The notes under the pieces were generated by a model. That model did not search any database, had not been told where the DNA came from, and was given only the letters and a program-made list of their open reading frames with translations. Source: Lachnospiraceae bacterium (GTDB taxonomy: Bacteria; Bacillota; Clostridia; Lachnospirales; Lachnospiraceae). Taken from it: 64,000 nucleotides of DNA. Location of the stretch: positions 34,397 through 98,396 of the forward strand of contig JAFUNK010000003.1 in the NCBI GenBank assembly GCA_017482205.1, in the 5' to 3' direction. Position numbers and translations under genes: made by a program. This document shows positions 1-64,000 of this stretch, one piece after another (within the stretch, counting starts at the first letter, position 1; every line of letters begins with the position of its first letter).

Positions 1-63
1 AAGATTGACAGAAATTTTGGGCAAACGAGAGAAAAAATAATGCCGAAAGGAAGCAGCAAAGCG

Positions 64-615
64 ATGGATAAAGCAAAAATTGAGGCAGGTGTAAAATTAA
101 TTCTGGAAGGGATTGGTGAGGATGTAGGCCGTGAAGGACTACTGGATACACCGGCACGCATTGCCAGAATGTATGAAGAGACATGTGCGGGAAACAGCGA
201 GGATGCGGGAGTACATCTGAAAAAGACATTCAGCGTGGAAAACAGCGGTATGGTAGTAGAAAAGGATATCGTGTTTTATTCTACCTGTGAGCATCATATG
301 ATGCCTTTTTACGGCAAAGCCCATATTGCCTATATTCCGGACGGCAAAGTAGTAGGCATCAGTAAACTTGCCAGAACGGTGGAAGTATATGCAAAGAGAT
401 TACAGATTCAGGAACGCATGACCGGGCAGATTGCAGATGCTATTATGGAGCATTTAAGTCCTAAGGGAGTAATGGTGATGTTAGAAGCAGAGCATATGTG
501 TATGACTATGCGTGGTGTGAAAAAGCCCGGCAGTAAAACAGTAACATTGGCTTCCAGAGGTGTCTTTGAAGAAGATGGAGCATTAAAGGAACAGTTTTTC
601 CATATGATAGATTGA
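64..615 (+). CDS. folE: GTP cyclohydrolase I
   Basis: Converts GTP to 7,8-dihydroneopterin triphosphate, the first step of folate (pterin) synthesis in the cytoplasm. The protein has the zinc and active-site signature CEHHMMPF and, near the C-terminus, [15 protein letters not shown], both diagnostic for FolE type I. From the ATG at 64 it is 183 residues, normal for the family. An in-frame ATG at 40 would add eight residues, but the AAAGGAAG sequence at 46-53 is a better ribosome binding site for the ATG at 64, and MDKxKIE is a typical family N-terminus. It is the first visible gene of a folate operon whose promoter probably lies outside the window. Confidence 0.95.
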
Positions 616-718
616 CGGTACAACGGACAGGAAAACGGATGAAAAATTCGGTTAAGCAAAACAGCCGGACATTCAAATAGGGAATGGAAAACAGATAACC
701 GAATGCAGGTGTGGAACA

Positions 719-1201
719 ATGGAACGAATTGATAAAATATTAAATCAGGATTTATTTTTAAAATATCTGCACCTGAATGAAGAGGCAGAGAAGAATAGGA
801 TTTTTTGCCACCATGATATGGTACACTTCCTGGATGTGGCACGGATTGCATGGATACTGAACTTGGAAGAAGGGCTGGGAATTGCGAAAGATTTGATTTA
901 TGCGGCAGCCCTGCTTCATGATATCGGCAGACATATGCAGTATGCAGACGGTACGCCCCATGAGAAGGCGTCGGCAGTATTGGCACTTGAAATACTGAAA
1001 GAGTGCGGATTTGATGATAAAGAAACGCGTGTTATTATTTCGGCAATAGAAACACACCGTGATAGTGAGGTTGCAACAGAGGCTACTTTAAACGGTATTC
1101 TTTACAGGGCAGACAAAGCCAGCAGACCATGCTTTGCCTGCAAGGCAGAAAAGCAGTGTGACTGGAAGAAAGACAAGAAAAATAAGACCATAAAGTGGTA
1201 A
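719..1201 (+). CDS. HD-domain phosphohydrolase in folate operon
   Basis: A 160-residue HD-superfamily metal-dependent hydrolase. Visible ligands are His36 (HFLDVAR), the His67-Asp68 pair (LLHDIGR) and a later RADK aspartate. The C-terminus carries a cysteine cluster (RPCFACKAEKQCDW) that may bind metal. The gene lies 104 bp after folE and 21 bp before folP. No dihydroneopterin triphosphate pyrophosphatase (folQ/nudB) is visible in the operon, so a role in dephosphorylating the pterin is possible, but this is inference from position only. General nucleotide hydrolysis is the alternative. Confidence 0.75.
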   Translation: MERIDKILNQDLFLKYLHLNEEAEKNRIFCHHDMVHFLDVARIAWILNLEEGLGIAKDLIYAAALLHDIGRHMQYADGTPHEKASAVLALEILKECGFDDKETRVIISAIETHRDSEVATEATLNGILYRADKASRPCFACKAEKQCDWKKDKKNKTIKW

Positions 1202-1222
1202 GGCCTGCGGAGGGTAATTAGT

Positions 1223-2035
1223 ATGAAAATCGGTAACAGAGAATTTAAAGAGCACGGTAAGACTTATATCATGGGTATTCTGAATGTGACGCCGGATTCC
1301 TTTTCTGATGGAGGCAGTTGGAATGCTTTGGACCGGGCTCTTTTTCATGTAGAAGAAATGTGCAAAGAAGGAATGGATATCCTGGATATCGGCGGGGAAT
1401 CCACAAGACCTGGATATACACTGCTTTCAGATGAGGAAGAAATTACCAGAGTGGTGCCGGTAATAGAAGCAGTAAAGAAACGGTTTGATATACCGGTTTC
1501 TCTGGATACCTATAAAAGTGGTGTGGCAGAAGCAGGGATAGATGCAGGTATAGATTTGATAAATGATATCTGGGGGCTTAAATATGATGACAAAATGGCA
1601 GAAGTCATTGCTAAGAGCAAGTTACCCTGCTGTCTCATGCACAATAGGAAGAATACAGAGTATGTGGATTTTCTGAAAGATGTGGAAAAAGATTTACGAG
1701 AAACCCTTGCATTGGCAGAGAACGCGGGGATAGAGAAAAATAAAATTATTTTAGATCCGGGAGTAGGGTTTGCAAAAACCTATGAACAAAATCTGCACAT
1801 AATAAATCATTTGGAGCAATTGCATGAACTGGGCTGTCCCGTGCTGCTTGGCACCAGCCGCAAATCAGTTATCGGTCTGACACTGGATTTGCCCACAGAA
1901 GAACGGTTAGAAGGAACTCTGGTAACCACAGTTATGGGTGTTATGAAAGGTTGCAGTTTTGTGCGTGTCCATGATGTAAAAGAAAACTATCGGGCTGTTA
2001 AGATGGCAGAAGCGATTTTGAATAGTCGGATATAA
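1223..2035 (+). CDS. folP: Dihydropteroate synthase
   Basis: Condenses 6-hydroxymethyl-dihydropterin pyrophosphate with p-aminobenzoate to form dihydropteroate; this is the sulfonamide target. The TIM-barrel signature motifs are present: MGILNVTPDSFSDGG near residue 13, DIGGESTRPG near residue 54, DPGVGFAKT, and a C-terminal RVHDV. At 270 residues it is of usual length. It is preceded by a GGAGGGTAAT ribosome binding site and lies between the HD hydrolase and folB-folK, consistent with co-transcription. Confidence 0.95.
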   Translation: MKIGNREFKEHGKTYIMGILNVTPDSFSDGGSWNALDRALFHVEEMCKEGMDILDIGGESTRPGYTLLSDEEEITRVVPVIEAVKKRFDIPVSLDTYKSGVAEAGIDAGIDLINDIWGLKYDDKMAEVIAKSKLPCCLMHNRKNTEYVDFLKDVEKDLRETLALAENAGIEKNKIILDPGVGFAKTYEQNLHIINHLEQLHELGCPVLLGTSRKSVIGLTLDLPTEERLEGTLVTTVMGVMKGCSFVRVHDVKENYRAVKMAEAILNSRI

Positions 2036-2118
2036 GATGTTGAAGTATGTTCCTATGTCAGATATAGGATATTGGATGTGAAATGAATATGAACGATACC
2101 CAAACGGCAGGAGGAAGT

Positions 2119-2970
2119 ATGCAGGGATTGGATCAAATCAAAATTGAAAATTTAGAAATATTTGCCCACCATGGGGTATTTGCTGAGGAAAAGCAGAACG
2201 GACAAAATTTTTATGTGAATGCGACGCTGCATACAAATTTACGACTGGCAGGATTAAATGATGACTTAACTTTGTCTACGCATTATGGAGAAGTCAGTCT
2301 GTTTATTAAGGAGAAAATGACGGAAGTTACCTATGATTTGATTGAGACAGCGGCAGAGAGAGCGGCAGAAGCCATTTTACTTCAGTTTCCTTTGGTAAAG
2401 GCATTAGAATTAGAATTGCGAAAGCCCCATGCACCTATTCCTATGACTTTTGAATCCGTATCGGTAAAGATATACCGCAGTTGGCATAAGGCATACATAG
2501 CATTTGGCTCCAATATGGGAGATTCTGAAAAGTATATTGCAGATGCCCTCAAGGGTCTGTCAATGGATAATAGATGCAAAGTGATAAAAGTGAGCGACAT
2601 TATCCGTACTAAGCCCTACGGTGGAGTAGAACAGGCAGATTTTTATAATGGTGTACTGGAGCTGGACACCTTGTATACAGAGGGAGAACTACTTGACAGG
2701 CTGCATGAATTGGAACAGGCGGCAGGCAGGGAGCGCAAGATACACTGGGGTCCCCGTACATTGGATTTGGATATTATTTTTTATGATAAAGAGATTTATG
2801 AGGATGACAGACTTTGTATTCCCCATGCGGATATGCAGAACAGGGATTTTGTATTAAAACCCATGGTGCAGATTGCACCTTATTTTAGGCATCCTGTATA
2901 TGGTCAGACTATGACACAACTTTTGCAGGCATTGGAAGCAGGAAAAAGGAGCAATTATGGGAAAGTATGA
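2119..2970 (+). CDS. folBK: Bifunctional dihydroneopterin aldolase / HPPK
   Basis: A fusion of two consecutive folate enzymes. About the first 120 residues are dihydroneopterin aldolase (KIENLEIFAHHGVFAEEK, ending VKIYRS). The rest is 6-hydroxymethyl-dihydropterin pyrophosphokinase (AYIAFGSNMGD, then GPRTLDLDIIFYD and IPHADMQNRDFVLKPM). The ATG at 2119 has an AGGAGG site at 2109-2114; an in-frame ATG at 2083 would add 12 residues but has a weaker site. It makes the FolP substrate. The 3' end overlaps the next gene by 14 bp. Confidence 0.92.
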   Translation: MQGLDQIKIENLEIFAHHGVFAEEKQNGQNFYVNATLHTNLRLAGLNDDLTLSTHYGEVSLFIKEKMTEVTYDLIETAAERAAEAILLQFPLVKALELELRKPHAPIPMTFESVSVKIYRSWHKAYIAFGSNMGDSEKYIADALKGLSMDNRCKVIKVSDIIRTKPYGGVEQADFYNGVLELDTLYTEGELLDRLHELEQAAGRERKIHWGPRTLDLDIIFYDKEIYEDDRLCIPHADMQNRDFVLKPMVQIAPYFRHPVYGQTMTQLLQALEAGKRSNYGKV

Positions 2971-3415
2971 TGTAGATTTGATGGACGGTTACGACGGAAA
3001 AGCCTGTATCTATGATGAAAAGAAGGAAAAGCGATACCAATCGACCATATGGATTTGTATTATGGTTTGTATGATATTGGCATTGATACGAGGTGTAACC
3101 TGGCATATGGAAGAGGTATATATTGCACTTCATTATCAGACGCTGGAAGCAGAATATAATGAGAAGTCGGATTATGCCTATTATGTGGATGCAAACGGTA
3201 AGATGCAGCAGTGTAGTATGGACGGTTATGAAGTGGATATAAGGGATGGTAAAGTTACGCTTTATTATAATGAAGATATGTCCGAGATACGTCCCGTCAA
3301 TACATTCTGGTTTTGGGGAAAAGTTTATATTTTCTTAGGCGGAATCATTGCGGTATGTGCATGGAGAATTGCCAGAATATATACTAAGAAAAGGCATAGT
3401 GATGTAGCAGAATAA
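2957..3415 (+). CDS. Small two-helix membrane protein, unknown function
   Basis: A 152-residue protein I do not recognise. It has a charged N-terminus (about 30 residues), a membrane segment near residues 31-48 (WICIMVCMILALIRGV), an extracytoplasmic domain of roughly 65 residues rich in Tyr and Asp, a second membrane segment near 117-137 (FWGKVYIFLGGIIAVCAW) and a short basic tail. It overlaps the end of folBK by 14 bp, so it is translationally coupled and is the last gene before a terminator. Nothing in the sequence links it to folate chemistry. Confidence 0.7.
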   Translation: MGKYDVDLMDGYDGKACIYDEKKEKRYQSTIWICIMVCMILALIRGVTWHMEEVYIALHYQTLEAEYNEKSDYAYYVDANGKMQQCSMDGYEVDIRDGKVTLYYNEDMSEIRPVNTFWFWGKVYIFLGGIIAVCAWRIARIYTKKRHSDVAE

Positions 3416-3468
3416 GATGAGTTTTAGGGTAAAAAGAAGATTATAGACAAAAATTGACAGTGTTTTTT

Positions 3469-3503
3469 GGTGCTTTTGCATAGTAGTTGAAAGCACCTTT
3501 TTT
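3469..3503 (+). terminator. Rho-independent terminator of folate operon
   Basis: GGTGCTTT (3469-3476) pairs with AAAGCACC (3490-3497) around a 13-nt loop and is followed directly by a run of T. It lies about 55 bp after the last gene of the folate operon. Confidence 0.85.
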
Positions 3504-3513
3504 ATGGTACAAT
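3487..3513 (+). promoter_or_regulatory. Possible extended -10 promoter for the arylacetate operon
   Basis: TACAAT at 3508-3513 is preceded by TGG, giving an extended -10. A TTGAAA at 3487-3492 is only 15 bp upstream, so the -35 match is poor and overlaps the terminator stem. Placement 130 bp before the first ligase gene makes it plausible but not strong. Confidence 0.3.
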
Positions 3514-3643
3514 AAAAATACTTTTACGGTTTGCAATTGTGTTGCGTTAAAGTGCCACAAAATATTTTATGTGATGGAGTAAAACCGAGGCAAGGTACAT
3601 AAATGCAACAAAAGAAAAAGAGATTTAATTTGGAGGAAACAAA

Positions 3644-4945
3644 ATGATCTGGTCAAAAGAAGAAACTATGTCCAGAGCGGAAATAGAAGCGATACAGCTT
3701 ACCCGCTTAAAGGATACCGTTAAGCAGGTATGGGATAAGGTACCCGCTTACAGGAAAAAGATGGAAGATGCAGGAGTAAAACCCGAAGATATACAGACCT
3801 TAAAAGATTTGGCAAAGATGCCCTTTGTTACGAAACAGGATTTGCGTGACAATTATCCTTTCGGTTTGTTTGCAGTGGATAAGGAAGAACTGGTGCGTAT
3901 CCATGCATCCAGCGGTACTACCGGTAAGCCTACGGTGGTAGGTTACACCAAAAGAGACTTGGAAATGTGGACCGAGTGCGTCTCCCGTATTGCAGCCATG
4001 GGTGGTGCCACTAAAAAGGATGTGGCACAGATTTGCTTCGGTTACGGTATGTTTACCGGTGCACTGGGCTTACACTTTGGACTGGAAAATATTGGTGCCA
4101 CACTGGTGCCTTCTTCTACCGGTAACTCTGAAAAGCAGATTATGTATATGAAGGATTTCGGCACTACATTGCTGGTGGCTACCCCTTCCTATGCGCTGCG
4201 TCTGGCAGAAGTGGCATTGTCCATGGGAATCGACCCTAAGAAGGATTTAAATGTAAAAATCGGTCTGGTGGGAAGTGAATTGTTAACAGAAGCCATGCGT
4301 GAAGAAATGCACAAGCTCTGGGGCGATGACATGTTAGTAACCTCCAACTACGGTATGAGTGAACTGATGGGTCCCGGTGTGTCCGGTGAGTGTGAGCATA
4401 TGTGCGGTATGCATATCAATGAAGACTATTTTATTCCGGAAATCATTGACCCTAAGACCGGCGAAGTATTGCCTCCCGGTGAAAAGGGTGAATTGGTAGT
4501 GACCTGTATTTACAAAGAAGGTTTGCCCCTCATCCGTTACAGGACCAAGGATGTAACCAGACTGATTTATGAACCTTGTAAATGCGGACGTACTACCTGC
4601 CGTATGGAAAATCTGGACGGACGTACCGATGATATGTTAAAAATCCGCGGTGTAAACGTATTCCCCAGCCAGATTGAAGAAGTGATTTTAAGTGTGGATG
4701 AAATCGGTCCTCACTATGAAATCATCTTAACCCGTAAGGACCATGCCGACCGTATGGAAATACGTGTGGAACTGTTAAAAGAAACCGATTCCTACAAAGA
4801 ATTGGAAGAAATAGAAAAGAAAATCAAATCAAAACTCCGTATTGTTTTGGGACTGGATGCCAAAATCAGCTTAGAGTCCCCCAATACCTTACAGAGATTT
4901 GAAGGCAAAGCAAAAAGAGTAAAAGATTTAAGAGAGGGAATATAA
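3644..4945 (+). CDS. paaK: Phenylacetate-CoA ligase (copy 1)
   Basis: An AMP-forming CoA ligase that activates phenylacetate or related arylacetates. It has the adenylate-forming signature [16 protein letters not shown] near residue 87, YGMSELMGPGV, a D-x-x-x-x-R-x-R-x-x-D adenylation stretch (LPLIRYRTKDV) and the hinge and C-terminal lysine region [11 protein letters not shown]. At 433 residues it is typical of clostridial PaaK. It sits 2 bp upstream of iorA. In this context it probably works with IorAB in reversible interconversion of arylacetyl-CoA and aryl-pyruvates, or in ATP recovery from aromatic amino acids. A TTGGAGGAAAC ribosome binding site precedes the ATG. Confidence 0.93.
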   Translation: MIWSKEETMSRAEIEAIQLTRLKDTVKQVWDKVPAYRKKMEDAGVKPEDIQTLKDLAKMPFVTKQDLRDNYPFGLFAVDKEELVRIHASSGTTGKPTVVGYTKRDLEMWTECVSRIAAMGGATKKDVAQICFGYGMFTGALGLHFGLENIGATLVPSSTGNSEKQIMYMKDFGTTLLVATPSYALRLAEVALSMGIDPKKDLNVKIGLVGSELLTEAMREEMHKLWGDDMLVTSNYGMSELMGPGVSGECEHMCGMHINEDYFIPEIIDPKTGEVLPPGEKGELVVTCIYKEGLPLIRYRTKDVTRLIYEPCKCGRTTCRMENLDGRTDDMLKIRGVNVFPSQIEEVILSVDEIGPHYEIILTRKDHADRMEIRVELLKETDSYKELEEIEKKIKSKLRIVLGLDAKISLESPNTLQRFEGKAKRVKDLREGI

Positions 4946-4947
4946 TC

Positions 4948-6690
4948 GTGGCAGAGAAGAAAATTATGTTGGGAAACGAAGCGATAGCCAGAGGTGCTTA
5001 TGAAGCAGGTGTGAAGGTATCTGCGGCTTATCCCGGTACTCCCAGTACAGAAATCAGTGAAAATATTGTAAAATATCCGGAGATTTACGCAGAGTGGTCT
5101 CCTAACGAAAAAGTAGCAATGGAAGTGGCTATCGGTGCATCCATCAGCGGTGTAAGAGCCATGGCTTCCATGAAGCATGTTGGTGTGAATGTGGCAAGTG
5201 ACCCCTTATATACCATTTCTTACGGTGGTGTAAACGGTGGTCTGGTACTGGTGGCAGCAGATGACCCGGGCCTTTACAGTTCCCAGAATGAACAGGATAC
5301 CCGCTGCGTGGCACGTGCCGCAATCGTACCGGTATTGGAGCCTTCCGACAGTGCGGAAGCAAAAGAGTTTATGAAGTTTGCATTTGAACTCAGTGAAGAT
5401 TACGACACACCTGTTATTTTACGTACAACCACAAGACTTTCCCATTCTCAGGGTGTTGTGGAGTTAAATGACAGAGTTGTGCCCGAGGACAAAGCCTATG
5501 AGCGTAATCCTGCGAAGTTTGTTATGATGCCCGGCAATGCAAAAGGCCGTCACGTATATGTGGAAGAACGCATGAACCGTCTGATGGAAGATGGTTGTAA
5601 CTTTGCCATCAACAGGGCAGAGTACAGAGATACCTCTATCGGTTTTATTACCAGCGGTATTCCGTACCAGTATGTAAGGGAGGCATGCCCCAACGCTTCC
5701 GTATTAAAGCTGGGTATGGTACATCCCCTTCCCAAGAAGTTAATTGAAGAATTTGCTTCCAAGGTGGATAAATTATACATATTTGAAGAATTAGAGCCCG
5801 TTATCGAAGAACAGGTACGTTCCTGGGGCATTGAGGCAGTGGGCAAAGAAATCTTTACCCGTCAGGGTGAATACAGTGCAAACCTGCTTCGCAAGGTATT
5901 ATTAAACGAAAATCCTCAGAAGGAAGCGGCAGAGCAGGTACCTGCAAGACCTCCTATTCTGTGTCCGGGCTGCCCGCACAGAAGTGTATTCTCCGTATTA
6001 AACAAATTAAAAATTCATGCTGCAGGCGATATCGGATGTTACACCTTAGGTGCAGTGGCACCGTTAAGTGTCATTGATACTACCGTATGTATGGGTGCCA
6101 GCATTTCTACCCTGCATGGTATGGAAAAAGCAAAAGGCAAGGATTATATTAAGAACTGGGTAGCCGTAATCGGTGACTCTACCTTTATGCATACCGGTGT
6201 AAACTCCCTGATGAACATGGTTTACAATCAGGGCACCGGAACTGTTATGATTTTGGATAACTCTACCACAGGTATGACCGGTCATCAGGACAATGCCGCA
6301 ACCGGTAAGACCCTGATGGGAGAAACCGTACCCGCTATCAATATTTATCACCTCTGCAAATCCATGGGCATCAACCATGTGATTGAGGTAAATGCCTTTG
6401 ATTTAAAAGAACTGGAACGTGTGATAAAAGAAGAAACCCAAAGAGACGAAGTTTCCGTTATTATCACAAAATCTCCCTGCGTACTGTTAAAGGGCAATGT
6501 ATTCCCCAACGTATGCAGACCCATTCCTGAGAAGTGTAAGAAGTGTGGTGCGTGTTTGCGCCCCGGTTGTCCTGCACTGACCAAGAATGCAGACGGTACC
6601 ATTTCCATCGATGAAACCATGTGTAACGGTTGCGGACTGTGTAAAAATCTTTGCATGTTCGATGCCATCGACTGCGTACCGAGAAACTAA
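4948..6690 (+). CDS. iorA: Indolepyruvate ferredoxin oxidoreductase, alpha subunit
   Basis: The large subunit of the thiamine-diphosphate enzyme that oxidatively decarboxylates aryl-pyruvates to arylacetyl-CoA with ferredoxin as acceptor. The start is GTG after GAGGGAATATAATC. The N-terminal pyruvate-oxidoreductase domain (AYPGTPSTEISE) is followed by the TPP domain (CPGCPHRSVF, GDIGCYTLG, GDSTFMHTGVNSL) and by two C-terminal 4Fe-4S motifs (CKKCGACLRPGCP and CNGCGLCKNLC). The length of 580 residues is standard. It is sandwiched between paaK copy 1 and iorB. Confidence 0.95.
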   Translation: MAEKKIMLGNEAIARGAYEAGVKVSAAYPGTPSTEISENIVKYPEIYAEWSPNEKVAMEVAIGASISGVRAMASMKHVGVNVASDPLYTISYGGVNGGLVLVAADDPGLYSSQNEQDTRCVARAAIVPVLEPSDSAEAKEFMKFAFELSEDYDTPVILRTTTRLSHSQGVVELNDRVVPEDKAYERNPAKFVMMPGNAKGRHVYVEERMNRLMEDGCNFAINRAEYRDTSIGFITSGIPYQYVREACPNASVLKLGMVHPLPKKLIEEFASKVDKLYIFEELEPVIEEQVRSWGIEAVGKEIFTRQGEYSANLLRKVLLNENPQKEAAEQVPARPPILCPGCPHRSVFSVLNKLKIHAAGDIGCYTLGAVAPLSVIDTTVCMGASISTLHGMEKAKGKDYIKNWVAVIGDSTFMHTGVNSLMNMVYNQGTGTVMILDNSTTGMTGHQDNAATGKTLMGETVPAINIYHLCKSMGINHVIEVNAFDLKELERVIKEETQRDEVSVIITKSPCVLLKGNVFPNVCRPIPEKCKKCGACLRPGCPALTKNADGTISIDETMCNGCGLCKNLCMFDAIDCVPRN

Positions 6691-6709
6691 GGTGAGGGAG
6701 GAAAAATAA

Positions 6710-7279
6710 GTGGAAACAAGAAATATTATGATAGTAGGTGTCGGCGGACAGGGAACCCTTCTTACCAGCCGTATTTTAGGCGGTATCACGGTAGAAGCCG
6801 GCTATGATGTTAAATTATCCGAAGTGCACGGTATGGCTCAGCGTGGCGGTAGCGTAGTTACTTTTGTCAGATACGGTAAGGAAGTAGCAGAGCCTATTGT
6901 GGAAGAAGGTTGTGCAGATGTACTGATTGCGTTTGAAAGACTGGAAGCACTCCGGTATGCACACTTTTTAAAAGAAGGCGGTGCACTGATTGTCAATGAC
7001 TGGAGAATTGACCCCATTACGGTAGTAACCGGTGCTGCGGCATATCCTGAAAACATCATTGAAAAACTGTCTGAAAAATATAAAGTATACAGCATCAATG
7101 CAATGGAAGAAGCAGCCAAACTTGGCAATGTAAAAGCATTTAATGTGATTGTTTTAGGTCTTGCAGCCAAGCACATGGATTTTGAAAAAGACATGTGGCT
7201 TAAGGTAATCGAAAACACAGTACCCCCCAAGACCATTGAAATTAATAAAAAAGCATTTTTAACAGGTTACGAAAACTAA
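6710..7279 (+). CDS. iorB: Indolepyruvate ferredoxin oxidoreductase, beta subunit
   Basis: The small gamma-type subunit that pairs with IorA. It starts with GTG after a GGGAGG site. The N-terminus has the conserved IMIVGVGGQGTLLTSRIL and SEVHGMAQRGGSVVTFVR motifs seen in IorB and in the gamma subunits of 2-oxoacid:ferredoxin oxidoreductases. The length of 189 residues is normal. It lies 19 bp after iorA. Confidence 0.95.
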   Translation: METRNIMIVGVGGQGTLLTSRILGGITVEAGYDVKLSEVHGMAQRGGSVVTFVRYGKEVAEPIVEEGCADVLIAFERLEALRYAHFLKEGGALIVNDWRIDPITVVTGAAAYPENIIEKLSEKYKVYSINAMEEAAKLGNVKAFNVIVLGLAAKHMDFEKDMWLKVIENTVPPKTIEINKKAFLTGYEN

Positions 7280-7342
7280 AGCCTCTTTGCGACAGAAGAC
7301 AGATTCCGCCACAGGGAGAGAAAAAAGGAGAGGTGTAGCAAA

Positions 7343-8641
7343 ATGATTTGGAACGAAACAAAAGAATGCATGAGCCGGGACGAAATGCGTGTTCTGCAGA
7401 GTGCAAGATTAGTGAAAACTGTAGAAAGAGTATATCATAATGTACCTTTTTACCGTAAAAAAATGCAGGAGTTAGGCTTGGAACCCGGTGATATCAAAGG
7501 CATTGAAGATTTACAGAAATTGCCTTTCACCACCAAAAATGACTTAAGAGATACTTATCCTTTCGGATTGTTTGCGGCTCCCCAGTCTGAAATTGTCAGA
7601 GTCCATGCATCCAGCGGTACTACCGGTAAAGCTACTGTTGTAGGATATACCCGTAAGGATTTGGATATCTGGAGTGAGTGTGTGGCAAGAGCGTTAACCA
7701 TGGCAGGTGTATCCAGAAACGATATTATTCAGGTGGCATACGGTTACGGTTTGTTTACCGGCGGTCTGGGTGCCCATGGTGGTGCAGAAAAATTAGGCGC
7801 CATGGTAGTACCGATGTCTACCGGTAATACCAAAAAGCTGACTACCATGATGAAGGACTTTGGTGTTACAGCCATTGCATGTACCCCTTCTTATCTGTGT
7901 CATATTGCGGAAACTTTGGAAGAAGAGGATGCCATTAAAGATATTAAGTTAAAATGTGCAATCTGTGGTGCAGAGCCTTGGACAGAGAATATGCGTAAGC
8001 AGGTGGAACAGAAATTACATATCCATGCACATGATATTTACGGTCTCAGTGAGGTTATGGGTCCCGGTGTGGCTTGTGACTGTGAGTACCACAAGGGCTT
8101 ACATGTATATGAAGACCATTTCTTGCCTGAAATTATTGATCCGGAAACGTTACAGCCTGTTGCGCCCGGCGAAACCGGAGAACTGGTATTTACCACTATC
8201 ACAAAAGAAGGTATTCCTCTGCTTCGTTATCGTACCAGAGACTTAACCAGCATTGATTATAGTCCTTGTGAGTGCGGACGTACCCTTGCAAGAATCAGCA
8301 GATTTAAAGGACGTTCCGACGATATGTTAATTATCCGCGGTGTCAATGTGTTCCCTTCCCAGATTGAAGCAGCGCTTCTTGAAATGGGTGAAACAACACC
8401 TCACTACATGATGATCGTAGACCGAGTAGGTAATCTGGATACCTTAGAGGTACAGGTAGAAGTAGAAGAGAGATTCTTCTCCGACGAAATCAAAGAATTA
8501 GAGAAGCTGACCAAGAAGATTGCAACCGTTATCCAGCATGCAATCGGTCTTGCAGTAAAAGTAAAACTGGTAGAGCCCAAAACAATCGAACGCAGCATGG
8601 GTAAAGCCGTACATGTAATCGACAAACGTAAACTGGTATAA
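7343..8641 (+). CDS. paaK: Phenylacetate-CoA ligase (copy 2)
   Basis: A second arylacetate CoA ligase of 432 residues, clearly paralogous to the copy at 3644 (same [27 protein letters not shown] and [11 protein letters not shown] motifs) but diverged throughout. It is preceded by AAAAGGAGAGG. Having two ligases on either side of iorAB suggests different arylacetate preferences (phenyl, hydroxyphenyl or indole); the sequence does not tell which is which. Confidence 0.93.
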
Positions 8642-8656
8642 GAGAGGAGAACGCTT

Positions 8657-9079
8657 ATGTATATTAAACAATTATCCGTATTTATCGAAAACAGAGAAGG
8701 ACGCCTGGAAGAAGTACTGGATGTACTGAAACAAAGCGGTGTCAATATTGTATCATTAAGTCTGGCAGATACCAGTGAATATGGTTTGTTAAGACTTTTG
8801 GTAAACAATCCCGAGGCTGGAAAGAAAGCGTTGAGAGAAAACGGTTTTTCCGCTATGCTGACCGATGTTTTAGGTGTAAAGCTTTGCCACAGAGTAGGCT
8901 ACTTGCAGGAATTGTTAGAGGTTATCTGTAAAAACGGAATCAATATTGAATATATGTATGCACTTTCCACCGGAACGGATGATGCATCCATTGTTATCAA
9001 GACTTCCGATTTGGAAAAGGCAGCAGCAATCTTAAAAGAAACTGCTGTAGAACTGGTGACCCAGGAAGAAATTGCTTAG
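8657..9079 (+). CDS. Tandem ACT-domain protein
   Basis: A 140-residue protein made of two ACT domains: the first begins IKQLSVFIENREGRLEEVLDVL, the second LCHRVGYLQELLEVICKNG. ACT domains bind amino acids, so this is a likely sensor or allosteric partner. Stand-alone tandem ACT proteins are common beside paaK and ior genes in anaerobes, probably sensing an aromatic amino acid. The gene is 15 bp after paaK copy 2 and 18 bp before the symporter. Confidence 0.85.
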   Translation: MYIKQLSVFIENREGRLEEVLDVLKQSGVNIVSLSLADTSEYGLLRLLVNNPEAGKKALRENGFSAMLTDVLGVKLCHRVGYLQELLEVICKNGINIEYMYALSTGTDDASIVIKTSDLEKAAAILKETAVELVTQEEIA

Positions 9080-9097
9080 TATTTTGGAGACACAATA

Positions 9098-10636
9098 ATG
9101 ATTGCAAAAATAATTATGTTGATTTTGTTTTTTGGAAGCATGATTGCAGTAGGTTTATATTCCAGAAAGCATGCAACGAATGTAGATGATTTTGTATTGG
9201 GAGGCAGAGGCGTGGGCCCGTGGCTTACGGCCTTTGCTTACGGTACATCTTATTTTAGTGCGGTAGTATTTGTAGGATATGCAGGACAGTTTGGCTACAA
9301 ATACGGTTTGTCCGCCACATGGATTGGCTTGGGAAATGCGCTGATAGGCTCCCTTCTTGCATGGGTAATCTTAGGACGCAGAACCCGTATTATGAGCAAA
9401 CACTTGAAAGCAAAAACCATGCCGGATTATTTCGGAAAAAGATATGACAGTAAAGCACTGCGTCTGGCAGCTTCTGCCATATCCTTTATTTTTCTGATTC
9501 CCTATACCGCATCCGTATATAACGGTTTGTCACGTTTGTTTGAAATGGCATTTAATATTCCTTATGCAGTCTGTGTAATAGTTATGGCAGCACTGACCTG
9601 CGTATATGTGATTTTAGGTGGTTATATGGCAACTGCCATCAACGATTTTATTCAAGGAATTATTATGCTCTTTGGTATTGTGGCAGTCATAGTGGCAGTA
9701 TTAAACGGGCAGGGTGGATTTATGGAAGCAGTATTTAAGCTTTCCGAAATTCCCAGTGATGTAGCGATAACCCAGGGGCAACAGGGAGCATTTGCTTCTT
9801 TCTTCGGACCTGACCCCCTAAACCTGTTGGGTGTAGTTATACTGACATCCCTAGGTACATGGGGACTTCCCCAGATGGTACATAAATTCTACGCTATCAA
9901 GGACGAAAAGGCAGTAAAGACCGGAACGATTATCTCTACTATATTTGCAGTAGTAGTTTCCGGCGGCTGCTATTTCCTTGGCGGATTTGGCAGACTGTTT
10001 GATACCGATGCAATCCGTAACGCAGAAGGCGGTATTATCTATGACGCAATTATCCCCACAATGTTAAATACGTTACCGGATATTTTAATCGGTATTGTAA
10101 TTGTATTGGTATTGTCCGCATCCATGTCTACTCTTTCTTCTTTGGTACTGACCTCCAGTTCTACACTGACACTGGATTTTATCAAAGGTACTGTGATTAA
10201 GAAAATGAGTGACAAACAGCAGCTTTTATGGATGCGTGTTCTGTTAGTATTCTTTGTTGTAATTTCCGTTGTGCTGGCACTTGACCCGCCTACTTTTATT
10301 GCACAGCTTATGGGTATTTCATGGGGTGCACTTGCCGGTGCATTTTTGGCACCGTTCCTTTACGGATTGTACTGGAAGGGTGTTACCAAAGCGGCTGTTT
10401 GGGCAAGTTTTATCACAGGCGTAGGTATTACCGTATTAAATATGTTTATTAAGTTTATTGCTTCTCCTATCAATGCAGGGGCAGCAGCCATGGTTGCCGG
10501 TCTGATTGTAGTGCCGATAGTCAGTCTGATTACTCCTAAAATGAAAAAGGAGGATACCGATAAAATTTTTGCCTGTTATGAAGAAAAAGTAACGGTGGAA
10601 AAGAAATTGGTGCTGACCAAAGAAGAACAGGAATAG
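9098..10636 (+). CDS. Sodium:solute symporter (SSS family)
   Basis: A 512-residue polytopic carrier with about 13 hydrophobic segments. The PutP/PanF-type SSS motifs are present: an N-terminal FVLGGRGVGPWLTAFAYGTSY core, then ARTMPDYF-like KAKTMPDYFGKRYDS, and a long membrane body with SSSTLTLDF. Its place at the end of the paaK-ior operon suggests uptake of an aromatic amino acid or arylacetate, but the substrate cannot be read from the sequence. Confidence 0.9.
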   Translation: MIAKIIMLILFFGSMIAVGLYSRKHATNVDDFVLGGRGVGPWLTAFAYGTSYFSAVVFVGYAGQFGYKYGLSATWIGLGNALIGSLLAWVILGRRTRIMSKHLKAKTMPDYFGKRYDSKALRLAASAISFIFLIPYTASVYNGLSRLFEMAFNIPYAVCVIVMAALTCVYVILGGYMATAINDFIQGIIMLFGIVAVIVAVLNGQGGFMEAVFKLSEIPSDVAITQGQQGAFASFFGPDPLNLLGVVILTSLGTWGLPQMVHKFYAIKDEKAVKTGTIISTIFAVVVSGGCYFLGGFGRLFDTDAIRNAEGGIIYDAIIPTMLNTLPDILIGIVIVLVLSASMSTLSSLVLTSSSTLTLDFIKGTVIKKMSDKQQLLWMRVLLVFFVVISVVLALDPPTFIAQLMGISWGALAGAFLAPFLYGLYWKGVTKAAVWASFITGVGITVLNMFIKFIASPINAGAAAMVAGLIVVPIVSLITPKMKKEDTDKIFACYEEKVTVEKKLVLTKEEQE

Positions 10637-10685
10637 ATACTGACTGATATATGTAGAGCCGTATGACGGCAGAATGTGAGGAAAT

Positions 10686-12014
10686 ATGATTATTATCATT
10701 GTAGTCATATTAGGTTTTATAGGACTTTGTCTGTATGGCATACTGATGCCGAAGTTTATGGTAAAACAGGGAAGAATGGTAGATGCCAGAGTAATAAGCT
10801 GTGAAACAAAAATGGTGCAGCTGGGGGATGAAACAGGTTCCTATAATGAAGTAACCGTAGATTTTTACGGTATACACGGGGAAACCATCCAGAAAAAATT
10901 CAAATCGGAAGAATATTATGAAGTGGGGGCAGTGCTGCGCTCCCGTTACATAGACAAAACAGACCGTTTTATGCCGGAAGCTGACAAAGATGTAAAAAAT
11001 AACAGTGGTTTGTGGTTTGTCATAGGTTTTTTGGTGCTTTTGCTGATATTTATATTGAGTGTCTTTTTGTTGCAGGATGAAGACGGAGAACTGCCTGCCT
11101 GGTTTGGAATGGGCTTTGGTTACTTTATCAGCATTCTGTTTATGTTAGTGGGCGTTGGCGGAATCAAAAACAGTGTACGCCTAAAGAAAAACAGTCACAG
11201 GATGCAGGTGATTCCGGGGTATCTTGTGGATTATACGGTAAATCCAGGTGGAACGGATGACCCGGACACCTATCGGCCCATTTATGAATATGAAATGATG
11301 GGGATTTGTTACCGGTATCAGGGTAAAGTATCGGGCAGTGGCAAAAAATACCGCACTATCGGACGTAAAGTACATATGTTGCGGGACTGTGAAACAGGAG
11401 AAGTGGTCTGCAAAGAAGATGAGAAGGCTGCCGGAAAAATACATTTGATATTTGGATTTGTAGGGCTAATCGTTTTCCTTATGCTTCTGGCAGGAAGTGC
11501 AGGCTTATTTAAAAATGCTGATACCACGGGAAATGTGAATGATAGAACGGATACAGAAAACGCAGGAAGTACAGGTCGGGGAGAGGATAGTACAGACAGT
11601 AGCCGGGATGAGTCCAAACTAATGGTATACATTATATATCCCGTGGGAGAAGAAAAATTCTCTTACAGTATAGAAATTACGGAGTCAGGTAAGGGAAGTA
11701 TGATACTGTTTCCGTCCGTTACCGTCAGCGGGAAAGGTGTTGACCAATACATTGACTTTAAGGTATCCATATCCGATATTGTCAAAATAGGCAGGTGGAT
11801 AGAAGAGGCGGATGTTGAAAATCTGGATCTGGAAAATGTGGATGATGCAGCAATGACCATTACCGTATATGTGACGGAAGGAAAGGAACAATACGATGGC
11901 AGAGGCACATTGGATATGCAACCCTACGGTGACCTGTACGAACTTCTTTCCGAGATAGTACCGGCAGAGGTATGGGATGAAATGCAGGAGAGAGAAACGA
12001 CATACTATAATTAG
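10686..12014 (+). CDS. DUF3592-like membrane protein
   Basis: A 442-residue protein. It begins with a membrane helix (IIVVILGFIGLCLYGILM), followed by a soluble beta-rich segment (VDARVISCETKMVQLGDE), two helices near residues 113-160, a second DUF3592-like segment, another helix near 255-275, a low-complexity Asp/Thr/Ser linker and a C-terminal extracytoplasmic domain of about 130 residues. The paired ISCET and VDYTVNPGG blocks resemble DUF3592. Function is unknown. It is 49 bp after the symporter and may be the last gene of that transcript. Confidence 0.65.
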   Translation: MIIIIVVILGFIGLCLYGILMPKFMVKQGRMVDARVISCETKMVQLGDETGSYNEVTVDFYGIHGETIQKKFKSEEYYEVGAVLRSRYIDKTDRFMPEADKDVKNNSGLWFVIGFLVLLLIFILSVFLLQDEDGELPAWFGMGFGYFISILFMLVGVGGIKNSVRLKKNSHRMQVIPGYLVDYTVNPGGTDDPDTYRPIYEYEMMGICYRYQGKVSGSGKKYRTIGRKVHMLRDCETGEVVCKEDEKAAGKIHLIFGFVGLIVFLMLLAGSAGLFKNADTTGNVNDRTDTENAGSTGRGEDSTDSSRDESKLMVYIIYPVGEEKFSYSIEITESGKGSMILFPSVTVSGKGVDQYIDFKVSISDIVKIGRWIEEADVENLDLENVDDAAMTITVYVTEGKEQYDGRGTLDMQPYGDLYELLSEIVPAEVWDEMQERETTYYN

Positions 12015-12097
12015 ACTTAGTGGGGCTGCTAACTATTCCTATAACTGAAAAATACCGGAAAAAGTACAGTTTTATGGTTCTTTTTTGAAAAATACAG

Positions 12098-12126
12098 TTG
12101 ACATTTAAAAAGAACAGGTATACACT
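12098..12126 (+). promoter_or_regulatory. Sigma-A promoter of rimP-nusA-infB operon
   Basis: TTGACA (12098-12103), a 17-bp spacer and TACACT (12121-12126) form a near-consensus sigma-A promoter. The predicted start near 12133 gives a leader of about 150 nt before rimP. Confidence 0.8.
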
Positions 12127-12153
12127 GACTATAGTTGAATACTGTTAATAATC

Positions 12154-12179
12154 AAAGAGTGGAACGCGTTCCACTCTTT
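12154..12179 (+). promoter_or_regulatory. Perfect 26-bp palindrome in rimP leader (possible attenuator)
   Basis: A perfect palindrome with 11-bp arms (AAAGAGTGGAA and its complement) around CGCG. In RNA it forms a strong hairpin that starts about 20 nt after the predicted start site and is followed by TTTATTCTTT, a weak U-rich tract. It could act as a transcription attenuator or stabilising 5' hairpin for the operon that encodes NusA. Confidence 0.6.
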
Positions 12180-12284
12180 ATTCTTTGCAAAAGGCACTGA
12201 TATGACTGTATCCGACGTAGGAATTTATTAAGTGAAATTCCACAATAAACTTACAACTAAATACAGAAAGGAACAGGTGAGTAC

Positions 12285-12749
12285 ATGTCTAAAAGAGACA
12301 CATACGAATCCAAAACGGAAGCATTGCTTCTGCCCATTGCCGAAGCTAACGGCGTGGAAATTTATGACGTGGAATACGTCAAAGAAGGTGCGGACTGGTA
12401 CTTGAGAGCTTACATTGACAAAGCAGAGGGTGTAAACATTAACGACTGTGAAAACGTAAGCCGTGCCTTATCGGATGCACTGGACAAAGAAGACTTTATT
12501 GAAGATGCCTATATTTTAGAGGTTTCCAGTCCGGGACTTGGCAGAACCTTAAAAAAGGATAAGCACTTAGAAAAAAGTCTGGGTTGTCAGGTAGAAGTAA
12601 AGACCTACAAGCCCATTGACAAATGTAAAGAATTTGAAGGTGAATTAAAGGCTTATGATGCGGAGACTATAACCGTGGAAACAGAAAACGGCGAAATGGT
12701 ATTTGCAAAAAGTGATGTAGCATTAATCAGATTGGCATTTGATTTTTAA
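12285..12749 (+). CDS. rimP: Ribosome maturation factor RimP
   Basis: Assists 30S subunit maturation. The 154-residue protein shows the RimP pattern: N-terminal VEIYDVEYVKEGADWYLRAYID, then INDCENVSRALSDALD and LEVSSPGLGRTLKKDKH, and a C-terminal SH3-like half (KTYKPIDKCKEFEGEL). It starts the classical rimP-nusA-ylxR-ylxQ-infB-rbfA cluster. The ribosome binding site is AGGAACAGGTGAG. Confidence 0.95.
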   Translation: MSKRDTYESKTEALLLPIAEANGVEIYDVEYVKEGADWYLRAYIDKAEGVNINDCENVSRALSDALDKEDFIEDAYILEVSSPGLGRTLKKDKHLEKSLGCQVEVKTYKPIDKCKEFEGELKAYDAETITVETENGEMVFAKSDVALIRLAFDF

Positions 12750-12889
12750 CTATAATTAAGAACTGCCATAAACGGTACAAGTTGTACAAAGCGAATCCGA
12801 CAGATGGCAATTGACCGCAACCGGTACGATAGGTGCAGACGGATTCTTTATCAGATAGAAATAAAAAACAAACAGGAGGATAACGGAAA

Positions 12890-14053
12890 ATGAATAAGGA
12901 ATTAATGGAAGCATTAGACATTTTAGAGAAGGAGAAAGAAATCAGCAAAGAGACTTTGTTTGAAGCAATTGAAAACTCTCTGGTAACCGCCTGCAAGAAC
13001 CACTTTGGCAAAGCAGACAATATCAAAGTAGAAATCAACAGAGAAACCTGCGATTTCTTATGCTATGCAGAAAAAGAAGTAGTAGAAACCAAGGATGATG
13101 TAGAAGATGATTGCTTACAGATTGCTTTGGAGGATGCAAAGGCAGTATCCAAGAAAGCAAAGGTTGGCGATATTTTAAACGTAGAAATCAAGTCCAAGGA
13201 ATTCGGACGTATCGCTACCATGAACGCTAAAAACGTAATTTTACAGAAAATCAGAGAAGAAGAAAGAAGCGTTATTTACAACCAGTACTACGAAAAAGAA
13301 AAAGACGTGGTAACCGGTGTAGTACAGCGTTATGTAGGACGTAATATCAGCATTAACTTAGGTAAGGCAGATGCTATGCTTGCAGAAAGCGAGCAGGTAA
13401 AGGGTGAAGTATTCAAGCCCACCGAAAGAATTAAAGTATACATTCTGGAAGTAAAGAACACCCCTAAGGGACCCCGCATCAATGTAAGCCGCACACATCC
13501 GGAGCTGGTTAAGAGATTATTCGAATCTGAAGTAACCGAAATCAAAGACGGTACCGTAGAAATTAAGAGCATTGCCCGTGAAGCAGGCAGCCGTACCAAG
13601 ATTGCAGTATGGAGCAACAACCCCAATGTAGATGCGGTAGGTGCATGTGTAGGTATGAACGGTGCCAGAGTAAATGCGATTGTAGAAGAACTGCGCGGCG
13701 AAAAGATTGATATCGTAAACTGGGATGAGAACCCCGGTAACCTGATTCAGAATGCATTGTCTCCTGCAAAGATTGTAGCAGTATTTGCAGATCCTGATGA
13801 AAAGACCGCAAAGGTAGTTGTACCTGACTATCAGTTATCCTTAGCAATCGGTAAGGAAGGTCAGAACGCAAGACTGGCAGCAAGACTGACAGGATACAAG
13901 ATTGATATCAAGTCCGAAACCCAGGCGAAGGATGCACCCGGATTCCGTTACGAAGACTACATGGACGAATATGATGAGTATGATGATGAAGAATATGTAG
14001 AAGAAGGATACGAAGAATCCGACGCGGAGGCTTTTGATATCGAAAATGAATAA
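12890..14053 (+). CDS. nusA: Transcription termination/antitermination factor NusA
   Basis: RNA polymerase-binding factor controlling pausing, termination and antitermination. Domains in order: N-terminal RNAP-binding domain (MNKELMEALDILEKEKEISKE), S1 domain (GVVQRYVGRNISINLGKADA) near 142-205, and two KH domains (GACVGMNGARVNAIVEEL and LAIGKEGQNARLAARLTGYKIDI). The C-terminus is a strongly acidic tail (DEYDEYDDEEYVEEGYEESD). The 387-residue length fits the Firmicutes short form. A 140-bp gap separates it from rimP, with AGGAGG before the ATG. Confidence 0.96.
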   Translation: MNKELMEALDILEKEKEISKETLFEAIENSLVTACKNHFGKADNIKVEINRETCDFLCYAEKEVVETKDDVEDDCLQIALEDAKAVSKKAKVGDILNVEIKSKEFGRIATMNAKNVILQKIREEERSVIYNQYYEKEKDVVTGVVQRYVGRNISINLGKADAMLAESEQVKGEVFKPTERIKVYILEVKNTPKGPRINVSRTHPELVKRLFESEVTEIKDGTVEIKSIAREAGSRTKIAVWSNNPNVDAVGACVGMNGARVNAIVEELRGEKIDIVNWDENPGNLIQNALSPAKIVAVFADPDEKTAKVVVPDYQLSLAIGKEGQNARLAARLTGYKIDIKSETQAKDAPGFRYEDYMDEYDEYDDEEYVEEGYEESDAEAFDIENE

Positions 14054-14318
14054 GAAAATTCCTTTAAGACAGTGTATCGGCTGTGGGGAGATGAAAAGCA
14101 AAAAAGAAATGATGCGTATTTTAAAAACCCCTGAAGGCCCCATTGTTTTAGATATAACAGGTAAAAAGAACGGAAGAGGCGCATACCTTTGTATGAGTGC
14201 CGATTGTCTGAAAAAGGCAAGAAAGAATAAGGGACTGGAACGTTCCTTCAAAATGAGTATTCCGGATGAGGTATACGAGGAACTGGAAAAGGAGTTTGGT
14301 GAGCTTGCAGCAGAATAA
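14046..14318 (+). CDS. ylxR: YlxR family RNA-binding protein (RnpM)
   Basis: A short nucleic-acid-binding protein with the family motifs IPLRQCIGCGEMKSKKEM and GRGAYLC. B. subtilis YlxR (RnpM) has been reported to bind and modulate RNase P RNA. The ATG at 14046 lies inside the end of nusA (8-bp overlap); an upstream TTG at 14034 is a less likely start. It is about 90 residues long. Confidence 0.9.
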   Translation: MNKKIPLRQCIGCGEMKSKKEMMRILKTPEGPIVLDITGKKNGRGAYLCMSADCLKKARKNKGLERSFKMSIPDEVYEELEKEFGELAAE

Positions 14319-14619
14319 AATATATTCCCTGATAGGGTTGGCGGCGAGAGGCCGTAATGTAGTAAGCGGTGAATTTCAAACCGAAACCGCAATAAAGAGT
14401 AATACGGCAGAATTGGTTATTGTGGCAGAGGATGCATCGAACAACACCAAAAAGCTTTTCAGAGATAAGTGCTCGTTTTACGAAGTTCCCATTTATACAT
14501 ATGGGACGAAAGAAGAATTGGGTCATGCCATAGGAAAGGTGCCGCGGGCTTCGATTGCTCTTACAGACGCGGGGCTGGCGGAGGCCGTAAAGAAACATCT
14601 GGAAGCATTGGAAAATTAG
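14305..14619 (+). CDS. ylxQ: YlxQ, L7Ae-family ribosomal protein
   Basis: An L7Ae/L30e-type RNA-binding protein (K-turn binder family), about 104 residues from a TTG start: IYSLIGLAARGRNVVSGE followed by ELVIVAEDASNNTKKLF. Translation most likely starts at TTG 14305 or GTG 14299 after AAGGAG at 14289-14294, overlapping the end of ylxR. The ATG at 14266 would give an uncharacteristic N-terminus. This order between ylxR and infB is conserved in Firmicutes. Confidence 0.85.
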   Translation: MQQNKIYSLIGLAARGRNVVSGEFQTETAIKSNTAELVIVAEDASNNTKKLFRDKCSFYEVPIYTYGTKEELGHAIGKVPRASIALTDAGLAEAVKKHLEALEN

Positions 14620-14634
14620 GAGGTAGTAACAAGC

Positions 14635-17577
14635 ATGGCGAAAATAAAAGTACATGAACTTGCAAAAGAATTAGATAAACAAAGTAAAGAAATCATAGCG
14701 TTTCTGCAGGAAAAAGGCATTGAGGCAAAAGCAGCACAGAGCACCATTGAAGATGATGCAGTGGCTATGGTAAGAAGTCATTTCGGCGGAAAAACCGCAG
14801 AGAAAGCAGTAAAATCAGAATCTGCTGTGCCTGCACAGACAGACAAAGCAGAAGTTGTCGAACAAGAAAGTAAAACAGATAATACCGCTGCACAGGCTGC
14901 TGGTGGGGAGGATGCACCCAAGAAGAAAAAGAAAATTATTTTTGTAAGCAATCCCCAGAACTCCAGAGCACCCGGACAGCAGGGCAACAGACCTCAGGGC
15001 GGAAACAATAATCCCAACCGAAATCAACAGGGTAACAGACCTGCACAGGGAAGTCGTCCTGCACAGAATGTAAGACCCGGACAGAATGCACCGGTCAGAC
15101 CTATTAAACCGCTGACGCCGCCTTCTCCTACACCCAGTGTACAGATGGTGCCGCCGCCACAGCCTCAGAAGAGTCAGAATAGTGCTGCGGCAGCTGCACA
15201 GAAGGAAACAGTGCAGAATGCACCCGTACAGACAGCACCTGTACAGGTAAGTACCCCTGTAAGAACAGAAAATAATCAGAATAGAAGCGAAGCACAGGGC
15301 AGCAGACCTCAGAATGGTCAGAACAGACCGCAGGGAGGACAGGGAAATGGACAGAACAGAACCCAGAACGGTCAAAACAGACAGGGAGGAGAAAGACCTT
15401 CCTATGGTAACAGAGAAAATGGAGGAAATCGCGATAACAGAGGCGAAAGAACTCAGGGCCAGAGACAGGATAGAAGACCTGATGGTAATGGCAGAACGAA
15501 TTCTTTCGGTAATCAGGGCGGTTTCCGCAATAACAATGCTTCTGCATCTGGCGAAAGGAATTTCGGCGGTAACGGCCGCGATAACAGAGGCAATGGCGGA
15601 CAGAGAGATAACTTCAGAAAGCCGGGACAGGGCAAAGGCTTTGTGGCAGAAGCTCCCATTAAAGAGGCTGAAAAGCACAGAGACGAAGAAAAACGTCGTA
15701 TCAGTCAGGAAAAAGATAAACGTTCCAAAAAGGACTTCATGTACGAAGAGGAAGATGCACAGGTAAAGAACAAGCCCGGCAGATTCATCAAACCGGAAAA
15801 GAAAAAAGAAGTAGTGGAAGAAGTTATCAAAGTCATCGTATTGCCTGAGACCATTACTATTAAGGATTTGGCAGACAAGATGAAAATGCAGCCTTCCGCT
15901 ATCGTAAAGAAACTCTTTATGGAAGGTAAGATTGTAACCTTAAATCAGGAAATTTCTTACGAGGAAGCTGAAAATATTGCAATGGAATATGAAATCCTTT
16001 GCGAAAAAGAAGTAAAGGTAGATGTCATCGAAGAACTTCTGAAAGAAGATGAGGAAGAAACTGAAAACTTAGAAGACAGACCTCCTGTAATCTGTGTTAT
16101 GGGTCATGTTGACCACGGTAAAACTTCCTTGCTTGATGCAATCAGAAAGACCAATGTAACCGATAGAGAAGCAGGCGGTATTACCCAGCATATCGGTGCA
16201 TATACCGTATCCGTAGGTGGCAGAAAGATTACTTTCTTAGATACTCCCGGACACGAAGCATTTACCGCTATGCGTATGCGTGGCGCAAACTCTACCGATA
16301 TCGCAATCTTGGTAGTTGCGGCAGACGACGGTGTAATGCCTCAGACTATCGAAGCAATCAACCATGCAAAGGCAGCAGGCATTGAAATTGTAGTAGCAGT
16401 CAATAAGATTGATAAGCCCAGTGCCAATATTGACCGCGTAAAGCAGGAATTGACAGAGTACGAACTGATTTCTGTAGATTGGGGCGGAAGCACTGAATTT
16501 GTACCCGTATCCGCAAAATCCGGTGAAGGTATTGAAGATTTGTTAGAAACAATTCTGTTAACAGCAGATATTCTGGAACTGAAAGCAAATCCCAACAGAC
16601 GTGCAAGAGGTCTGGTAATCGAAGCTGAGTTGGATAAGGGACGCGGTCCGGTAGCAACCGTACTGGTGCAGAAGGGTACTCTGCATGTAGGTGACTTTAT
16701 TTCCGCAGGTGCAAGCCACGGTAAAGTACGTGCCATGATTGATGATAAGGGCAGAAGAGTAAAAGAAGCAGGTCCTTCCACACCTGTAGAAATCTTAGGT
16801 TTAAGTGATGTACCCAGCGCGGGTGAAGTATTTATTGCACATGAAAACGATAAGACTGCAAAATCCTTTGCAGAAACCTATCAGGCACAGAATAAAGAAA
16901 AGAAACTGGAAGAAACTAAGAGTAAGATGTCTCTGGATGACTTGTTCTCCCAGATTCAGGAAGGCAATTTGAAAGAGCTGAACCTGATTGTCAAAGCAGA
17001 CGTACAGGGTAGTGTAGAAGCAGTTAAGCAGAGCCTGATGAAGCTTTCCAACGAAGAAGTTGTGGTAAAATGTATCCACGGCGGCGTAGGTGCCATTAAC
17101 GAATCCGACGTTATGTTAGCGGGTGCATCCTCTGCAATTATCATCGGTTTTAATGTAAGAACCGATGCTACTGCAAAGGCAACTGCTGAAAGAGAAGGCG
17201 TGGATATCCGTCTGTACAAGGTTATCTATCAGGCAATCGAAGACATCGAAGCAGCTATGAAGGGTATGTTAGACCCTGTATTCGAAGAAAAAGTTATCGG
17301 TCACGCAGAAGTCCGCCAGATCTTTAAGGCTTCCGCAGTTGGTAACATTGCAGGTTCTTATGTGCTGGATGGTATGTTCCAGAGAAACTGCAAGGTGCGT
17401 ATCACCAGAGAAGGCAATCAGATTTTCGAAGGCGAGTTAGCTTCCTTAAAGCGTTTCAAGGACGATGTAAAAGAAGTAAAAGCAGGCTTCGAATGTGGTC
17501 TGGTATTTGAAGGTTTCGACCAGATGCAGGAGTTCGATATCGTAGAAGCGTATATCATGGTTGAAGTACCGAGATAA
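14635..17577 (+). CDS. infB: Translation initiation factor IF-2
   Basis: GTPase that delivers initiator tRNA to the 30S subunit. Of 980 residues, about 1-55 form an IF2_N module ([16 protein letters not shown]). About 100-350 is a long low-complexity linker rich in Gln, Asn, Arg and Gly. A second IF2_N module lies near 400 ([20 protein letters not shown]). The G domain begins near 490 with [17 protein letters not shown] and NKIDKP, followed by the beta-barrel and C-terminal tRNA-binding domains. The linker is longer than in many homologues. Start follows GGAGG. Confidence 0.97.
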
Positions 17578-17587
17578 ATGAGGAGCG

Positions 17588-17738
17588 GTTTTCCAAAATG
17601 ATTTCTTTTCGCAAGCTGATTTTGCCAAGCACTTTGGTGAGCCTCAATACGTCAATCGTGTTCGCCAATGGGCTTCACGATTTTGAGTCTCACCGCCGTG
17701 GCAAAAAAGGCTTGCTGCAAGAAATATTTTGGGAAAAC
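17588..17738. repeat. 151-bp imperfect palindrome between infB and rbfA
   Basis: The stretch folds on itself along nearly its whole length. Paired blocks from outside in are GTTTTCC with GGGAAAAC, ATTTCTT with AAGAAAT, GCAAGC with GCTTGC, TTTTGCCA with TGGCAAAA, GGTGAGCCTCAA with TTGAGTCTCACC, and AATCGTG with CACGATT. No open reading frame of note is present. It lies inside the operon, so it would be transcribed as one long hairpin and could be an RNase III site, a partial terminator or a small palindromic mobile element. Confidence 0.75.
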
Positions 17739-17812
17739 AAGTCCCCACTTATCTTCGGTGGAAGATGTAGTGCCTGAGAGAAATGTGAAAGCATTTTTCG
17801 GAAAGGGAAAAG

Positions 17813-18187
17813 ATGAGAAAAAATAGTGTAAAAAGTACCCGTATCAATGGTGAGGTACAGCGTGTACTGGCGGAGATTATCCGAGGAGACATTAAGGATC
17901 CCCGTATCAGTCCCCTGACCAGTGTAGTGGCTGTGGAGGTAGCACCTGATTTAAAGACATGTAAGGCTTATATCAGCGTGCTTGGCGATGAAAAGGCAAG
18001 ACAGGATACCTACAAGGGCTTAAAGAGTGCAGAGGGGTATATCAAAAACCAGCTTGCCAGAATTATCAATCTGCGTAACACACCCGAAATTACCTTTGTA
18101 ATGGATCAGTCCATTGAATACGGTGTCAATATGTCAAGAAAGATTGATGAAGTAATAGGACAAATGCCCGAACGAAACGAAGAATAA
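17813..18187 (+). CDS. rbfA: 30S ribosome-binding factor RbfA
   Basis: Late 30S maturation factor needed for cold adaptation. The 124-residue protein has the family pattern: R(I/V)NGEVQRVLAEII, DPRISPLTSVVAVEVAPDL and a C-terminal EITFVMDQSIEYG block. It follows the 151-bp hairpin, with GGAAAGGG as ribosome binding site. Confidence 0.95.
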   Translation: MRKNSVKSTRINGEVQRVLAEIIRGDIKDPRISPLTSVVAVEVAPDLKTCKAYISVLGDEKARQDTYKGLKSAEGYIKNQLARIINLRNTPEITFVMDQSIEYGVNMSRKIDEVIGQMPERNEE

Positions 18188-18211
18188 AACGGGCAGAAAG
18201 GCAGGATAAAT

Positions 18212-19186
18212 ATGAATCTGCTGAAAGAATGTGAAGGCGTAAAAACAATAGGTATCAGTGCACATATAAGACCCGACGGAGATGCCATCGGGTCTACAAT
18301 GGCACTGTATTTATATCTTAAAAAAGCAGTTCCGAATGCAGAAGTGAAGCTGTTTTTGGAAACACCACCTGACTGCTTCGGACACTTAAAGTATCTTAAT
18401 GAGATAGACTCTACATATGAGTGGGAGGGAGACTTTGATGTCTTTTTTGCACTGGATGCGGCAAGTGACAGATTGGGAAAGGCTGAAGACTTTTTTAAGA
18501 ATGCAAAAAAGAAAATCAATATAGACCACCATATCAGTAATGCAAGTGGCTGTGGTGATGTCAATGTAGTAATGCCCAAGGCCGGCTCTACCGCAGAGGT
18601 GCTTTTCGGACTTATGGAAGAAAGTTATCTGGATGAGGATATTGCAGTAGCTCTTTATACCGGTATTATCCATGATACCGGTGTATTCCAGTATTCCAAT
18701 ACATCTCCCGAGACCATGCAGATTGGTGCAAAGCTTATTGGATATGGGTTTAATTTTTCCAAAATTATCGAAGAGAGCTTTTATCAGAAGACCTATCTGC
18801 AGAACCAGATTTTAGGCAGGGCATTGATGGAAAGCATCCGTTTTATGGATGGCAGATGTATTGTAAGCTGCATAGATAAAAAGATGATGGAGTTTTACAA
18901 TGTAGTACCCTCTGATTTGGACGGTATTGTAAATCAGCTTCGAAACATCAAAGGTGTGCACTGTGCCATCTTTATGTATGAAATAGGGCTGATGGAATAT
19001 AAAGTAAGTATGCGTTCCGATGAAAAGGTAAACGTATCAAAGGTAGCCTCTTACTTTGGCGGCGGCGGACACGTACGTGCTGCCGGTTGTACCATGAAGG
19101 GCACATTCCATGACGTAATCAATAATTTGTCCCTGCATATAGCAGCACAATTAGAGGAAGAGGAAGCATGTACAACGGAGTCATAA
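18212..19186 (+). CDS. nrnA: DHH/DHHA1 phosphoesterase, NrnA-like
   Basis: Degrades short oligoribonucleotides (nanoRNA) and/or pAp. Motifs of the DHH family are visible: HIRPDGDAIGST (motif I) near residue 17, the DHH triad in NIDHHISNA, and the DHHA1 glycine-rich substrate motif GGGGHVRAAG near 285. The 324-residue length is standard. It overlaps truB by 19 bp and follows rbfA by 24 bp, as in many Firmicutes. Confidence 0.93.
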   Translation: MNLLKECEGVKTIGISAHIRPDGDAIGSTMALYLYLKKAVPNAEVKLFLETPPDCFGHLKYLNEIDSTYEWEGDFDVFFALDAASDRLGKAEDFFKNAKKKINIDHHISNASGCGDVNVVMPKAGSTAEVLFGLMEESYLDEDIAVALYTGIIHDTGVFQYSNTSPETMQIGAKLIGYGFNFSKIIEESFYQKTYLQNQILGRALMESIRFMDGRCIVSCIDKKMMEFYNVVPSDLDGIVNQLRNIKGVHCAIFMYEIGLMEYKVSMRSDEKVNVSKVASYFGGGGHVRAAGCTMKGTFHDVINNLSLHIAAQLEEEEACTTES

Positions 19187-20064
19187 ATATTTACAAAGAA
19201 AAAGGCTTTACTTCCCACGACGTAGTGGCAAAAATGCGTGGGATATTAAAACAGAAAAAGATTGGACATACAGGCACCCTGGATCCGGACGCGGAAGGGG
19301 TGCTTCCCGTCTGTTTAGGCTCGGCAACCAAGCTTTGCGATATGCTGACGGATAAAGAAAAAGAGTATGTGGCAGTAATGCGACTTGGTGTAGTAACCGA
19401 TACGCAGGACTTATCCGGGACTGTCTTAAAGGAGATGTCTGTAAATGTGTCAGAAGAAGAGGCATTAACAGCTATTAAAAGCTTTGAAGGAGAATATGGG
19501 CAGATTCCGCCCATGTATTCTGCCTTAAAGGTGGATGGCAAAAGGCTATATGAGCTTGCACGCCAGGGAAAAGAAGTAGAAAGAAAGCCCAGACAGATTA
19601 CCATTTTTGAAACAGAGATTCTTTCTGTAAATATGCCGGAAATTACCTTTAGAGTGCGTTGCTCCAAAGGTACTTACATTCGTACCCTCTGCCATGATAT
19701 TGGAGAAAAATTAGGTTGTGGGGCAGCAATGGCAGACTTAAAGCGTACCCGGTCCGGGCAGTTTAAGGCGGAGAGTGCGGTTACCCTTTCACAATTAGAA
19801 CAAATTCGGGACGAGGATAGTGTGGACAAGGTACTGATTCCGGTGGATGAAATGTTTGCAGATTACGCAGCAGTCCATGTACCCGAAGAAATCACAAGAT
19901 TGGTACAAAACGGCAACAGCTTTTATCTAAACCAGATATTTGAAAGAAGAATGTTTGGTAATGAAGAGCCGGTGCGTGTCTATGATCGTACAGGCAGGTT
20001 TTACGGTGTATACAAATTTACCCGTGCAGGAAACAAATTTGTTCCTTGGAAGATGTTTTTATAG
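19168..20064 (+). CDS. truB: tRNA pseudouridine(55) synthase TruB
   Basis: Makes pseudouridine 55 in the T-loop of tRNAs. The catalytic aspartate is in GHTGTLDPDAEGVLPVCLG near residue 39; other motifs are KEYVAVMRLG, PPMYSALKVDGKRLYELAR and SKGTYIRTLCHDIG. The 298-residue length is standard. The ATG at 19168 follows AGGAAGAGGAAG and overlaps the end of nrnA. Confidence 0.96.
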   Translation: MYNGVINIYKEKGFTSHDVVAKMRGILKQKKIGHTGTLDPDAEGVLPVCLGSATKLCDMLTDKEKEYVAVMRLGVVTDTQDLSGTVLKEMSVNVSEEEALTAIKSFEGEYGQIPPMYSALKVDGKRLYELARQGKEVERKPRQITIFETEILSVNMPEITFRVRCSKGTYIRTLCHDIGEKLGCGAAMADLKRTRSGQFKAESAVTLSQLEQIRDEDSVDKVLIPVDEMFADYAAVHVPEEITRLVQNGNSFYLNQIFERRMFGNEEPVRVYDRTGRFYGVYKFTRAGNKFVPWKMFL

Positions 20065-20176
20065 AGAAGAATTCATGAGTGTGAAGAGATGTGGATATAA
20101 GGGAACACATTTTAATGGAATTGTCGAATAGGAAACTTGCTTTTCCAAAATCGTTCTCTTGTCAAAAATTGAATTT

Positions 20177-20215
20177 GACGCGAAGCGTCAACGAGGAAAA
20201 CGCAGAGCGTTTTTC
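20177..20215 (+). terminator. Two short hairpins after truB, possible weak terminator
   Basis: GACGC-GAA-GCGTC (20177-20189) is followed by AAAACGC-AGA-GCGTTTT (20197-20213), which ends in a T run. The second could serve as a terminator for the rimP-truB transcript. The rest of 20065-20350 shows no gene. Confidence 0.35.
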
Positions 20216-20353
20216 GAGTCTGGGTGTGTAGATAGATTAAAATTGAGCGAGCTCTTTTGTGTACGATGACAATTGAACACAGTTCGATTATATGGGTAAA
20301 AGTTGAATTTGCAAATATTTTGGTGGAGCAGAGAGAGTAGAGGCAGTTAGAGA

Positions 20354-20610
20354 CCGACTGGATATAGAGAAAGTTCGTGGCGGTCGGGGCACAATGTCAC
20401 TTTCAATCCGACCGGAGAGCAAAAAAGCCTGATGTAGTCGGGGCAAAGTAGTGTCAAAAAGCCGACTGGAAGGCGAAAAAGTCTTGTTTAGTGGGGATAG
20501 GTAGCAAATTTTCTCCGACTAAAAGTGAGAAAACACGATTCAGTCGGACACGTGAAGAGAAATGTGTCCGACTAATGAAGTAAAAAGGTACATTTAGTCG
20601 GTCGGAACTA
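20354..20610. repeat. 52-54 bp tandem dyad repeat array between truB and ribF
   Basis: Degenerate tandem units begin with GTCGG (or GTGGG) at 20383, 20437, 20491, 20543 and 20597, giving periods of 54, 54, 52 and 54 bp. A half unit (CCGACTGGA) at 20354 precedes them. Each complete unit contains GTCGG(A/G), about 20 bp, CCGACT(G/A)RA, then an A-rich connector ending in TTA or similar. Each unit can form a hairpin (best in unit 4, GTCGGACAC with GTGTCCGAC), and neighbours can pair with one another. No coding capacity. I do not recognise the element. Confidence 0.7.
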
Positions 20611-20740
20611 GTTCTGCAAATCCCAATTTAGCGAACACAAGAAACTTTCTGGTTGTCGGAGCAACAAATCCCAATTCATCTATATGCTTGTGCGATAAAA
20701 CATAGTTCTGAAATCAGAATATGAAAGAAAGGAGGCATAT

Positions 20741-21661
20741 ATGCAGATTATCACAGGAACTACCGATTTTAAATTACAGGAAAAGACTGCGGTAGCAATC
20801 GGAAAATTTGACGGTGTCCATATCGGGCACAGAAGTCTTTTGGCGGAAATCCTAAAGCAAAAGGAATCCGGCAAAAAAGCCTGTGTATTTACTTTTGACC
20901 CGCCTCCGGCAGTTTTTTTCGGGAAAACAGAAGAAAAAGAACTGACGACCAAAGAAGAAAAACGAAAAATCTTTAAAGAGTTGGGGATTGACATTTTAAT
21001 AGAATTTCCCATGAATGCGACTACAGCAGCAACGCCACCTGAGGAATTTGTGCAAAATATTTTGTTTACACAGATGCAGGCAGGCTTTGTAGCGGCAGGT
21101 ACGGATTTGTCTTTTGGAAATAAAGGAGCCGGAAATGCAGCACTTTTACAACAAATGGCTAAAGAATGTGGTGTGGACGTTTCTATTATAGACAAGATTT
21201 TGCTGAATGAAAAAGAGGTCAGTTCCACATATGCAAGGGAAGCTGTGGAAATAGGTAATATGGAACTGGCAGAAAAACTGCTGGGCATGCCTTATAGTGT
21301 AGAAGGTATTGTGGAACATGGCAATCACATGGGACACAAGATGGGAATGCCCACCGTCAATCTGATACCGGAATCAAATAAATTGTTACCGCCCTGTGGT
21401 GTTTATTATGCAGGCGTTCTCATGGAGGGCAGATATTATAAAGGTATCAGTAACATCGGCTATAAGCCTACCGTGAAAGAAAAGGAAAAACGTCTGGGGG
21501 TAGAAACCTATCTCTACGATTATGACGGAAATGCTTATGGTAAAGTCATTACAGTGGAGTTTTATTCTTTTAAGCGTCCGGAGCAGAAATTTGAAAATCT
21601 GGAAGCGTTGCAGAAACAGGTAAAAGAAGATATTGTTTCAGGACAACTTTATAATCGTTAA
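20741..21661 (+). CDS. ribF: Bifunctional riboflavin kinase / FAD synthetase
   Basis: Converts riboflavin to FMN and FAD. The N-terminal adenylyltransferase domain has AIGKFDGVHIGHRSLL near residue 19. The C-terminal riboflavin kinase has GHKMGMPTVNL near 200 and an YKGISNIGYKPTV stretch. The 306-residue length is standard. In Firmicutes ribF commonly follows truB; here a 676-bp gap with a repeat array separates them. Start follows AAAGGAGG. Confidence 0.95.
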   Translation: MQIITGTTDFKLQEKTAVAIGKFDGVHIGHRSLLAEILKQKESGKKACVFTFDPPPAVFFGKTEEKELTTKEEKRKIFKELGIDILIEFPMNATTAATPPEEFVQNILFTQMQAGFVAAGTDLSFGNKGAGNAALLQQMAKECGVDVSIIDKILLNEKEVSSTYAREAVEIGNMELAEKLLGMPYSVEGIVEHGNHMGHKMGMPTVNLIPESNKLLPPCGVYYAGVLMEGRYYKGISNIGYKPTVKEKEKRLGVETYLYDYDGNAYGKVITVEFYSFKRPEQKFENLEALQKQVKEDIVSGQLYNR

Positions 21662-21748
21662 AAGCAGCGGCTTTTGCAAGACTGATATGTGGAAAAGACG
21701 GTTTTGTAACAGCCGTTTCTTAATTTTACAGGAAAATACCGGTAATGG

Positions 21749-21778
21749 TTGACAGAGGCAGAAACAGACGGTTATAAT
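21749..21778 (+). promoter_or_regulatory. Sigma-A promoter of NlpC/P60 gene
   Basis: TTGACA (21749-21754), an 18-bp spacer and TATAAT (21773-21778) match the sigma-A consensus. The predicted leader is about 75 nt. A weak hairpin before it (GACGG ... CCGTT, near 21697-21717) may end the ribF transcript. Confidence 0.8.
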
Positions 21779-21859
21779 AAGTCTGTAATAATTTTGTAAT
21801 AAAGTATGCAACTGAGAACAATCGGATATAGATAGAGAACATAAGCGAAAGGAATATAG

Positions 21860-22915
21860 ATGAACAGAAACAAAAGAGTGATACGTTTGTTAAGTCTTTG
21901 TGTTGCCGGCGCAGTACTGGCAGGTGCACAAATCCCCATAGAAGCCTACGCATCGGAAAAAGTGAATTTGCAGGAGGTAATACCTTCCGCAGGGGCGGCT
22001 TCTTTAGTAAGTATGACCCTTGATGAAGAAGAATGCATTGCAGTAGCAGAAGCCTCCCATGAGGCTTTCTGGGGATATACCAATTTAGGAATTGCCAATG
22101 TAGAAAGTGGTAACTTAAATGTACGTGCCATTCCCGGAACGGACGGTAAACTGGTGGGTAAGATGCCTAAGGGGTCAGCCTGTGAGATTTTGGAAGTAAC
22201 AGAGGACGGTTGGGCTCACATTATTTCCGGTGAAGTGGAAGGGTATGTGAGCATGGATTATCTTTACATAGGTGCAGATGCCAAGATGAGAGCCTTGGAG
22301 CTGATTCGTACCGTTGCAATTGTAAACGCAGATTCCTTAAAGGTAAGGGATGAAGCCAGTCAGGACAGTGCAGTGCTGACACAGGTTCCAAACGGAGAAG
22401 AACTGGAAGTAATAGAAGTGCTGGACGGTTGGGTAAAGGTATCCATCGACGGTGAGGAAGCATATGTTTCCGCAGATTATGTAACCGTGGAAGAAAAACT
22501 GGATACAGCGGTAACCATGAGTGAATTGCGTTATGGTCAGGGCGTATCTGATTTACGTGTAGATATTGTAGAATATGCATTACAGTTTGTGGGTAATCCC
22601 TATGTATGGGGGGGCACCAGCCTGACTAAGGGTGCGGACTGCTCCGGTTTTACTATGTCCGTATACAAGAATTTTGGTATTAGTTTGTCCCACTCTTCCA
22701 GAGCACAGGCAAATGAAGGTACAAGAATTACTGCAGATGAATTGCAGCCCGGCGATTTGATATTCTATGCAAACAGCTCAGGAACCATCAACCATGTGGC
22801 AATGTATATCGGTAACGGTCAGGTAGTACATGCAAGTAGTGCCAAGACAGGTATTAAGATTTCTAAGTACACTTATCGTACACCGGTAAGATATGTAAGC
22901 ATTCTGCAGGAATAG
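21860..22915 (+). CDS. Secreted NlpC/P60 peptidoglycan hydrolase with two SH3b domains
   Basis: A 351-residue exported endopeptidase likely acting on peptidoglycan stem peptides. A signal peptide (basic NRNKRVIR, then LLSLCVAGAVLAGAQIPIEAYA) ends near residue 31. Two bacterial SH3 domains follow: about 84-135 (VESGNLNVRAIPG) and 155-210 (VNADSLKVRDEAS). The C-terminal NlpC/P60 domain begins near 230 with FVGNPYVWGGTS; the catalytic Cys is in GADCSGFT and the His in NHVAMYIG. It has its own promoter. Confidence 0.93.
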   Translation: MNRNKRVIRLLSLCVAGAVLAGAQIPIEAYASEKVNLQEVIPSAGAASLVSMTLDEEECIAVAEASHEAFWGYTNLGIANVESGNLNVRAIPGTDGKLVGKMPKGSACEILEVTEDGWAHIISGEVEGYVSMDYLYIGADAKMRALELIRTVAIVNADSLKVRDEASQDSAVLTQVPNGEELEVIEVLDGWVKVSIDGEEAYVSADYVTVEEKLDTAVTMSELRYGQGVSDLRVDIVEYALQFVGNPYVWGGTSLTKGADCSGFTMSVYKNFGISLSHSSRAQANEGTRITADELQPGDLIFYANSSGTINHVAMYIGNGQVVHASSAKTGIKISKYTYRTPVRYVSILQE

Positions 22916-22995
22916 AAGAGAAATAAATCCTGCCAGTCAAGGTCGCTGTATCATTGCCTTTCAGATAATGTCAAGGCGGCAGAAGGTGAGGAAAA

Positions 22996-23346
22996 ATGGA
23001 ACAGATACAAAACGGCTTTATGCATGTGAGTGAAGCGGTACACAGAGAAATAGATGAAACGATGCCTCCCGAGGAGGAAATGCAGGATTTGGCAGAATTT
23101 TTCAAGGTGTTTGGTGACCCCACCCGCTTGAAAATTCTGTACATATTGAAATACTCGGAAATGTGTGTATTGGATATTGCGAAGATGTTGTCCATGACCC
23201 AGTCAGCCATTTCACATCAGCTTCGGGTGTTGAAGCAGATGGACTTAGTAAAGAACAGAAGAGAAGGAAAAACCATTTTTTATTCTCTTGCTGACAGCCA
23301 TATAGTGACTATTTTAAGTCAGGGTCTGGACCATATTGAAGAATAA
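22996..23346 (+). CDS. ArsR/SmtB-family metal-sensing repressor
   Basis: A 116-residue winged-helix repressor with the family core FGDPTRLKILYILKYSEMCVLDIAKML, MTQSAISHQLRVLKQMDLVKNRREGKTIFYSL. The C-terminal helix DSHIVTILSQGLDHIEE matches the alpha-5 metal site D-x-H-x10-H-x2-E of SmtB and CzrA, so zinc (or cobalt) sensing is likely. The probable target is the P1B ATPase on the opposite strand, whose promoter contains an SmtB-like operator at 26835-26850. RBS is GGTGAGG. Confidence 0.9.
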   Translation: MEQIQNGFMHVSEAVHREIDETMPPEEEMQDLAEFFKVFGDPTRLKILYILKYSEMCVLDIAKMLSMTQSAISHQLRVLKQMDLVKNRREGKTIFYSLADSHIVTILSQGLDHIEE

Positions 23347-23358
23347 GAGGGAAAAGGC

Positions 23359-23847
23359 ATGGTAAAAAAAGGTATAAAAGTCTTAACCGGTATTGCACTC
23401 GCCTTACAGGTGTTGGGCATAGTGCTAACCTTTCTTATTGTGACAAATCAGAGGCTTGTCATGGAAATGTTAGGTGGGTTGGATGTAGAAGAAATTGAGA
23501 CTATGATTTTTCCCGTTACTACGATAGCAACAAAGATACTTCCGCTGATTGCATTCGGCATATTTTGTATAGTAGTATTTTCCGGAAAGCCGGTAAGTGC
23601 CAACGGAAAAGTAGCGGCGGTGGTCAGCTTTGCACTATACGGTACAATTCCTATGATTTTGTCCTATATATCCAGACTGGAGACTATGTATCTTGCAAGA
23701 AACTATGGCATGATGGTATTGGCAGGATATAGTACGATTGATTCAGCGATTGCTTTGGTATGCAGTCCTTTAGTGACAGGTGCTTTTGCTTTATTTGGTT
23801 TGGCAGCCGGTGGTTATATTTGGAGTGAGTCGAACAAAACACATTAG
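23359..23847 (+). CDS. Four-helix membrane protein, unknown function
   Basis: A 162-residue hydrophobic protein with about four membrane segments (near 7-30, 52-75, 85-105 and 130-155). I do not recognise a family. It starts 13 bp after the ArsR gene with AGAGGGAAAAGG as ribosome binding site, so co-transcription is likely, but no metal-ligand motif is visible. Confidence 0.65.
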   Translation: MVKKGIKVLTGIALALQVLGIVLTFLIVTNQRLVMEMLGGLDVEEIETMIFPVTTIATKILPLIAFGIFCIVVFSGKPVSANGKVAAVVSFALYGTIPMILSYISRLETMYLARNYGMMVLAGYSTIDSAIALVCSPLVTGAFALFGLAAGGYIWSESNKTH

Positions 23848-23939
23848 TCAGCATAAAACGGATTGTGCAGTCATAATAAAAGGACAGGAAACATTATAAA
23901 CTAAAATAATTATAAATATAATATCAAAGGAGAATTCAA

Positions 23940-24238
23940 ATGGATTACAACAACAATAATTACAATAACTACAACAGTGGTACAGGCTTTTATCAGCCTA
24001 TGCCCCCCAGGAAAAGAAAGGCTTATCCATTGCATCCATGGTGTTGGGTATCTGTGGCTTCTTAGCATGGTGTCTTCCTTTAGTAGGCTATCCGGTATGT
24101 ATCGTCGGACTGATACTGGGTTGTATAGGTATTAAAAAGGGTGGAAAAGGAATGGCTATCGCAGGTATTATCATGAGTGCCATTACCCTTGTACTTACTC
24201 TTGGTAATTCTATTCTGGGTGTATTAATGTATTTATAA
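23940..24238 (+). pseudogene. DUF4190-like small membrane protein, frameshifted at a C tract
   Basis: A good ribosome binding site (AAAGGAG) precedes the ATG at 23940, which opens an Asn/Tyr-rich N-terminus (MDYNNNNYNNYNSGTGFYQP) leading into a run of six C at 24003-24008. In the present frame translation ends soon after. With one extra C it would read QEKKGLSIASMVLGICGF and continue through two membrane helices (LPLVGYPVCIVGLILGCIG; GIIMSAITLVLTLGNSILG), the classic DUF4190 layout. This is either a true frameshift, a slippage-prone switch or a homopolymer sequencing error. Confidence 0.75.
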
Positions 24239-24252
24239 AAAATGAAATAGAC

Positions 24253-24460
24253 GGGGCTGTTGCAAAATAGCAATTCCCGAATCGTTTGTAAAAAGTTTCT
24301 TTGCAGACACGCTCTCGCTCGTGCCGAACGTAACGGTACTACGCATTCTCCTTCGCAAAATTGCTCGTAGAATGCAAGTGCCGACGTCCGCCAAAGGTCT
24401 GCACCGGAAAGCTTTTTACAAACGTTTCGGAAACTAATCTATTTTGCAACAGCCCCTTTT
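24253..24460. repeat. Long palindromic element A1 (terminator arms plus core)
   Basis: Outer arms GGGGCTGTTGCAAAATAG (24253-24270) and CTATTTTGCAACAGCCCC (24439-24456) are perfect complements, followed by TTTT. Nested inside is a conserved palindromic core (24284-24423) that, on the minus strand, closely matches the core at 38520-38653 and partly that at 37461-37547. It lies between convergent genes and probably acts as a bidirectional terminator. Confidence 0.8.
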
Positions 24461-24465
24461 GCATT

Positions 24466-26757
24466 TTATTTTTTATACAAAATTCTTACAGAATTAAGAA
24501 TGCACAGCATGGCTACACCGGTATCCGCGAATACAGCCAGCCACATGGAAGAGATACCCATCAGTCCCAGTATCATAAAGATGACCTTGACTGCAATGGC
24601 AAATACTACGTTCTGGGTGGAAATGCGGCTTGTAATGCGGGCGATGCGGATAGCGGCAGGAACGGCTTCCATATCGGAGGTCATAAATACCACGTCTGCA
24701 GCTTCAATAGCCGCGTCTGCACCACTACCCATGGCAGCACCTACATCTGCACCGGCAAGTACGGGGGCATCGTTGATACCGTCGCCCACAAACATAACCG
24801 TACCATGTTTTTCTCTGATTTCGGTAAGGTGGGAGAGTTTTTCTTCCGGTAACAGTCTTGCATGTACTTCATCTATGCCGGTTTCGGCGGCAACCGCTTT
24901 TGCACTTTCTTCGGCATCACCGGTCAACATAGCGGTGATAAGTCCCATTTTCTTTAAAGAACCCACTGCGTTTTTTGCATCCGCTTTTATAACATCAGCA
25001 ATGATAAGACTACCGATAAAAGTACCGTCTTTTGCCAACAATACCTCCGTTCCGTAAGAGGAAGGTATATAAGCAGAGTAATCTACTTTGTATTTGGTAA
25101 GGAGCTTTGTATTGCCACAAAGTATGGTAGAGCCGTTTTTTTCTAAAAGAATACCGTGACCGGAAATTTCAGTGATGTTACCGGTTTGTGTAACCGAAAT
25201 ATTTCTTTCCACAGCAGCTTCGCAGATACTCAATGCAATAGGGTGGGTAGAAGCCGCTTCACAAGCAGCTGCAAGAGCAATCAAGTCATTTTCGGAAATA
25301 TCAGCAGAAGGAGCCGGTATGGCTTTCTGCAAGGTGAAATTACCTTTGGTGACGGTTCCTGTTTTATCCATAACAACGGTTTTTACACTCTTTAATGCTT
25401 CCAGTGCCACGCCACCCTTAAATAAGATGCCTTTCTTGGAACCGGCACCGATACCTGCGAAAAAGGCGAGGGGCACACTTAAAACCAATGCACAGGGGCA
25501 ACTGATAACTAGGAAAGTCAGTGCGGTATAAATCCACTGTTCCCAGTTTCCGGTAATCAGTGAGGGAACAATGGCTGTAAATAAAGCCAAAGCCACTACA
25601 AAGGGCGTATAAATTCTGGAGAAACGGGTAATAAACTTATCAATTTTGGGTTTGCTTGCTGCTGCAGTTTCCACAGAATTTAAAATTCTGGTTACCATGG
25701 ATTCGGATAAAGGCTTATCTACTTTTACTTTTATTACGCCGGACAAATTCATGCAGCCGGAAAGAATGGCACTTCCTAAAGTAATGCTTACAGGAACCGG
25801 CTCTCCGGTTATGGGTGAGGTGTCCAGGCGGCTTTCACCGTCGATAACGGTGCCATCCAAAGGAATCCGGTCGCCGGGACGGACTAAAACAATGTCACCG
25901 GGTTTTGCATTTTCAGCAGGAATGATTTCTGTGGTATCACCGGTTACCAGATTGACTGTTTCGGGACGTAAATCCAGAGCATCCATAATCTGGCTGCGGC
26001 TTTTTGCTACGGCTCTGTGCTCAAACCATTCCCCAATGCGGTAAAAGAGCATAACGCCTACTGCCTCAGGAGCATAAGCTGCGTAAGCCCCGCCGGGCTC
26101 TTTTATGATAAAAGCACCCAAAGTAGCAATACTCATTAAAAAATTCTCATCAAATACATTACCTTTAAAGATATTACGTACTGCGGTAATTACAATTTCC
26201 AGCCCCAGTATCAGATACGCAATAATATAAAGTGCAAGGGACAAAATAGGATGAATGGCTACGACAGGTTTTCCCAAGAGGAAAAGCAGTGCACCGATGC
26301 CAATGCAGAGTAAGTCTTTACGGCTTTCTTTTTTTTCTGATTCTTTTGTTTCCTTGCGGATATCTTCTTTGGGAACCAGAGTCACATCCGGTTCAATAGA
26401 ACGACAGGCTTCTAACATCAGCGGCAGCAGAGCTTTTTGGTCTTTTGCGGCTACGCGTAGTTGTTTGGTGGCAAAAGTAATGGAGGCAGCCTCCACACCC
26501 GGCAATTCGTTAATTTTTCGTTCCATTTTGGCAGCACAGTTGGCACAGTCCAAATTTTCTACAATATAAATGCAGACAGGCGTCTTTGTATCTGCAAAAA
26601 CAGCTTTGTTATGTTCGTGGTGGTGTTCGTGCTCATGGTGTTCATGTCCGCAACCGCACTCGTCTTCGTGGTGGTGTTCGTGCTCATGGTGTTCATGCCC
26701 ACAGCAGCATTCGTCCTCGTGATGGTGTTCATGATGATTATGTTCTTCGTGACTCAT
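24466..26757 (-). CDS. Heavy-metal P1B-type ATPase (Zn/Cd/Pb exporter type)
   Basis: An ATP-driven metal efflux pump of 763 residues. The N-terminal 50 residues hold 22 histidines in tandem repeats. Then comes a heavy-metal-associated domain with NLDCANCAAKME, membrane helices, the actuator loop (SPITGEPVPVS), the CPx metal site SCPCALVLS, the phosphorylation site DKTGTVTKG, STHPIA and GDGINDAP. The last helix has DTGVAMLCILN, matching the conserved aspartate of ZntA/CadA pumps, so Zn2+, Cd2+ or Pb2+ is the likely cargo. The ATG at 26757 is preceded by AAAGGA; 31 upstream in-frame codons overlap the promoter and operator and are not used. Confidence 0.93.
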   Translation of the reverse strand: MSHEEHNHHEHHHEDECCCGHEHHEHEHHHEDECGCGHEHHEHEHHHEHNKAVFADTKTPVCIYIVENLDCANCAAKMERKINELPGVEAASITFATKQLRVAAKDQKALLPLMLEACRSIEPDVTLVPKEDIRKETKESEKKESRKDLLCIGIGALLFLLGKPVVAIHPILSLALYIIAYLILGLEIVITAVRNIFKGNVFDENFLMSIATLGAFIIKEPGGAYAAYAPEAVGVMLFYRIGEWFEHRAVAKSRSQIMDALDLRPETVNLVTGDTTEIIPAENAKPGDIVLVRPGDRIPLDGTVIDGESRLDTSPITGEPVPVSITLGSAILSGCMNLSGVIKVKVDKPLSESMVTRILNSVETAAASKPKIDKFITRFSRIYTPFVVALALFTAIVPSLITGNWEQWIYTALTFLVISCPCALVLSVPLAFFAGIGAGSKKGILFKGGVALEALKSVKTVVMDKTGTVTKGNFTLQKAIPAPSADISENDLIALAAACEAASTHPIALSICEAAVERNISVTQTGNITEISGHGILLEKNGSTILCGNTKLLTKYKVDYSAYIPSSYGTEVLLAKDGTFIGSLIIADVIKADAKNAVGSLKKMGLITAMLTGDAEESAKAVAAETGIDEVHARLLPEEKLSHLTEIREKHGTVMFVGDGINDAPVLAGADVGAAMGSGADAAIEAADVVFMTSDMEAVPAAIRIARITSRISTQNVVFAIAVKVIFMILGLMGISSMWLAVFADTGVAMLCILNSVRILYKK
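26608..26730 (-). repeat. 51-bp repeats encoding His/Glu/Cys-rich metal-binding tail
   Basis: In the ATPase N-terminus a 17-residue unit EHHHEDEC(C/G)CGHEHHEH occurs twice in tandem with a partial third copy. It is likely a metal-buffering segment and may change length by slippage. Confidence 0.8.
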
Positions 26758-26834
26758 AGTAAAATCCTTTCCGGATATATTTAATAATATTTCCAAGTGT
26801 ATGTATTTATATAGTCCAATAAAACCATGAACGT

Positions 26835-26885
26835 ATGAATAATTGTTCATGTATATATCTAAACAGAAAAATATGTGTATGTCAA
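26835..26885 (-). promoter_or_regulatory. Promoter and SmtB/CzrA-type operator of the metal ATPase
   Basis: On the minus strand TTGACA (26885-26880), a 17-bp spacer and TTAGAT (26862-26857) form a promoter. The predicted start overlaps ATGAACAATTATTCAT (26850-26835), whose core TGAACA-N2-TATTCA matches the ArsR/SmtB operator consensus. The nearby ArsR protein would repress here and release on metal binding. Confidence 0.75.
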
Positions 26886-27038
26886 TAGGAAAAAAGAAAA
26901 TAATAGGAATATTGGAAAAAATAATAAGGATATAGTATACTGAATAAATGTATTCAAAGATAAGAGCGGGCTTATAATATTTTGTGCAGGCCGGTCAGAG
27001 TGTATACAAAGCGTGAGAGCGGCAGAATGAGAGGAAAC

Positions 27039-28406
27039 ATGAAAGAGGCAGATAAAAAGCAGAATATGCTCACGGGAAGTCCCGGAAAATCATTATTTTT
27101 CTTTGCGTTACCGATGATACTGGGAAATCTTTTCCAGCAGTTTTATAATATGGCAGACTCCGTTATAGTGGGGAGATATGTTGGCGAAAATGCATTGGCG
27201 GCAGTGGGTGCTTCCTATTCTTTGACAACTGTATTTATTATGGTAGCCATCGGTGGCGGTATCGGTGCGTCTGTGCTGACGAGCCAATATCTGGGAGCAA
27301 AAGAATATGGAAAAATGAAGACCAGTATTTATACGGCACTATTTACCTTTCTGGCACTGGGGATTTTACTGGCAGTGGGCGGCTATTTTTATAACCGCCA
27401 GATTTTGATAGTCTTGAAAACACCGGAAAATATTTTAGAAGATGCAGTTACGTATTTAAGGATTTATTTCTGTGGATTGCCTTTTTTGTTTATGTATAAT
27501 GTGCTTTCAGCCATGTTCAATGCATTGGGAAAGTCCAGAATACCGTTGTATCTGTTGCTGTTTTCCTCCGTACTGAATGTGGTGCTGGATTTATATATGG
27601 TAAGAGTACTGCATTTGGAGGTGGCAGGTGTTGCAATAGCAACCGTTATTGCACAGGGTGTTTCCGCAGTTATTTCTTTTTGCATTTTACTGAGGTATTT
27701 GAAAAAATATGGGACAGCTACAGCAGAGCAGGACCAAAAGCGAAAACTGTATGATACAGATATGTTGCGCAGAGGAACAAAGATAGCCATTCCGTCCATT
27801 ATTCAGCAATCCATAGTCAGTATCGGAATGCTGTTGGTACAGTCTGTAGTAAACGGTTTTGGATCTTCTGTACTGGCAGGATATTCGGCAGGTACGCGAA
27901 TTGAGTCCATCTGCATTGTGCCTATGATAGCAACAGGGAATGCAGTATCTACCTTTACTGCACAGAATCTGGGAGCAAAGCAGAGTGAAAGAGTAAAAAA
28001 AGGCTACTGTGCAGGTCTTTGCATGGTAGCGGTATTTGCAGTTATTATCTGTGTGGTGCTCCGGTTGTTCCACAGTAGTATTATTCAGATTTTTATGGAA
28101 GCGGATGGTGGTATAGAGGCCTTACAGACCGGTAATGCGTATCTGACCTTTATCGCGTGGTTTTTTGTCCTGATAGGAGCCAAGGCTGTTACTGACGGAG
28201 TTCTGCGTGGTGCAGGTGACGTGAATATTTACATGATAGCCAATCTGGTAAATTTAGGCATTCGTGTATTGGTAGCCAATATCTTTGCCCCCATAGTGGG
28301 TGTGCAGGCAGTTTGGTGGGCAGTCCCCATAGGCTGGGGTGTAAACTTCTTAATATCCTTTATCAGGTATAAGACAGGAAAATGGAGTAAGAAACAAGTG
28401 ATATAA
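27039..28406 (+). CDS. MATE family efflux transporter
   Basis: A multidrug and toxin extrusion carrier of about 456 residues and 12 helices; it begins KSLFFFALPMILGNLFQQFYNMADSVIVGRYVGENALAAVG, the typical DinF/NorM start, with a second-half GYSAGTRIESICIVPMIATGNAVSTFTAQNLGA repeat. The ATG at 27039 follows AGAGGAAAC; in-frame ATGs at 27027 and 26982 are less supported. The substrate is not evident. Confidence 0.9.
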   Translation: MKEADKKQNMLTGSPGKSLFFFALPMILGNLFQQFYNMADSVIVGRYVGENALAAVGASYSLTTVFIMVAIGGGIGASVLTSQYLGAKEYGKMKTSIYTALFTFLALGILLAVGGYFYNRQILIVLKTPENILEDAVTYLRIYFCGLPFLFMYNVLSAMFNALGKSRIPLYLLLFSSVLNVVLDLYMVRVLHLEVAGVAIATVIAQGVSAVISFCILLRYLKKYGTATAEQDQKRKLYDTDMLRRGTKIAIPSIIQQSIVSIGMLLVQSVVNGFGSSVLAGYSAGTRIESICIVPMIATGNAVSTFTAQNLGAKQSERVKKGYCAGLCMVAVFAVIICVVLRLFHSSIIQIFMEADGGIEALQTGNAYLTFIAWFFVLIGAKAVTDGVLRGAGDVNIYMIANLVNLGIRVLVANIFAPIVGVQAVWWAVPIGWGVNFLISFIRYKTGKWSKKQVI

Positions 28407-28414
28407 ATATCAAA

Positions 28415-29452
28415 CTAATCCTCCGCATACTCTATTGCCGCATCCAGTGCGGTACTGAAGGTGCTTACGGATACAGGCCCGTTTACCGGTGTGCGGTAGA
28501 CGGGTATTTCACTGCCGAAAGTAGTAAAATATACATAAGAAGAAGTAACATTGATGTTTGTATAATTACCCTCTGCAACGATTTCCACATTCTGACCGTC
28601 TAAAGTCATGCGTTTTAAGGCGGGCTCATCGGTAGAGTTTTTCTGATAGTACAGATAACCGCCTGCCAGATTAAAACAATCCACCCTGTCGTGGGTAAGA
28701 ACCTCCACCACATCATTGTTTAAAGAATATCGGCACAGTTTGTAATTATCCGAAACATCCAGATAATATACATATCCTTCATGATAAACAGGATACCAGA
28801 CATTGCCCTGCCATGCAACGGAAGAAGAACCGGTGGCAGTGTCATATCTGTAAAGATAGTGGTTATTTTCCGTGCCGTTGTAGTAGACAGTACCGTCAGT
28901 CATTGCACCGGCAAAATTCCAGCCGGTATTGGTCAGGATTTCCTCATCTTCACCGTCAACAGATAGTTTATAAAAAGAAGGACCGGTACTGTCGGAAGTC
29001 AGGTAATATAAATGGTTGTCAATCAGCTGTAGGTTAAAAATCAAATCATCAGACAGGTTAGTCACCTTTTTACCATTTAAGGCGGCACGGAAAAGTCCGT
29101 CAGAAGAGCGTACATATCCGAGACCGGAGGTGCCGGAAGCTCCTTCCTGATAGTAGAAGAGATAGTCTCCGCCGGCGTTGATATAAGCAACATCTGCATT
29201 GATTAACCGTTTCATATTGCTCTCATCAGGCGACATAGAGTAGAGTGCACCGCCGTCATAAGGGTTGGAAAAGTAAACAATGCCGTTGTATTCGCAGAAA
29301 AGTCCGCCGTTGTTGGCATTACCGGGGGTATTTCCTACGGTACCGGCGGGAATTGGGGTAATTTTATCTTTTTTAAATGCAAAAAAGATAAGTACAATAA
29401 AAATAACTAAAAATATAATTCCAAATAAAATTGCTTTTACATTCTTTTTCAT
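28415..29452 (-). CDS. DUF5050-type membrane-anchored beta-propeller-like protein
   Basis: A 345-residue protein with an N-terminal signal anchor (ILFGIIFLVIFIVLIFFAF) and an extracytoplasmic part built of repeating Tyr- and Gly-rich blades (GIVYFSNPYDGGALYSM, YLFYYQEG, HLYYLTSD, TVYYNGTENNHYLYRYD, YVYYLDVSDNYKLCRYS). This pattern is that of DUF5050 proteins common in Clostridia. Function unknown; surface sensing or binding is a guess. It is convergent with the MATE gene, stops 8 bp apart. Confidence 0.8.
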   Translation of the reverse strand: MKKNVKAILFGIIFLVIFIVLIFFAFKKDKITPIPAGTVGNTPGNANNGGLFCEYNGIVYFSNPYDGGALYSMSPDESNMKRLINADVAYINAGGDYLFYYQEGASGTSGLGYVRSSDGLFRAALNGKKVTNLSDDLIFNLQLIDNHLYYLTSDSTGPSFYKLSVDGEDEEILTNTGWNFAGAMTDGTVYYNGTENNHYLYRYDTATGSSSVAWQGNVWYPVYHEGYVYYLDVSDNYKLCRYSLNNDVVEVLTHDRVDCFNLAGGYLYYQKNSTDEPALKRMTLDGQNVEIVAEGNYTNINVTSSYVYFTTFGSEIPVYRTPVNGPVSVSTFSTALDAAIEYAED

Positions 29453-29534
29453 GACCGGTTCCCGGTATAATGCGAGGCACTATACATTCCTTTCGTGTCA
29501 GTCTTCTTTTCTACTATTATAGCCCTTGTTTTAC

Positions 29535-29561
29535 TTGCTATCAAGAGGGTTTTGGTATAAG
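29535..29561 (+). promoter_or_regulatory. Possible extended -10 promoter of pheA
   Basis: TATAAG (29556-29561) is preceded by TGG (extended -10), with TTGCTA 15 bp upstream. It is 46 bp from the pheA start. Confidence 0.4.
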
Positions 29562-29606
29562 ATAAAAGGTAAAATAAAGAGTAAAACTCTAACGAAGGAG
29601 AACCTC

Positions 29607-30731
29607 ATGGACTTAGCAGAATTAAGACAAAAACTGGATGAGATTGATGCCCGGATTGTAGATTTATATGAACAGAGAATGGATGTCTGCAAGGGTGTGG
29701 CACAGTACAAAATAGAAACCGGCAAAAAGGTATATGACGGTGTAAGAGAAAAGGAAAAGCTGGAAAAAGTCAAGGCAATGACCCACAATGATTTTAACAG
29801 TCAGGGTGTGGAGGAATTGTTTGAACAAATTATGTCCATGAGCCGTAAATTGCAGTATCGGATGTTAGCTGAAAGCGGTAATCAGGGAAAACTACCCTTT
29901 ATAGGAATGGATAAACTGGAAACAGAGAATGCCAGAGTAGTATTTCAGGGAAGTGAGGGCTCTTATTCCCAGGCTGCCATGCTTCAGTTTTTTGGCAAAG
30001 GCGTAAACAGCTTTCATGTGGAGACCTTTAGGGATGCCATGAGTGCCATTGATGAAGGCAGTGCGGACTTTGCGGTGCTCCCTATTGAAAATTCCACTGC
30101 GGGTATTGTCAGTGAGATTTATGACCTTTTGGTTGAATTTGAAAATTATATTGTGGCAGAGCAGATTATTAAAATTGAGCACTGCCTGTTAGCAGTACCG
30201 GGAACCCAAAAGGAAAATATTAAAACGGTATATTCCCATCCCCAGTCTTTAATGCAGTGTGCAAGATATCTGCAAAACTATGACTGGCAGCAGGTTAGTA
30301 TGAAAAACAATGCCTTTGCAGCAGAGAAGGTAGCAAAAGAGGCAGACAAGACTCAGGCGGCGATTGCAGGAGCACATGCAGCGGAAGCCTATGGGCTGGA
30401 GGTTATAGAGCAGGGCATTAACCAGTCTGACACCAACTCCACCCGTTTTATCATTATCACCAATCAGAAAGTGTACAAAAAGAATGCGGGCAAAATCAGT
30501 ATCTGTTTTGAAATTCCGCACAGAAGCGGTTCCCTGTACCACATTCTTTCGCACTTTATTTACAACAATTTAAACATGACTAAAATCGAAAGCCGCCCTA
30601 TCGAAGACAGGAATTGGGAGTATCGCTTCTTTATTGATTTCGAAGGTAATCTGGCAGACAGCAGTGTAAAAAATGCACTGAGAGGCCTTAGGGAAGAAAC
30701 CAGAAATATGAAGATTTTGGGGAATTACTAA
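29607..30731 (+). CDS. pheA: Chorismate mutase / prephenate dehydratase (P-protein)
   Basis: Bifunctional enzyme leading from chorismate to phenylpyruvate in phenylalanine synthesis. Residues about 1-85 are an AroQ-type chorismate mutase (LAELRQKLDEIDARIVDLYEQRM). About 105-285 are prephenate dehydratase (VVFQGSEGSYSQAAM, ENSTAGIVSEIYDLL, NSTRFIII). A C-terminal ACT domain has the Phe-binding ESRP motif (TKIESRPIEDRNWEYRFFID). The ATG at 29607 follows AAGGAGAA; 27 upstream in-frame codons are unlikely. 374 residues. Confidence 0.95.
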   Translation: MDLAELRQKLDEIDARIVDLYEQRMDVCKGVAQYKIETGKKVYDGVREKEKLEKVKAMTHNDFNSQGVEELFEQIMSMSRKLQYRMLAESGNQGKLPFIGMDKLETENARVVFQGSEGSYSQAAMLQFFGKGVNSFHVETFRDAMSAIDEGSADFAVLPIENSTAGIVSEIYDLLVEFENYIVAEQIIKIEHCLLAVPGTQKENIKTVYSHPQSLMQCARYLQNYDWQQVSMKNNAFAAEKVAKEADKTQAAIAGAHAAEAYGLEVIEQGINQSDTNSTRFIIITNQKVYKKNAGKISICFEIPHRSGSLYHILSHFIYNNLNMTKIESRPIEDRNWEYRFFIDFEGNLADSSVKNALRGLREETRNMKILGNY

Positions 30732-30732
30732 A

Positions 30733-32022
30733 ATGAGAGAGAATGAACTGATAGTATATAGAGATTTCGAAGATGGGGAATTGTTATATGACATGGCGTT
30801 CCTTATGGGGCACTACGATGATGAGTATTACAATAAAGAGGATCTGGCGGCGCTTTTTTATGACTGTATCCACAAGCTGATTGAGCTGGCAGGCAGTCAT
30901 GGTTTCCATGGCAATCTCTGGCACTGTTATCTGGCAAACCTTTTGGTAAACAACGAAAACAGTTACAGCAAGTCCTGCGAAATCAGGGGAGAGGTGGAAG
31001 GCAGTATCAATCAGGCAGCCTTGCACGATATTGTAATTTTTAAAGAGTTTTACGACTTTGATTTTACCCCGGTCATGGAGGCTCTGGGAGTGTCTGAATA
31101 TGGCATGGTTACAGAGTATCAGGCGACCATGCAGGAGAGTAAGGTTTACAATACCCGTATTTGTGTCCGTATCTGTGAACTGGCAGAGAGGTTTAACAAA
31201 GACCACACACCCGAAGCAATGAAAGCCACATTGACGGAGTTTTATAAAGAATACGGTGTGGGTAAATTCGGTCTGCATAAGTCCTTCCGTATTGTGCATG
31301 ATGATAAGGGTGTGCGTATTGAACCCATTTTAAATATTGCCCATGTAAAATTGTCAGACCTTGTAGGTTATGAACTGGCAAAAAAGAAATTGGTGGATAA
31401 TACAGAAGCCTTTGTAAAGGGAAAGAAAGCCAACAACTGTCTGCTTTACGGAGATGCGGGAACCGGTAAGTCTTCCAGCATCAAAGGCATTGTAAATGAA
31501 TACTATGACAGGGGTCTGCGTATTATCGAAGTATACAAGCATCAGTTTAAAGATTTAAATGATGTCATCAGTCAGATTAAGAACCGCAATTACAAGTTCA
31601 TTATTTATATGGACGATTTGAGTTTTGAAGATTTTGAAATTGAGTATAAATATTTAAAGGCAGTGATTGAAGGCGGTCTGGAAAAGAAACCTGAAAATGT
31701 GCTGATTTATGCAACTTCTAACAGAAGACATCTGGTACGTGAAAAATTCAGCGACAAGGAAGACAGGGAAGACGATTTGCACAGAGGTGATACCGTTGCG
31801 GAAAAATTATCCCTTGTATCCAGATTTGGTGTAACCATTTATTTTGGGGCACCGGATAAAAAACAGTTTCAGGAAATTGTAAAAACGCTGGCAGAGCGCT
31901 ACGGCATTACCATGGAGGAAGATAAACTGCTTTTGGAGGCCAATAAGTGGGAAATTGCACATGGCGGGCTTTCCGGCAGAACGGCACAACAGTTTATGGA
32001 CTATCTGTTGGGACAGATGTAG
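30733..32022 (+). CDS. DUF815-family AAA ATPase
   Basis: A 429-residue P-loop ATPase. An N-terminal domain of about 190 residues precedes the ATPase domain with Walker A NCLLYGDAGTGKSS near residue 238, Walker B FIIYMDDLSFED and a sensor segment YATSNRRHLVREKF. This is the DUF815 arrangement. Function is unknown. It begins only 1 bp after pheA and is followed by ppx, so it may be co-transcribed with both. Confidence 0.85.
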   Translation: MRENELIVYRDFEDGELLYDMAFLMGHYDDEYYNKEDLAALFYDCIHKLIELAGSHGFHGNLWHCYLANLLVNNENSYSKSCEIRGEVEGSINQAALHDIVIFKEFYDFDFTPVMEALGVSEYGMVTEYQATMQESKVYNTRICVRICELAERFNKDHTPEAMKATLTEFYKEYGVGKFGLHKSFRIVHDDKGVRIEPILNIAHVKLSDLVGYELAKKKLVDNTEAFVKGKKANNCLLYGDAGTGKSSSIKGIVNEYYDRGLRIIEVYKHQFKDLNDVISQIKNRNYKFIIYMDDLSFEDFEIEYKYLKAVIEGGLEKKPENVLIYATSNRRHLVREKFSDKEDREDDLHRGDTVAEKLSLVSRFGVTIYFGAPDKKQFQEIVKTLAERYGITMEEDKLLLEANKWEIAHGGLSGRTAQQFMDYLLGQM

Positions 32023-32098
32023 AAGAACCCAAGGATAGCAGTATGGAACAATAAAGCAGACACCTGCCAAAAAAGCGGTGTGGACAGGGGGAAACGGA

Positions 32099-33637
32099 AT
32101 GAAGACATTTGCGGCAATCGATGTAGGCTCCTATGAGCTGGCGATGAAAATATTTGAATTTTCAGGCAAGGATAAGATGCGGGAAATTGACCACATCAGA
32201 CACAGGATTGATTTGGGCACGGAAACCTATGCCACAGGAAAATTAAGCTATGACAAAGTGGAAGAGTTGAGCCGGGTTTTGAAGGAATACAAAAAAATCA
32301 TGGAATCCTACAAAGCAGATGCTTACAAGGCATACGGAACCAGTGCGATCCGTGAAATGAAAAACAGTGGTATCATCCGAGACCAGATTGAGCAGAGAAC
32401 CGGTATCAATATCGATGTATTGAGCAATTCTGAACAACGTTTTCTGGATTATAAGTCCATTGCTTCCAAGGGAGAAGAATTTGATAAAATACTGGAAAAG
32501 GGTACGGTGATTGTAGATATCGGCGGTGGCAGTATTCAGATTTCTCTTTTTGATAAGGGGACGTTAACTACCACACAGAATTTAAAACTGGGTGTATTGC
32601 GTCTGCGTGAGCGCTTAAACCGTATTAATGCCAGACCCGCACAAACAGAGGAATTGTTAGAAGAAATTGATGATGCCCAGCTTTCCGTACTGGATAAGTT
32701 TTATTTAAAGGATAAAAAGATAGAAAATATTATTTTGGTGGATGATTACCTTTCCAGATACCTGATGCAGAAGAGGGAAGAGAGCGGTACACCGGGATAT
32801 ATTAGCGGAAAAGAGTATCAGACATTGATGGAATTTCTGCGAAGCAGTAATGCAAGGGATATTGCTTTTAAAATGGGTATTTCGGAAGAAAATGCACAGC
32901 TGTTGTTTATCTCAGCAGTTCTGCTTAATCGTATTATTACCATGACGGGGGCAGAGCTTATTTGGGCACCGGGGGTAACACTCTGTGATGGTATTGCCTA
33001 TGAGTATGCCCAGCAGCAGAAGATGGTAATCAGCAGTCACGATTTTGATAAGGATATTTTAGACTGTGCCATTCAAATCAGTAAGCGTTATATGGGCAGC
33101 AGGAAACGAGCCGAGACCTTGGAAAGCCTGACCATGACGATTTTTGACAGTACCAAAAAACTGCACGGGCTGGGAAAAAGAGAGCGTTTGTATTTACAGA
33201 TAGCGGCTATCCTGCATGACTGTGGAAAATATATCAGTATGGTAAACTTGGGTGAATGTTCTTACCGTATTATTATGGCTACGGAAATTATCGGACTTTC
33301 TCATCTGGAAAGAGAAATCGTGGCAAATGTAGTAAAGTTTAACCATGAAGAATTTTTATATTATGAAGCCCTCAGCAGGGAGTCGTCGTTGGACAGACAG
33401 TCTTATCTCACGGTGGCAAAGCTGACTGCCATTCTGCGTATTGCCAATGGTCTGGACAGAAGCCACAAACAGAAGTTTAAGGACGTTAAAGCATTACTTA
33501 AAGACAGGGAATTGATACTGACCGTAGATACCAAAGAAGATATTACCTTGGAAAAAGGACTTTTCGCAGATAGGGCACAGTTCTTTGAAGAGGTATTCAG
33601 CGTACAGCCGGTTATCAGACAGAAGCGTGGTTTGTAA
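32099..33637 (+). CDS. ppx: Ppx/GppA-family phosphatase with HD domain
   Basis: Likely exopolyphosphatase or guanosine pentaphosphate phosphatase. The N-terminal ASKHA fold has FAAIDVGSYELAMKIFEF, AYGTSAIREM and VIVDIGGGSIQISLF. The C-terminal half (from about 310) is an HD-type domain with ILHDCGKYISMVNLG and NHEEFLYY. 512 residues from ATG 32099, which has a GGGGGAAACGG site; seven upstream in-frame codons are less likely. Next to ppk1, so polyphosphate turnover is the natural role. Confidence 0.9.
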   Translation: MKTFAAIDVGSYELAMKIFEFSGKDKMREIDHIRHRIDLGTETYATGKLSYDKVEELSRVLKEYKKIMESYKADAYKAYGTSAIREMKNSGIIRDQIEQRTGINIDVLSNSEQRFLDYKSIASKGEEFDKILEKGTVIVDIGGGSIQISLFDKGTLTTTQNLKLGVLRLRERLNRINARPAQTEELLEEIDDAQLSVLDKFYLKDKKIENIILVDDYLSRYLMQKREESGTPGYISGKEYQTLMEFLRSSNARDIAFKMGISEENAQLLFISAVLLNRIITMTGAELIWAPGVTLCDGIAYEYAQQQKMVISSHDFDKDILDCAIQISKRYMGSRKRAETLESLTMTIFDSTKKLHGLGKRERLYLQIAAILHDCGKYISMVNLGECSYRIIMATEIIGLSHLEREIVANVVKFNHEEFLYYEALSRESSLDRQSYLTVAKLTAILRIANGLDRSHKQKFKDVKALLKDRELILTVDTKEDITLEKGLFADRAQFFEEVFSVQPVIRQKRGL

Positions 33638-33693
33638 AAAAGATAGAAGCAACTGAGCCATAAACAGGTCTTTGTAACAAATGGGAGAGAAGT

Positions 33694-35817
33694 ATGGGAG
33701 AAAAAAAGAATTTATATAAAAATCCGGAATATTATACCAACAGAGAAATGAGCTGGGTGCTCTTTAACCACAGAGTATTGTCGGAAGCAAGGGACAAAAA
33801 TATCCCTTTGTTTGAAAGACTTAAATTTTTAAGTATTACGGCTTCCAACTTAGACGAATTTTTTATGATTCGTGTAGCATCCTTAAAGGATATGGTGAAT
33901 GCAGGATATACTAAAAAAGATATTGCAGGCATGACCGCAAAGGAGCAGCTTGAAAAGCTGGGAGAGCAGATTCACGGGCTGGTGGATTTACAGTATTCTA
34001 CTTACAACCGTTCCCTGCTGCCTCTTTTGGAACAGAACGGTCTGCATGTGGTGAAAAAGCATGAACAGTTATCCAAAGAAGATGCGGCATATCTGGATAA
34101 ATATTTTGAAAGCAATGTATATCCGGTATTGACGCCAATGGCGGTGGATTCCTCCAGACCCTTTCCGTTGATCCGTAATAAATCCTTGAATTTAGGTGCA
34201 TTGGTTACCAAAAAAGAAGGAAAAGGCGAGCTGGAATTTGCAACCGTACAGGTGCCCAGCGTACTGCCGCGAATCGTAGAGATTCCGGGAGAAAACAGAA
34301 AAGTTATCTTGTTAGAAGAAATTATTGAAAGAAACATTCATAAGCTGTTTTTGAATTATGATATTGTGTGTGTGCATCCTTTCCGTATTATGCGTAATGC
34401 GGATTTAACGATTGAAGAAGATGAGGCAGCAGATCTTTTAAAAGAGATTGAGAAACAGTTAAAGAAGAGACAGTGGGGTGAAGCCATCCGTCTGGAAGTC
34501 GAAGAGGGTATTGATAAACGCTTGCTTAAGATGTTAAAAAAGGAACTGGCAATCGGTTCCGAAGCAGTATATGCCATTGACGGGCCGTTGGATTTGACTT
34601 TCCTGATGAAAATGTATGGACTGGAAGGCTTTGATAAGCTGAAAGCAAAGAAATATACGCCCCAGCCCGTGCCGAAACTTCCTGCCGGAGAAGATATTTT
34701 TGCGGCAATCAGGGAGGGAGATATTTTATTGCACCACCCGTATCAGACTTTTACGCCGGTAGTGGACTTTATCAGACAGGCAGCCAAGGACCCTGATGTA
34801 TTGGCAATCAAGCAGACATTATACCGTGTCAGCGGTAATTCTCCTATTATTGCGGCACTGGCACAGGCAGCAGAAAACGGCAAGCAGGTTTCTGTACTGG
34901 TAGAATTAAAGGCACGTTTTGATGAAGAAAATAATATTGTGTGGGCAAGAATGTTGGAAAAAGCAGGCTGCCATGTCATTTATGGGCTGGTGGGATTAAA
35001 GACCCACAGTAAGATTACGCTGGTAGTCAGAAGAGAAGAAGACGGTATCCGCAGATATGTACATTTGGGAACCGGTAACTACAATGATGCTACTGCAAAA
35101 TTGTATACTGACGTGGGACTTTTAACCTGCTCGGAAGCAATCGGCGAAGATGCTACTGCAGTATTTAATATGCTTTCGGGTTATTCCGAGCCGTTGCATT
35201 GGAATAAGCTTTCCCTGGCACCGCTGTGGTTAAAGGATAAGTTCTTATACCTGATTGGCAGGGAAAGAGATGCGGCATTGGCAGGAAAGCCGGCACGCAT
35301 TATTGCCAAGATGAATTCCCTGTGCGATGCGGATGTAATTGCGGCACTTTATGAGGCCGCGGCAGCAGGTGTTAAAATTGATTTAATTGTGCGCGGTATC
35401 TGTTGCTTAAAGGTAGGAATTCCCGGTATCAGTGAAAATATATCCGTGCGTTCCATTGTAGGTAACTTCTTGGAACACAGCCGCATTTTCTATTTTGAAA
35501 ACGACGGTAATGACGAAATCTATTGTGCCAGCGCGGACTGGATGCCCAGAAATTTGGAGCGCCGCGTGGAAATTTTATTCCCGGTGGAAAAAGAGGAATT
35601 AAAGGCAGAGCTTTTGCATATTTTGCAGAACCAGTTAAAGGATACCGTAAAGGCACATCTGCTTACCCCGGAAGGCACTTACGAAAAAGTAGACAGGAGA
35701 GGAAAGGAAACCTTCAATTCCCAGGACGCTTTCTGTAAAGAAGCTACAGCAATGGCAGCAGAGAGCAAAGAAACAGAGAATAACAGGGTATTCATTCCGG
35801 AGACACATCATGAATAA
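33694..35817 (+). CDS. ppk1: Polyphosphate kinase 1
   Basis: Reversibly transfers the gamma phosphate of ATP to inorganic polyphosphate. The 707-residue protein has the PPK N-terminal domain (NREMSWVLFNHRVLSEARD, SNLDEFFMIRVASLKD), the middle domain and both C-terminal phospholipase-D-like halves: the autophosphorylated histidine region GLKTHSKITLVVRRE and the HSRIFYFEND motif. It lies 56 bp after ppx and overlaps maf by 8 bp. Confidence 0.96.
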   Translation: MGEKKNLYKNPEYYTNREMSWVLFNHRVLSEARDKNIPLFERLKFLSITASNLDEFFMIRVASLKDMVNAGYTKKDIAGMTAKEQLEKLGEQIHGLVDLQYSTYNRSLLPLLEQNGLHVVKKHEQLSKEDAAYLDKYFESNVYPVLTPMAVDSSRPFPLIRNKSLNLGALVTKKEGKGELEFATVQVPSVLPRIVEIPGENRKVILLEEIIERNIHKLFLNYDIVCVHPFRIMRNADLTIEEDEAADLLKEIEKQLKKRQWGEAIRLEVEEGIDKRLLKMLKKELAIGSEAVYAIDGPLDLTFLMKMYGLEGFDKLKAKKYTPQPVPKLPAGEDIFAAIREGDILLHHPYQTFTPVVDFIRQAAKDPDVLAIKQTLYRVSGNSPIIAALAQAAENGKQVSVLVELKARFDEENNIVWARMLEKAGCHVIYGLVGLKTHSKITLVVRREEDGIRRYVHLGTGNYNDATAKLYTDVGLLTCSEAIGEDATAVFNMLSGYSEPLHWNKLSLAPLWLKDKFLYLIGRERDAALAGKPARIIAKMNSLCDADVIAALYEAAAAGVKIDLIVRGICCLKVGIPGISENISVRSIVGNFLEHSRIFYFENDGNDEIYCASADWMPRNLERRVEILFPVEKEELKAELLHILQNQLKDTVKAHLLTPEGTYEKVDRRGKETFNSQDAFCKEATAMAAESKETENNRVFIPETHHE

Positions 35818-36442
35818 AGTAATATTGGCGAGTGCTTCCCCCAGAAGGAAAGAACTGCTTAAGCAGATTGGAATAGAATTTGAAGTATGTGTGAGCACCT
35901 GCGAAGAAAAAATAACAAAAACAATACCCGCAGAAGTGGTTTGTGAGCTTTCCGCCCAAAAGGCATTGGATGTGTGGCAGAAGGTAAAAGTGGATTCTAA
36001 AGTTGCAGTGTCAGATGCTACCGGTCAGCAAAACGTGGCTGACAAGCAATCTCCTATTGTCATCGGTGCCGATACCGTAGTTGCTTATGACGGTAAGATA
36101 TTGGGTAAGCCTGCGGATAAAGAGGATGCGGTGCGAATGCTTTCCATGCTTTCCGGCAACACCCATGAGGTTTATACCGGTGTAACCTTCTGTTATGCAG
36201 AAAGCGGTACAGAAAAGGTGCATACTTTTTACGAGCGGACTGCGGTAACCTTTTATCCCATGAGTTGGGAAGAAATTGTAAATTATGTGGCAAGCGGTGA
36301 CCCCATGGATAAAGCCGGTGCTTACGGTATACAGGGCAGTTTTGCGGCATACGTAAAAGGCATTGAGGGCGACTACAACAATGTGGTAGGTCTGCCGATT
36401 GGAAGACTTTATCAGGAAATAAAGGAGCTTTTGGACAAATGA
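35810..36442 (+). CDS. maf: Maf-family nucleotide pyrophosphatase
   Basis: House-cleaning nucleoside triphosphate pyrophosphatase (dTTP/UTP or methylated bases). It begins VILASASPRRKELLKQIGIEFEV and has PIVIGADTVVAYDGKILGKP and DKAGAYGIQGSFAAYVKGIEGDYNNVVGLP, all hallmarks. About 210 residues; an insertion near residue 60-80 (VSDATGQQNVADKQS) is slightly longer than in short homologues. It overlaps ppk1 by 8 bp and the next gene by 4 bp. Confidence 0.94.
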   Translation: MNKVILASASPRRKELLKQIGIEFEVCVSTCEEKITKTIPAEVVCELSAQKALDVWQKVKVDSKVAVSDATGQQNVADKQSPIVIGADTVVAYDGKILGKPADKEDAVRMLSMLSGNTHEVYTGVTFCYAESGTEKVHTFYERTAVTFYPMSWEEIVNYVASGDPMDKAGAYGIQGSFAAYVKGIEGDYNNVVGLPIGRLYQEIKELLDK

Positions 36443-37089
36443 AAAAGGCAGTAGTTTTTGACTTGGACGGTACGTTAACAGATACCATTGCATCTATCAA
36501 AATCAGCGCGGATAAAGCGGTGGGAAAGTATGGTTTTGGACCGTTTAGTGAGGAGCAGTATAAGTATTTTGTAGGTGATGGGGCTGCAACCTTGATAGAG
36601 CGTTGTCTCGAAGCCGGAGGCGATAAGGAACAAAAGTATTTTGAAGGTGCTTTTAAAGAATATCAAAAGGTATTTGAAGAATACTGTATGTACAAGGTGG
36701 AACCGTATGCCGGTATTAGAGAGTTGTTGGCGGCACTGAAAGAAAGAGGTATCAGATTGGCAGTGCTTTCCAATAAACCCCACGAAAGAACTAAGGAAGT
36801 AATCTGTACTATTTTTGGTGATGAATGCTTTGATGAAGTAAGAGGGCAGATGGACGGAGTGCCGAAGAAACCCAGTCCCGAAGGGGTATTCAAAATATTG
36901 GAGGAGCTTTCTTTAAATGCAGAAGATATTTTGTATATGGGTGATACAGGCACGGATATGCAAACCGGTAAATCCGCAGGAGCATTTACCATAGGTGCAT
37001 TATGGGGCTTCAGGCAAAAAGAAGAACTGATAGAAAACGGGGCTGATGCAATCATAGAAAACCCGTTACAATTAATAGATTATTTATAG
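36439..37089 (+). CDS. HAD hydrolase, phosphoglycolate phosphatase-like
   Basis: A 216-residue haloacid dehalogenase-type phosphatase. Motif I VFDLDGTLTDT at the N-terminus, motif II VLSNKP near 112, motif III lysine (PKKPSPEG) and motif IV YMGDTGTDMQTGKSAG are all intact. Family members remove phosphate from phosphoglycolate or other small sugars. The start ATG overlaps the maf stop (ATGA), implying translational coupling. Confidence 0.88.
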   Translation: MKKAVVFDLDGTLTDTIASIKISADKAVGKYGFGPFSEEQYKYFVGDGAATLIERCLEAGGDKEQKYFEGAFKEYQKVFEEYCMYKVEPYAGIRELLAALKERGIRLAVLSNKPHERTKEVICTIFGDECFDEVRGQMDGVPKKPSPEGVFKILEELSLNAEDILYMGDTGTDMQTGKSAGAFTIGALWGFRQKEELIENGADAIIENPLQLIDYL

Positions 37090-37108
37090 AAAGGTATGGT
37101 AAGTAAAT

Positions 37109-37372
37109 ATGCATGAATTTGATGATGTAGTATTAAAATGTTTTCTCAAAAACCAGTCACAGTTATTCCCCGAGGATGTAGCGTCCAATCTGGAAGACGC
37201 AGAGGCATTTTTGGAAGAATGTATGGCAGTGGTAGTAAATTCTGTTGAAGAAGTCATCGAATATTTTGAAGAAGAAGGCGTAGACATGGATGGCGCCGTA
37301 GGCGACGAAATACTGGAAGCATCAGAAGTATTTGATGTGGGTGACGGCAGGTATCTGATTGTGGAAGGGTAA
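37109..37372 (+). CDS. Small acidic protein, unknown function
   Basis: An 87-residue, strongly acidic protein (MHEFDDVVLKCFLKNQSQLF, then many Glu and Asp) with predicted helical content and a C-terminal GDGRYLIVEG strand. I do not recognise a family. It follows the HAD gene by 19 bp, preceded by GAAAGGTATGG, and is probably the last gene of the ppx-ppk1-maf cluster before a palindromic terminator element. Confidence 0.65.
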   Translation: MHEFDDVVLKCFLKNQSQLFPEDVASNLEDAEAFLEECMAVVVNSVEEVIEYFEEEGVDMDGAVGDEILEASEVFDVGDGRYLIVEG

Positions 37373-37377
37373 TGTTG

Positions 37378-37422
37378 TATGAAAGCAGTTTAGAAGCACT
37401 TCGAAATGCGGTCAGTAAATAA
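37378..37422 (+). pseudogene. Remnant copy of the PHP-gene 3' end (inverted duplicate)
   Basis: This stretch reads YESSLEALRNAVSK then stop, nearly the same as the C-terminus HESILEALRNAAGK of the PHP protein encoded on the other strand from 37589. The DNA similarity continues a little past the stop codons (AAATAAGTACC against AAATAAGGCACC). It is thus an inverted duplicate of the PHP gene end on the other side of palindrome A2. Confidence 0.65.
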
Positions 37423-37438
37423 GTACCAAAGTTTTAAA

Positions 37439-37576
37439 GGATGGATTATATATACGACAAGGGACCTTTAGCCAACGTCAGCACTTAGCGAGAAAATTTA
37501 TTTTCGAGCTTAGTACTGCTACGTTGGGTATGAGTGAGAACGCGTCCTTTGCCGTATATATAATCCATCCTTTTTT
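37439..37576. repeat. Long palindromic element A2
   Basis: Outer arms GGATGGATTATATATACG (37439-37456) and its complement ending at 37570, followed by TTTTTT, enclose a core (37461-37547) with GACCTTTAGCCAACGTCAGC and TTAGTACTGCTACGTTGGG, matching the cores of elements A1 and A3. Sits between convergent genes and should act as a terminator in both directions. Confidence 0.8.
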
Positions 37577-37588
37577 GTTTTAGGTGCC

Positions 37589-38464
37589 TTATTTACCGGC
37601 GGCATTTCGAAGCGCCTCTAAAATACTTTCATGCAGATAAAGACTACCGTAGCCTGTGCCAAATGAAAGCCCAGGTTTGTTGCTGCCGTGGAAATCAGAA
37701 CCGCCGCTGATAAGCAGACCATATCTGCGTGCAAGAGTCTGCATTCCCTGCGTGTCCGCATTGGTATAGGAAGAGTAGATTGCTTCCAATGCCACCAGTC
37801 CGGCATCGGTCAGAACAGATACCAGTTTTTCTAATCGTGCACTGCTCATACCGTATAAAACAGGATGTGCCAATACAGGGACACCACCTGCCGCAAGGAT
37901 TAAATCCACTGCCTGCAAAGGCGTTACCTTTTCCCGGGGGATAAAGCAGGGGGCATGGTCGCCCACATAACGGTCAAATGCCTCATTCATGCTTTTTACA
38001 TAACCGTTTTCTAAAAGGAATCTGGCATAGTGGGCACGGGTAATGACAGCTCCCGGAAAAGCAGCCTTTAACTGTTCGTAAGTAATATCCACACCATGTT
38101 CTCTTAACAGGGCACACATCTTTTCGTTACGGTTTTCCCTGGAGGCTACAAAGTCAGAAATATGTTTCCTAAAAACTTCACTTTTGTAATCAATAAACAA
38201 TCCTACAATGTGCACATCCCGGCCTTCATATTCCGTGGAAAATTCAATCCCCGGTACAACCTCTACGGTCTTACCCTCCGGATTCTGTTCACACACTTTC
38301 CCTGACAATTCCCTTGCACAGGCAATCGCCTCATCTAAACCTGCCACCGTATCATGATCCGTCAGAGCAAACGCCGTAATATCATGGTTCAACGCATATT
38401 CCACCAATTCCCTCGGTGTAAACGACCCATCCGAACAATTAGAATGTACATGCAAATCAATCAT
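37589..38464 (-). CDS. PHP-domain phosphoesterase (RNase AM/TrpH-like)
   Basis: A 291-residue metal-dependent phosphoesterase. Metal ligands of the PHP fold are visible: IDLHVHSNCSDGSFTP at the N-terminus, ALTDHDTVAG near 37, PGIEFSTEY near 70, and later THAHYARFL-type and SGGSDFHGSN. Relatives (YciV/TrpH, RNase AM) release 5' nucleotides from RNA ends or act on pAp-type substrates. Elements A2 and A3 flank it on both sides, so it is probably a single-gene transcript. Confidence 0.88.
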   Translation of the reverse strand: MIDLHVHSNCSDGSFTPRELVEYALNHDITAFALTDHDTVAGLDEAIACARELSGKVCEQNPEGKTVEVVPGIEFSTEYEGRDVHIVGLFIDYKSEVFRKHISDFVASRENRNEKMCALLREHGVDITYEQLKAAFPGAVITRAHYARFLLENGYVKSMNEAFDRYVGDHAPCFIPREKVTPLQAVDLILAAGGVPVLAHPVLYGMSSARLEKLVSVLTDAGLVALEAIYSSYTNADTQGMQTLARRYGLLISGGSDFHGSNKPGLSFGTGYGSLYLHESILEALRNAAGK

Positions 38465-38486
38465 AAAATTTCTCTCCTACCAAAAA

Positions 38487-38687
38487 GAGCCTGTTATAAA
38501 ATCTTTTGTTAGAATGCCTGTTGTAAAAAGCTTTCTGCGCAGACCTTTAGCGAACGTCAGCACTTGCATTTTCCAAACGCAGTGCCGGAAAATGCTTAGT
38601 ACTGTTACGTTCGGTACGAGCGCAAGCGTGTCTGCAAAGAAACTTTTTACAACAAGAATTTCTCAACAATGATTTTATAACAGCCTC
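38487..38687. repeat. Long palindromic element A3
   Basis: Arms GAGCCTGTTATAAAATC (38487-38503) and GATTTTATAACAGCCTC (38671-38687) enclose the core 38520-38653, itself palindromic, with inner arms GTTGTAAAAAG and CTTTTTACAAC. The core is the best match to element A1. It lies directly after the stop codon of the ABC-F gene and before the PHP gene, so it probably terminates the ABC-F transcript. Confidence 0.8.
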
Positions 38688-38694
38688 TTAAAAA

Positions 38695-40329
38695 TTAATC
38701 TTCGTCAGCAGTTGTCTTAGTATAAACAGTACGTTTTCTTGCCATTTCATCACTTGCCAGATATTCATCGTAGGTAGTGATTTTGTCAATCAGAGTACCG
38801 TTAGGTAAAATTTCCATAATACGGTTTGCAGTGGTCTGTACAAACTGATGGTCATGACATGCAAACAATGCAACACCGCCAAACTTAATCAAACCGTTGT
38901 TTAATGCAGTAATGGATTCCATGTCTAAATGGTTGGTCGGCTCATCTAAAATCAGACAGTTAGCTGCACTAATCATCATCTTGGAAAGTAAGCAACGTAC
39001 CTTTTCACCACCGGAAAGGACACGGACTTTCTTTACACCGTCTTCACCGGCAAAGAGCATACGTCCTAAGAAACCACGTACATAAGTAACATCTTTAACG
39101 GGAGAGTAGCCTGTCAGCCAGTCTGCGATAGTTAAGTCATTGTCGAACTCTTCGGTGTTGTCCTTGGGGAAGTAAGCCTGGGAAGTGGTAACACCCCATT
39201 TGTAGCTACCTTCGTCGGGCTCCATTTCTCCTGCCAGAATCTGGAAAAGAGTGGTCTTAGCCAGTTCGTTACCGCCTACAAAAGCAATTTTATCATCATG
39301 CCCTACGATAAAGGAAATATCGTTTAATACCTTTTCACCGTTAATGGTCTTGGAAAGATGTTCTACCATCAGCACTTCGTTACCGATTTCACGTTCCGGG
39401 CGGAAGTCAATATAAGGATATTTTCTGCTGGAGGGACGAATCTCATCCAGTTCAATTTTTTCCAGAGCACGTTTTCTTGCAGTAGCCTGTTTGGACTTGG
39501 AAGCATTTGCGGAGAAACGGGAGATAAACTCCTGCAATTCCTTAATCTTTTCTTCTTTCTTTTTGTTGGCTTCCTTCATCTGCTTGATTAACAACTGGCT
39601 GGATTCGTACCAGAAGTCGTAGTTACCTGCATAAAGCTGAATCTTACCGTAGTCAATATCTGCAATATGGGTGCAGACTTTATTTAAGAAATAACGGTCA
39701 TGGGAAACTACGATAACCGTATTTTCAAAGTCAATTAAGAAATCCTCAAGCCATGCAATAGCATCTAAATCCAAGTGGTTGGTAGGCTCGTCCAAAAGCA
39801 GGATGTCGGGATTACCGAACAGTGCTTTTGCCAACAGGATTTTTACCTTTTCATTACCGTTTAAATCCTTCATCAAAGAATAATGTAAGGAAGTATCAAT
39901 ACCCAGACCGTTTAAGAGAGAAGCGGCATTGGATTCTGCTTCCCAACCGTCCATTTCAGCAAATTCCGCTTCCAGTTCGCTGGCACGGATACCATCTTCG
40001 TCAGTGAAATCTTCCTTTGCATAAATTGCATCTTTTTCCTTCATAATCTGGTAAAGACGCTCATTACCCATAATAACTAAATCCAGTACGGTATAATCGT
40101 CATATTTAAAGTGGTCCTGCTCCAAAACGGAGAGACGCTGACCGGGGGTGATAAAAATTTCACCGTTGGTAGTATCTAACTGACCGGATAAAATCTTTAA
40201 GAAAGTAGATTTACCGGCACCGTTAGCACCGATAAGTCCGTAACAGTTGCCCTCGGTAAACTTAATGTTAACGTCTTCGAATAACGCTTTTTTTCCGATT
40301 CGTAAGGTGACATTATTTGCACTTATCAT
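38695..40329 (-). CDS. ABC-F family ATPase (YkpA/YbiT type)
   Basis: A soluble twin-ATPase protein of 544 residues that probably acts on the ribosome. Domain 1: Walker A LIGANGAGKST, signature LNGNEKVKILLAKAL, Walker B LLLDEPTNHLDLD. A basic linker with KKKEEKIKELQEFISRF follows. Domain 2: Walker A VGGNELAKTTLF (Ala in place of the usual Gly before Lys, as seen in the YkpA/YbiT group), signature LSGGEKVRCLLSKMM and LILDEPTNHLDME. The start ATG at 40329 follows AAAGG; 12 upstream codons are unlikely. Confidence 0.92.
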   Translation of the reverse strand: MISANNVTLRIGKKALFEDVNIKFTEGNCYGLIGANGAGKSTFLKILSGQLDTTNGEIFITPGQRLSVLEQDHFKYDDYTVLDLVIMGNERLYQIMKEKDAIYAKEDFTDEDGIRASELEAEFAEMDGWEAESNAASLLNGLGIDTSLHYSLMKDLNGNEKVKILLAKALFGNPDILLLDEPTNHLDLDAIAWLEDFLIDFENTVIVVSHDRYFLNKVCTHIADIDYGKIQLYAGNYDFWYESSQLLIKQMKEANKKKEEKIKELQEFISRFSANASKSKQATARKRALEKIELDEIRPSSRKYPYIDFRPEREIGNEVLMVEHLSKTINGEKVLNDISFIVGHDDKIAFVGGNELAKTTLFQILAGEMEPDEGSYKWGVTTSQAYFPKDNTEEFDNDLTIADWLTGYSPVKDVTYVRGFLGRMLFAGEDGVKKVRVLSGGEKVRCLLSKMMISAANCLILDEPTNHLDMESITALNNGLIKFGGVALFACHDHQFVQTTANRIMEILPNGTLIDKITTYDEYLASDEMARKRTVYTKTTADED

Positions 40330-40452
40330 AATAAAAAACCTTTCTTTTTCTAATATTGTCATCAAGTGGCTATCGTTTCTTATTTTTACATGAAAACGCT
40401 ACTTTTTCAAGTTGTTTTTTGGATTTGTTACAAAAATGTGAAGGGAAATACG

Positions 40453-40481
40453 TTGAACTTGTTTACAGCCAATGATAAAAT
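40453..40481 (+). promoter_or_regulatory. Sigma-A promoter of MFS/GDPD pair
   Basis: TTGAAC (40453-40458), a 17-bp spacer and TAAAAT (40476-40481), about 98 bp before the MFS start codon. Confidence 0.6.
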
Positions 40482-40578
40482 GGAAAAAATAAGTAAATAA
40501 ATTTTGATATATCAGAGTATGAAGTAAAGCATATTAGGAATGTAAATATAGTATAAAGGATACGGAAGGGTAGAGCAT

Positions 40579-41928
40579 ATGGGAAAAAAATTAAATTATA
40601 AGCGTACATTTTTTATCGGACTGGCGTTTTTGTCTATTAGTAGTTTCTGGCAGTTGTATGACAATATTATTCCTTTAATATTACAGAATACTTTTGGCTT
40701 GGGAGAAACCGTTACGGGTATCGTGATGGCATTGGACAATGTGTTGGCGGTTTTTCTGCTTCCTGTATTCGGAACTTTATCAGATAAGGTGGATACGCGG
40801 CTGGGGAAAAGAATGCCCTTTATTATAGTAGGCACAACATTAAGTGTTATTTTTATGCTGATTTTGCCGGTAGCAGATAAAGCGGTAAATCTGCCGTTGT
40901 TTGTGGGGGCTTTGTTTGGGGCACTGGTGGCTATGGGTCTGTACCGTTCGCCGGCAGTGGCATTGATGCCCGATTTGACACCCAACAGACTTCGCAGTAA
41001 AGGTAATGCAGTGATTAATCTGCTGGGAGCAGTAGGTGGTGTAAGTTCTCTGATATTGATTAAATTATTAGTCGGAAAGGGACTTCGTCCCGATTATATG
41101 CCGCTTTTTACGGGAGTGGCATTGTTGATGGCAATAGCAATTATTATTTTAGTATTGACGGTACGTGAAAAAAAGATTGCAGCCATAGTGAAAGAAGAGG
41201 AAGCTGTATGGGCAAAGGAAAATCCTGAAGAAGCAAAGTTGGAGGCACTAAAGGAAGCTGCTGAGAAAGCAGATGCAGACAAAGCAGAAGCATCGCAGAA
41301 AGCAGCGACCGTTCTGGCACCGGAAGTGAAAAAAAGTATGTTTTTTATGCTGGCATCGGTGTTCTTCTGGTATGCGGCATACAATGCAGTGACTACTGCA
41401 TTTTCCAGATATACGGTAGAGGTGTGGAAACTGGAAGGGGGCGGTTTTGCAGATTGTCTTATGGTGGCAACTGTGGCAGCCATTATCAGTTATATTCCCA
41501 TTGGACTTATTACTGCGAGATTTGGCAGGAAGAAAATTATTATGGGCGGTGTGCTTTTAATGGCAGCCTGTTATCTGGTAGCTGTTTTTGTAACAGAGTA
41601 CACCGGGCTTATCAATATTGCATTCGCGTTAATCGGTGTGGCATGGGCAGCTATCAATGTGAATTCTTATCCGATGGTAGTAGCTATGGGAAAAGGGGCG
41701 GATATAGGTAAATTTACCGGAACCTATTATACGTTTTCTATGGCTGCACAGATTATTACTCCTGTTTTGTCAGGAGCATTGTTGGAAAATGTCTCTTATG
41801 CAACATTATTTCCCTATGCTTTCATTTTTTCCATGTTGGCGTTCTTTACAATGTCACAAGTAAAGCATGGGGATGTAAAGCCGGTAAAGAAAGATAGTAT
41901 TTTGGAAAATTTTGATGTAGAGGACTAG
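40579..41928 (+). CDS. MFS transporter, SLC45/GPH-like
   Basis: A 449-residue carrier with 12 predicted helices. The N-terminal half has FGTLSDKVDTRLGKRMPFIIVG, the MFS loop 2-3 motif in the form found in SLC45 and glycoside-pentoside carriers. A cytoplasmic Ala/Glu/Lys-rich loop (about residues 205-250) divides the halves. Likely cargo is a sugar or small organic solute. It is 3 bp upstream of a glycerophosphodiesterase gene, which hints at glycerophosphodiester uptake, but this is not shown by sequence. Confidence 0.85.
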   Translation: MGKKLNYKRTFFIGLAFLSISSFWQLYDNIIPLILQNTFGLGETVTGIVMALDNVLAVFLLPVFGTLSDKVDTRLGKRMPFIIVGTTLSVIFMLILPVADKAVNLPLFVGALFGALVAMGLYRSPAVALMPDLTPNRLRSKGNAVINLLGAVGGVSSLILIKLLVGKGLRPDYMPLFTGVALLMAIAIIILVLTVREKKIAAIVKEEEAVWAKENPEEAKLEALKEAAEKADADKAEASQKAATVLAPEVKKSMFFMLASVFFWYAAYNAVTTAFSRYTVEVWKLEGGGFADCLMVATVAAIISYIPIGLITARFGRKKIIMGGVLLMAACYLVAVFVTEYTGLINIAFALIGVAWAAINVNSYPMVVAMGKGADIGKFTGTYYTFSMAAQIITPVLSGALLENVSYATLFPYAFIFSMLAFFTMSQVKHGDVKPVKKDSILENFDVED

Positions 41929-41931
41929 AAA

Positions 41932-42771
41932 ATGAAGACCGCAATTGTTGTAATCATAAGTATTTTGCTTGCATGTGTAGTATTATATCTGTTGTTAATT
42001 ATGCCCAGAATGTATAAAAGACCGGATAAAAAGCCCTTTTTTGAAGGGATATTGTATGCCCACAGAGGTCTCCATGACAATGCATCAGAAGCACCAGAAA
42101 ATTCCATGGCGGCATTTGAAAAAGCAATAGAAGCAGGTTATGGTATTGAATTGGATGTACAACTTACCAAAGATAAAATACCGGTTATTTTTCATGATTT
42201 TACGTTGCAGAGAGTTTGTGGTGTAGAGGGAAAAGTGGCAGAATATACTTATGAAGAACTGCAGCAGTTTTCTTTGTGCGGCTCAGAGCAGAAAATACCC
42301 AAACTGGCAGATTTTTTACAACTGGCAGACGGCAGAGTACCGTTGATAATCGAATATAAACTGCCAGCAATGCAGACAGAGGTATGTGCAATTGCAGATA
42401 AGTTACTGGCAGAATATAAAGGTGTATACTGTATAGAGTCCTTTAACCCATTGGCACTTTTCTGGTACAGACGCAACCGGAAAGAAATTATGCGTGGACA
42501 ACTGGCAATGAATTTTTTGAAGTCGGAAGAAAAGGAATATTCACCTTTATTGTATTTTGCATTAGGGCACCTGCTGTTTAATTTTTTAACCAAACCGGAT
42601 TTTATAGCATACAATCATGGTGATTATAAGGGGGTGTCACGACGACTGTGCAGGCATTTATATCGTTGTACGGCAGTGGCATGGACGATTAGGAGCGAAG
42701 CAGAACTGGGGGCAAGAAAACAGGATTTCGATTTGTTTATTTTTGACAGTTTTGTACCAAATGACAGATAA
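41932..42771 (+). CDS. Glycerophosphodiester phosphodiesterase
   Basis: A 279-residue protein with an N-terminal membrane anchor (IVVIISILLACVVLYLLLIM) followed by the GDPD barrel: YAHRGLHDNASEAPENSMAAF with catalytic His-Arg, GIELDVQLTKDKIPVIFHD with metal ligands and second His, and a later IIEYKL lysine. It hydrolyses glycerophosphodiesters to glycerol-3-phosphate and an alcohol, probably at the membrane. It follows the MFS gene by 3 bp. Weak ribosome binding site suggests coupling. Confidence 0.92.
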   Translation: MKTAIVVIISILLACVVLYLLLIMPRMYKRPDKKPFFEGILYAHRGLHDNASEAPENSMAAFEKAIEAGYGIELDVQLTKDKIPVIFHDFTLQRVCGVEGKVAEYTYEELQQFSLCGSEQKIPKLADFLQLADGRVPLIIEYKLPAMQTEVCAIADKLLAEYKGVYCIESFNPLALFWYRRNRKEIMRGQLAMNFLKSEEKEYSPLLYFALGHLLFNFLTKPDFIAYNHGDYKGVSRRLCRHLYRCTAVAWTIRSEAELGARKQDFDLFIFDSFVPNDR

Positions 42772-42828
42772 AGAGACTAAGGAATACAGGTAGCGTGAAT
42801 TCCGGCAAACACAACCGGAGAAGAAATT

Positions 42829-44655
42829 ATGAGAAAAAATAACCATATTGGAAAATTGATAGGGTACGAAAGAACAAGAGCGGGACTACAGATGGAAGAG
42901 CTTTGCGCGGGATTGTGCTCACGGAGCTTTTTAGTACGTGTAGAAAACGGTTCCCGAAACTGCGAGAAGATATTGACAGATGCCCTATTGCAAAGAGCAG
43001 GCGTGTCTGCTGACAAATTTGTATATATGATTAACACGGAAGAGCAGGACTGGCTGCTTTTAAGAGAAAAGTTAATTTCAGCAGTGGATGCCGGAGATGA
43101 AGAAAGAGCGGCACCGCTTATGGAGCAATACCATGAGATGACGGAAAACCATTGTAAATTGCACCGCCAGTTACTTTTGCTTTTAAAGGTGATGCTTTCG
43201 TGGAAAAATAATGGTAATAAAGCAGAAATGCAAAGCCGGCTCAGGGAAGCGTGGAGAATTACCATGACAGGTACGGCTATGGAAAAAATTCCGGATATGC
43301 ATGCGGAAAATAAACACCTGACTTTGACGGAATTTGTTCTGGTAATGATGCATTACCGTATATTAGAGGAGCAGGAGAAAATAAAAGAAGCGGCAGAAGG
43401 ATATAAAAAACTGCTTCGTTATCTGGAAATATCTTCCGATGAAGAAGACCGGGTAAAACTGTATCCCCAGATAGCATACAGGCTTGCAAAAATATATTTG
43501 GAGCAGAAACAAGTGGCTGAGGCAGTAGCCTTGGCAGAAAAAGCAATAGAACTGCTAAAGGTCAGAGGAAGGTTATTTTATTTACGGCAGTTTCTGGAAA
43601 TTCTTTGTACGTATAAAGAATTGGAAGCGGAAGAAAAATTGGAACTGGAAGAAATCATTGCTTCCCTTAAGTGGCTGTATAAGCGTTATGAAGTGGAAGA
43701 AGAACCTTGGACGTGGAGTATTCCCTTTGGTATGGCAGAGGTGGAATTGGGAGGGAATCTGATTCGTGCCAGAAGGAAGGTATTGGGACTTTCGCAGGAA
43801 GAGTTGTCGGAGGGTATCTGCGATCCAGTGTCAATTTCCCGAATCGAGTGTTGCAAGGTAGCACCCAAACGTGAGATATACAGAAAACTGCTGGAACGGG
43901 TCGGCATGACCGGAAGCCGGTTTGAAAACGTGGTGCAGATGGAACAGCCGGAGTTGATGGAGTTAGCGATGAGGATTGGTATTCTGTTAAGTCATACTAA
44001 GGGTGAAGAAGCAGAACCTTTGATTGCGGAACTGGAACAGAAAATGAAGCATGCAGGAAAGTTCGCAAGGCAATATTTGTTGAATGTAAAAGCAATTGCG
44101 TTATATGACCAGGAAAAAATAACGGCAGAGGAACATACAGCAATGCAGGAAGAGGCACTATATATGACATTACCGCAGGTTGATTTGGAGAAATTGGCAG
44201 AGTGGAGCTTTTCCAGATTGGAAGTAAACATAATTAATATGCTTTCTTATTCTTGTGAAGCTACTGGAAAAGCAGAAGAAATGATAGAATTGTTACAAAT
44301 TATTCGAAGGCAGTATGAAAACAAGCCGTTTGCTTTGGAACATTATGTAGTAGGATATGAATTAACGATGAGAAATTTGGGAAATTTACTTGGGAATTGT
44401 GGAAGATATAAAGAGGCGATAGAAATAGCGGACAAGGGAATTAGATTAGGAGTACAAGCAGGAAGAGGCGTTATACTAAGTACAGCATTGTATGATTGTG
44501 GTTGGGATATGGAGCAAATGTGGAAGACTGGACAATATACTAAAAAAGAAAGCCTTCCATATGTGAAGGCTTCCTATGCGTTAAATTGTATCCTTGGAAT
44601 AGAATCAGTCCAAGAGTTTTTAAAAGAACATATACATAATTTGTATTTGAATTAA
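42829..44655 (+). CDS. Duplicated XRE-HTH/TPR regulator
   Basis: A 608-residue cytoplasmic regulator with two copies of an HTH-plus-helical-repeat layout. The first HTH spans about residues 7-40 (IGKLIGYERTRAGLQMEELC, then SRSFLVRVENGSR). The second is about 307-340 (LIRARRKVLGLSQEELSEGI, then PVSISRIE). Each is followed by TPR-like helical pairs (LAEKAIELLK, EAIEIADKGIRLGV). This is the architecture of RRNPP-type peptide sensors such as PlcR and Rgg, but doubled. Its stop codon overlaps that of a convergent small secreted peptide gene. The 3' part is more AT-rich than the 5' part. Confidence 0.88.
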   Translation: MRKNNHIGKLIGYERTRAGLQMEELCAGLCSRSFLVRVENGSRNCEKILTDALLQRAGVSADKFVYMINTEEQDWLLLREKLISAVDAGDEERAAPLMEQYHEMTENHCKLHRQLLLLLKVMLSWKNNGNKAEMQSRLREAWRITMTGTAMEKIPDMHAENKHLTLTEFVLVMMHYRILEEQEKIKEAAEGYKKLLRYLEISSDEEDRVKLYPQIAYRLAKIYLEQKQVAEAVALAEKAIELLKVRGRLFYLRQFLEILCTYKELEAEEKLELEEIIASLKWLYKRYEVEEEPWTWSIPFGMAEVELGGNLIRARRKVLGLSQEELSEGICDPVSISRIECCKVAPKREIYRKLLERVGMTGSRFENVVQMEQPELMELAMRIGILLSHTKGEEAEPLIAELEQKMKHAGKFARQYLLNVKAIALYDQEKITAEEHTAMQEEALYMTLPQVDLEKLAEWSFSRLEVNIINMLSYSCEATGKAEEMIELLQIIRRQYENKPFALEHYVVGYELTMRNLGNLLGNCGRYKEAIEIADKGIRLGVQAGRGVILSTALYDCGWDMEQMWKTGQYTKKESLPYVKASYALNCILGIESVQEFLKEHIHNLYLN

Positions 44656-44795
44656 ATTCCATAAGGTTTTTGTTTAATATCAGATCTCGCCATCATAGTA
44701 ACTTCACTATCAGCAGCAGGTGCTACGGTAGCAACAGCCTGAGCAGCTAAAAGACAAATGGCAACAACAGCAATAAATTTTTTGATTTTTTTCAT
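44652..44795 (-). CDS. 47-residue secreted peptide, putative signal
   Basis: A short gene with AAGGAG and 9-nt spacing before the ATG at 44795. The product starts MKKIKKFIAVVAICLLAAQ, a textbook signal peptide, with likely cleavage after AQA or APAA, leaving a C-terminal DSEVTMMARSDIKQKPYGI. Its stop codon overlaps the stop of the convergent HTH-TPR regulator. The size matches PapR-type pro-peptides (48 residues in Bacillus). I infer an exported signal for the regulator; a small cell-envelope peptide is the alternative. Confidence 0.65.
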   Translation of the reverse strand: MKKIKKFIAVVAICLLAAQAVATVAPAADSEVTMMARSDIKQKPYGI

Positions 44796-44842
44796 GATAA
44801 AGTTCTCCTTTTTCTTTTGAAGTTTTAATAAGTTGAGTAGAT

Positions 44843-44923
44843 TTTATAAGGAGAAGTAAGAAGTAACCATAACAGAACTGGCACACTTTTTTTTTGAAGC
44901 AAAATGTGCCACTTTTGTTATGG
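44843..44923 (-). promoter_or_regulatory. 57-bp inverted repeat and -10 box upstream of peptide gene
   Basis: 44867-44923 is a long inverted repeat: CCATAACA pairs with TGTTATGG and TGGCACA with TGTGCCA, with A/T runs in the centre. Downstream, in the peptide direction, TATAAA (44848-44843) is a good -10 box. The position 17 bp above it, at the very edge of the repeat, reads TATGGT, not a -35 consensus. This is what an activator-dependent promoter looks like. Confidence 0.6.
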
Positions 44924-45071
44924 AAAGATGTGTGAAAAGGCCGTAGTATTAATCTGAAAATGAAAAAGAGTTCGGAACACGGTTCCCTTGTAAGCGCTTG
45001 AATTTAGGAATTCAGAATGAACGTACATAGTATAAAAAGTATTAACCCCGTGCCGAAAACTTTTCATTTTC

Positions 45072-45154
45072 CAACCGGTTCAGATAATAGGGGACCGTCG
45101 GTGGAATATGGTACGGAAATGCTTATGAAGCCGACATTTTGAACCGGGGGCTTT
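45072..45154 (+). ncRNA. Possible structured RNA before a strong terminator
   Basis: CCGGTTCA (45073-45080) pairs with TGAACCGG (45140-45147), enclosing GTCGG ... CCGAC (near 45098 and 45132). It is followed at once by a strong terminator and no reading frame is evident. This would suit a small RNA or a leader. I cannot assign it to a known family. Confidence 0.3.
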
Positions 45155-45214
45155 ACTGTATCCTGCAAAGCAGTCGTAAACAAATACGGAAGCTTGCAGG
45201 ATACAGTTTTTTTT
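45155..45214 (+). terminator. Strong Rho-independent terminator
   Basis: ACTGTATCCTGCAA (45155-45168) pairs perfectly with TTGCAGGATACAGT (45194-45207), followed by eight T in total. No gene is found immediately upstream on this strand, which implies an unannotated transcript ending here. Confidence 0.8.
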
Positions 45215-45247
45215 GAGCATAGATTTCTGGTGAATGCTTTTTTCAAA

Positions 45248-45494
45248 ATGGGCATAAATGGATCTTTTTCTGCTCCAATGCCCAAAAAAATTGAATTATA
45301 CATTGAAAACATGTTGTTTTGGGCATTATGGGATGTTTTTTTCTGTTTAGTGCCCACAAAATTGCAACAAAGTGCTAAAATATGGGCACTAGCACCACTT
45401 TTTTAGCCTTCTATGCCCAAAACTATCAAAATAACCGTAAAAATTCATTGGTTTTGGGCATCACCATGCAAAAATATGTTGTATATGCCCAAAA
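45248..45494. repeat. Array of eight alternating TGCCCA(AAA) / TGGGCA motifs
   Basis: Motif copies start at 45248, 45278, 45317, 45350, 45382, 45413, 45452 and 45485, alternating in orientation (ATGGGCAT, ATGCCCAAAA, TTTTGGGCAT, GTGCCCACAAAA, ATGGGCAC, ATGCCCAAAA, TTTTGGGCAT, ATGCCCAAAA). Spacings are 30-39 bp, and the 39/33 pattern recurs after 135 bp. Two pairs form perfect 10-bp arms. No coding capacity; possible multi-site operator or serial hairpins ahead of ppdK. Confidence 0.7.
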
Positions 45495-45706
45495 TGCAAC
45501 TTACTCTATCTGACAGTGTGTTCGGAATCCGGTCGCTGGTTTGTAAAAGTGTATATAGCAGAAACTTTTTTCTGAAAAGAGCAAACTAGAAGTATCAAAA
45601 ATATGTAACTGCTTACAAATTTGGTTAAAATGCATGAAAGAGAATAGGAAGTTTTGGGTAGAATAGACGAAAGTTCTTTCCTTTTAGAAGAAATGAATTA
45701 AATTGC

Positions 45707-45735
45707 TTGATATTTTTTTATCAAATTAGTATAAT
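45707..45735 (+). promoter_or_regulatory. Sigma-A promoter of ppdK
   Basis: TTGATA (45707-45712), a 17-bp spacer and TATAAT (45730-45735). Predicted transcription start is near 45742. Confidence 0.85.
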
Positions 45736-45741
45736 GATTGG

Positions 45742-45838
45742 GAATTAGTGTAGGGACCATGGGGTGGTTTCTACCGATGTATATGGGAGGAAGCTAAAGG
45801 CTTCCATACCGGGGTTCAAAGTTTCATAAAATCTATGA
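45742..45838 (+). promoter_or_regulatory. Structured 5' leader of ppdK
   Basis: The leader of about 110 nt contains GGTGGTTTCTACC and the hairpin GGAAGC-TAAAG-GCTTCC (near 45791-45807) extended by flanking TAT/ATA pairing, then ACCGGGGTTC. No poly-T terminator is visible before the ribosome binding site. It could control translation or mRNA stability. It does not fit a riboswitch class I know. Confidence 0.4.
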
Positions 45839-45855
45839 AAAGGGAGACAAGACAC

Positions 45856-48486
45856 ATGAACAAATGGGTGTACAAATTCAAAGAAGGCAATGCCGACATG
45901 AGAAACCTGCTTGGTGGTAAGGGTGCAAACCTTGCTGAAATGACCAACTTAGGTCTTCCCATTCCGCAGGGCTTTACTGTAACTACCGAAGCTTGTACTG
46001 ATTATTACAAGCAGGGCAAGACAATTTCTGCAGAAATTCAGGAACAGATTTTCGCAAACATCGCTGACTTAGAAGCTCTTATGGGCAAGAAGTTCGGTGA
46101 TACCGAAGATCCTTTATTGGTTTCTGTTCGTTCCGGTGCGAGAGCATCCATGCCTGGTATGATGGATACCATCTTAAACCTGGGTCTGAACGATGTAGCT
46201 GTAGAAGGCTTCGCAAAGAAGACTGGTAATCCCAGATTCGCATATGACTCCTATCGTCGTTTCATTCAGATGTATTCTGACGTAGTTATGGAAGTTCCGA
46301 AGTCCTTTTTTGAGAAGATCATCGATGAGATGAAAGAAGAAAAGGGTGTTGTATACGACACCGAACTGGATGCTGATGATTTAAAGGAATTAGCAAACAG
46401 ATTCAAAGCTGTTTATAAAGAAGCTATGAAGGGTGAGGAATTCCCTCAGGATCCTAAGGAGCAGTTAATGGGCGCAGTTAAGGCTGTATTCCGTTCTTGG
46501 GACAACCCTCGTGCTATCGTTTACAGACGTATGAATGATATCCCCGGCGACTGGGGTACCGCTGTTAACGTACAGTGCATGGTATTCGGTAACAAGGGTG
46601 AAACCTCCGGTACCGGTGTAGCATTTACCCGTAATCCTTCTACCGGTGAAAAGGGTATCTACGGTGAATACCTGATCAACGCTCAGGGTGAAGACGTAGT
46701 TGCTGGTGTTCGTACACCTCAGCCTATTTCCAAACTGGCAGAAGATCTGCCTGAATGTTATGAAGAATTCATGGCAATCGCTAACAAACTTGAAAATCAC
46801 TATCGTGATATGCAGGATATGGAATTCACTATTGAAGAAGGCAAACTGTACTTCTTACAGACCAGAAATGGTAAGAGAACCGCTCCTGCAGCTATCAATA
46901 TTGCATGTGACTTAGTAGATGAAGGAAAGATCACTCCTGAAGAAGCAGTTCTTCGTATCGAAGCTAAGTCCTTAGATCAGTTATTACATCCTACCTTCGA
47001 CGCAGCAGCATTAAAGGCTGGCGAAGTTATCGGTTCCGCACTTCCTGCATCTCCCGGTGCAGCAGCTGGTAAGGTTTACTTCACCGCTGATGAAGCTAAG
47101 GCAGCTGGTAAGGGTGGCCGTGGCGAAAGAGTAATCCTTGTTCGTCTGGAAACCTCTCCTGAAGATATCGAAGGTATGCATGCAGCTGAAGGTATCCTGA
47201 CCGTTCGTGGTGGTATGACCTCTCACGCAGCAGTAGTTGCTCGTGGTATGGGTACTTGCTGTGTATCCGGTTGTGGCGAAATCAAGATCGACGAAGAAGC
47301 TAAGGTATTTACTCTTGGCGGTTATGAATTCCATGAAGGTGATTACATCTCCTTAGATGGTACTACCGGTAAGATTTACAAGGGCGACATCAAGACTGTA
47401 GAAGCTTCCGTAGGCGGAAACTTCGGACGTATCATGGCTTGGGCAGACCAGTTCAGAACTCTGAAGGTTCGTACTAACGCAGATACTCCCGCAGATACCA
47501 TCAACGCTGTTAAGCTTGGTGCAGAAGGTATCGGTCTCTGCCGTACAGAGCATATGTTCTTCGGTGAAGACAGAATTCCTAAGTTCAGAAAGATGATCCT
47601 TTCTGATTCCGTAGAAGCTAGAGAAGAAGCATTAAAGGCTATCGGCGAATTCCAGAAGGCAGACTTCAAGGCTATGTATGAAGCACTGGAAGGCAAGCCT
47701 ATGACTGTTCGTTATTTAGATCCGCCTCTTCACGAGTTCGTTCCTACTGAAGAAGCTGATATCAAGGCATTGGCAGATGATATGGGTCTGACCGTTGCTG
47801 ACGTTAAGGCTAAATGTGATGCTCTTCACGAATTCAACCCTATGATGGGTCATCGTGGATGCCGTCTTGCAGTTACCTATCCTGAAATTGCTAAGATGCA
47901 GACCAGAGCAGTTATGGAAGCAGCTATCGAAGTGAAGAATGAAAAGGGTTACGATGTAGTTCCTGAAATCATGATTCCTCTCGTAGGCGAAATCAAAGAG
48001 CTTAAGTATGTTAAGGATGTAGTTGTAGAAGTTGCAGAAGCTGTTAAGGCTGAAAAGAATTCCGATATCGTTTACCACATCGGTACCATGATCGAAATTC
48101 CTCGTGCAGCGCTGACTGCAGATGCTATCGCAGAAGAAGCTGAATTCTTCTCCTTCGGTACCAACGACTTAACCCAGATGACATTCGGTTTCTCCCGTGA
48201 TGACGCTGGTAAGTTCTTAGATTCTTACTATCAGGCTAAGATTTACGAATCCGATCCTTTCGCAAGACTGGATCAGACCGGTGTTGGTCAGTTAGTTAAG
48301 ATGGCAGCTGAAAAGGGTCGTGCTACCCGTCCTGACATCAAGTTAGGTATCTGTGGTGAGCACGGTGGAGATCCCTCTTCCGTAGAATTCTGCCACAAAG
48401 TAGGTCTTAACTACGTTTCCTGTTCTCCTTTCCGCGTGCCTATCGCACGTCTGGCAGCAGCACAGGCAGCACTGAATAATAAGTAA
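45856..48486 (+). CDS. ppdK: Pyruvate, phosphate dikinase
   Basis: Interconverts pyruvate, ATP and Pi with PEP, AMP and PPi; in clostridia it is a glycolytic or gluconeogenic enzyme. Of about 876 residues, the N-terminal nucleotide-binding part has KGANLAEMTNLGLPIPQGFT; the central swivelling domain has the phosphorylated His in GGMTSHAAVVARGMG; the C-terminal PEP/pyruvate domain has GLCRTEHMFF and FGTNDLTQM. The ATG at 45856 is used (AAAGGGAG site); the ATG seven codons upstream contains that site. Codon use (many GCT, GTT, CGT) suggests high expression. Confidence 0.97.
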   Translation: MNKWVYKFKEGNADMRNLLGGKGANLAEMTNLGLPIPQGFTVTTEACTDYYKQGKTISAEIQEQIFANIADLEALMGKKFGDTEDPLLVSVRSGARASMPGMMDTILNLGLNDVAVEGFAKKTGNPRFAYDSYRRFIQMYSDVVMEVPKSFFEKIIDEMKEEKGVVYDTELDADDLKELANRFKAVYKEAMKGEEFPQDPKEQLMGAVKAVFRSWDNPRAIVYRRMNDIPGDWGTAVNVQCMVFGNKGETSGTGVAFTRNPSTGEKGIYGEYLINAQGEDVVAGVRTPQPISKLAEDLPECYEEFMAIANKLENHYRDMQDMEFTIEEGKLYFLQTRNGKRTAPAAINIACDLVDEGKITPEEAVLRIEAKSLDQLLHPTFDAAALKAGEVIGSALPASPGAAAGKVYFTADEAKAAGKGGRGERVILVRLETSPEDIEGMHAAEGILTVRGGMTSHAAVVARGMGTCCVSGCGEIKIDEEAKVFTLGGYEFHEGDYISLDGTTGKIYKGDIKTVEASVGGNFGRIMAWADQFRTLKVRTNADTPADTINAVKLGAEGIGLCRTEHMFFGEDRIPKFRKMILSDSVEAREEALKAIGEFQKADFKAMYEALEGKPMTVRYLDPPLHEFVPTEEADIKALADDMGLTVADVKAKCDALHEFNPMMGHRGCRLAVTYPEIAKMQTRAVMEAAIEVKNEKGYDVVPEIMIPLVGEIKELKYVKDVVVEVAEAVKAEKNSDIVYHIGTMIEIPRAALTADAIAEEAEFFSFGTNDLTQMTFGFSRDDAGKFLDSYYQAKIYESDPFARLDQTGVGQLVKMAAEKGRATRPDIKLGICGEHGGDPSSVEFCHKVGLNYVSCSPFRVPIARLAAAQAALNNK

Positions 48487-48526
48487 GATATTATAACACT
48501 GTAATTGAAAATAGTGTGAAGTAATC

Positions 48527-48574
48527 AATCCCCTTTTCGACAGACATGTAATTGCCGGGAAGGGGATTTTCCTT
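48527..48574 (+). terminator. Rho-independent terminator of ppdK
   Basis: AATCCCCTT (48527-48535) pairs with AAGGGGATT (48560-48568), followed by TTCCTT. It lies about 40 bp past the ppdK stop. Confidence 0.8.
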
Positions 48575-48612
48575 ATCCTTATATGCTATTATAAAAAAGA
48601 AAGGGAATACTT

Positions 48613-49578
48613 ATGATACTCCATACAGGTCTGCGGACAGATATTCCGGCTTTTTATGCAGAGTGGTTTGCGAATCGTCTCAAAGAAGGTTATGTGATGG
48701 TTCGAAACCCATATAATCCTATTCAGGTAACCAAATATAATATTTCACCGGATGTGGTGGATTTGATTTCTTTTTGTACCAAAAATCCGGCTTCCTTTTT
48801 GCCTTATATGGATTTGTTAAAGGAATATGGGCAGTATTGGTTTGTTACCATTACTCCTTATGGAAAGGAAATTGAGCCAAAAGTACCGGAAAAAGAAAGT
48901 GTTATGGAAGCCTTTAAAGCACTTTCAGGGAAGGTTGGTGTCGATTCCATCGGTTGGCGCTATGACCCGATTTTTGTTTCCGATATCTATACGGTACGGA
49001 AACATATAGAAGATTTTGAAAAAATGGCAAGTACTTTGTCCGGATATACCCATACCTGTGTTATTAGTTTTATTGATTTGTATCAAAAGGTATTGCGTAA
49101 TTTCCCGGAAGTACGGGAAGTCAAAAAAGTGGAACGCATTGAGCTGGCAAAAGAATTTGTACGTATCGGCAACAAATACGGTATGGTCATTAAATCTTGT
49201 GCAGAAGGCACAGAGCTAGAAGCATACGGGGTAGACTGCAGCGGATGCATGACGGTTTCCGTGGCAGAAAGAGCGATAGGTTGTTCCTTAAATGTGCCTA
49301 AGGTAAAAGGTGCAAGAAAGGAATGTGGCTGTTTGTTGGGGTGTGATATCGGCGCCTATAATACATGTGGACATCTTTGCCGATATTGTTATGCAAATTA
49401 TGATGTAAAGACTGTGATGGAAAATATGAAGAATCATAACCCGGAGTCGCCCCTGCTGCTGGGACATTTAAATCAAGATGATGTGATTCATGTTGCAAAA
49501 CAGGAGAGCTTTAAGGATATGCAATTAACGTTATGGTCTCTTAGCGGGGATTTCCAGAAAGTGTTGAACAATACGTAG
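48613..49578 (+). CDS. DUF1848 protein, radical-SAM-like Cys cluster
   Basis: A 321-residue protein. It begins ILHTGLRTDIPAFYAEWF and carries a C-terminal cysteine cluster: GVDCSGC, GARKECGCLLGCDIGAYNTC, GHLCRYCYANYD. The CxxxCxxC-like arrangement and barrel-like spacing match DUF1848, which is thought to be related to radical SAM or DNA photoproduct lyase-type enzymes. Substrate unknown. Single gene between the ppdK terminator and the next promoter. Confidence 0.85.
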   Translation: MILHTGLRTDIPAFYAEWFANRLKEGYVMVRNPYNPIQVTKYNISPDVVDLISFCTKNPASFLPYMDLLKEYGQYWFVTITPYGKEIEPKVPEKESVMEAFKALSGKVGVDSIGWRYDPIFVSDIYTVRKHIEDFEKMASTLSGYTHTCVISFIDLYQKVLRNFPEVREVKKVERIELAKEFVRIGNKYGMVIKSCAEGTELEAYGVDCSGCMTVSVAERAIGCSLNVPKVKGARKECGCLLGCDIGAYNTCGHLCRYCYANYDVKTVMENMKNHNPESPLLLGHLNQDDVIHVAKQESFKDMQLTLWSLSGDFQKVLNNT

Positions 49579-49582
49579 AGGG

Positions 49583-49611
49583 TTGATAAAGCAAATTTAT
49601 TGTGTTATTAT
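49583..49611 (+). promoter_or_regulatory. Sigma-A promoter of repeat-bearing DUF5050 gene
   Basis: TTGATA (49583-49588), a 17-bp spacer and TATTAT (49606-49611), about 72 bp before the start codon. Confidence 0.65.
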
Positions 49612-49682
49612 GTAGAAAAATAATAAAGTAACAGAGCCGATGTCGAAAGGACAAATGAACCGGTGTCTGTGAGGGAGGAAAA

Positions 49683-51227
49683 ATGGATTCACAAAACAAT
49701 CAGTTTGGCGGACAGCAGAATGGTATGCCAATGAATGATCCCAATGTGCAGTATACACAGCAACCTAATGCACAGTATACACAGCAACCTAATGCACAGT
49801 ATACACAGCAACCTAATGCACAGTATACACAGCAACCTAATGCACAGTATGCACAGCAGCCCAATGCACAGTATGCACAGCAGCCTAATGCGCAGTATGC
49901 ACAGCAACCTAATATGCAGTATACACAGCAGCCCAATGCGCAGTATGCACAGCAATCTAATATGCAGTACGCACAGCAGCCCAACATGCAGTATCCCATG
50001 AATAATGCACCTCAGAAGAAGAGCAAGGCAGGAGTGATTATTGCCAGCATTATTGCAGGAGTCATTGTTATACTGGGCGTTATTCTGGCAGTGTTATTTA
50101 TAGGTGGGAATAAGGATAAAGACAACGACAGAGATGCAGCTGCCATAACAGAAACAACAGAAGAACCTGAGGAAACACCGGAACCAGTTGAAGAGACACC
50201 GGAACCTGAAGTGACAGAGGAACCCACACCGGAACCTGAAGTAACAGAGGAGCCTACACCGGAACCGATTGAAGAGACACCGGAACCTGTTGTGATATCA
50301 GGAGGTGTTGAGGACGGTATGGCAAGTTTTACTGCATATACCAATGAAGCAGTAGAATATCTGGTTATACATAGCAGTCAGTGGGAACCTAACTCTTTAG
50401 TTTATACAGATACAGAGAAATTCATTGTTTTATCTGATCAGGACGTAAGATATTTCATGGTAATTGGTGATGAAGTATATTATTCTGTTTTCGATGAAAT
50501 GACAGAGACTGCAGGCCTTTGGAAGTGTGATATAGCAGAGGGGGCAACTCCTGAGTTATTGCTTGACGGTACACAGGTACTGGCATTCTGCTATGTTGAC
50601 GGAAATATTTATTTTGATAACTATGATGATGAGTATTCCTTCTGGTGTTATGAATTGGATACAGGAGATTATTACTGTGTAGACCCTGACAGACATGCAT
50701 TAAACTATTACAATATTCTTGATGGTTATGTATATTACGAATGTCTGAACGACGGCTGCATTTATAAGATGAGCGTGGATGGAAGTGACAAAGAGTACCT
50801 GTTCAGCCTTTCCGATTACGGTTTGGGTGGTACAAAGTGTATGACTGCATTTGATGTGGCAGGTGATACATATCTCTCATTTATCGGTGATGACAGTTGC
50901 ATGTATATTACAACTGAGGATGGCTCTGAATATGAAGTTGTAGCAACTGATTTGCAGGAGTTTGATGTTCACCAGGATATTTATTTTGAAGACGGATACC
51001 TGTATTATTCCGATATGAACGGAACAGAAATTCATATGCTGGGTATTGAAGAATATCTGACCACCGATGTGATGGAAATTCCCAATGAAGTTATCAGCTA
51101 TGACAGCTTCTACTACTTTGAAGTAAAGCAGGGAATGATTTTCATTGAACTGTATGACGGCAATAATGAAATCCGTGTAATTGACAGTAAGACTGGTGAA
51201 GAATACAATGTATTTGATTTTTCATAA
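49683..51227 (+). CDS. DUF5050-type membrane protein with N-terminal QYTQQPNA repeats
   Basis: A 514-residue protein. About residues 22-101 are ten 8-residue repeats (A/M)QY(T/A)QQPN on the cytoplasmic side. A membrane helix follows (GVIIASIIAGVIVILGVILA, near 120), then a Glu/Pro/Thr stalk with EETPEPV and TEEPTPEP repeats, and an extracytoplasmic domain with Tyr-rich blades (YYSVFDEMTETAGLWKCD, GNIYFDNYDDEYSFWCYE, GYVYYECLNDGCIYKM) like the protein at 28415. Function unknown; likely cell-surface sensing or binding. Confidence 0.8.
   Translation: MDSQNNQFGGQQNGMPMNDPNVQYTQQPNAQYTQQPNAQYTQQPNAQYTQQPNAQYAQQPNAQYAQQPNAQYAQQPNMQYTQQPNAQYAQQSNMQYAQQPNMQYPMNNAPQKKSKAGVIIASIIAGVIVILGVILAVLFIGGNKDKDNDRDAAAITETTEEPEETPEPVEETPEPEVTEEPTPEPEVTEEPTPEPIEETPEPVVISGGVEDGMASFTAYTNEAVEYLVIHSSQWEPNSLVYTDTEKFIVLSDQDVRYFMVIGDEVYYSVFDEMTETAGLWKCDIAEGATPELLLDGTQVLAFCYVDGNIYFDNYDDEYSFWCYELDTGDYYCVDPDRHALNYYNILDGYVYYECLNDGCIYKMSVDGSDKEYLFSLSDYGLGGTKCMTAFDVAGDTYLSFIGDDSCMYITTEDGSEYEVVATDLQEFDVHQDIYFEDGYLYYSDMNGTEIHMLGIEEYLTTDVMEIPNEVISYDSFYYFEVKQGMIFIELYDGNNEIRVIDSKTGEEYNVFDFS
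49746..49985 (+). repeat. Ten 24-bp tandem repeats, in frame
   Basis: Units of GCACAGTATACACAGCAACC plus TAAT, ten in tandem, coding for (A/M)QY(T/A)QQPN. Units 2-4 are identical in DNA, others differ at a few bases, so recent slippage is likely. Because the unit is a multiple of three, length change would keep the frame. Confidence 0.95.
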
Positions 51228-51284
51228 GGTAAATCAGTTACTGTATAGTATTTAGTTAATAAAAATATTGAAGTTGTTAAAATC

Positions 51285-51315
51285 AAAAGGCATAGGGCAT
51301 GTACCTGTGCCTTTT
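51285..51315 (+). terminator. Rho-independent terminator of DUF5050 gene
   Basis: AAAAGGCA (51285-51292) pairs with TGTGCCTTTT (51306-51315) around a short loop, and the arm ends in TTTT. It is about 58 bp after the stop codon. Confidence 0.65.
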
Positions 51316-51377
51316 ATAATATAAAAATTTATGGAAAGAAATAGAGTTGTTATTGGTTATACAAGAAGGGATTTTTA

Positions 51378-51406
51378 TTGACCGAAATGGTTGCAGAGAG
51401 TATAAT
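51378..51406 (+). promoter_or_regulatory. Sigma-A promoter of AAA+ gene cluster
   Basis: TTGACC (51378-51383), a 17-bp spacer and TATAAT (51401-51406), 50 bp before the start codon. Confidence 0.8.
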
Positions 51407-51456
51407 TTTTAGTAGAGGATTTTGTCACATTAGCGTAAAAAAGGGAGCGTATACAA

Positions 51457-53982
51457 ATGGAACTGGAAAAAAAGATGAAGCTGGATTTAAAAGAAAAGTA
51501 TTTTGAAGATACATATGGTTTGGACTATGTTGTGGATAAGCTTTGGAGTTTATATAATATTTTATGCTTGCAGAAAGAGAGAGAAAATGCCGATATCCAT
51601 ATTCCCCTTTTAGAAGGAAGCCATTTTGCAATCGTTGGTTCCAGAGGTAGCGGAAAAACCATGATTGGTGATATTATTGCCAGATTACTTCATGATTTTG
51701 GGATTCGGGAAAGTGAAGAGTCCATCCATTTGAATGCGAGAGAGATTACAGAGGCTTTTTATGCAAATGGAGAAGAAGGAATAGAGTCTCTTTTTAATAA
51801 AAGAAACGGAAATACTATTGTTATAGAGAACTTTCAGAATGTAGTATTGGATCTTGACTACGATAAAGTAAAAGGGCGTCGCATCTGTGTATGCCTTGAT
51901 AAGGTGTTGCAAAAAAAGAAAGATGTGTTATCCATTATTTTTACCATGGATCAGGATGCATACAGCTTTATACAGTCAATTGATACAGATTTTGTGGATA
52001 ATTTTTACGAAGTAATAGAAATAGAGCCTTATTCTATACAGTCTTTGCTTAAAATTGCAGAAAAGATAGCCTATGAAAAAGGATTGTTGTTACAGGAAGA
52101 AGCAGAGAAGACTCTGTTTTATAAACTGGATCAGAATTATCGCAGTGAGTCATTTTTGAATGCAATTTCAATTAAGCGTTACATAGATGAAGCTGTTAAG
52201 AAGATGGCAGAGCGGTATTATAGTGTAGAACAGAAAGATGAAATGGCACTGGCAGAGCTTAAAACAGAGGATTTTGAAACCGAGTTCCAGGAGGAAACGC
52301 TGGAAGAACTGCTGGCTGAACTGGATGGAATGACCGGATTGGAAAATGTGAAGAAGGTTGTTCACGACATGGTCAGCCGGGTGAAAAATAATAAACTGGC
52401 AAGAGAAAGTAATGCGGAGAGCGTGACGGAAGTGGGAAGTATGCACCTGTTATTTACCGGCAATCCCGGTACAGGTAAGACAACCGTTGCACGAATGATA
52501 GGTAAAATATATCAACAGCTTGGTGTGCTGGCTCGTGGACATCATACGATTGAATGTACCAGAAGCGGAATTGTAGGACGCTATCAGGGACATACTGCTG
52601 AACTGGTGCAGAAGCGCTTTCTGGAAGCAGAAGGCGGAGTGCTGTTTATTGATGAAGCTTATTCTATTTGCAGGGATGACGGCGACACTTTTGGTCAGGA
52701 AGCAGTAGATGAACTGACACCGCAGATTGAAAATCACCGAAATGATACAATGGTTATTTTAGCGGGTTATTCAGATCCGATGGACCAATTCCTGGATAAG
52801 AATGAGGGGCTTAGAAGCAGGTTTAATGTAAGAGTAGAATTTGAGGATTATACACAGGAAGAAATGGTTTCCATTTTTTACGGAATGGTAAAAAAGAGCG
52901 GTAAAAAACTGGAAGAGGGAACGGAGGAACTGGTAAAACAGTTGATTAACGAGAAGTCCAAGGTTCCGGATTTTGGCAATGCGAGAGGCGTGCGCAACGT
53001 TTACGAAAGTGTTCTGGCCGAACAGAGTAACCGTATCCAGAAAATAATCAGTAAAGAAAAGGATTTGACTAATATTACCAAAGAGGTATTTGACTGTATA
53101 CGAAGAGAAGATATACAGGCAATTCTTAGCCGGAAAATGCCGGGTGAGAAAACTTTGGATGAGTTGCTTCAGGATTTAAATGCTATGCCGGGATTACAGG
53201 AGGCAAAGCAGGTAGTAATAAATCAGATTAATCGTTTAAGCTACCAGAAACTGATGCAGGAAAGAGGGTTACATTATTCTGATAAGCAGGGAACCATGCA
53301 TATGTTGTTTAAAGGAAATGCGGGTACCGGTAAAACCACTATGGCAAGAATTATTGCCCAAATTTATCAAAAACTCGGTATACTCAAGAAGAATACTTTG
53401 TATGAGGTAAAACGTGCAGATTTGGTAGGGCGGTATCAGGGAGAATCGGCACAAAAGACTTTAAAGGTTATTGATAAAGCTGAGGGTGGCATTTTGTTTA
53501 TTGATGAGGCCTATGATTTGGTGAATTCAGAACATGATTCCTTTGGAATGGAGGCCTTAAATTCGCTGGTGGCGGATTTGGAAAACAGAAGAGATAATCT
53601 GATTGTGATTATGGCAGGATACGGAGACGACCTAGATAAACTCATGGAAATTAATCAGGGATTGGAAAGCCGGTTTCCCAATCATGTTTATTTTGAAGAT
53701 TATAGTACGGATGAACTGGTAGACATATTCTTTTCCATGCTTAAGACATGGAACAAAGAAGGCGTTCGGATTGAAGAAGGTGTTGAGGAGGACGTGCGCA
53801 GGCTGATTGAGAAGAGAAAAGCTGAGAAGAGTAACTTCGGTAATGCAAGAGGCGTACGTAACGTGATTGAAGCTGTTCAAAGAAATATGGAAGCCAGAGT
53901 TGTGCAGGAAATAAAAAGCGGTAAGATATTGTCGGACGAAGAATTGACGATGATTAAAAAGCCGGATTTGACTATAGTATAG
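51457..53982 (+). CDS. Triple-module AAA+ ATPase, CbxX/CfqX family
   Basis: An 841-residue protein with three P-loop modules. The first (residues about 1-260) is diverged, with GSRGSGKT at 61-68 and a variant Walker B (IVIENFQ). The second begins near 290, with Walker A GNPGTGKTT near 335, then GRYQGHTAELV, VLFIDEAYS and GNARGVRNVYE. The third has GNAGTGKTT near 619, GRYQGESAQKT, ILFIDEAYD and GNARGVRNVIE. The last two are CbxX/CfqX (RuBisCO activase or SpoVK-like) modules. It has no nearby sporulation or carboxysome gene. Followed 20 bp later by a Sel1 protein; both likely form one unit. Confidence 0.88.
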   Translation: MELEKKMKLDLKEKYFEDTYGLDYVVDKLWSLYNILCLQKERENADIHIPLLEGSHFAIVGSRGSGKTMIGDIIARLLHDFGIRESEESIHLNAREITEAFYANGEEGIESLFNKRNGNTIVIENFQNVVLDLDYDKVKGRRICVCLDKVLQKKKDVLSIIFTMDQDAYSFIQSIDTDFVDNFYEVIEIEPYSIQSLLKIAEKIAYEKGLLLQEEAEKTLFYKLDQNYRSESFLNAISIKRYIDEAVKKMAERYYSVEQKDEMALAELKTEDFETEFQEETLEELLAELDGMTGLENVKKVVHDMVSRVKNNKLARESNAESVTEVGSMHLLFTGNPGTGKTTVARMIGKIYQQLGVLARGHHTIECTRSGIVGRYQGHTAELVQKRFLEAEGGVLFIDEAYSICRDDGDTFGQEAVDELTPQIENHRNDTMVILAGYSDPMDQFLDKNEGLRSRFNVRVEFEDYTQEEMVSIFYGMVKKSGKKLEEGTEELVKQLINEKSKVPDFGNARGVRNVYESVLAEQSNRIQKIISKEKDLTNITKEVFDCIRREDIQAILSRKMPGEKTLDELLQDLNAMPGLQEAKQVVINQINRLSYQKLMQERGLHYSDKQGTMHMLFKGNAGTGKTTMARIIAQIYQKLGILKKNTLYEVKRADLVGRYQGESAQKTLKVIDKAEGGILFIDEAYDLVNSEHDSFGMEALNSLVADLENRRDNLIVIMAGYGDDLDKLMEINQGLESRFPNHVYFEDYSTDELVDIFFSMLKTWNKEGVRIEEGVEEDVRRLIEKRKAEKSNFGNARGVRNVIEAVQRNMEARVVQEIKSGKILSDEELTMIKKPDLTIV

Positions 53983-54002
53983 AGACTGAAGGAGGTTTTG
54001 CA

Positions 54003-55313
54003 ATGGCATCGGATAATTCGTTTGAACAACGTTTTGCAGCACTGAAAGGTAAAAAAGTAGTACAGGAGAAAAAAGAAATTACCTTTCGGGCAGATGTGGA
54101 AGATAAAGAAAAGGTGTATGACCTTTTTAACAATGGGCAGTACGAAGCCTGTTATGAGGATTTGGTAAAACTGGCAGAACAAGGGGATATGGAATCCTTA
54201 CACATATTAGGGTATATGTACCAGAATGGTGTGTATGTTGAGAAAAATGCTTTTAAGGCAAAGTACTATTACGAAAAAGCCATAGAACTTGGTGCTGACG
54301 GTTCCAGAAATAATCTGGCAAATATGTATAGGGACGGTGATGGTATTGAGCAGGATCTTATTAAGGCCATAAGCCTGTTTAAGGAAGCTGCTGAAAACAA
54401 CCAGCCGAATGCCCTATGTAGTTTAGGATATATTTACTGTGATGGAGTAGGAGGAGCACCGGATTATCTGAAAGCAATTGCATATTTTGAAAGGGCTGTG
54501 GAGAATGGTCATGTGATGGCGGCCAATGCACTGGGAGATTTATACTATGCGGGTGAAAACGTAGATAAAGACTATGCAAAAGCTCTTTTTTGGTATGAAA
54601 AAGCAGTGCAGATGGGATATACGGGGCCATATTATAACAGAATCGGTTATATGTATGAAAACGGAGAAGGCTGCACTCCTGACATTTCCAAGGCAGTTAG
54701 CTATTACGAGAAAGCAGTGGAGTATGGTTCGCCTTATGCCGGATACAATCTGGGTGAACTGTATTACAATGGAGAAAAGCTGGCGATAAATTATGATAAG
54801 GCTTTGTACTGGTACGAAAAGTCAGTAGAGCAGGGATATACGGGGAGCTATTACAACCGCATCGGCTATATGTATGAATACGGACAAGGTTGTGCCCCTG
54901 ATATTTCTAAAGCGATAGCATATTATGAAAAAGCGGTGGAATATGATTCTCTGTATGCAGCGGATAATCTTGGAAATTTATATTATGCCGGTGAAAAGGT
55001 AGAAAAAAATTATGGAAAGGCTTTGTTCTGGTATGAAAAAGCTGTACAGATGGGATATACCGGGGCTTATAACCGCATAGGAATTATGTATAAGGAAGGC
55101 TATGGCACTGCGGTTGATTTGGAAAAGGCATTTACATATTTTAGGAAAGCGTATGATACCGGCGATATCCATGCGGCATACAATCTTGGCATCATGTATG
55201 AGTTTGGACAGTATGTACCGCAAAATATGGGAATGGCTTATGAGTATTACAGACAGGCGGCAGTGCAGGGACTTGAATTGGCACAACAGAGAATTGCACA
55301 GTTTCAGGTATAG
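54003..55313 (+). CDS. Sel1-repeat (TPR-like) protein
   Basis: A 436-residue soluble protein with about ten Sel1-like repeats from residue 55 onward (pattern A-x-x-L-G-x-x-Y-x-x-G-x-x-V-x-x-D-x-x-K-A-x-x-x-Y-E-K-A; for example ANALGDLYYAGENVDKDYAK). Units near 195-260 and 265-330 are very similar, so internal duplication is recent. Sel1 proteins are adaptors for protein-protein contacts. It directly follows the AAA+ gene, with AAGGAGG before the ATG, and may be its partner. Confidence 0.88.
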   Translation: MASDNSFEQRFAALKGKKVVQEKKEITFRADVEDKEKVYDLFNNGQYEACYEDLVKLAEQGDMESLHILGYMYQNGVYVEKNAFKAKYYYEKAIELGADGSRNNLANMYRDGDGIEQDLIKAISLFKEAAENNQPNALCSLGYIYCDGVGGAPDYLKAIAYFERAVENGHVMAANALGDLYYAGENVDKDYAKALFWYEKAVQMGYTGPYYNRIGYMYENGEGCTPDISKAVSYYEKAVEYGSPYAGYNLGELYYNGEKLAINYDKALYWYEKSVEQGYTGSYYNRIGYMYEYGQGCAPDISKAIAYYEKAVEYDSLYAADNLGNLYYAGEKVEKNYGKALFWYEKAVQMGYTGAYNRIGIMYKEGYGTAVDLEKAFTYFRKAYDTGDIHAAYNLGIMYEFGQYVPQNMGMAYEYYRQAAVQGLELAQQRIAQFQV

Positions 55314-55390
55314 GCGTGTTGATGGAATAACGGCGTTGGATATTGTATATCACTGAACAGTGGCTGAATAATCAAGGAGGTAATTTATCT

Positions 55391-56302
55391 ATGGAACAGC
55401 AAATTTTTACAAATGAAGTAATTTTATCATGGCTTCAGTATTATGCCAAGAATACTACATTAGATTTGGAACATGTAAAGATTATTGATATTACCAAAAA
55501 AAATAAAAATATCATTCCTACCGTAGAGGCACATAAAACTACGATGGTGTTTACCAATGCCGGTATTGATGATATTTTCTATCGTTTGTGGAATGCAGGA
55601 CTGGGGGAATGCGAGGTCTGGTACAATGAGGGTTCAGACCCTTCGGGAGAAATTCTTCACCAAAAAGTGAAAGATATGATAGACAGGGGCATCAATGCAT
55701 CTGCGGGTATGCTGGTTATCAATCCCAATGCCAGAAATACTGCGAAAATCGGACTGAGCAACGAAATGTTCCAGAGGGGCTCCATTCAATATGTGGGCAG
55801 TGAAATCCGAGCCATTATATTAAATAAAATGATGCTGGCACCGCAGGATGACATCTGTGTTATTGGTGGGGAAAGTATTGCCATTGAGGCGGCATTGATG
55901 GCACCGGAAGGCTCTGTGATTGCAGTTGAATACAGTCGCCAAGACCGTACAACTTTAGAAGATAATGTGGCACATTTTGATTTGCACAATATTAAAATTA
56001 TTGACCATGTGGATGCTGACAGTATGAAGGAGTGTCCTGTGCCGTCCTTGGTATTTTTGGTGGCATCTGCCAGTACAGAGCAGGAACTTTCTTATCTGGT
56101 AGGTATCAATCCCAATATTAATGTTGTTATTTATACGCTGGATTTCAAGGTGGCTGCAAATATTGCTGGTACATTACAGTCTTTGGGACTGACGGATATT
56201 GATACCATTCAGGTAGCCATATCCAAGCTGGGAAGTAATAATACATTTAAGCAGGAGCCTGCACCTTGGATTATTACTGCCAGAACACGTAAGAATGACT
56301 AG
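55391..56302 (+). CDS. CbiT/CbiE-like methyltransferase homologue with eroded SAM site
   Basis: A 303-residue protein. The C-terminal half resembles CbiT, the decarboxylating precorrin methyltransferase (GSEIRAIILNKMMLAPQDD, then EGSVIAVEYSRQDRTTLEDN and DLHNIKIIDHVDA). The SAM-binding glycine motif is shortened to IGGESIAIEAALMAP instead of a GxGxG loop. The N-terminal half is weakly like CbiE, with NAGIDDIFYRLWNAGLGE. No cobalamin gene is near. It may be a non-catalytic relative. The ATG at 55391 follows AAGGAGG; 16 upstream in-frame codons are unlikely. Confidence 0.6.
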   Translation: MEQQIFTNEVILSWLQYYAKNTTLDLEHVKIIDITKKNKNIIPTVEAHKTTMVFTNAGIDDIFYRLWNAGLGECEVWYNEGSDPSGEILHQKVKDMIDRGINASAGMLVINPNARNTAKIGLSNEMFQRGSIQYVGSEIRAIILNKMMLAPQDDICVIGGESIAIEAALMAPEGSVIAVEYSRQDRTTLEDNVAHFDLHNIKIIDHVDADSMKECPVPSLVFLVASASTEQELSYLVGINPNINVVIYTLDFKVAANIAGTLQSLGLTDIDTIQVAISKLGSNNTFKQEPAPWIITARTRKND

Positions 56303-56318
56303 GGTTTGGAGGAACATC

Positions 56319-57221
56319 ATGTACTACAAAAATATTTTAGAAGTAATAGGAAATACCCCTTTACTTAGTTTGGAAGAAACTACGGGATGCAATATTTTTG
56401 CAAAGGCAGAATTTTTAAATCCCGGGGGAAGTATTAAGGATAGAATTGCATTAAATATGCTGGAAGAAGCTGAGAAAAGCGGTAAATTAAAACCAGGTAT
56501 GACTATTATCGAACCCACATCAGGGAATACCGGTATCGGTCTGGCACTGTGCGGTATTCGAAAAGGTTACAAAGTAATTATTGTAATGCCTGAAAATATG
56601 AGTGATGAACGCAAGAAGATTATTAAGGCACTGGGAGCAGAACTTGTGCTGACGCCCCCCGAATTGAGCATTGGCGGGTCGGTGGATAAGGCAGTTGAAA
56701 TAGCAGCTTCTTCAGATGATTATTTTGTACCCCAGCAGTTTGAAAATCCTGCCAATCCGGCGGCACATTATAAAACTACTGCAGTGGAAATTGTAGAGCA
56801 GCTTGGTAAAAAGATTGATGTATTCGTATCGGGTATCGGTAGTGGAGGCACCTTACAAGGAATTGCTTCTTATATACTGGAAAAGAATCCGGAGTGTAAG
56901 ATTGTAGCGGTAGAACCTAAAAATGTATCGGCATTATTGGGAGATGAGCCCGGACTTCATCAGATACAGGGTATCGGGGATGGTTTTATACCGGAGGTTT
57001 TGGATACCAATATTATTACCGATATTGTAGAAGTAACGGATGAAGATGCGATTGCTACGGCCAGAGAACTGGCCAGCGTACAGGGACTTCTGGTAGGTAC
57101 TTCTTCAGGAGCCAACGTATGGGCAGCCAAGCAGATGGCAAAGAAGTACGGTGAAGATAAGGTAATCGTAACAATTCTGGCTGACAGAGCCGAAAGATAC
57201 TTTAGCACAGCCTTAATTTAA
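56319..57221 (+). CDS. cysK: Cysteine synthase (O-acetylserine sulfhydrylase)
   Basis: PLP enzyme making cysteine from O-acetylserine and sulfide. The PLP lysine is in NPGGSIKDRIALN, the substrate loop EPTSGNTGIGLAL, the phosphate-binding loop GIGSGGTLQG. 300 residues from ATG 56319 (GGAGGAAC site); eight further upstream in-frame codons are unlikely. It starts 16 bp after the CbiT-like gene, suggesting one transcript. Confidence 0.95.
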   Translation: MYYKNILEVIGNTPLLSLEETTGCNIFAKAEFLNPGGSIKDRIALNMLEEAEKSGKLKPGMTIIEPTSGNTGIGLALCGIRKGYKVIIVMPENMSDERKKIIKALGAELVLTPPELSIGGSVDKAVEIAASSDDYFVPQQFENPANPAAHYKTTAVEIVEQLGKKIDVFVSGIGSGGTLQGIASYILEKNPECKIVAVEPKNVSALLGDEPGLHQIQGIGDGFIPEVLDTNIITDIVEVTDEDAIATARELASVQGLLVGTSSGANVWAAKQMAKKYGEDKVIVTILADRAERYFSTALI

Positions 57222-57239
57222 GGAAATGGGAAAGATGAT

Positions 57240-57318
57240 GGGGCTGTTGCAAAATAAGCTGGTTTCAGAAGTTTTTTACAAACGATTCGGAAACTGCTAT
57301 TTTGCAACAGTCCCATTT
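57240..57318. repeat. Core-less palindromic element A4 (terminator)
   Basis: Arms GGGGCTGTTGCAAAATA (57240-57256) and CTATTTTGCAACAGTCCC (57297-57314) are nearly identical to the arms of element A1, as is the TTTTTACAAACG.TTCGGAAACT stretch beside the right arm, but the conserved core is missing. It sits right after cysK and probably terminates it. Confidence 0.8.
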
Positions 57319-57368
57319 ATTATGTTAATGTTGTTTAGGTAGAGAAATGTAATGTTTAGCAATGTATG

Positions 57369-57397
57369 TTGACAAGACGGTTTAATTCATATACAAT
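57369..57397 (+). promoter_or_regulatory. Orphan sigma-A promoter upstream of toxin-antitoxin locus
   Basis: TTGACA (57369-57374), a 17-bp spacer and TACAAT (57392-57397). It is followed by about 165 bp without a supported gene, holding small hairpins GTGCA-ATC-TGCAC (57425-57437) and GGCG-TATT-CGCC. It could drive a small RNA or an extended leader for the toxin gene. Confidence 0.5.
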
Positions 57398-57564
57398 AAA
57401 TTCATCAAGAGTAATCAATGAAACGTGCAATCTGCACATTCCGGCGTATTCGCCAATTTACTCAAAGTATTTAAAGTGCATAAGGTAACCTGACAAAAAA
57501 ATACGAAGAAAGGGGTGATTGGAAAAGTAGGAAGAAGGTGAAAGATAAAAAATTAAAGTAACTA

Positions 57565-57593
57565 TTGACAATATGTCTTATGCGACATATAAT
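57565..57593 (+). promoter_or_regulatory. Consensus promoter with palindromic operator of toxin-antitoxin pair
   Basis: TTGACA (57565-57570), a 17-bp spacer and TATAAT (57588-57593) are a perfect sigma-A promoter. The spacer and -10 contain the inverted repeat ATATGTC-N6-GACATAT (57571-57590), placed where a repressor would block RNA polymerase. Autorepression by the downstream HTH antitoxin is expected. Confidence 0.8.
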
Positions 57594-57607
57594 AAAGGAG
57601 AAAAGAA

Positions 57608-57961
57608 ATGGAAAATTACATAATTGAATTTTATTGCAAGGAAGATGGTACGGAACCTGCCAGAGAGTTTATGGAATCATTAGATGCCAAGATGGTTGCT
57701 AAAATTCTTCGCGTGGTTGATTTATTGGAGAAGAATGGACCTATGTTGAGGATGCCACATTCGGAATACTTGGTAGATGGCATTTTTGAGATACGTGCCA
57801 AACAGGGAACGGACATTACTCGAGTGTTATATTTTTTCACAAATGGTAAGAAAATAATTTTGAGCAATGGATTTGTTAAGAAAACAGACAAAACACCCTT
57901 GAAAGAAATTGAAAGAGCAAAACTTTTCAGGGCAGATTATGAAAGGAGACATGGAAGATGA
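57608..57961 (+). CDS. higB: RelE/HigB-type (Gp49-like) toxin
   Basis: A 117-residue putative mRNA interferase of the phage Gp49/HigB group: YIIEFYCKEDGTEPAREFME near the N-terminus, then a basic beta-rich core (GIFEIRAKQGTDITRVLYFF) and HGFVKKT-like NGFVKKTDKTPLKEIERAK. Toxin first, antitoxin second, with 4-bp overlap, as in HigBA modules. The leader is only a few nucleotides long beyond the AAAGGAG site. Confidence 0.88.
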   Translation: MENYIIEFYCKEDGTEPAREFMESLDAKMVAKILRVVDLLEKNGPMLRMPHSEYLVDGIFEIRAKQGTDITRVLYFFTNGKKIILSNGFVKKTDKTPLKEIERAKLFRADYERRHGR

Positions 57962-58236
57962 CAAATTATAAAGAGTTTAAGAAACAGATGCTTTCTAATC
58001 CTGAAATAAAAGCAGAATACGACGCACTGGAACCTGAATTTGATATTATTCAGGCGATGATTACCGTCAGGAAACAATTGAATCTTACACAAAAGGAATT
58101 GTCTGAGAGAACCGGGATTACACAGGCGGATATCAGCAGAATTGAAAACGGAACGCGCAATCCCAGTCTGGCAATGTTAAAACGTCTGGCTGAAGGACTG
58201 GGAATGCGTTTGAAACTCGAGTTTATTCCGAAATGA
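57958..58236 (+). CDS. higA: XRE-family antitoxin
   Basis: A 92-residue protein with one HTH: IQAMITVRKQLNLTQKELSE, then TGITQADISRIENGTRNPSL. It overlaps the toxin stop (ATGA) and probably both neutralises it and represses the operon through the ATATGTC/GACATAT operator. Confidence 0.9.
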   Translation: MTNYKEFKKQMLSNPEIKAEYDALEPEFDIIQAMITVRKQLNLTQKELSERTGITQADISRIENGTRNPSLAMLKRLAEGLGMRLKLEFIPK

Positions 58237-58280
58237 GTGTACAGGAGGAAAGAATCTCCCTTTTGATATGTCGGAAAAGA

Positions 58281-58323
58281 AGGCGGACATAGGGGCATAT
58301 ATTGCCCAAGTGCCCGCTTTTTT
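58281..58323 (+). terminator. Rho-independent terminator of toxin-antitoxin operon
   Basis: GCGG-A-CA ... GGGGCA (58283-58298) pairs with TTGCCC ... TG-CCCGC (58302-58317), followed by six T. It is about 45 bp after the antitoxin stop. The rest of 58324-58445 shows nothing else. Confidence 0.8.
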
Positions 58324-58445
58324 CAGTGCCGGCATACCACTTGACAAGTTGAATATCGAAACCGCATATTTTAATACAGGTAAGAAAGCGGAAGGAATTA
58401 GCCGTTTTGTGCAGGATATGACGTATTTTAAGTCTAATAATTCTA

Positions 58446-58473
58446 TTGATTATATAATAAGAAACACTATAAT
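58446..58473 (+). promoter_or_regulatory. Promoter of sialate O-acetylesterase gene
   Basis: TTGATT (58446-58451), a 16-bp spacer and TATAAT (58468-58473), 80 bp before the start codon. Confidence 0.55.
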
Positions 58474-58552
58474 AAAGAGTAAGATGATATGGAAAGTGTC
58501 TGCAGCAGGAGAGATAGCCTGTGAGTAAGAAAAGTAAAGGTGGAGAATAGAA

Positions 58553-60190
58553 ATGTCACAATATTATAACAGACCATTGGAATTTCGTGTAATGAAAGTA
58601 TTCAGCAATCACATGGTATTGCAGAGAGAAAAGAATATTCATGTATTTGGTGAAGGAGAGCCGGGAACGGAAGTTGTAGTTACATTGGTCCATGAGAATG
58701 GTGAAAAGGTAACCGCAGCTACTGTTGTAGAAAATGATAAATGGTTGGCAATACTGCCGCCTCAGCAGGCAGAAAATAACTGTACTCTGATTGTGGAGGC
58801 TTTTAAAGCAGGAAGGGAAACAGAAGAGCGTGAACAGATTGCATGCAAAGAATACAAAAATGTGGCAATCGGAGAAGTGTGGCTTGCAGGCGGACAGTCC
58901 AATATGGAACTGGAATTAAAGGATTGTGCAGGCGGGTTGGATACCTTAAAACAGGATAAAAATCCTAATGTCAGATTTTATTATACTCAGAAATACGGCT
59001 ATAAAAATCAGGCTTTTTATGAGGCGGAAGAACGCTCCGGCTGGCAGGAATTCGGGGAAGAAAGTGCACGTGCATGGTCTGCGGTAGGTTATTACTTTGC
59101 CAGAAAATTAAGCAGGGATTTGGGCGGTGTTACCATAGGTGTGATTGGATGTAACTGGGGCGGAACCAGTGCGTCAGCGTGGATGAGCAGAGAGGCTTTG
59201 TTGGAGGATAAAGAACTTTCCACTTATGTAGAGGAATTTGAAAAGGCATGTGAGGGCTTAAGCGTAGAAGAGCAGGAAGAAGCCTATGATAAATATGAGG
59301 CTTTCCACGCAGAGTGGGATAAAAAGTGCGGACAACTTTACATAGAAAATCCGAATATTACATGGGGAGAAGTAGAGGCAAAGATTGGACCCTGTCAGTG
59401 GCCCGGTCCTATGAATGTGAAAAACCCGTTCAGACCGTCAGGTCTTTATGAATGTATGTTACAGAGAGTGTGTCCGTATTCCATGAGAGGATTTTTGTTC
59501 TATCAGGGAGAAAGTGACGACCATAAACCGAGAATGTATTACAAGCTGTTTACACGTATGATCCGCCAGTGGAGAGAGGATTTCTTAGATGAGGAAATGC
59601 CTTTTTTGATGGTACAGCTGACAATGCACAGATATCAGTATGATGAAGACTTTAAGCATTGGCCCATTATTCGTGAGGCACAGATGGATACATACAAAAC
59701 TATTAAAAATACAGGTATTGCAGTGATTATCGACAGGGGAGAATTTAATGAGATTCATCCCAAGGATAAGTTGACCGTAGGAGAAAGACTGACCCTTCAG
59801 GCACTGGCAAAGGTTTATGGGACTATTGAGGAAAAAGAAGCATTCGGTCCTATTTATGATAGTAGCATTTACCATGAGGATTCCATAGAACTTTGTTTCA
59901 AATATGCAGAAGACGGTTTTAAAGTAAAGGGCGAACCGACAGGCTTTGAAATTGCGGGATATGACAAGAAATTTGTAGCGGCTGAGGTGAAAATAGATGG
60001 TAGCAGAATTTTTGTTTCTGCACCGGAAGTTGTAAATCCCCGATATGTGAGATATTTGTGGACTAATTATGCGGACGTTACTTTGTTTGGTAAAAACGAT
60101 ATTCCTGTGGCACCATTCAGAACCTGTAAAAAAGATGAAGAAATCGTAGAACTTCAAAGAGCGAAAATTCAGCAAATTATGGAAGTATAA
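58553..60190 (+). CDS. Sialate O-acetylesterase, SGNH hydrolase
   Basis: Removes O-acetyl groups from sialic acids or other glycans. The 545-residue protein has an N-terminal beta domain (VFSNHMVLQREKNIHVFGEG), the block-I catalytic serine in AGGQSNMELEL (Ser116), GVIGCNWGGTSASAWMS, FYQGESD, and the catalytic His402 in EIHPKDKLTVGERL. It has no signal peptide, so it acts inside the cell on imported glycans. It is followed 80 bp later by a GH2 glycosidase, forming a glycan-use pair. Confidence 0.9.
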   Translation: MSQYYNRPLEFRVMKVFSNHMVLQREKNIHVFGEGEPGTEVVVTLVHENGEKVTAATVVENDKWLAILPPQQAENNCTLIVEAFKAGRETEEREQIACKEYKNVAIGEVWLAGGQSNMELELKDCAGGLDTLKQDKNPNVRFYYTQKYGYKNQAFYEAEERSGWQEFGEESARAWSAVGYYFARKLSRDLGGVTIGVIGCNWGGTSASAWMSREALLEDKELSTYVEEFEKACEGLSVEEQEEAYDKYEAFHAEWDKKCGQLYIENPNITWGEVEAKIGPCQWPGPMNVKNPFRPSGLYECMLQRVCPYSMRGFLFYQGESDDHKPRMYYKLFTRMIRQWREDFLDEEMPFLMVQLTMHRYQYDEDFKHWPIIREAQMDTYKTIKNTGIAVIIDRGEFNEIHPKDKLTVGERLTLQALAKVYGTIEEKEAFGPIYDSSIYHEDSIELCFKYAEDGFKVKGEPTGFEIAGYDKKFVAAEVKIDGSRIFVSAPEVVNPRYVRYLWTNYADVTLFGKNDIPVAPFRTCKKDEEIVELQRAKIQQIMEV

Positions 60191-60270
60191 GAAACTACGG
60201 GTATGTCTGCAAAGGAAGTTGTTTGCGACATGCAGGAAAACAGATATAGAAATGAGCGGAGGACATTAGA

Positions 60271-63200
60271 ATGAGTATCAAAACCTTATTTTGCGACAAC
60301 TGGGAATTTTCTAAAAATCCCATAGGCACAGAATATGCACAGGCAAAGGATTTTGTAAGAGTGGATATTCCTCATGACTGGTTGATTTATGATACGAAAA
60401 ATCTGTATGAGACTTCTACGGGGTGGTACAGAAGAACGTTAGATTATAAAAAGAGTGAAGAGCGTGTTGCCCTGCGTTTTGAAGGCGTATATATGGACAG
60501 CTATGTTTATGTAAACGGTACTTTGGCGTGGGAATGGAAGTATGGCTATTCCACCTTTGAATTTGATATTACGGATTTGCTTAAAGAGGGAGAAAATATC
60601 ATTACTGTCAGGGTGGATCACAGGGAGCCCAATTCCAGATGGTATTCCGGTGCGGGTATTTACCGCAAGGTGTGGTTAAAGACTTATCCGGCGTGTCATT
60701 TGGTAACGGATGGTATCTATATCAGTGCAGATACCAATGGCAAAGTAACTGTAACAACAGAGGCTGCACGTCCTAAAGATACACCGGCAGCAGAACTTTC
60801 TGTGCGTCATAGGATTATGGATGGCGAAAATGTGCTTGCACAGGTAGAGCGTTCCTGTCCGGCATTTGATAAGAGCCGGATGCCACAGGTGATTTTGCAG
60901 GAAGGGAATGCTTATTCTGTTAATACTGACTACTTACAGGTGGAAGATCCTATGCTCTGGGATATTGAAAATCCCAAGTGTTATACCTGCGTGACGGAGC
61001 TTTTAAGAAACGGGGAAATAATTGATAAAGAAGAAAATATTTTTGGTTTTAAAAAGGCGGAATTTACTGCGGACAAGGGCTTTTTCTTAAATGACAGACA
61101 TGTAAAACTGCACGGTTGTTGCGAACATCATGATTTAGGTTCTCTGGGGGCTGCGGTAAATAAAACTGCAATCAGGAGAAAGCTGAAAATGCTCAGAACC
61201 ATGGGCGTGAATGCTATCCGTACCAGTCATAATATGCCTGCGGTAGAATTGATGGAACTGGCTGATGAAATGGGCTTTTTGATTTTATCAGAGGGCTTTG
61301 ATATGTGGGAAATGCCTAAGACGACCTATGATTATGCCAGATTTTTCCCTGAGTGGGTGGACAAGGATGTGGCGAGCTGGGTACGCCGTGACAGAAATCA
61401 TCCTTCCTTAATTGGCTGGAGTATCGGTAATGAAATCTATGATACCCATGCGAGTGAGAGGGGACAGGAGATTACTTCTCTTTTGCTGGGACTGGTGCGT
61501 GAGCATGACCCCAGAAGCAATGGCTATGTGACTATCGGCTCCAATTTTATGCAGGGTGAGAATGCACAGAAATGTGCAGATATTGTAAAACTGGCGGGTT
61601 ATAACTATGCAGAACGCCTTTATGAGGAACAGCATGGGGCACATCCTGACTGGATGATTTATGGCAGTGAGACAGCTTCTGTTATCCAGAGTCGCGGTAT
61701 TTATCACTTCCCACTATCCCAGCAGATGCTTGCCAATGATGACGAGCAGTGTTCTTCTTTGGGGAATTGTGCTACCGGCTGGGGGGCAAAAAATACGGAA
61801 TACTGCATTATTGCGGACAGAGATGCAGAGTATTGTGCAGGACAGTTTATATGGACCGGCTTTGACTATATTGGTGAGCCCACGCCCTATTCTACCAAGA
61901 ACAGTTACTTCGGACAGATTGATACAGCGGGCTTCCCTAAGGATAGTGCTTATGTGTTCAGGGCTGAGTGGACAGATTATAAAAAATCTCCTTTTGTACA
62001 TATTTTTCCGCACTGGGATTTTAACGAAGGGCAAGATATTGACGTGCGTGTAACTTCTAATGCACCGAAAGTAAAGCTATTCTTTAACGGTGAGGAAATC
62101 GGAGAAAAAGAAATTGACCATGCACATGGGCAGGAGCTGACGCTAGATGTGATTTTACCCTACAAAAAAGGCGAACTTTGTGCAGTTGCGTATGATGAAA
62201 CTGATGCAGAAATTGCTCGTGACTGTAAAAAGTCTTTTGGAGATACCACAGAAATCCGTCTGACACCGGATAAGACTGAATTGAAGGCTGACGGTGAGGA
62301 CTTGGTATTTATTGATATTTCTGCTTATGATGAGGCGGGTGAATTTGTTGCCAATGCCAACAACAGAGTATTTGTAAGCGTAAGTGGGGCTGGCAGACTG
62401 GTAGGCCTTGATAACGGCGACTCTACGGATTTTGAACAGTACAAGGGTACTTCCAGAAGACTGTTTTCCGGTAAACTGATGGCTATTGTTGCAGCAAAAA
62501 CAGAGGCCGGAGAGGTAGAAGTAAAAGTGAGCTCCACAGGACTTCCCGAGAGTAGTCTGACTCTGCAGGCAGTAGAGGCACCGGTGCAGGCTGGCGTTTC
62601 TGCGATAATGGAAAATGCAGAGCGTGAAGCCGACTGTGCAGATGCTTTACAGGATGTACCTGTCAGAAAAATTGAACTTACAGGAGAAAATACCGTATTT
62701 AATGCAGAGCGTATGGAAATGCAGTTTAAGGCAGTAATACGGCCTACAAATGCAACTTATGCAGAGACAGTAGAGTATCGCATTACCACTGTTTTGGGTA
62801 TTACCTCCAATCTGGCAGAAATTACTTCGGTGGAGAATGGTGTGGTAACAGTGCGTTGCTTAGGCGACGGAGAGTTTTATCTGCGTGCACTGTGTAAAAA
62901 CGGAACGGATAAATACCACGTTATTTCTACCTTAAAGTTAAAAGGTGAAGGTATCGGCTCGGCCTCCTTTAATCCCTATGAACTGGTATTGGGCGGCTTG
63001 CATACCGTAGCCAGTGAGAATATAGGCAATGGTATCCAGCACGGTGCAAAATTTGCATGGGAAAAGAGCTGGTTTGGATTTGAAAATGTAGATTTCGGCA
63101 AGGTGGGTAGTGATACCATTACATTCCCGATATTTGCAAACTGTACCAATGCAGTTGGCATTAAGGTTTACGATGGTATTCCCGGTCAGGGCGGTGAACT

Positions 63201-63717
63201 GATTGGCGATTTCTCCTATCAGAAGAAGTCCATCTGGCTTACCTACATACCGGAAACTTACAAGCTTAATAAGGTGCTTAAGGGTATGCATACCCTTGTA
63301 TTTGAATCTGCTGACGGTTACGACATCCATGGTTTCTGTTTTGAAAAGCATGCAAAAGAGTTTGCTGAAATTGCAGCAGTGGACAATGACAGTATCTATG
63401 GTGACAAATTTACGGTAGAGGCGGATGCGGTTACCGGAATCGGTAATAACGTATTGCTTGAGTTTGGTGAGTTTGACTTTAGCGAAGAAACCCCTTCCAA
63501 GCTGGTGATTACAGGTAAATCAGACCTGACTAAGAACAGTATCAATGTCATTGTAAAGGGCGATACCGAAAACCGTATTACTGTGGAATTTGCAGGTGCA
63601 GCAGAGTATACGGAAAGAGAGTTTGCCATGGAAGGTATCAAAGGCAAATGCCAGATTTTCTTTGTGTTCCTGCCGGGCAGTGACTTTGACTTTAAGGCGT
63701 TTAGGTTTGTGAAATAG
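60271..63717 (+). CDS. Glycoside hydrolase family 2 (beta-galactosidase type)
   Basis: A 1148-residue retaining glycosidase. The GH2 sugar-binding domain begins with DFVRVDIPHDWLIYD and GWYRRTL. The immunoglobulin-like and TIM-barrel domains follow (KLHGCCEHHDLGSLGAA, RTSHNMPAVELMELADEMG). Catalytic Glu388 is in GWSIGNEIYD and Glu467 in YGSETAS. After residue 570 come a DUF4982-like Ig domain (SPFVHIFPHWDFNEGQDIDV), further Ig-like domains and a C-terminal carbohydrate-binding-like domain. No signal peptide. Substrate specificity (beta-galactosides or beta-glucuronides) is not settled by the motifs. Confidence 0.9.
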   Translation: MSIKTLFCDNWEFSKNPIGTEYAQAKDFVRVDIPHDWLIYDTKNLYETSTGWYRRTLDYKKSEERVALRFEGVYMDSYVYVNGTLAWEWKYGYSTFEFDITDLLKEGENIITVRVDHREPNSRWYSGAGIYRKVWLKTYPACHLVTDGIYISADTNGKVTVTTEAARPKDTPAAELSVRHRIMDGENVLAQVERSCPAFDKSRMPQVILQEGNAYSVNTDYLQVEDPMLWDIENPKCYTCVTELLRNGEIIDKEENIFGFKKAEFTADKGFFLNDRHVKLHGCCEHHDLGSLGAAVNKTAIRRKLKMLRTMGVNAIRTSHNMPAVELMELADEMGFLILSEGFDMWEMPKTTYDYARFFPEWVDKDVASWVRRDRNHPSLIGWSIGNEIYDTHASERGQEITSLLLGLVREHDPRSNGYVTIGSNFMQGENAQKCADIVKLAGYNYAERLYEEQHGAHPDWMIYGSETASVIQSRGIYHFPLSQQMLANDDEQCSSLGNCATGWGAKNTEYCIIADRDAEYCAGQFIWTGFDYIGEPTPYSTKNSYFGQIDTAGFPKDSAYVFRAEWTDYKKSPFVHIFPHWDFNEGQDIDVRVTSNAPKVKLFFNGEEIGEKEIDHAHGQELTLDVILPYKKGELCAVAYDETDAEIARDCKKSFGDTTEIRLTPDKTELKADGEDLVFIDISAYDEAGEFVANANNRVFVSVSGAGRLVGLDNGDSTDFEQYKGTSRRLFSGKLMAIVAAKTEAGEVEVKVSSTGLPESSLTLQAVEAPVQAGVSAIMENAEREADCADALQDVPVRKIELTGENTVFNAERMEMQFKAVIRPTNATYAETVEYRITTVLGITSNLAEITSVENGVVTVRCLGDGEFYLRALCKNGTDKYHVISTLKLKGEGIGSASFNPYELVLGGLHTVASENIGNGIQHGAKFAWEKSWFGFENVDFGKVGSDTITFPIFANCTNAVGIKVYDGIPGQGGELIGDFSYQKKSIWLTYIPETYKLNKVLKGMHTLVFESADGYDIHGFCFEKHAKEFAEIAAVDNDSIYGDKFTVEADAVTGIGNNVLLEFGEFDFSEETPSKLVITGKSDLTKNSINVIVKGDTENRITVEFAGAAEYTEREFAMEGIKGKCQIFFVFLPGSDFDFKAFRFVK

Positions 63718-63744
63718 TAGATTGAACCATAACTGAAACTTTAT

Positions 63745-63787
63745 AAACATCCCATATGCAACCAGCATATGGGATGTTTGTTTTTTG
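63745..63787 (+). terminator. Rho-independent terminator of GH2 gene
   Basis: AAACATCCCATATGC (63745-63759) pairs perfectly with GCATATGGGATGTTT (63765-63779) around a 5-nt loop, followed by GTTTTTTG. Confidence 0.9.
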
Positions 63788-63873
63788 AGGAATATAAAGT
63801 AATAAATTATAAAAATTTTCGTGAAACGCTATGGTGAAGCATAAAAATGTGTGATAAGGTAATAAAAGAGAAT

Positions 63874-63905
63874 TTATGCATTCAAGTTCTAAAGCAAATG
63901 CATAA
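63874..63905. promoter_or_regulatory. Operator-like inverted repeat before partial gene
   Basis: TTATGCATT (63874-63882) and AATGCATAA (63897-63905) are perfect 9-bp inverted arms with 14 bp between, 30 bp upstream of the last start codon. This suits a dimeric regulator site; no clear -35/-10 pair is visible. Confidence 0.35.
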
Positions 63906-63934
63906 TACAGAATATTGAACATAGGGGGATGCAA

Positions 63935-64000
63935 ATGTACAGAATAGACACCGAAAAACTGGCAAATTTTAAAGACGCTACAACCGGTTTGAGGGAAGGA
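63935..64000 (+). CDS. Start of a gene cut by the window end
   Basis: The ATG at 63935 follows AGGGGGA and opens a frame with no stop to the window end: MYRIDTEKLANFKDATTGLR. Only 22 codons are visible, too few for a family assignment. Confidence 0.5.
   Translation, partial: MYRIDTEKLANFKDATTGLREG

Follow-up and report, generated by a model that had tools for sequence, protein, structure and literature searches.

The stretch of Lachnospiraceae DNA analysed here (64,000 nucleotides, hereafter the window) carries a 608-aa regulator, a convergent gene for a putative pro-peptide and a 57-bp inverted repeat, which quite probably constitute an RRNPP-type peptide-responsive activator system in a single-chain tandem form, running a conflict and defence regulon. 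Comparison with related loci supports this reading through the conserved arrangement, the homology and duplication of the receptor, the co-variation of regulator and putative operator, the geometry of half-sites and -10 hexamers, and additional sites in the same genome. The core of a preliminary description of the locus (a sensor with its own secreted peptide and operator) is strongly supported by these comparisons, while export, processing, re-import, peptide binding and activation are steps that we infer.

The tandem regulator

The regulator (42829..44655, + strand) was composed of two units in a single chain, each with an XRE HTH followed by TPRs. Its halves, as represented in the family profile, aligned with each other over 253 columns covering both HTH and TPR parts (hhalign probability 99.9, E 3e-32); the regulator is an internal tandem duplication. 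The first HTH (residues about 6-60; 42844..43008, + strand) was placed by the family alignment and the half-to-half alignment, the Pfam scan giving no HTH match in the first half. The second (residues about 309-363; 43753..43917, + strand) was matched by HTH_31 (1.1e-7) and HTH_3 (2.2e-7). TPR models matched in both halves, with TPR_2, TPR_10 and TPR_14 above cut-off.

PlcR was matched by the family profile over residues 312-613 (E 5e-7), corresponding to nearly the whole PlcR length. Lmo0325, ComR, 5w4m and 4yv6 were also matched, via N-terminal or HTH parts; the last two are listed just as transcriptional regulators and we take them to be Rgg. The 608-aa protein is thus a TPR-containing receptor homologous to the Rap/Rgg/NprR/PlcR/PrgX group, as is asked of an RRNPP system. 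Because the halves are homologous, TPR models occur in both and PlcR and ComR were matched, the doubled RRNPP-like layout announced in the preliminary description is right by sequence.

The convergent peptide gene

A signal-peptide ORF of 47 aa, encoding the putative pro-peptide, lies convergent to the regulator (44652..44795, - strand), and is also so arranged in relatives. The ends of both ORFs overlap by 4 bp and the ATG is preceded by a ribosome binding site AAGGAG (44805..44810, - strand; read from the sequence), as had been described, so that a small pro-peptide gene directly adjacent to the receptor, another RRNPP criterion, is present. The peptide start displays a basic N-terminus and a hydrophobic stretch, recognised by a simple rule only, and the C-terminal 19-mer includes TMMARSDIKQKP.

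The survey of relatives collected 100 loci. The window protein itself was matched in 17 of 61 genomes at E 0.001, and the family profile in 31 of 298 family genomes at 1e-30 (four candidates scored per genome). Peptide ORFs were accepted at 28-110 aa with an ATG, a ribosome binding site, a signal-peptide-like start and a stop located -40 to +250 from the regulator stop. Such an ORF was encountered behind 43 of 63 distinct regulators of at least 480 aa, as against 0/64 other ORFs and 4/255 genes in a larger control set; 20 of those 43 loci displayed the 4-bp overlap of the window type. Co-occurrence of regulator and short signal-peptide ORF, on which the preliminary description had made its reading depend, was thereby upheld.

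The automatic test was failed by 20 of the 63 long homologues. Among these, a peptide ORF was recognised by eye at L032, L037 and L047; it was visible at L003 despite disturbance by Ns, and doubtful at L046 and L070, with a non-ATG start. L045 is a short frame and L081 has just 78 nt downstream. No peptide ORF was seen by eye at L040, L062, L063, L066, L072, L073, L075-L077, L007, L014 and L021; of these, L062 and L063 kept the repeat. A second set, composed of 15 of 21 loci and one faecal phage scaffold (six of the 16 being already in the first set), displayed the ORF in 13/16 cases with three failures, and in 8/10 of the loci new relative to the first set. L051, L052 and L089 were adjacent single-unit gene pairs with the peptide behind the second gene, and are regarded as split or pre-fusion forms.

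A 7-residue Gibbs search in the tails of the convergent peptides yielded a common core, G-I-x-P-[LC]-[SND]-D. With 40 restarts each, its likelihood was 261 for 43 peptides (226-242 in 12 shuffles) and 349 for 56 peptides (270-287 in 12 shuffles), the larger set being the 43 plus six behind shorter regulators, three found by eye and five from the second set, minus one near-duplicate. Searches with six restarts each gave 264 vs 217-236 for 43 peptides and 383 vs 273-293 for 60, and had not converged for 56 (280 vs 259-283). The window peptide carries a weak version of the core, TMMARSD (44679..44699, - strand; motif search), whose first residues agree poorly with the consensus; L002, its nearest relative, displays GIILCSD.

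The reading frame of the peptides was kept. Values of dN/dS ranged from 0.33 to 0.71 for seven pairs from six sequences of two other orthologue groups, and between the window peptide and L002 pN was 0.35 and pS 0.57 (pN/pS about 0.6), small numbers in both cases. The absence of codon-level conservation, which the preliminary description had named as a reason to give up the ORF, was therefore not what was found.

The inverted repeat and its promoters

The inverted repeat was recovered at 44867..44923 with the 57 bp first reported, and putatively consists of two divergent operator half-sites, TGTGCCAGTTCTGTTATGG on the peptide side (44867..44885, - strand) and TGTGCCACTTTTGTTATGG on the distal side (44905..44923, + strand). 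The good -10 without a -35 that had been described for the peptide promoter was likewise found: TAAAAT (44841..44846, - strand) stands 20 bp from the arm and the best -35 reaches just 3/6. Two features had been missed earlier, namely that the second arm faces an outward -10 and that single arms occur elsewhere in the genome. This possible distal -10, TAGTAT (44944..44949, + strand), is weaker (4/6).

Across 47 repeats, -10-like hexamers of at least 5/6 peaked on the peptide side at 17-20 nt from the repeat edge (5, 5, 7 and 12 cases) and were scattered on the distal side (5 at 11, 5 at 18 and 4 at 20 nt). To judge from these spacings, the repeat reads as a pair of putative half-sites placed back to back, each with an outward -10 about 20 bp away, more clearly so on the peptide side. 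L020, a paralogue in the window genome, displays one arm only.

The distal promoter may give rise to a short untranslated transcript (44966..45215, + strand) with a terminator-like hairpin end at 45155-45215, although this is uncertain. Its fold z was -3.3 and that of the opposite strand -3.6; no Rfam family was found, the sole near match, mir-290, being the hairpin itself, and no relative occurred in 60 other genomes of the genus. With a stable fold on both strands and neither family nor relative, it was rejected as a conserved ncRNA and kept as a lead.

Conservation of the repeat in relatives, proposed earlier as a check, was confirmed: a repeat of score at least 14 was present at +20 to +480 behind 40 of 61 long regulators and 47 of 88 regulators of any length, compared with 0/176 shuffled regions and 16/255 other genes. 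The loop varied from 3 to 33 among regulator loci. A few scored repeats are probably not the operator, such as that of L039, which lies over a ribosome binding site.

Co-variation was followed in a separate set of 47 regulators of at least 540 aa with a repeat, those without one being dropped. Arm similarity was correlated with regulator identity (Mantel r 0.72, 0/2000 permutations), as against 0.305 for adjacent and 0.047 for distal flanks over all pairs; for pairs under 45% identity the arm value was still 0.67, and those of the flanks 0.05 (adjacent) and -0.09 (distal). As arm similarity tracks regulator similarity, the arms are most likely the operators of the regulator. An exploratory sub-site analysis, with the proximal motif as anchor for the arms and permutations that take no account of the tree, was restricted to 33 regulators having arms that matched either of two anchor motifs, the others being dropped. 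The promoter-proximal part of the arm followed the C-terminal HTH (partial r 0.60; 0.49 within class) rather than the N-terminal one (0.135; -0.01 within class), and the distal part tracked both (0.29 N, 0.43 C). The second HTH is thus probably the promoter-proximal reader.

Half-sites in trans

The arm pattern displayed eight matches at up to two mismatches in the window genome, including the two home arms, where 0.13 were expected by composition, and one such match in 955 kb of other loci. Allowing three mismatches added five further matches; the reversed control pattern gave four at up to three. Five of the eight sites had a -10 of at least 5/6 at 19-20 bp (background 0.020), or four of six without the home arms. 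The best -35 at the eight sites attained 1-4 of 6, and just 1-3 of 6 at the sites with the best -10. The trans sites C26:36117 and C27:337134 displayed a -10 of only 3/6. One further half-site, C27:93649, was set aside as chance: it has three mismatches, a level at which about two matches were expected by composition and four were found for the reversed control.

These sites bear on two earlier proposals. The doubled sensor had been thought to bind both arms of the repeat in cis; this is probably unneeded, since arms also stand singly at other genes, mostly with an equally spaced -10, and one arm would therefore be a complete operator. The peptide had also been thought to activate its own promoter. 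A putative operator does stand at the peptide promoter, but the apparent trans targets indicate that the system is not solely autoregulatory.

The sites face diverse operons. C18:76061 leads to a TIR-TM protein (PADLOC 1.7e-73), and C24:2403 to a 99-aa ORF followed by an SNF2/HKD helicase (1.8e-134), DUF4391, a type III methyltransferase (6e-217), RhuM (PDC-S05, 3.9e-139) and a type III restriction enzyme (8e-295). Downstream of C27:119436 are a 445-aa protein of unknown kind and a KAP NTPase (PDC-S20, 5e-49), and downstream of C27:115031 an AAA-ATPase_like/PDDEXK_9 protein (no PADLOC match) and an AAA helicase with DUF2726. Behind C26:36117 come two small ORFs, then a WXG100-like protein that is truncated at the contig end and stays below cut-off (Pfam 4e-5); C27:337134 precedes a protein with a start like that of this WXG100-like protein, cut after 22 codons. 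No YukC/EssB of a T7SS was found in the window genome, which is 73.7% complete, so that the WXG100-like targets stand there without an apparent secretion machine.

PADLOC matches below 1e-40 were obtained for 6/10 target-operon proteins and 0/10 window proteins (one at 6.7e-36, two weaker), and three of the five readable trans promoters led to a defence family. A preference of the trans half-sites for defence genes is thus suggested, from sets of ten proteins each rather than genome-wide.

Outputs in relatives

On the distal side of the repeat, G026 displayed a pair of radical-SAM proteins with an ABC exporter and, slightly below cut-off, a BtrH_N protein, G314 a radical-SAM/SPASM maturase (best NCBIfam match PapB-like, 1e-54, below cut-off), G339 and G097 ABC genes, and G090 and G014 small secreted-looking proteins (by eye; no family match). 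G027 and G017 have in common a half-site that precedes a large secreted protein; RHS repeats were seen in the G017 protein. Conflict and export are the recurring theme of these outputs.

Wide regulons were also sought in relatives and rejected. Only home sites were found in G014 and G020 at up to one mismatch; five of 12 genomes contained the CCATGACGTTTT pattern, 8 of whose 11 matches fell at or next to home loci; and the five matches of G090 were all on one contig around its two systems. As the sites of relatives are mostly home sites, a clear trans regulon was seen only in the window genome.

Proposed mechanism and alternatives

In the mechanism proposed, the receptor, a tandem duplicate, would act as a "dimer in one chain". 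The pro-peptide of the small gene would be exported and processed, and a C-terminal fragment with the shared core would presumably return to the cell and bind to one or both of the TPR halves. With the peptide bound, the receptor would then occupy an asymmetric half-site of about 19 bp, with one sub-site per HTH, and recruit RNA polymerase to a -10 that lies at a distance of about 20 bp and has no good -35. At the home locus the back-to-back half-sites would fire outward, one driving the peptide gene in positive feedback and the other, in several relatives, driving an output operon; in the window genome, single half-sites would control the TIR-TM, SNF2/type III restriction, KAP NTPase, AAA/PD-(D/E)XK and WXG100-like genes, so that defence would become density-dependent. 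Chances appear about even for the broader proposal that gut Lachnospiraceae possess a family of single-chain tandem RRNPP receptors whose two HTHs each read one module of a directional operator, and that in the window species the peptide puts unlinked anti-phage and WXG100-like genes under one population-density switch.

The sign of regulation might be the opposite, the apo-receptor covering the -35 region and repressing until the peptide relieves it. The end of the operator does coincide with the -35 position, and one clade has a fair -35 that is overlapped by the operator (5/6 in L009, 4/6 in L011 and L020). This is nevertheless unlikely: the window-genome sites with the best -10 have the poor -35 of activator-dependent promoters (1-3/6), and a spacing of 19-20 bp suits an activator touching polymerase. 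It is quite unlikely, too, that the short ORF is an output, such as a small bacteriocin-like or membrane-active peptide, of a regulator sensing something else. Small secreted-looking proteins are indeed distal to the repeat in L217 and L218 (by eye, no Pfam match), and some regulators have a repeat but no peptide. Against this, the convergent ORFs share one core though the output genes differ, their position behind the receptor is fixed, and the receptor is homologous to PlcR and ComR, which bind such peptides.

Two other readings dispense with signalling and are both very improbable. Were the repeat a dispersed mobile or REP-like element or a terminator, with a spurious ORF, inverted repeats behind control genes (16/255) and doubtful cases such as L039 would be natural; yet where the window genome has further strong matches, these are lone arms directed at genes and not whole repeats, the arm sequence follows the regulator while the loop ranges from 3 to 33, and the peptides keep their frame. 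A toxin-antitoxin-like pair, with a small hydrophobic toxin and the regulator as antitoxin, would agree with the tight convergent overlap and with weak matches of TA-antitoxin HTH models, far below cut-offs. It accords poorly with the long variable tails bearing a common core after a signal-like start, with operators at unrelated genes and with the PlcR-type homology of the receptor.

Relation to known systems

Among the closest known systems is PlcR-PapR of the Bacillus cereus group, in which a short secreted pro-peptide adjoins the receptor and the peptide gene belongs to the regulon. The window system is alike in having TPRs behind an XRE HTH, with an alignment along almost all of PlcR, in the short, putatively secreted pro-peptide adjoining the receptor and in a peptide gene within the apparent regulon. 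It differs in its two receptor units per chain, its convergent peptide gene, its host group and its peptides. PlcR is a single HTH-TPR unit binding the palindromic PlcR box as a homodimer; the tandem unit and the asymmetric half-site, found singly, place the window receptor outside the PlcR subfamily.

In Rgg-SHP and ComR-ComS of streptococci the operator lies near the -35 of the peptide gene, and some of these systems control radical-SAM peptide operons. Similarity to them extends to the HTH (ComR by name), to the placing of the putative operator close to the peptide gene's -35 and to the radical-SAM targets in relatives; their receptors are single-unit, unlike the 608-aa tandem receptor. A further difference is that SHP is exported by PptAB, according to PMC10075063. 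Qsr-Qsp of Clostridium acetobutylicum, as described in the accessible portion of PMC7376267, also involves a clostridial RRNPP regulator beside a secreted precursor of 39-50 aa, with several systems per genome. Qsr differs in having one N-terminal Xre-type HTH region followed by 6-8 TPRs, and the Qsp precursor, whose ORF follows the regulator, displays conserved C-terminal L, P and W, unlike the core of the window family (same portion of PMC7376267).

In PMC10075063, RRNPP_detector is reported with validated receptors of 285-473 aa and a search filter of 250-500 aa. Of its five criteria, a small pro-peptide, TPRs and adjacency were found here, secretion, for which Sec or PptAB would be the route, was assigned by a simple rule only, and the receptor, at 608 aa, exceeds the length range. 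As a result of its tandem duplication the receptor falls outside that default and would be filtered out; a survey with the default length filter would miss tandem receptors. "Lachnospira" had no occurrence in the main texts of PMC10075063, PMC9765709 and PMC12700828, and a tandem receptor is not mentioned in the available parts of these papers or of PMC7376267. Among the matches listed, titles and abstract openings revealed no paper on RRNPP systems of Lachnospiraceae, in a literature coverage that lies outside preprints and most subscription journals.

On this comparison of sequences and published systems, the best reading is that the tandem single-chain receptor represents a new variant form of RRNPP-type signalling. 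If this is right, peptide and operator would be defined and the regulon readable, the joint raising of anti-phage defence by gut bacteria via a chemical signal would become directly testable, and a natural single-chain receptor would be available whose two DNA specificities appear diverged.

Peptide import and carriers

SBP_bac_5 (OppA) was not found in the window genome (73.7% complete) and was present in the other 19 of the 20 regulator-bearing genomes searched. In G017, G027 and G339 its matches were weaker only, and located inside frames of 866-895 aa. A plasmid home for the system gave no match. A phage home gave five matches, of which the three examined were short, unverified faecal scaffolds without annotation, and was not considered persuasive. 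Of a homologue (L196), at least a part is present in the culturable Acetatifactor muris DSM 23669.

Variant regulator loci

Three loci (L051, L052 and L089) encoded the receptor as two adjoining genes, each of about 310 aa, instead of a tandem chain. They retained the convergent peptide, with repeats upstream of it, and are likely ancestral or secondary split forms of the tandem receptor.

The genome from which the window derives also contained a single-unit relative of the regulator (L088; 315 aa; G000, contig C1, 1435-2382). An inverted repeat (score 16.5) was located downstream of it, and no convergent peptide ORF was found there by the peptide rule (28-110 aa, ATG, ribosome binding site, signal-peptide-like start, stop at -40 to +250 from the regulator stop).

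Two tandem regulators, L062 and L063, were found on contig C5 of G097, approximately 12 kb apart and separated by nitrogenase-like genes, as judged from our reading of the ORFs. Both displayed the repeat, with TATAAT on its distal side, and a recognisable peptide ORF was absent at both. At L021 (G014, contig C99), a tandem regulator was followed 48 bp behind by a very strong repeat (score 30); no peptide ORF was seen behind this regulator, possibly through loss of the peptide gene from this locus.

Sequences beyond the proposed two-way promoter

Window 44966-45215, on the distal side (away from the peptide gene), had a stable predicted fold on either strand and included a terminator-like hairpin. 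This segment may be what the two-way promoter transcribes in the distal direction. It matched no Rfam family and had no relative in the 60 other genomes of the genus searched.

ATGCCC/GGGCAT occurred in several copies over about 250 bp (window 45245-45500), 5' of the pyruvate phosphate dikinase gene. Some copies were arranged as inverted pairs (I2 and I8 of the inverted-repeat listing, the rest by eye), possibly forming another operator array.

Further along, window 48613-49578 matched the PADLOC model RTasDUF1848 (6.7e-36), although its neighbourhood was not seen to offer a defence context. In the protein predicted at 49683-51227, the N-terminal part contained a QYTQQPNA-type repeat in about ten near-identical copies.
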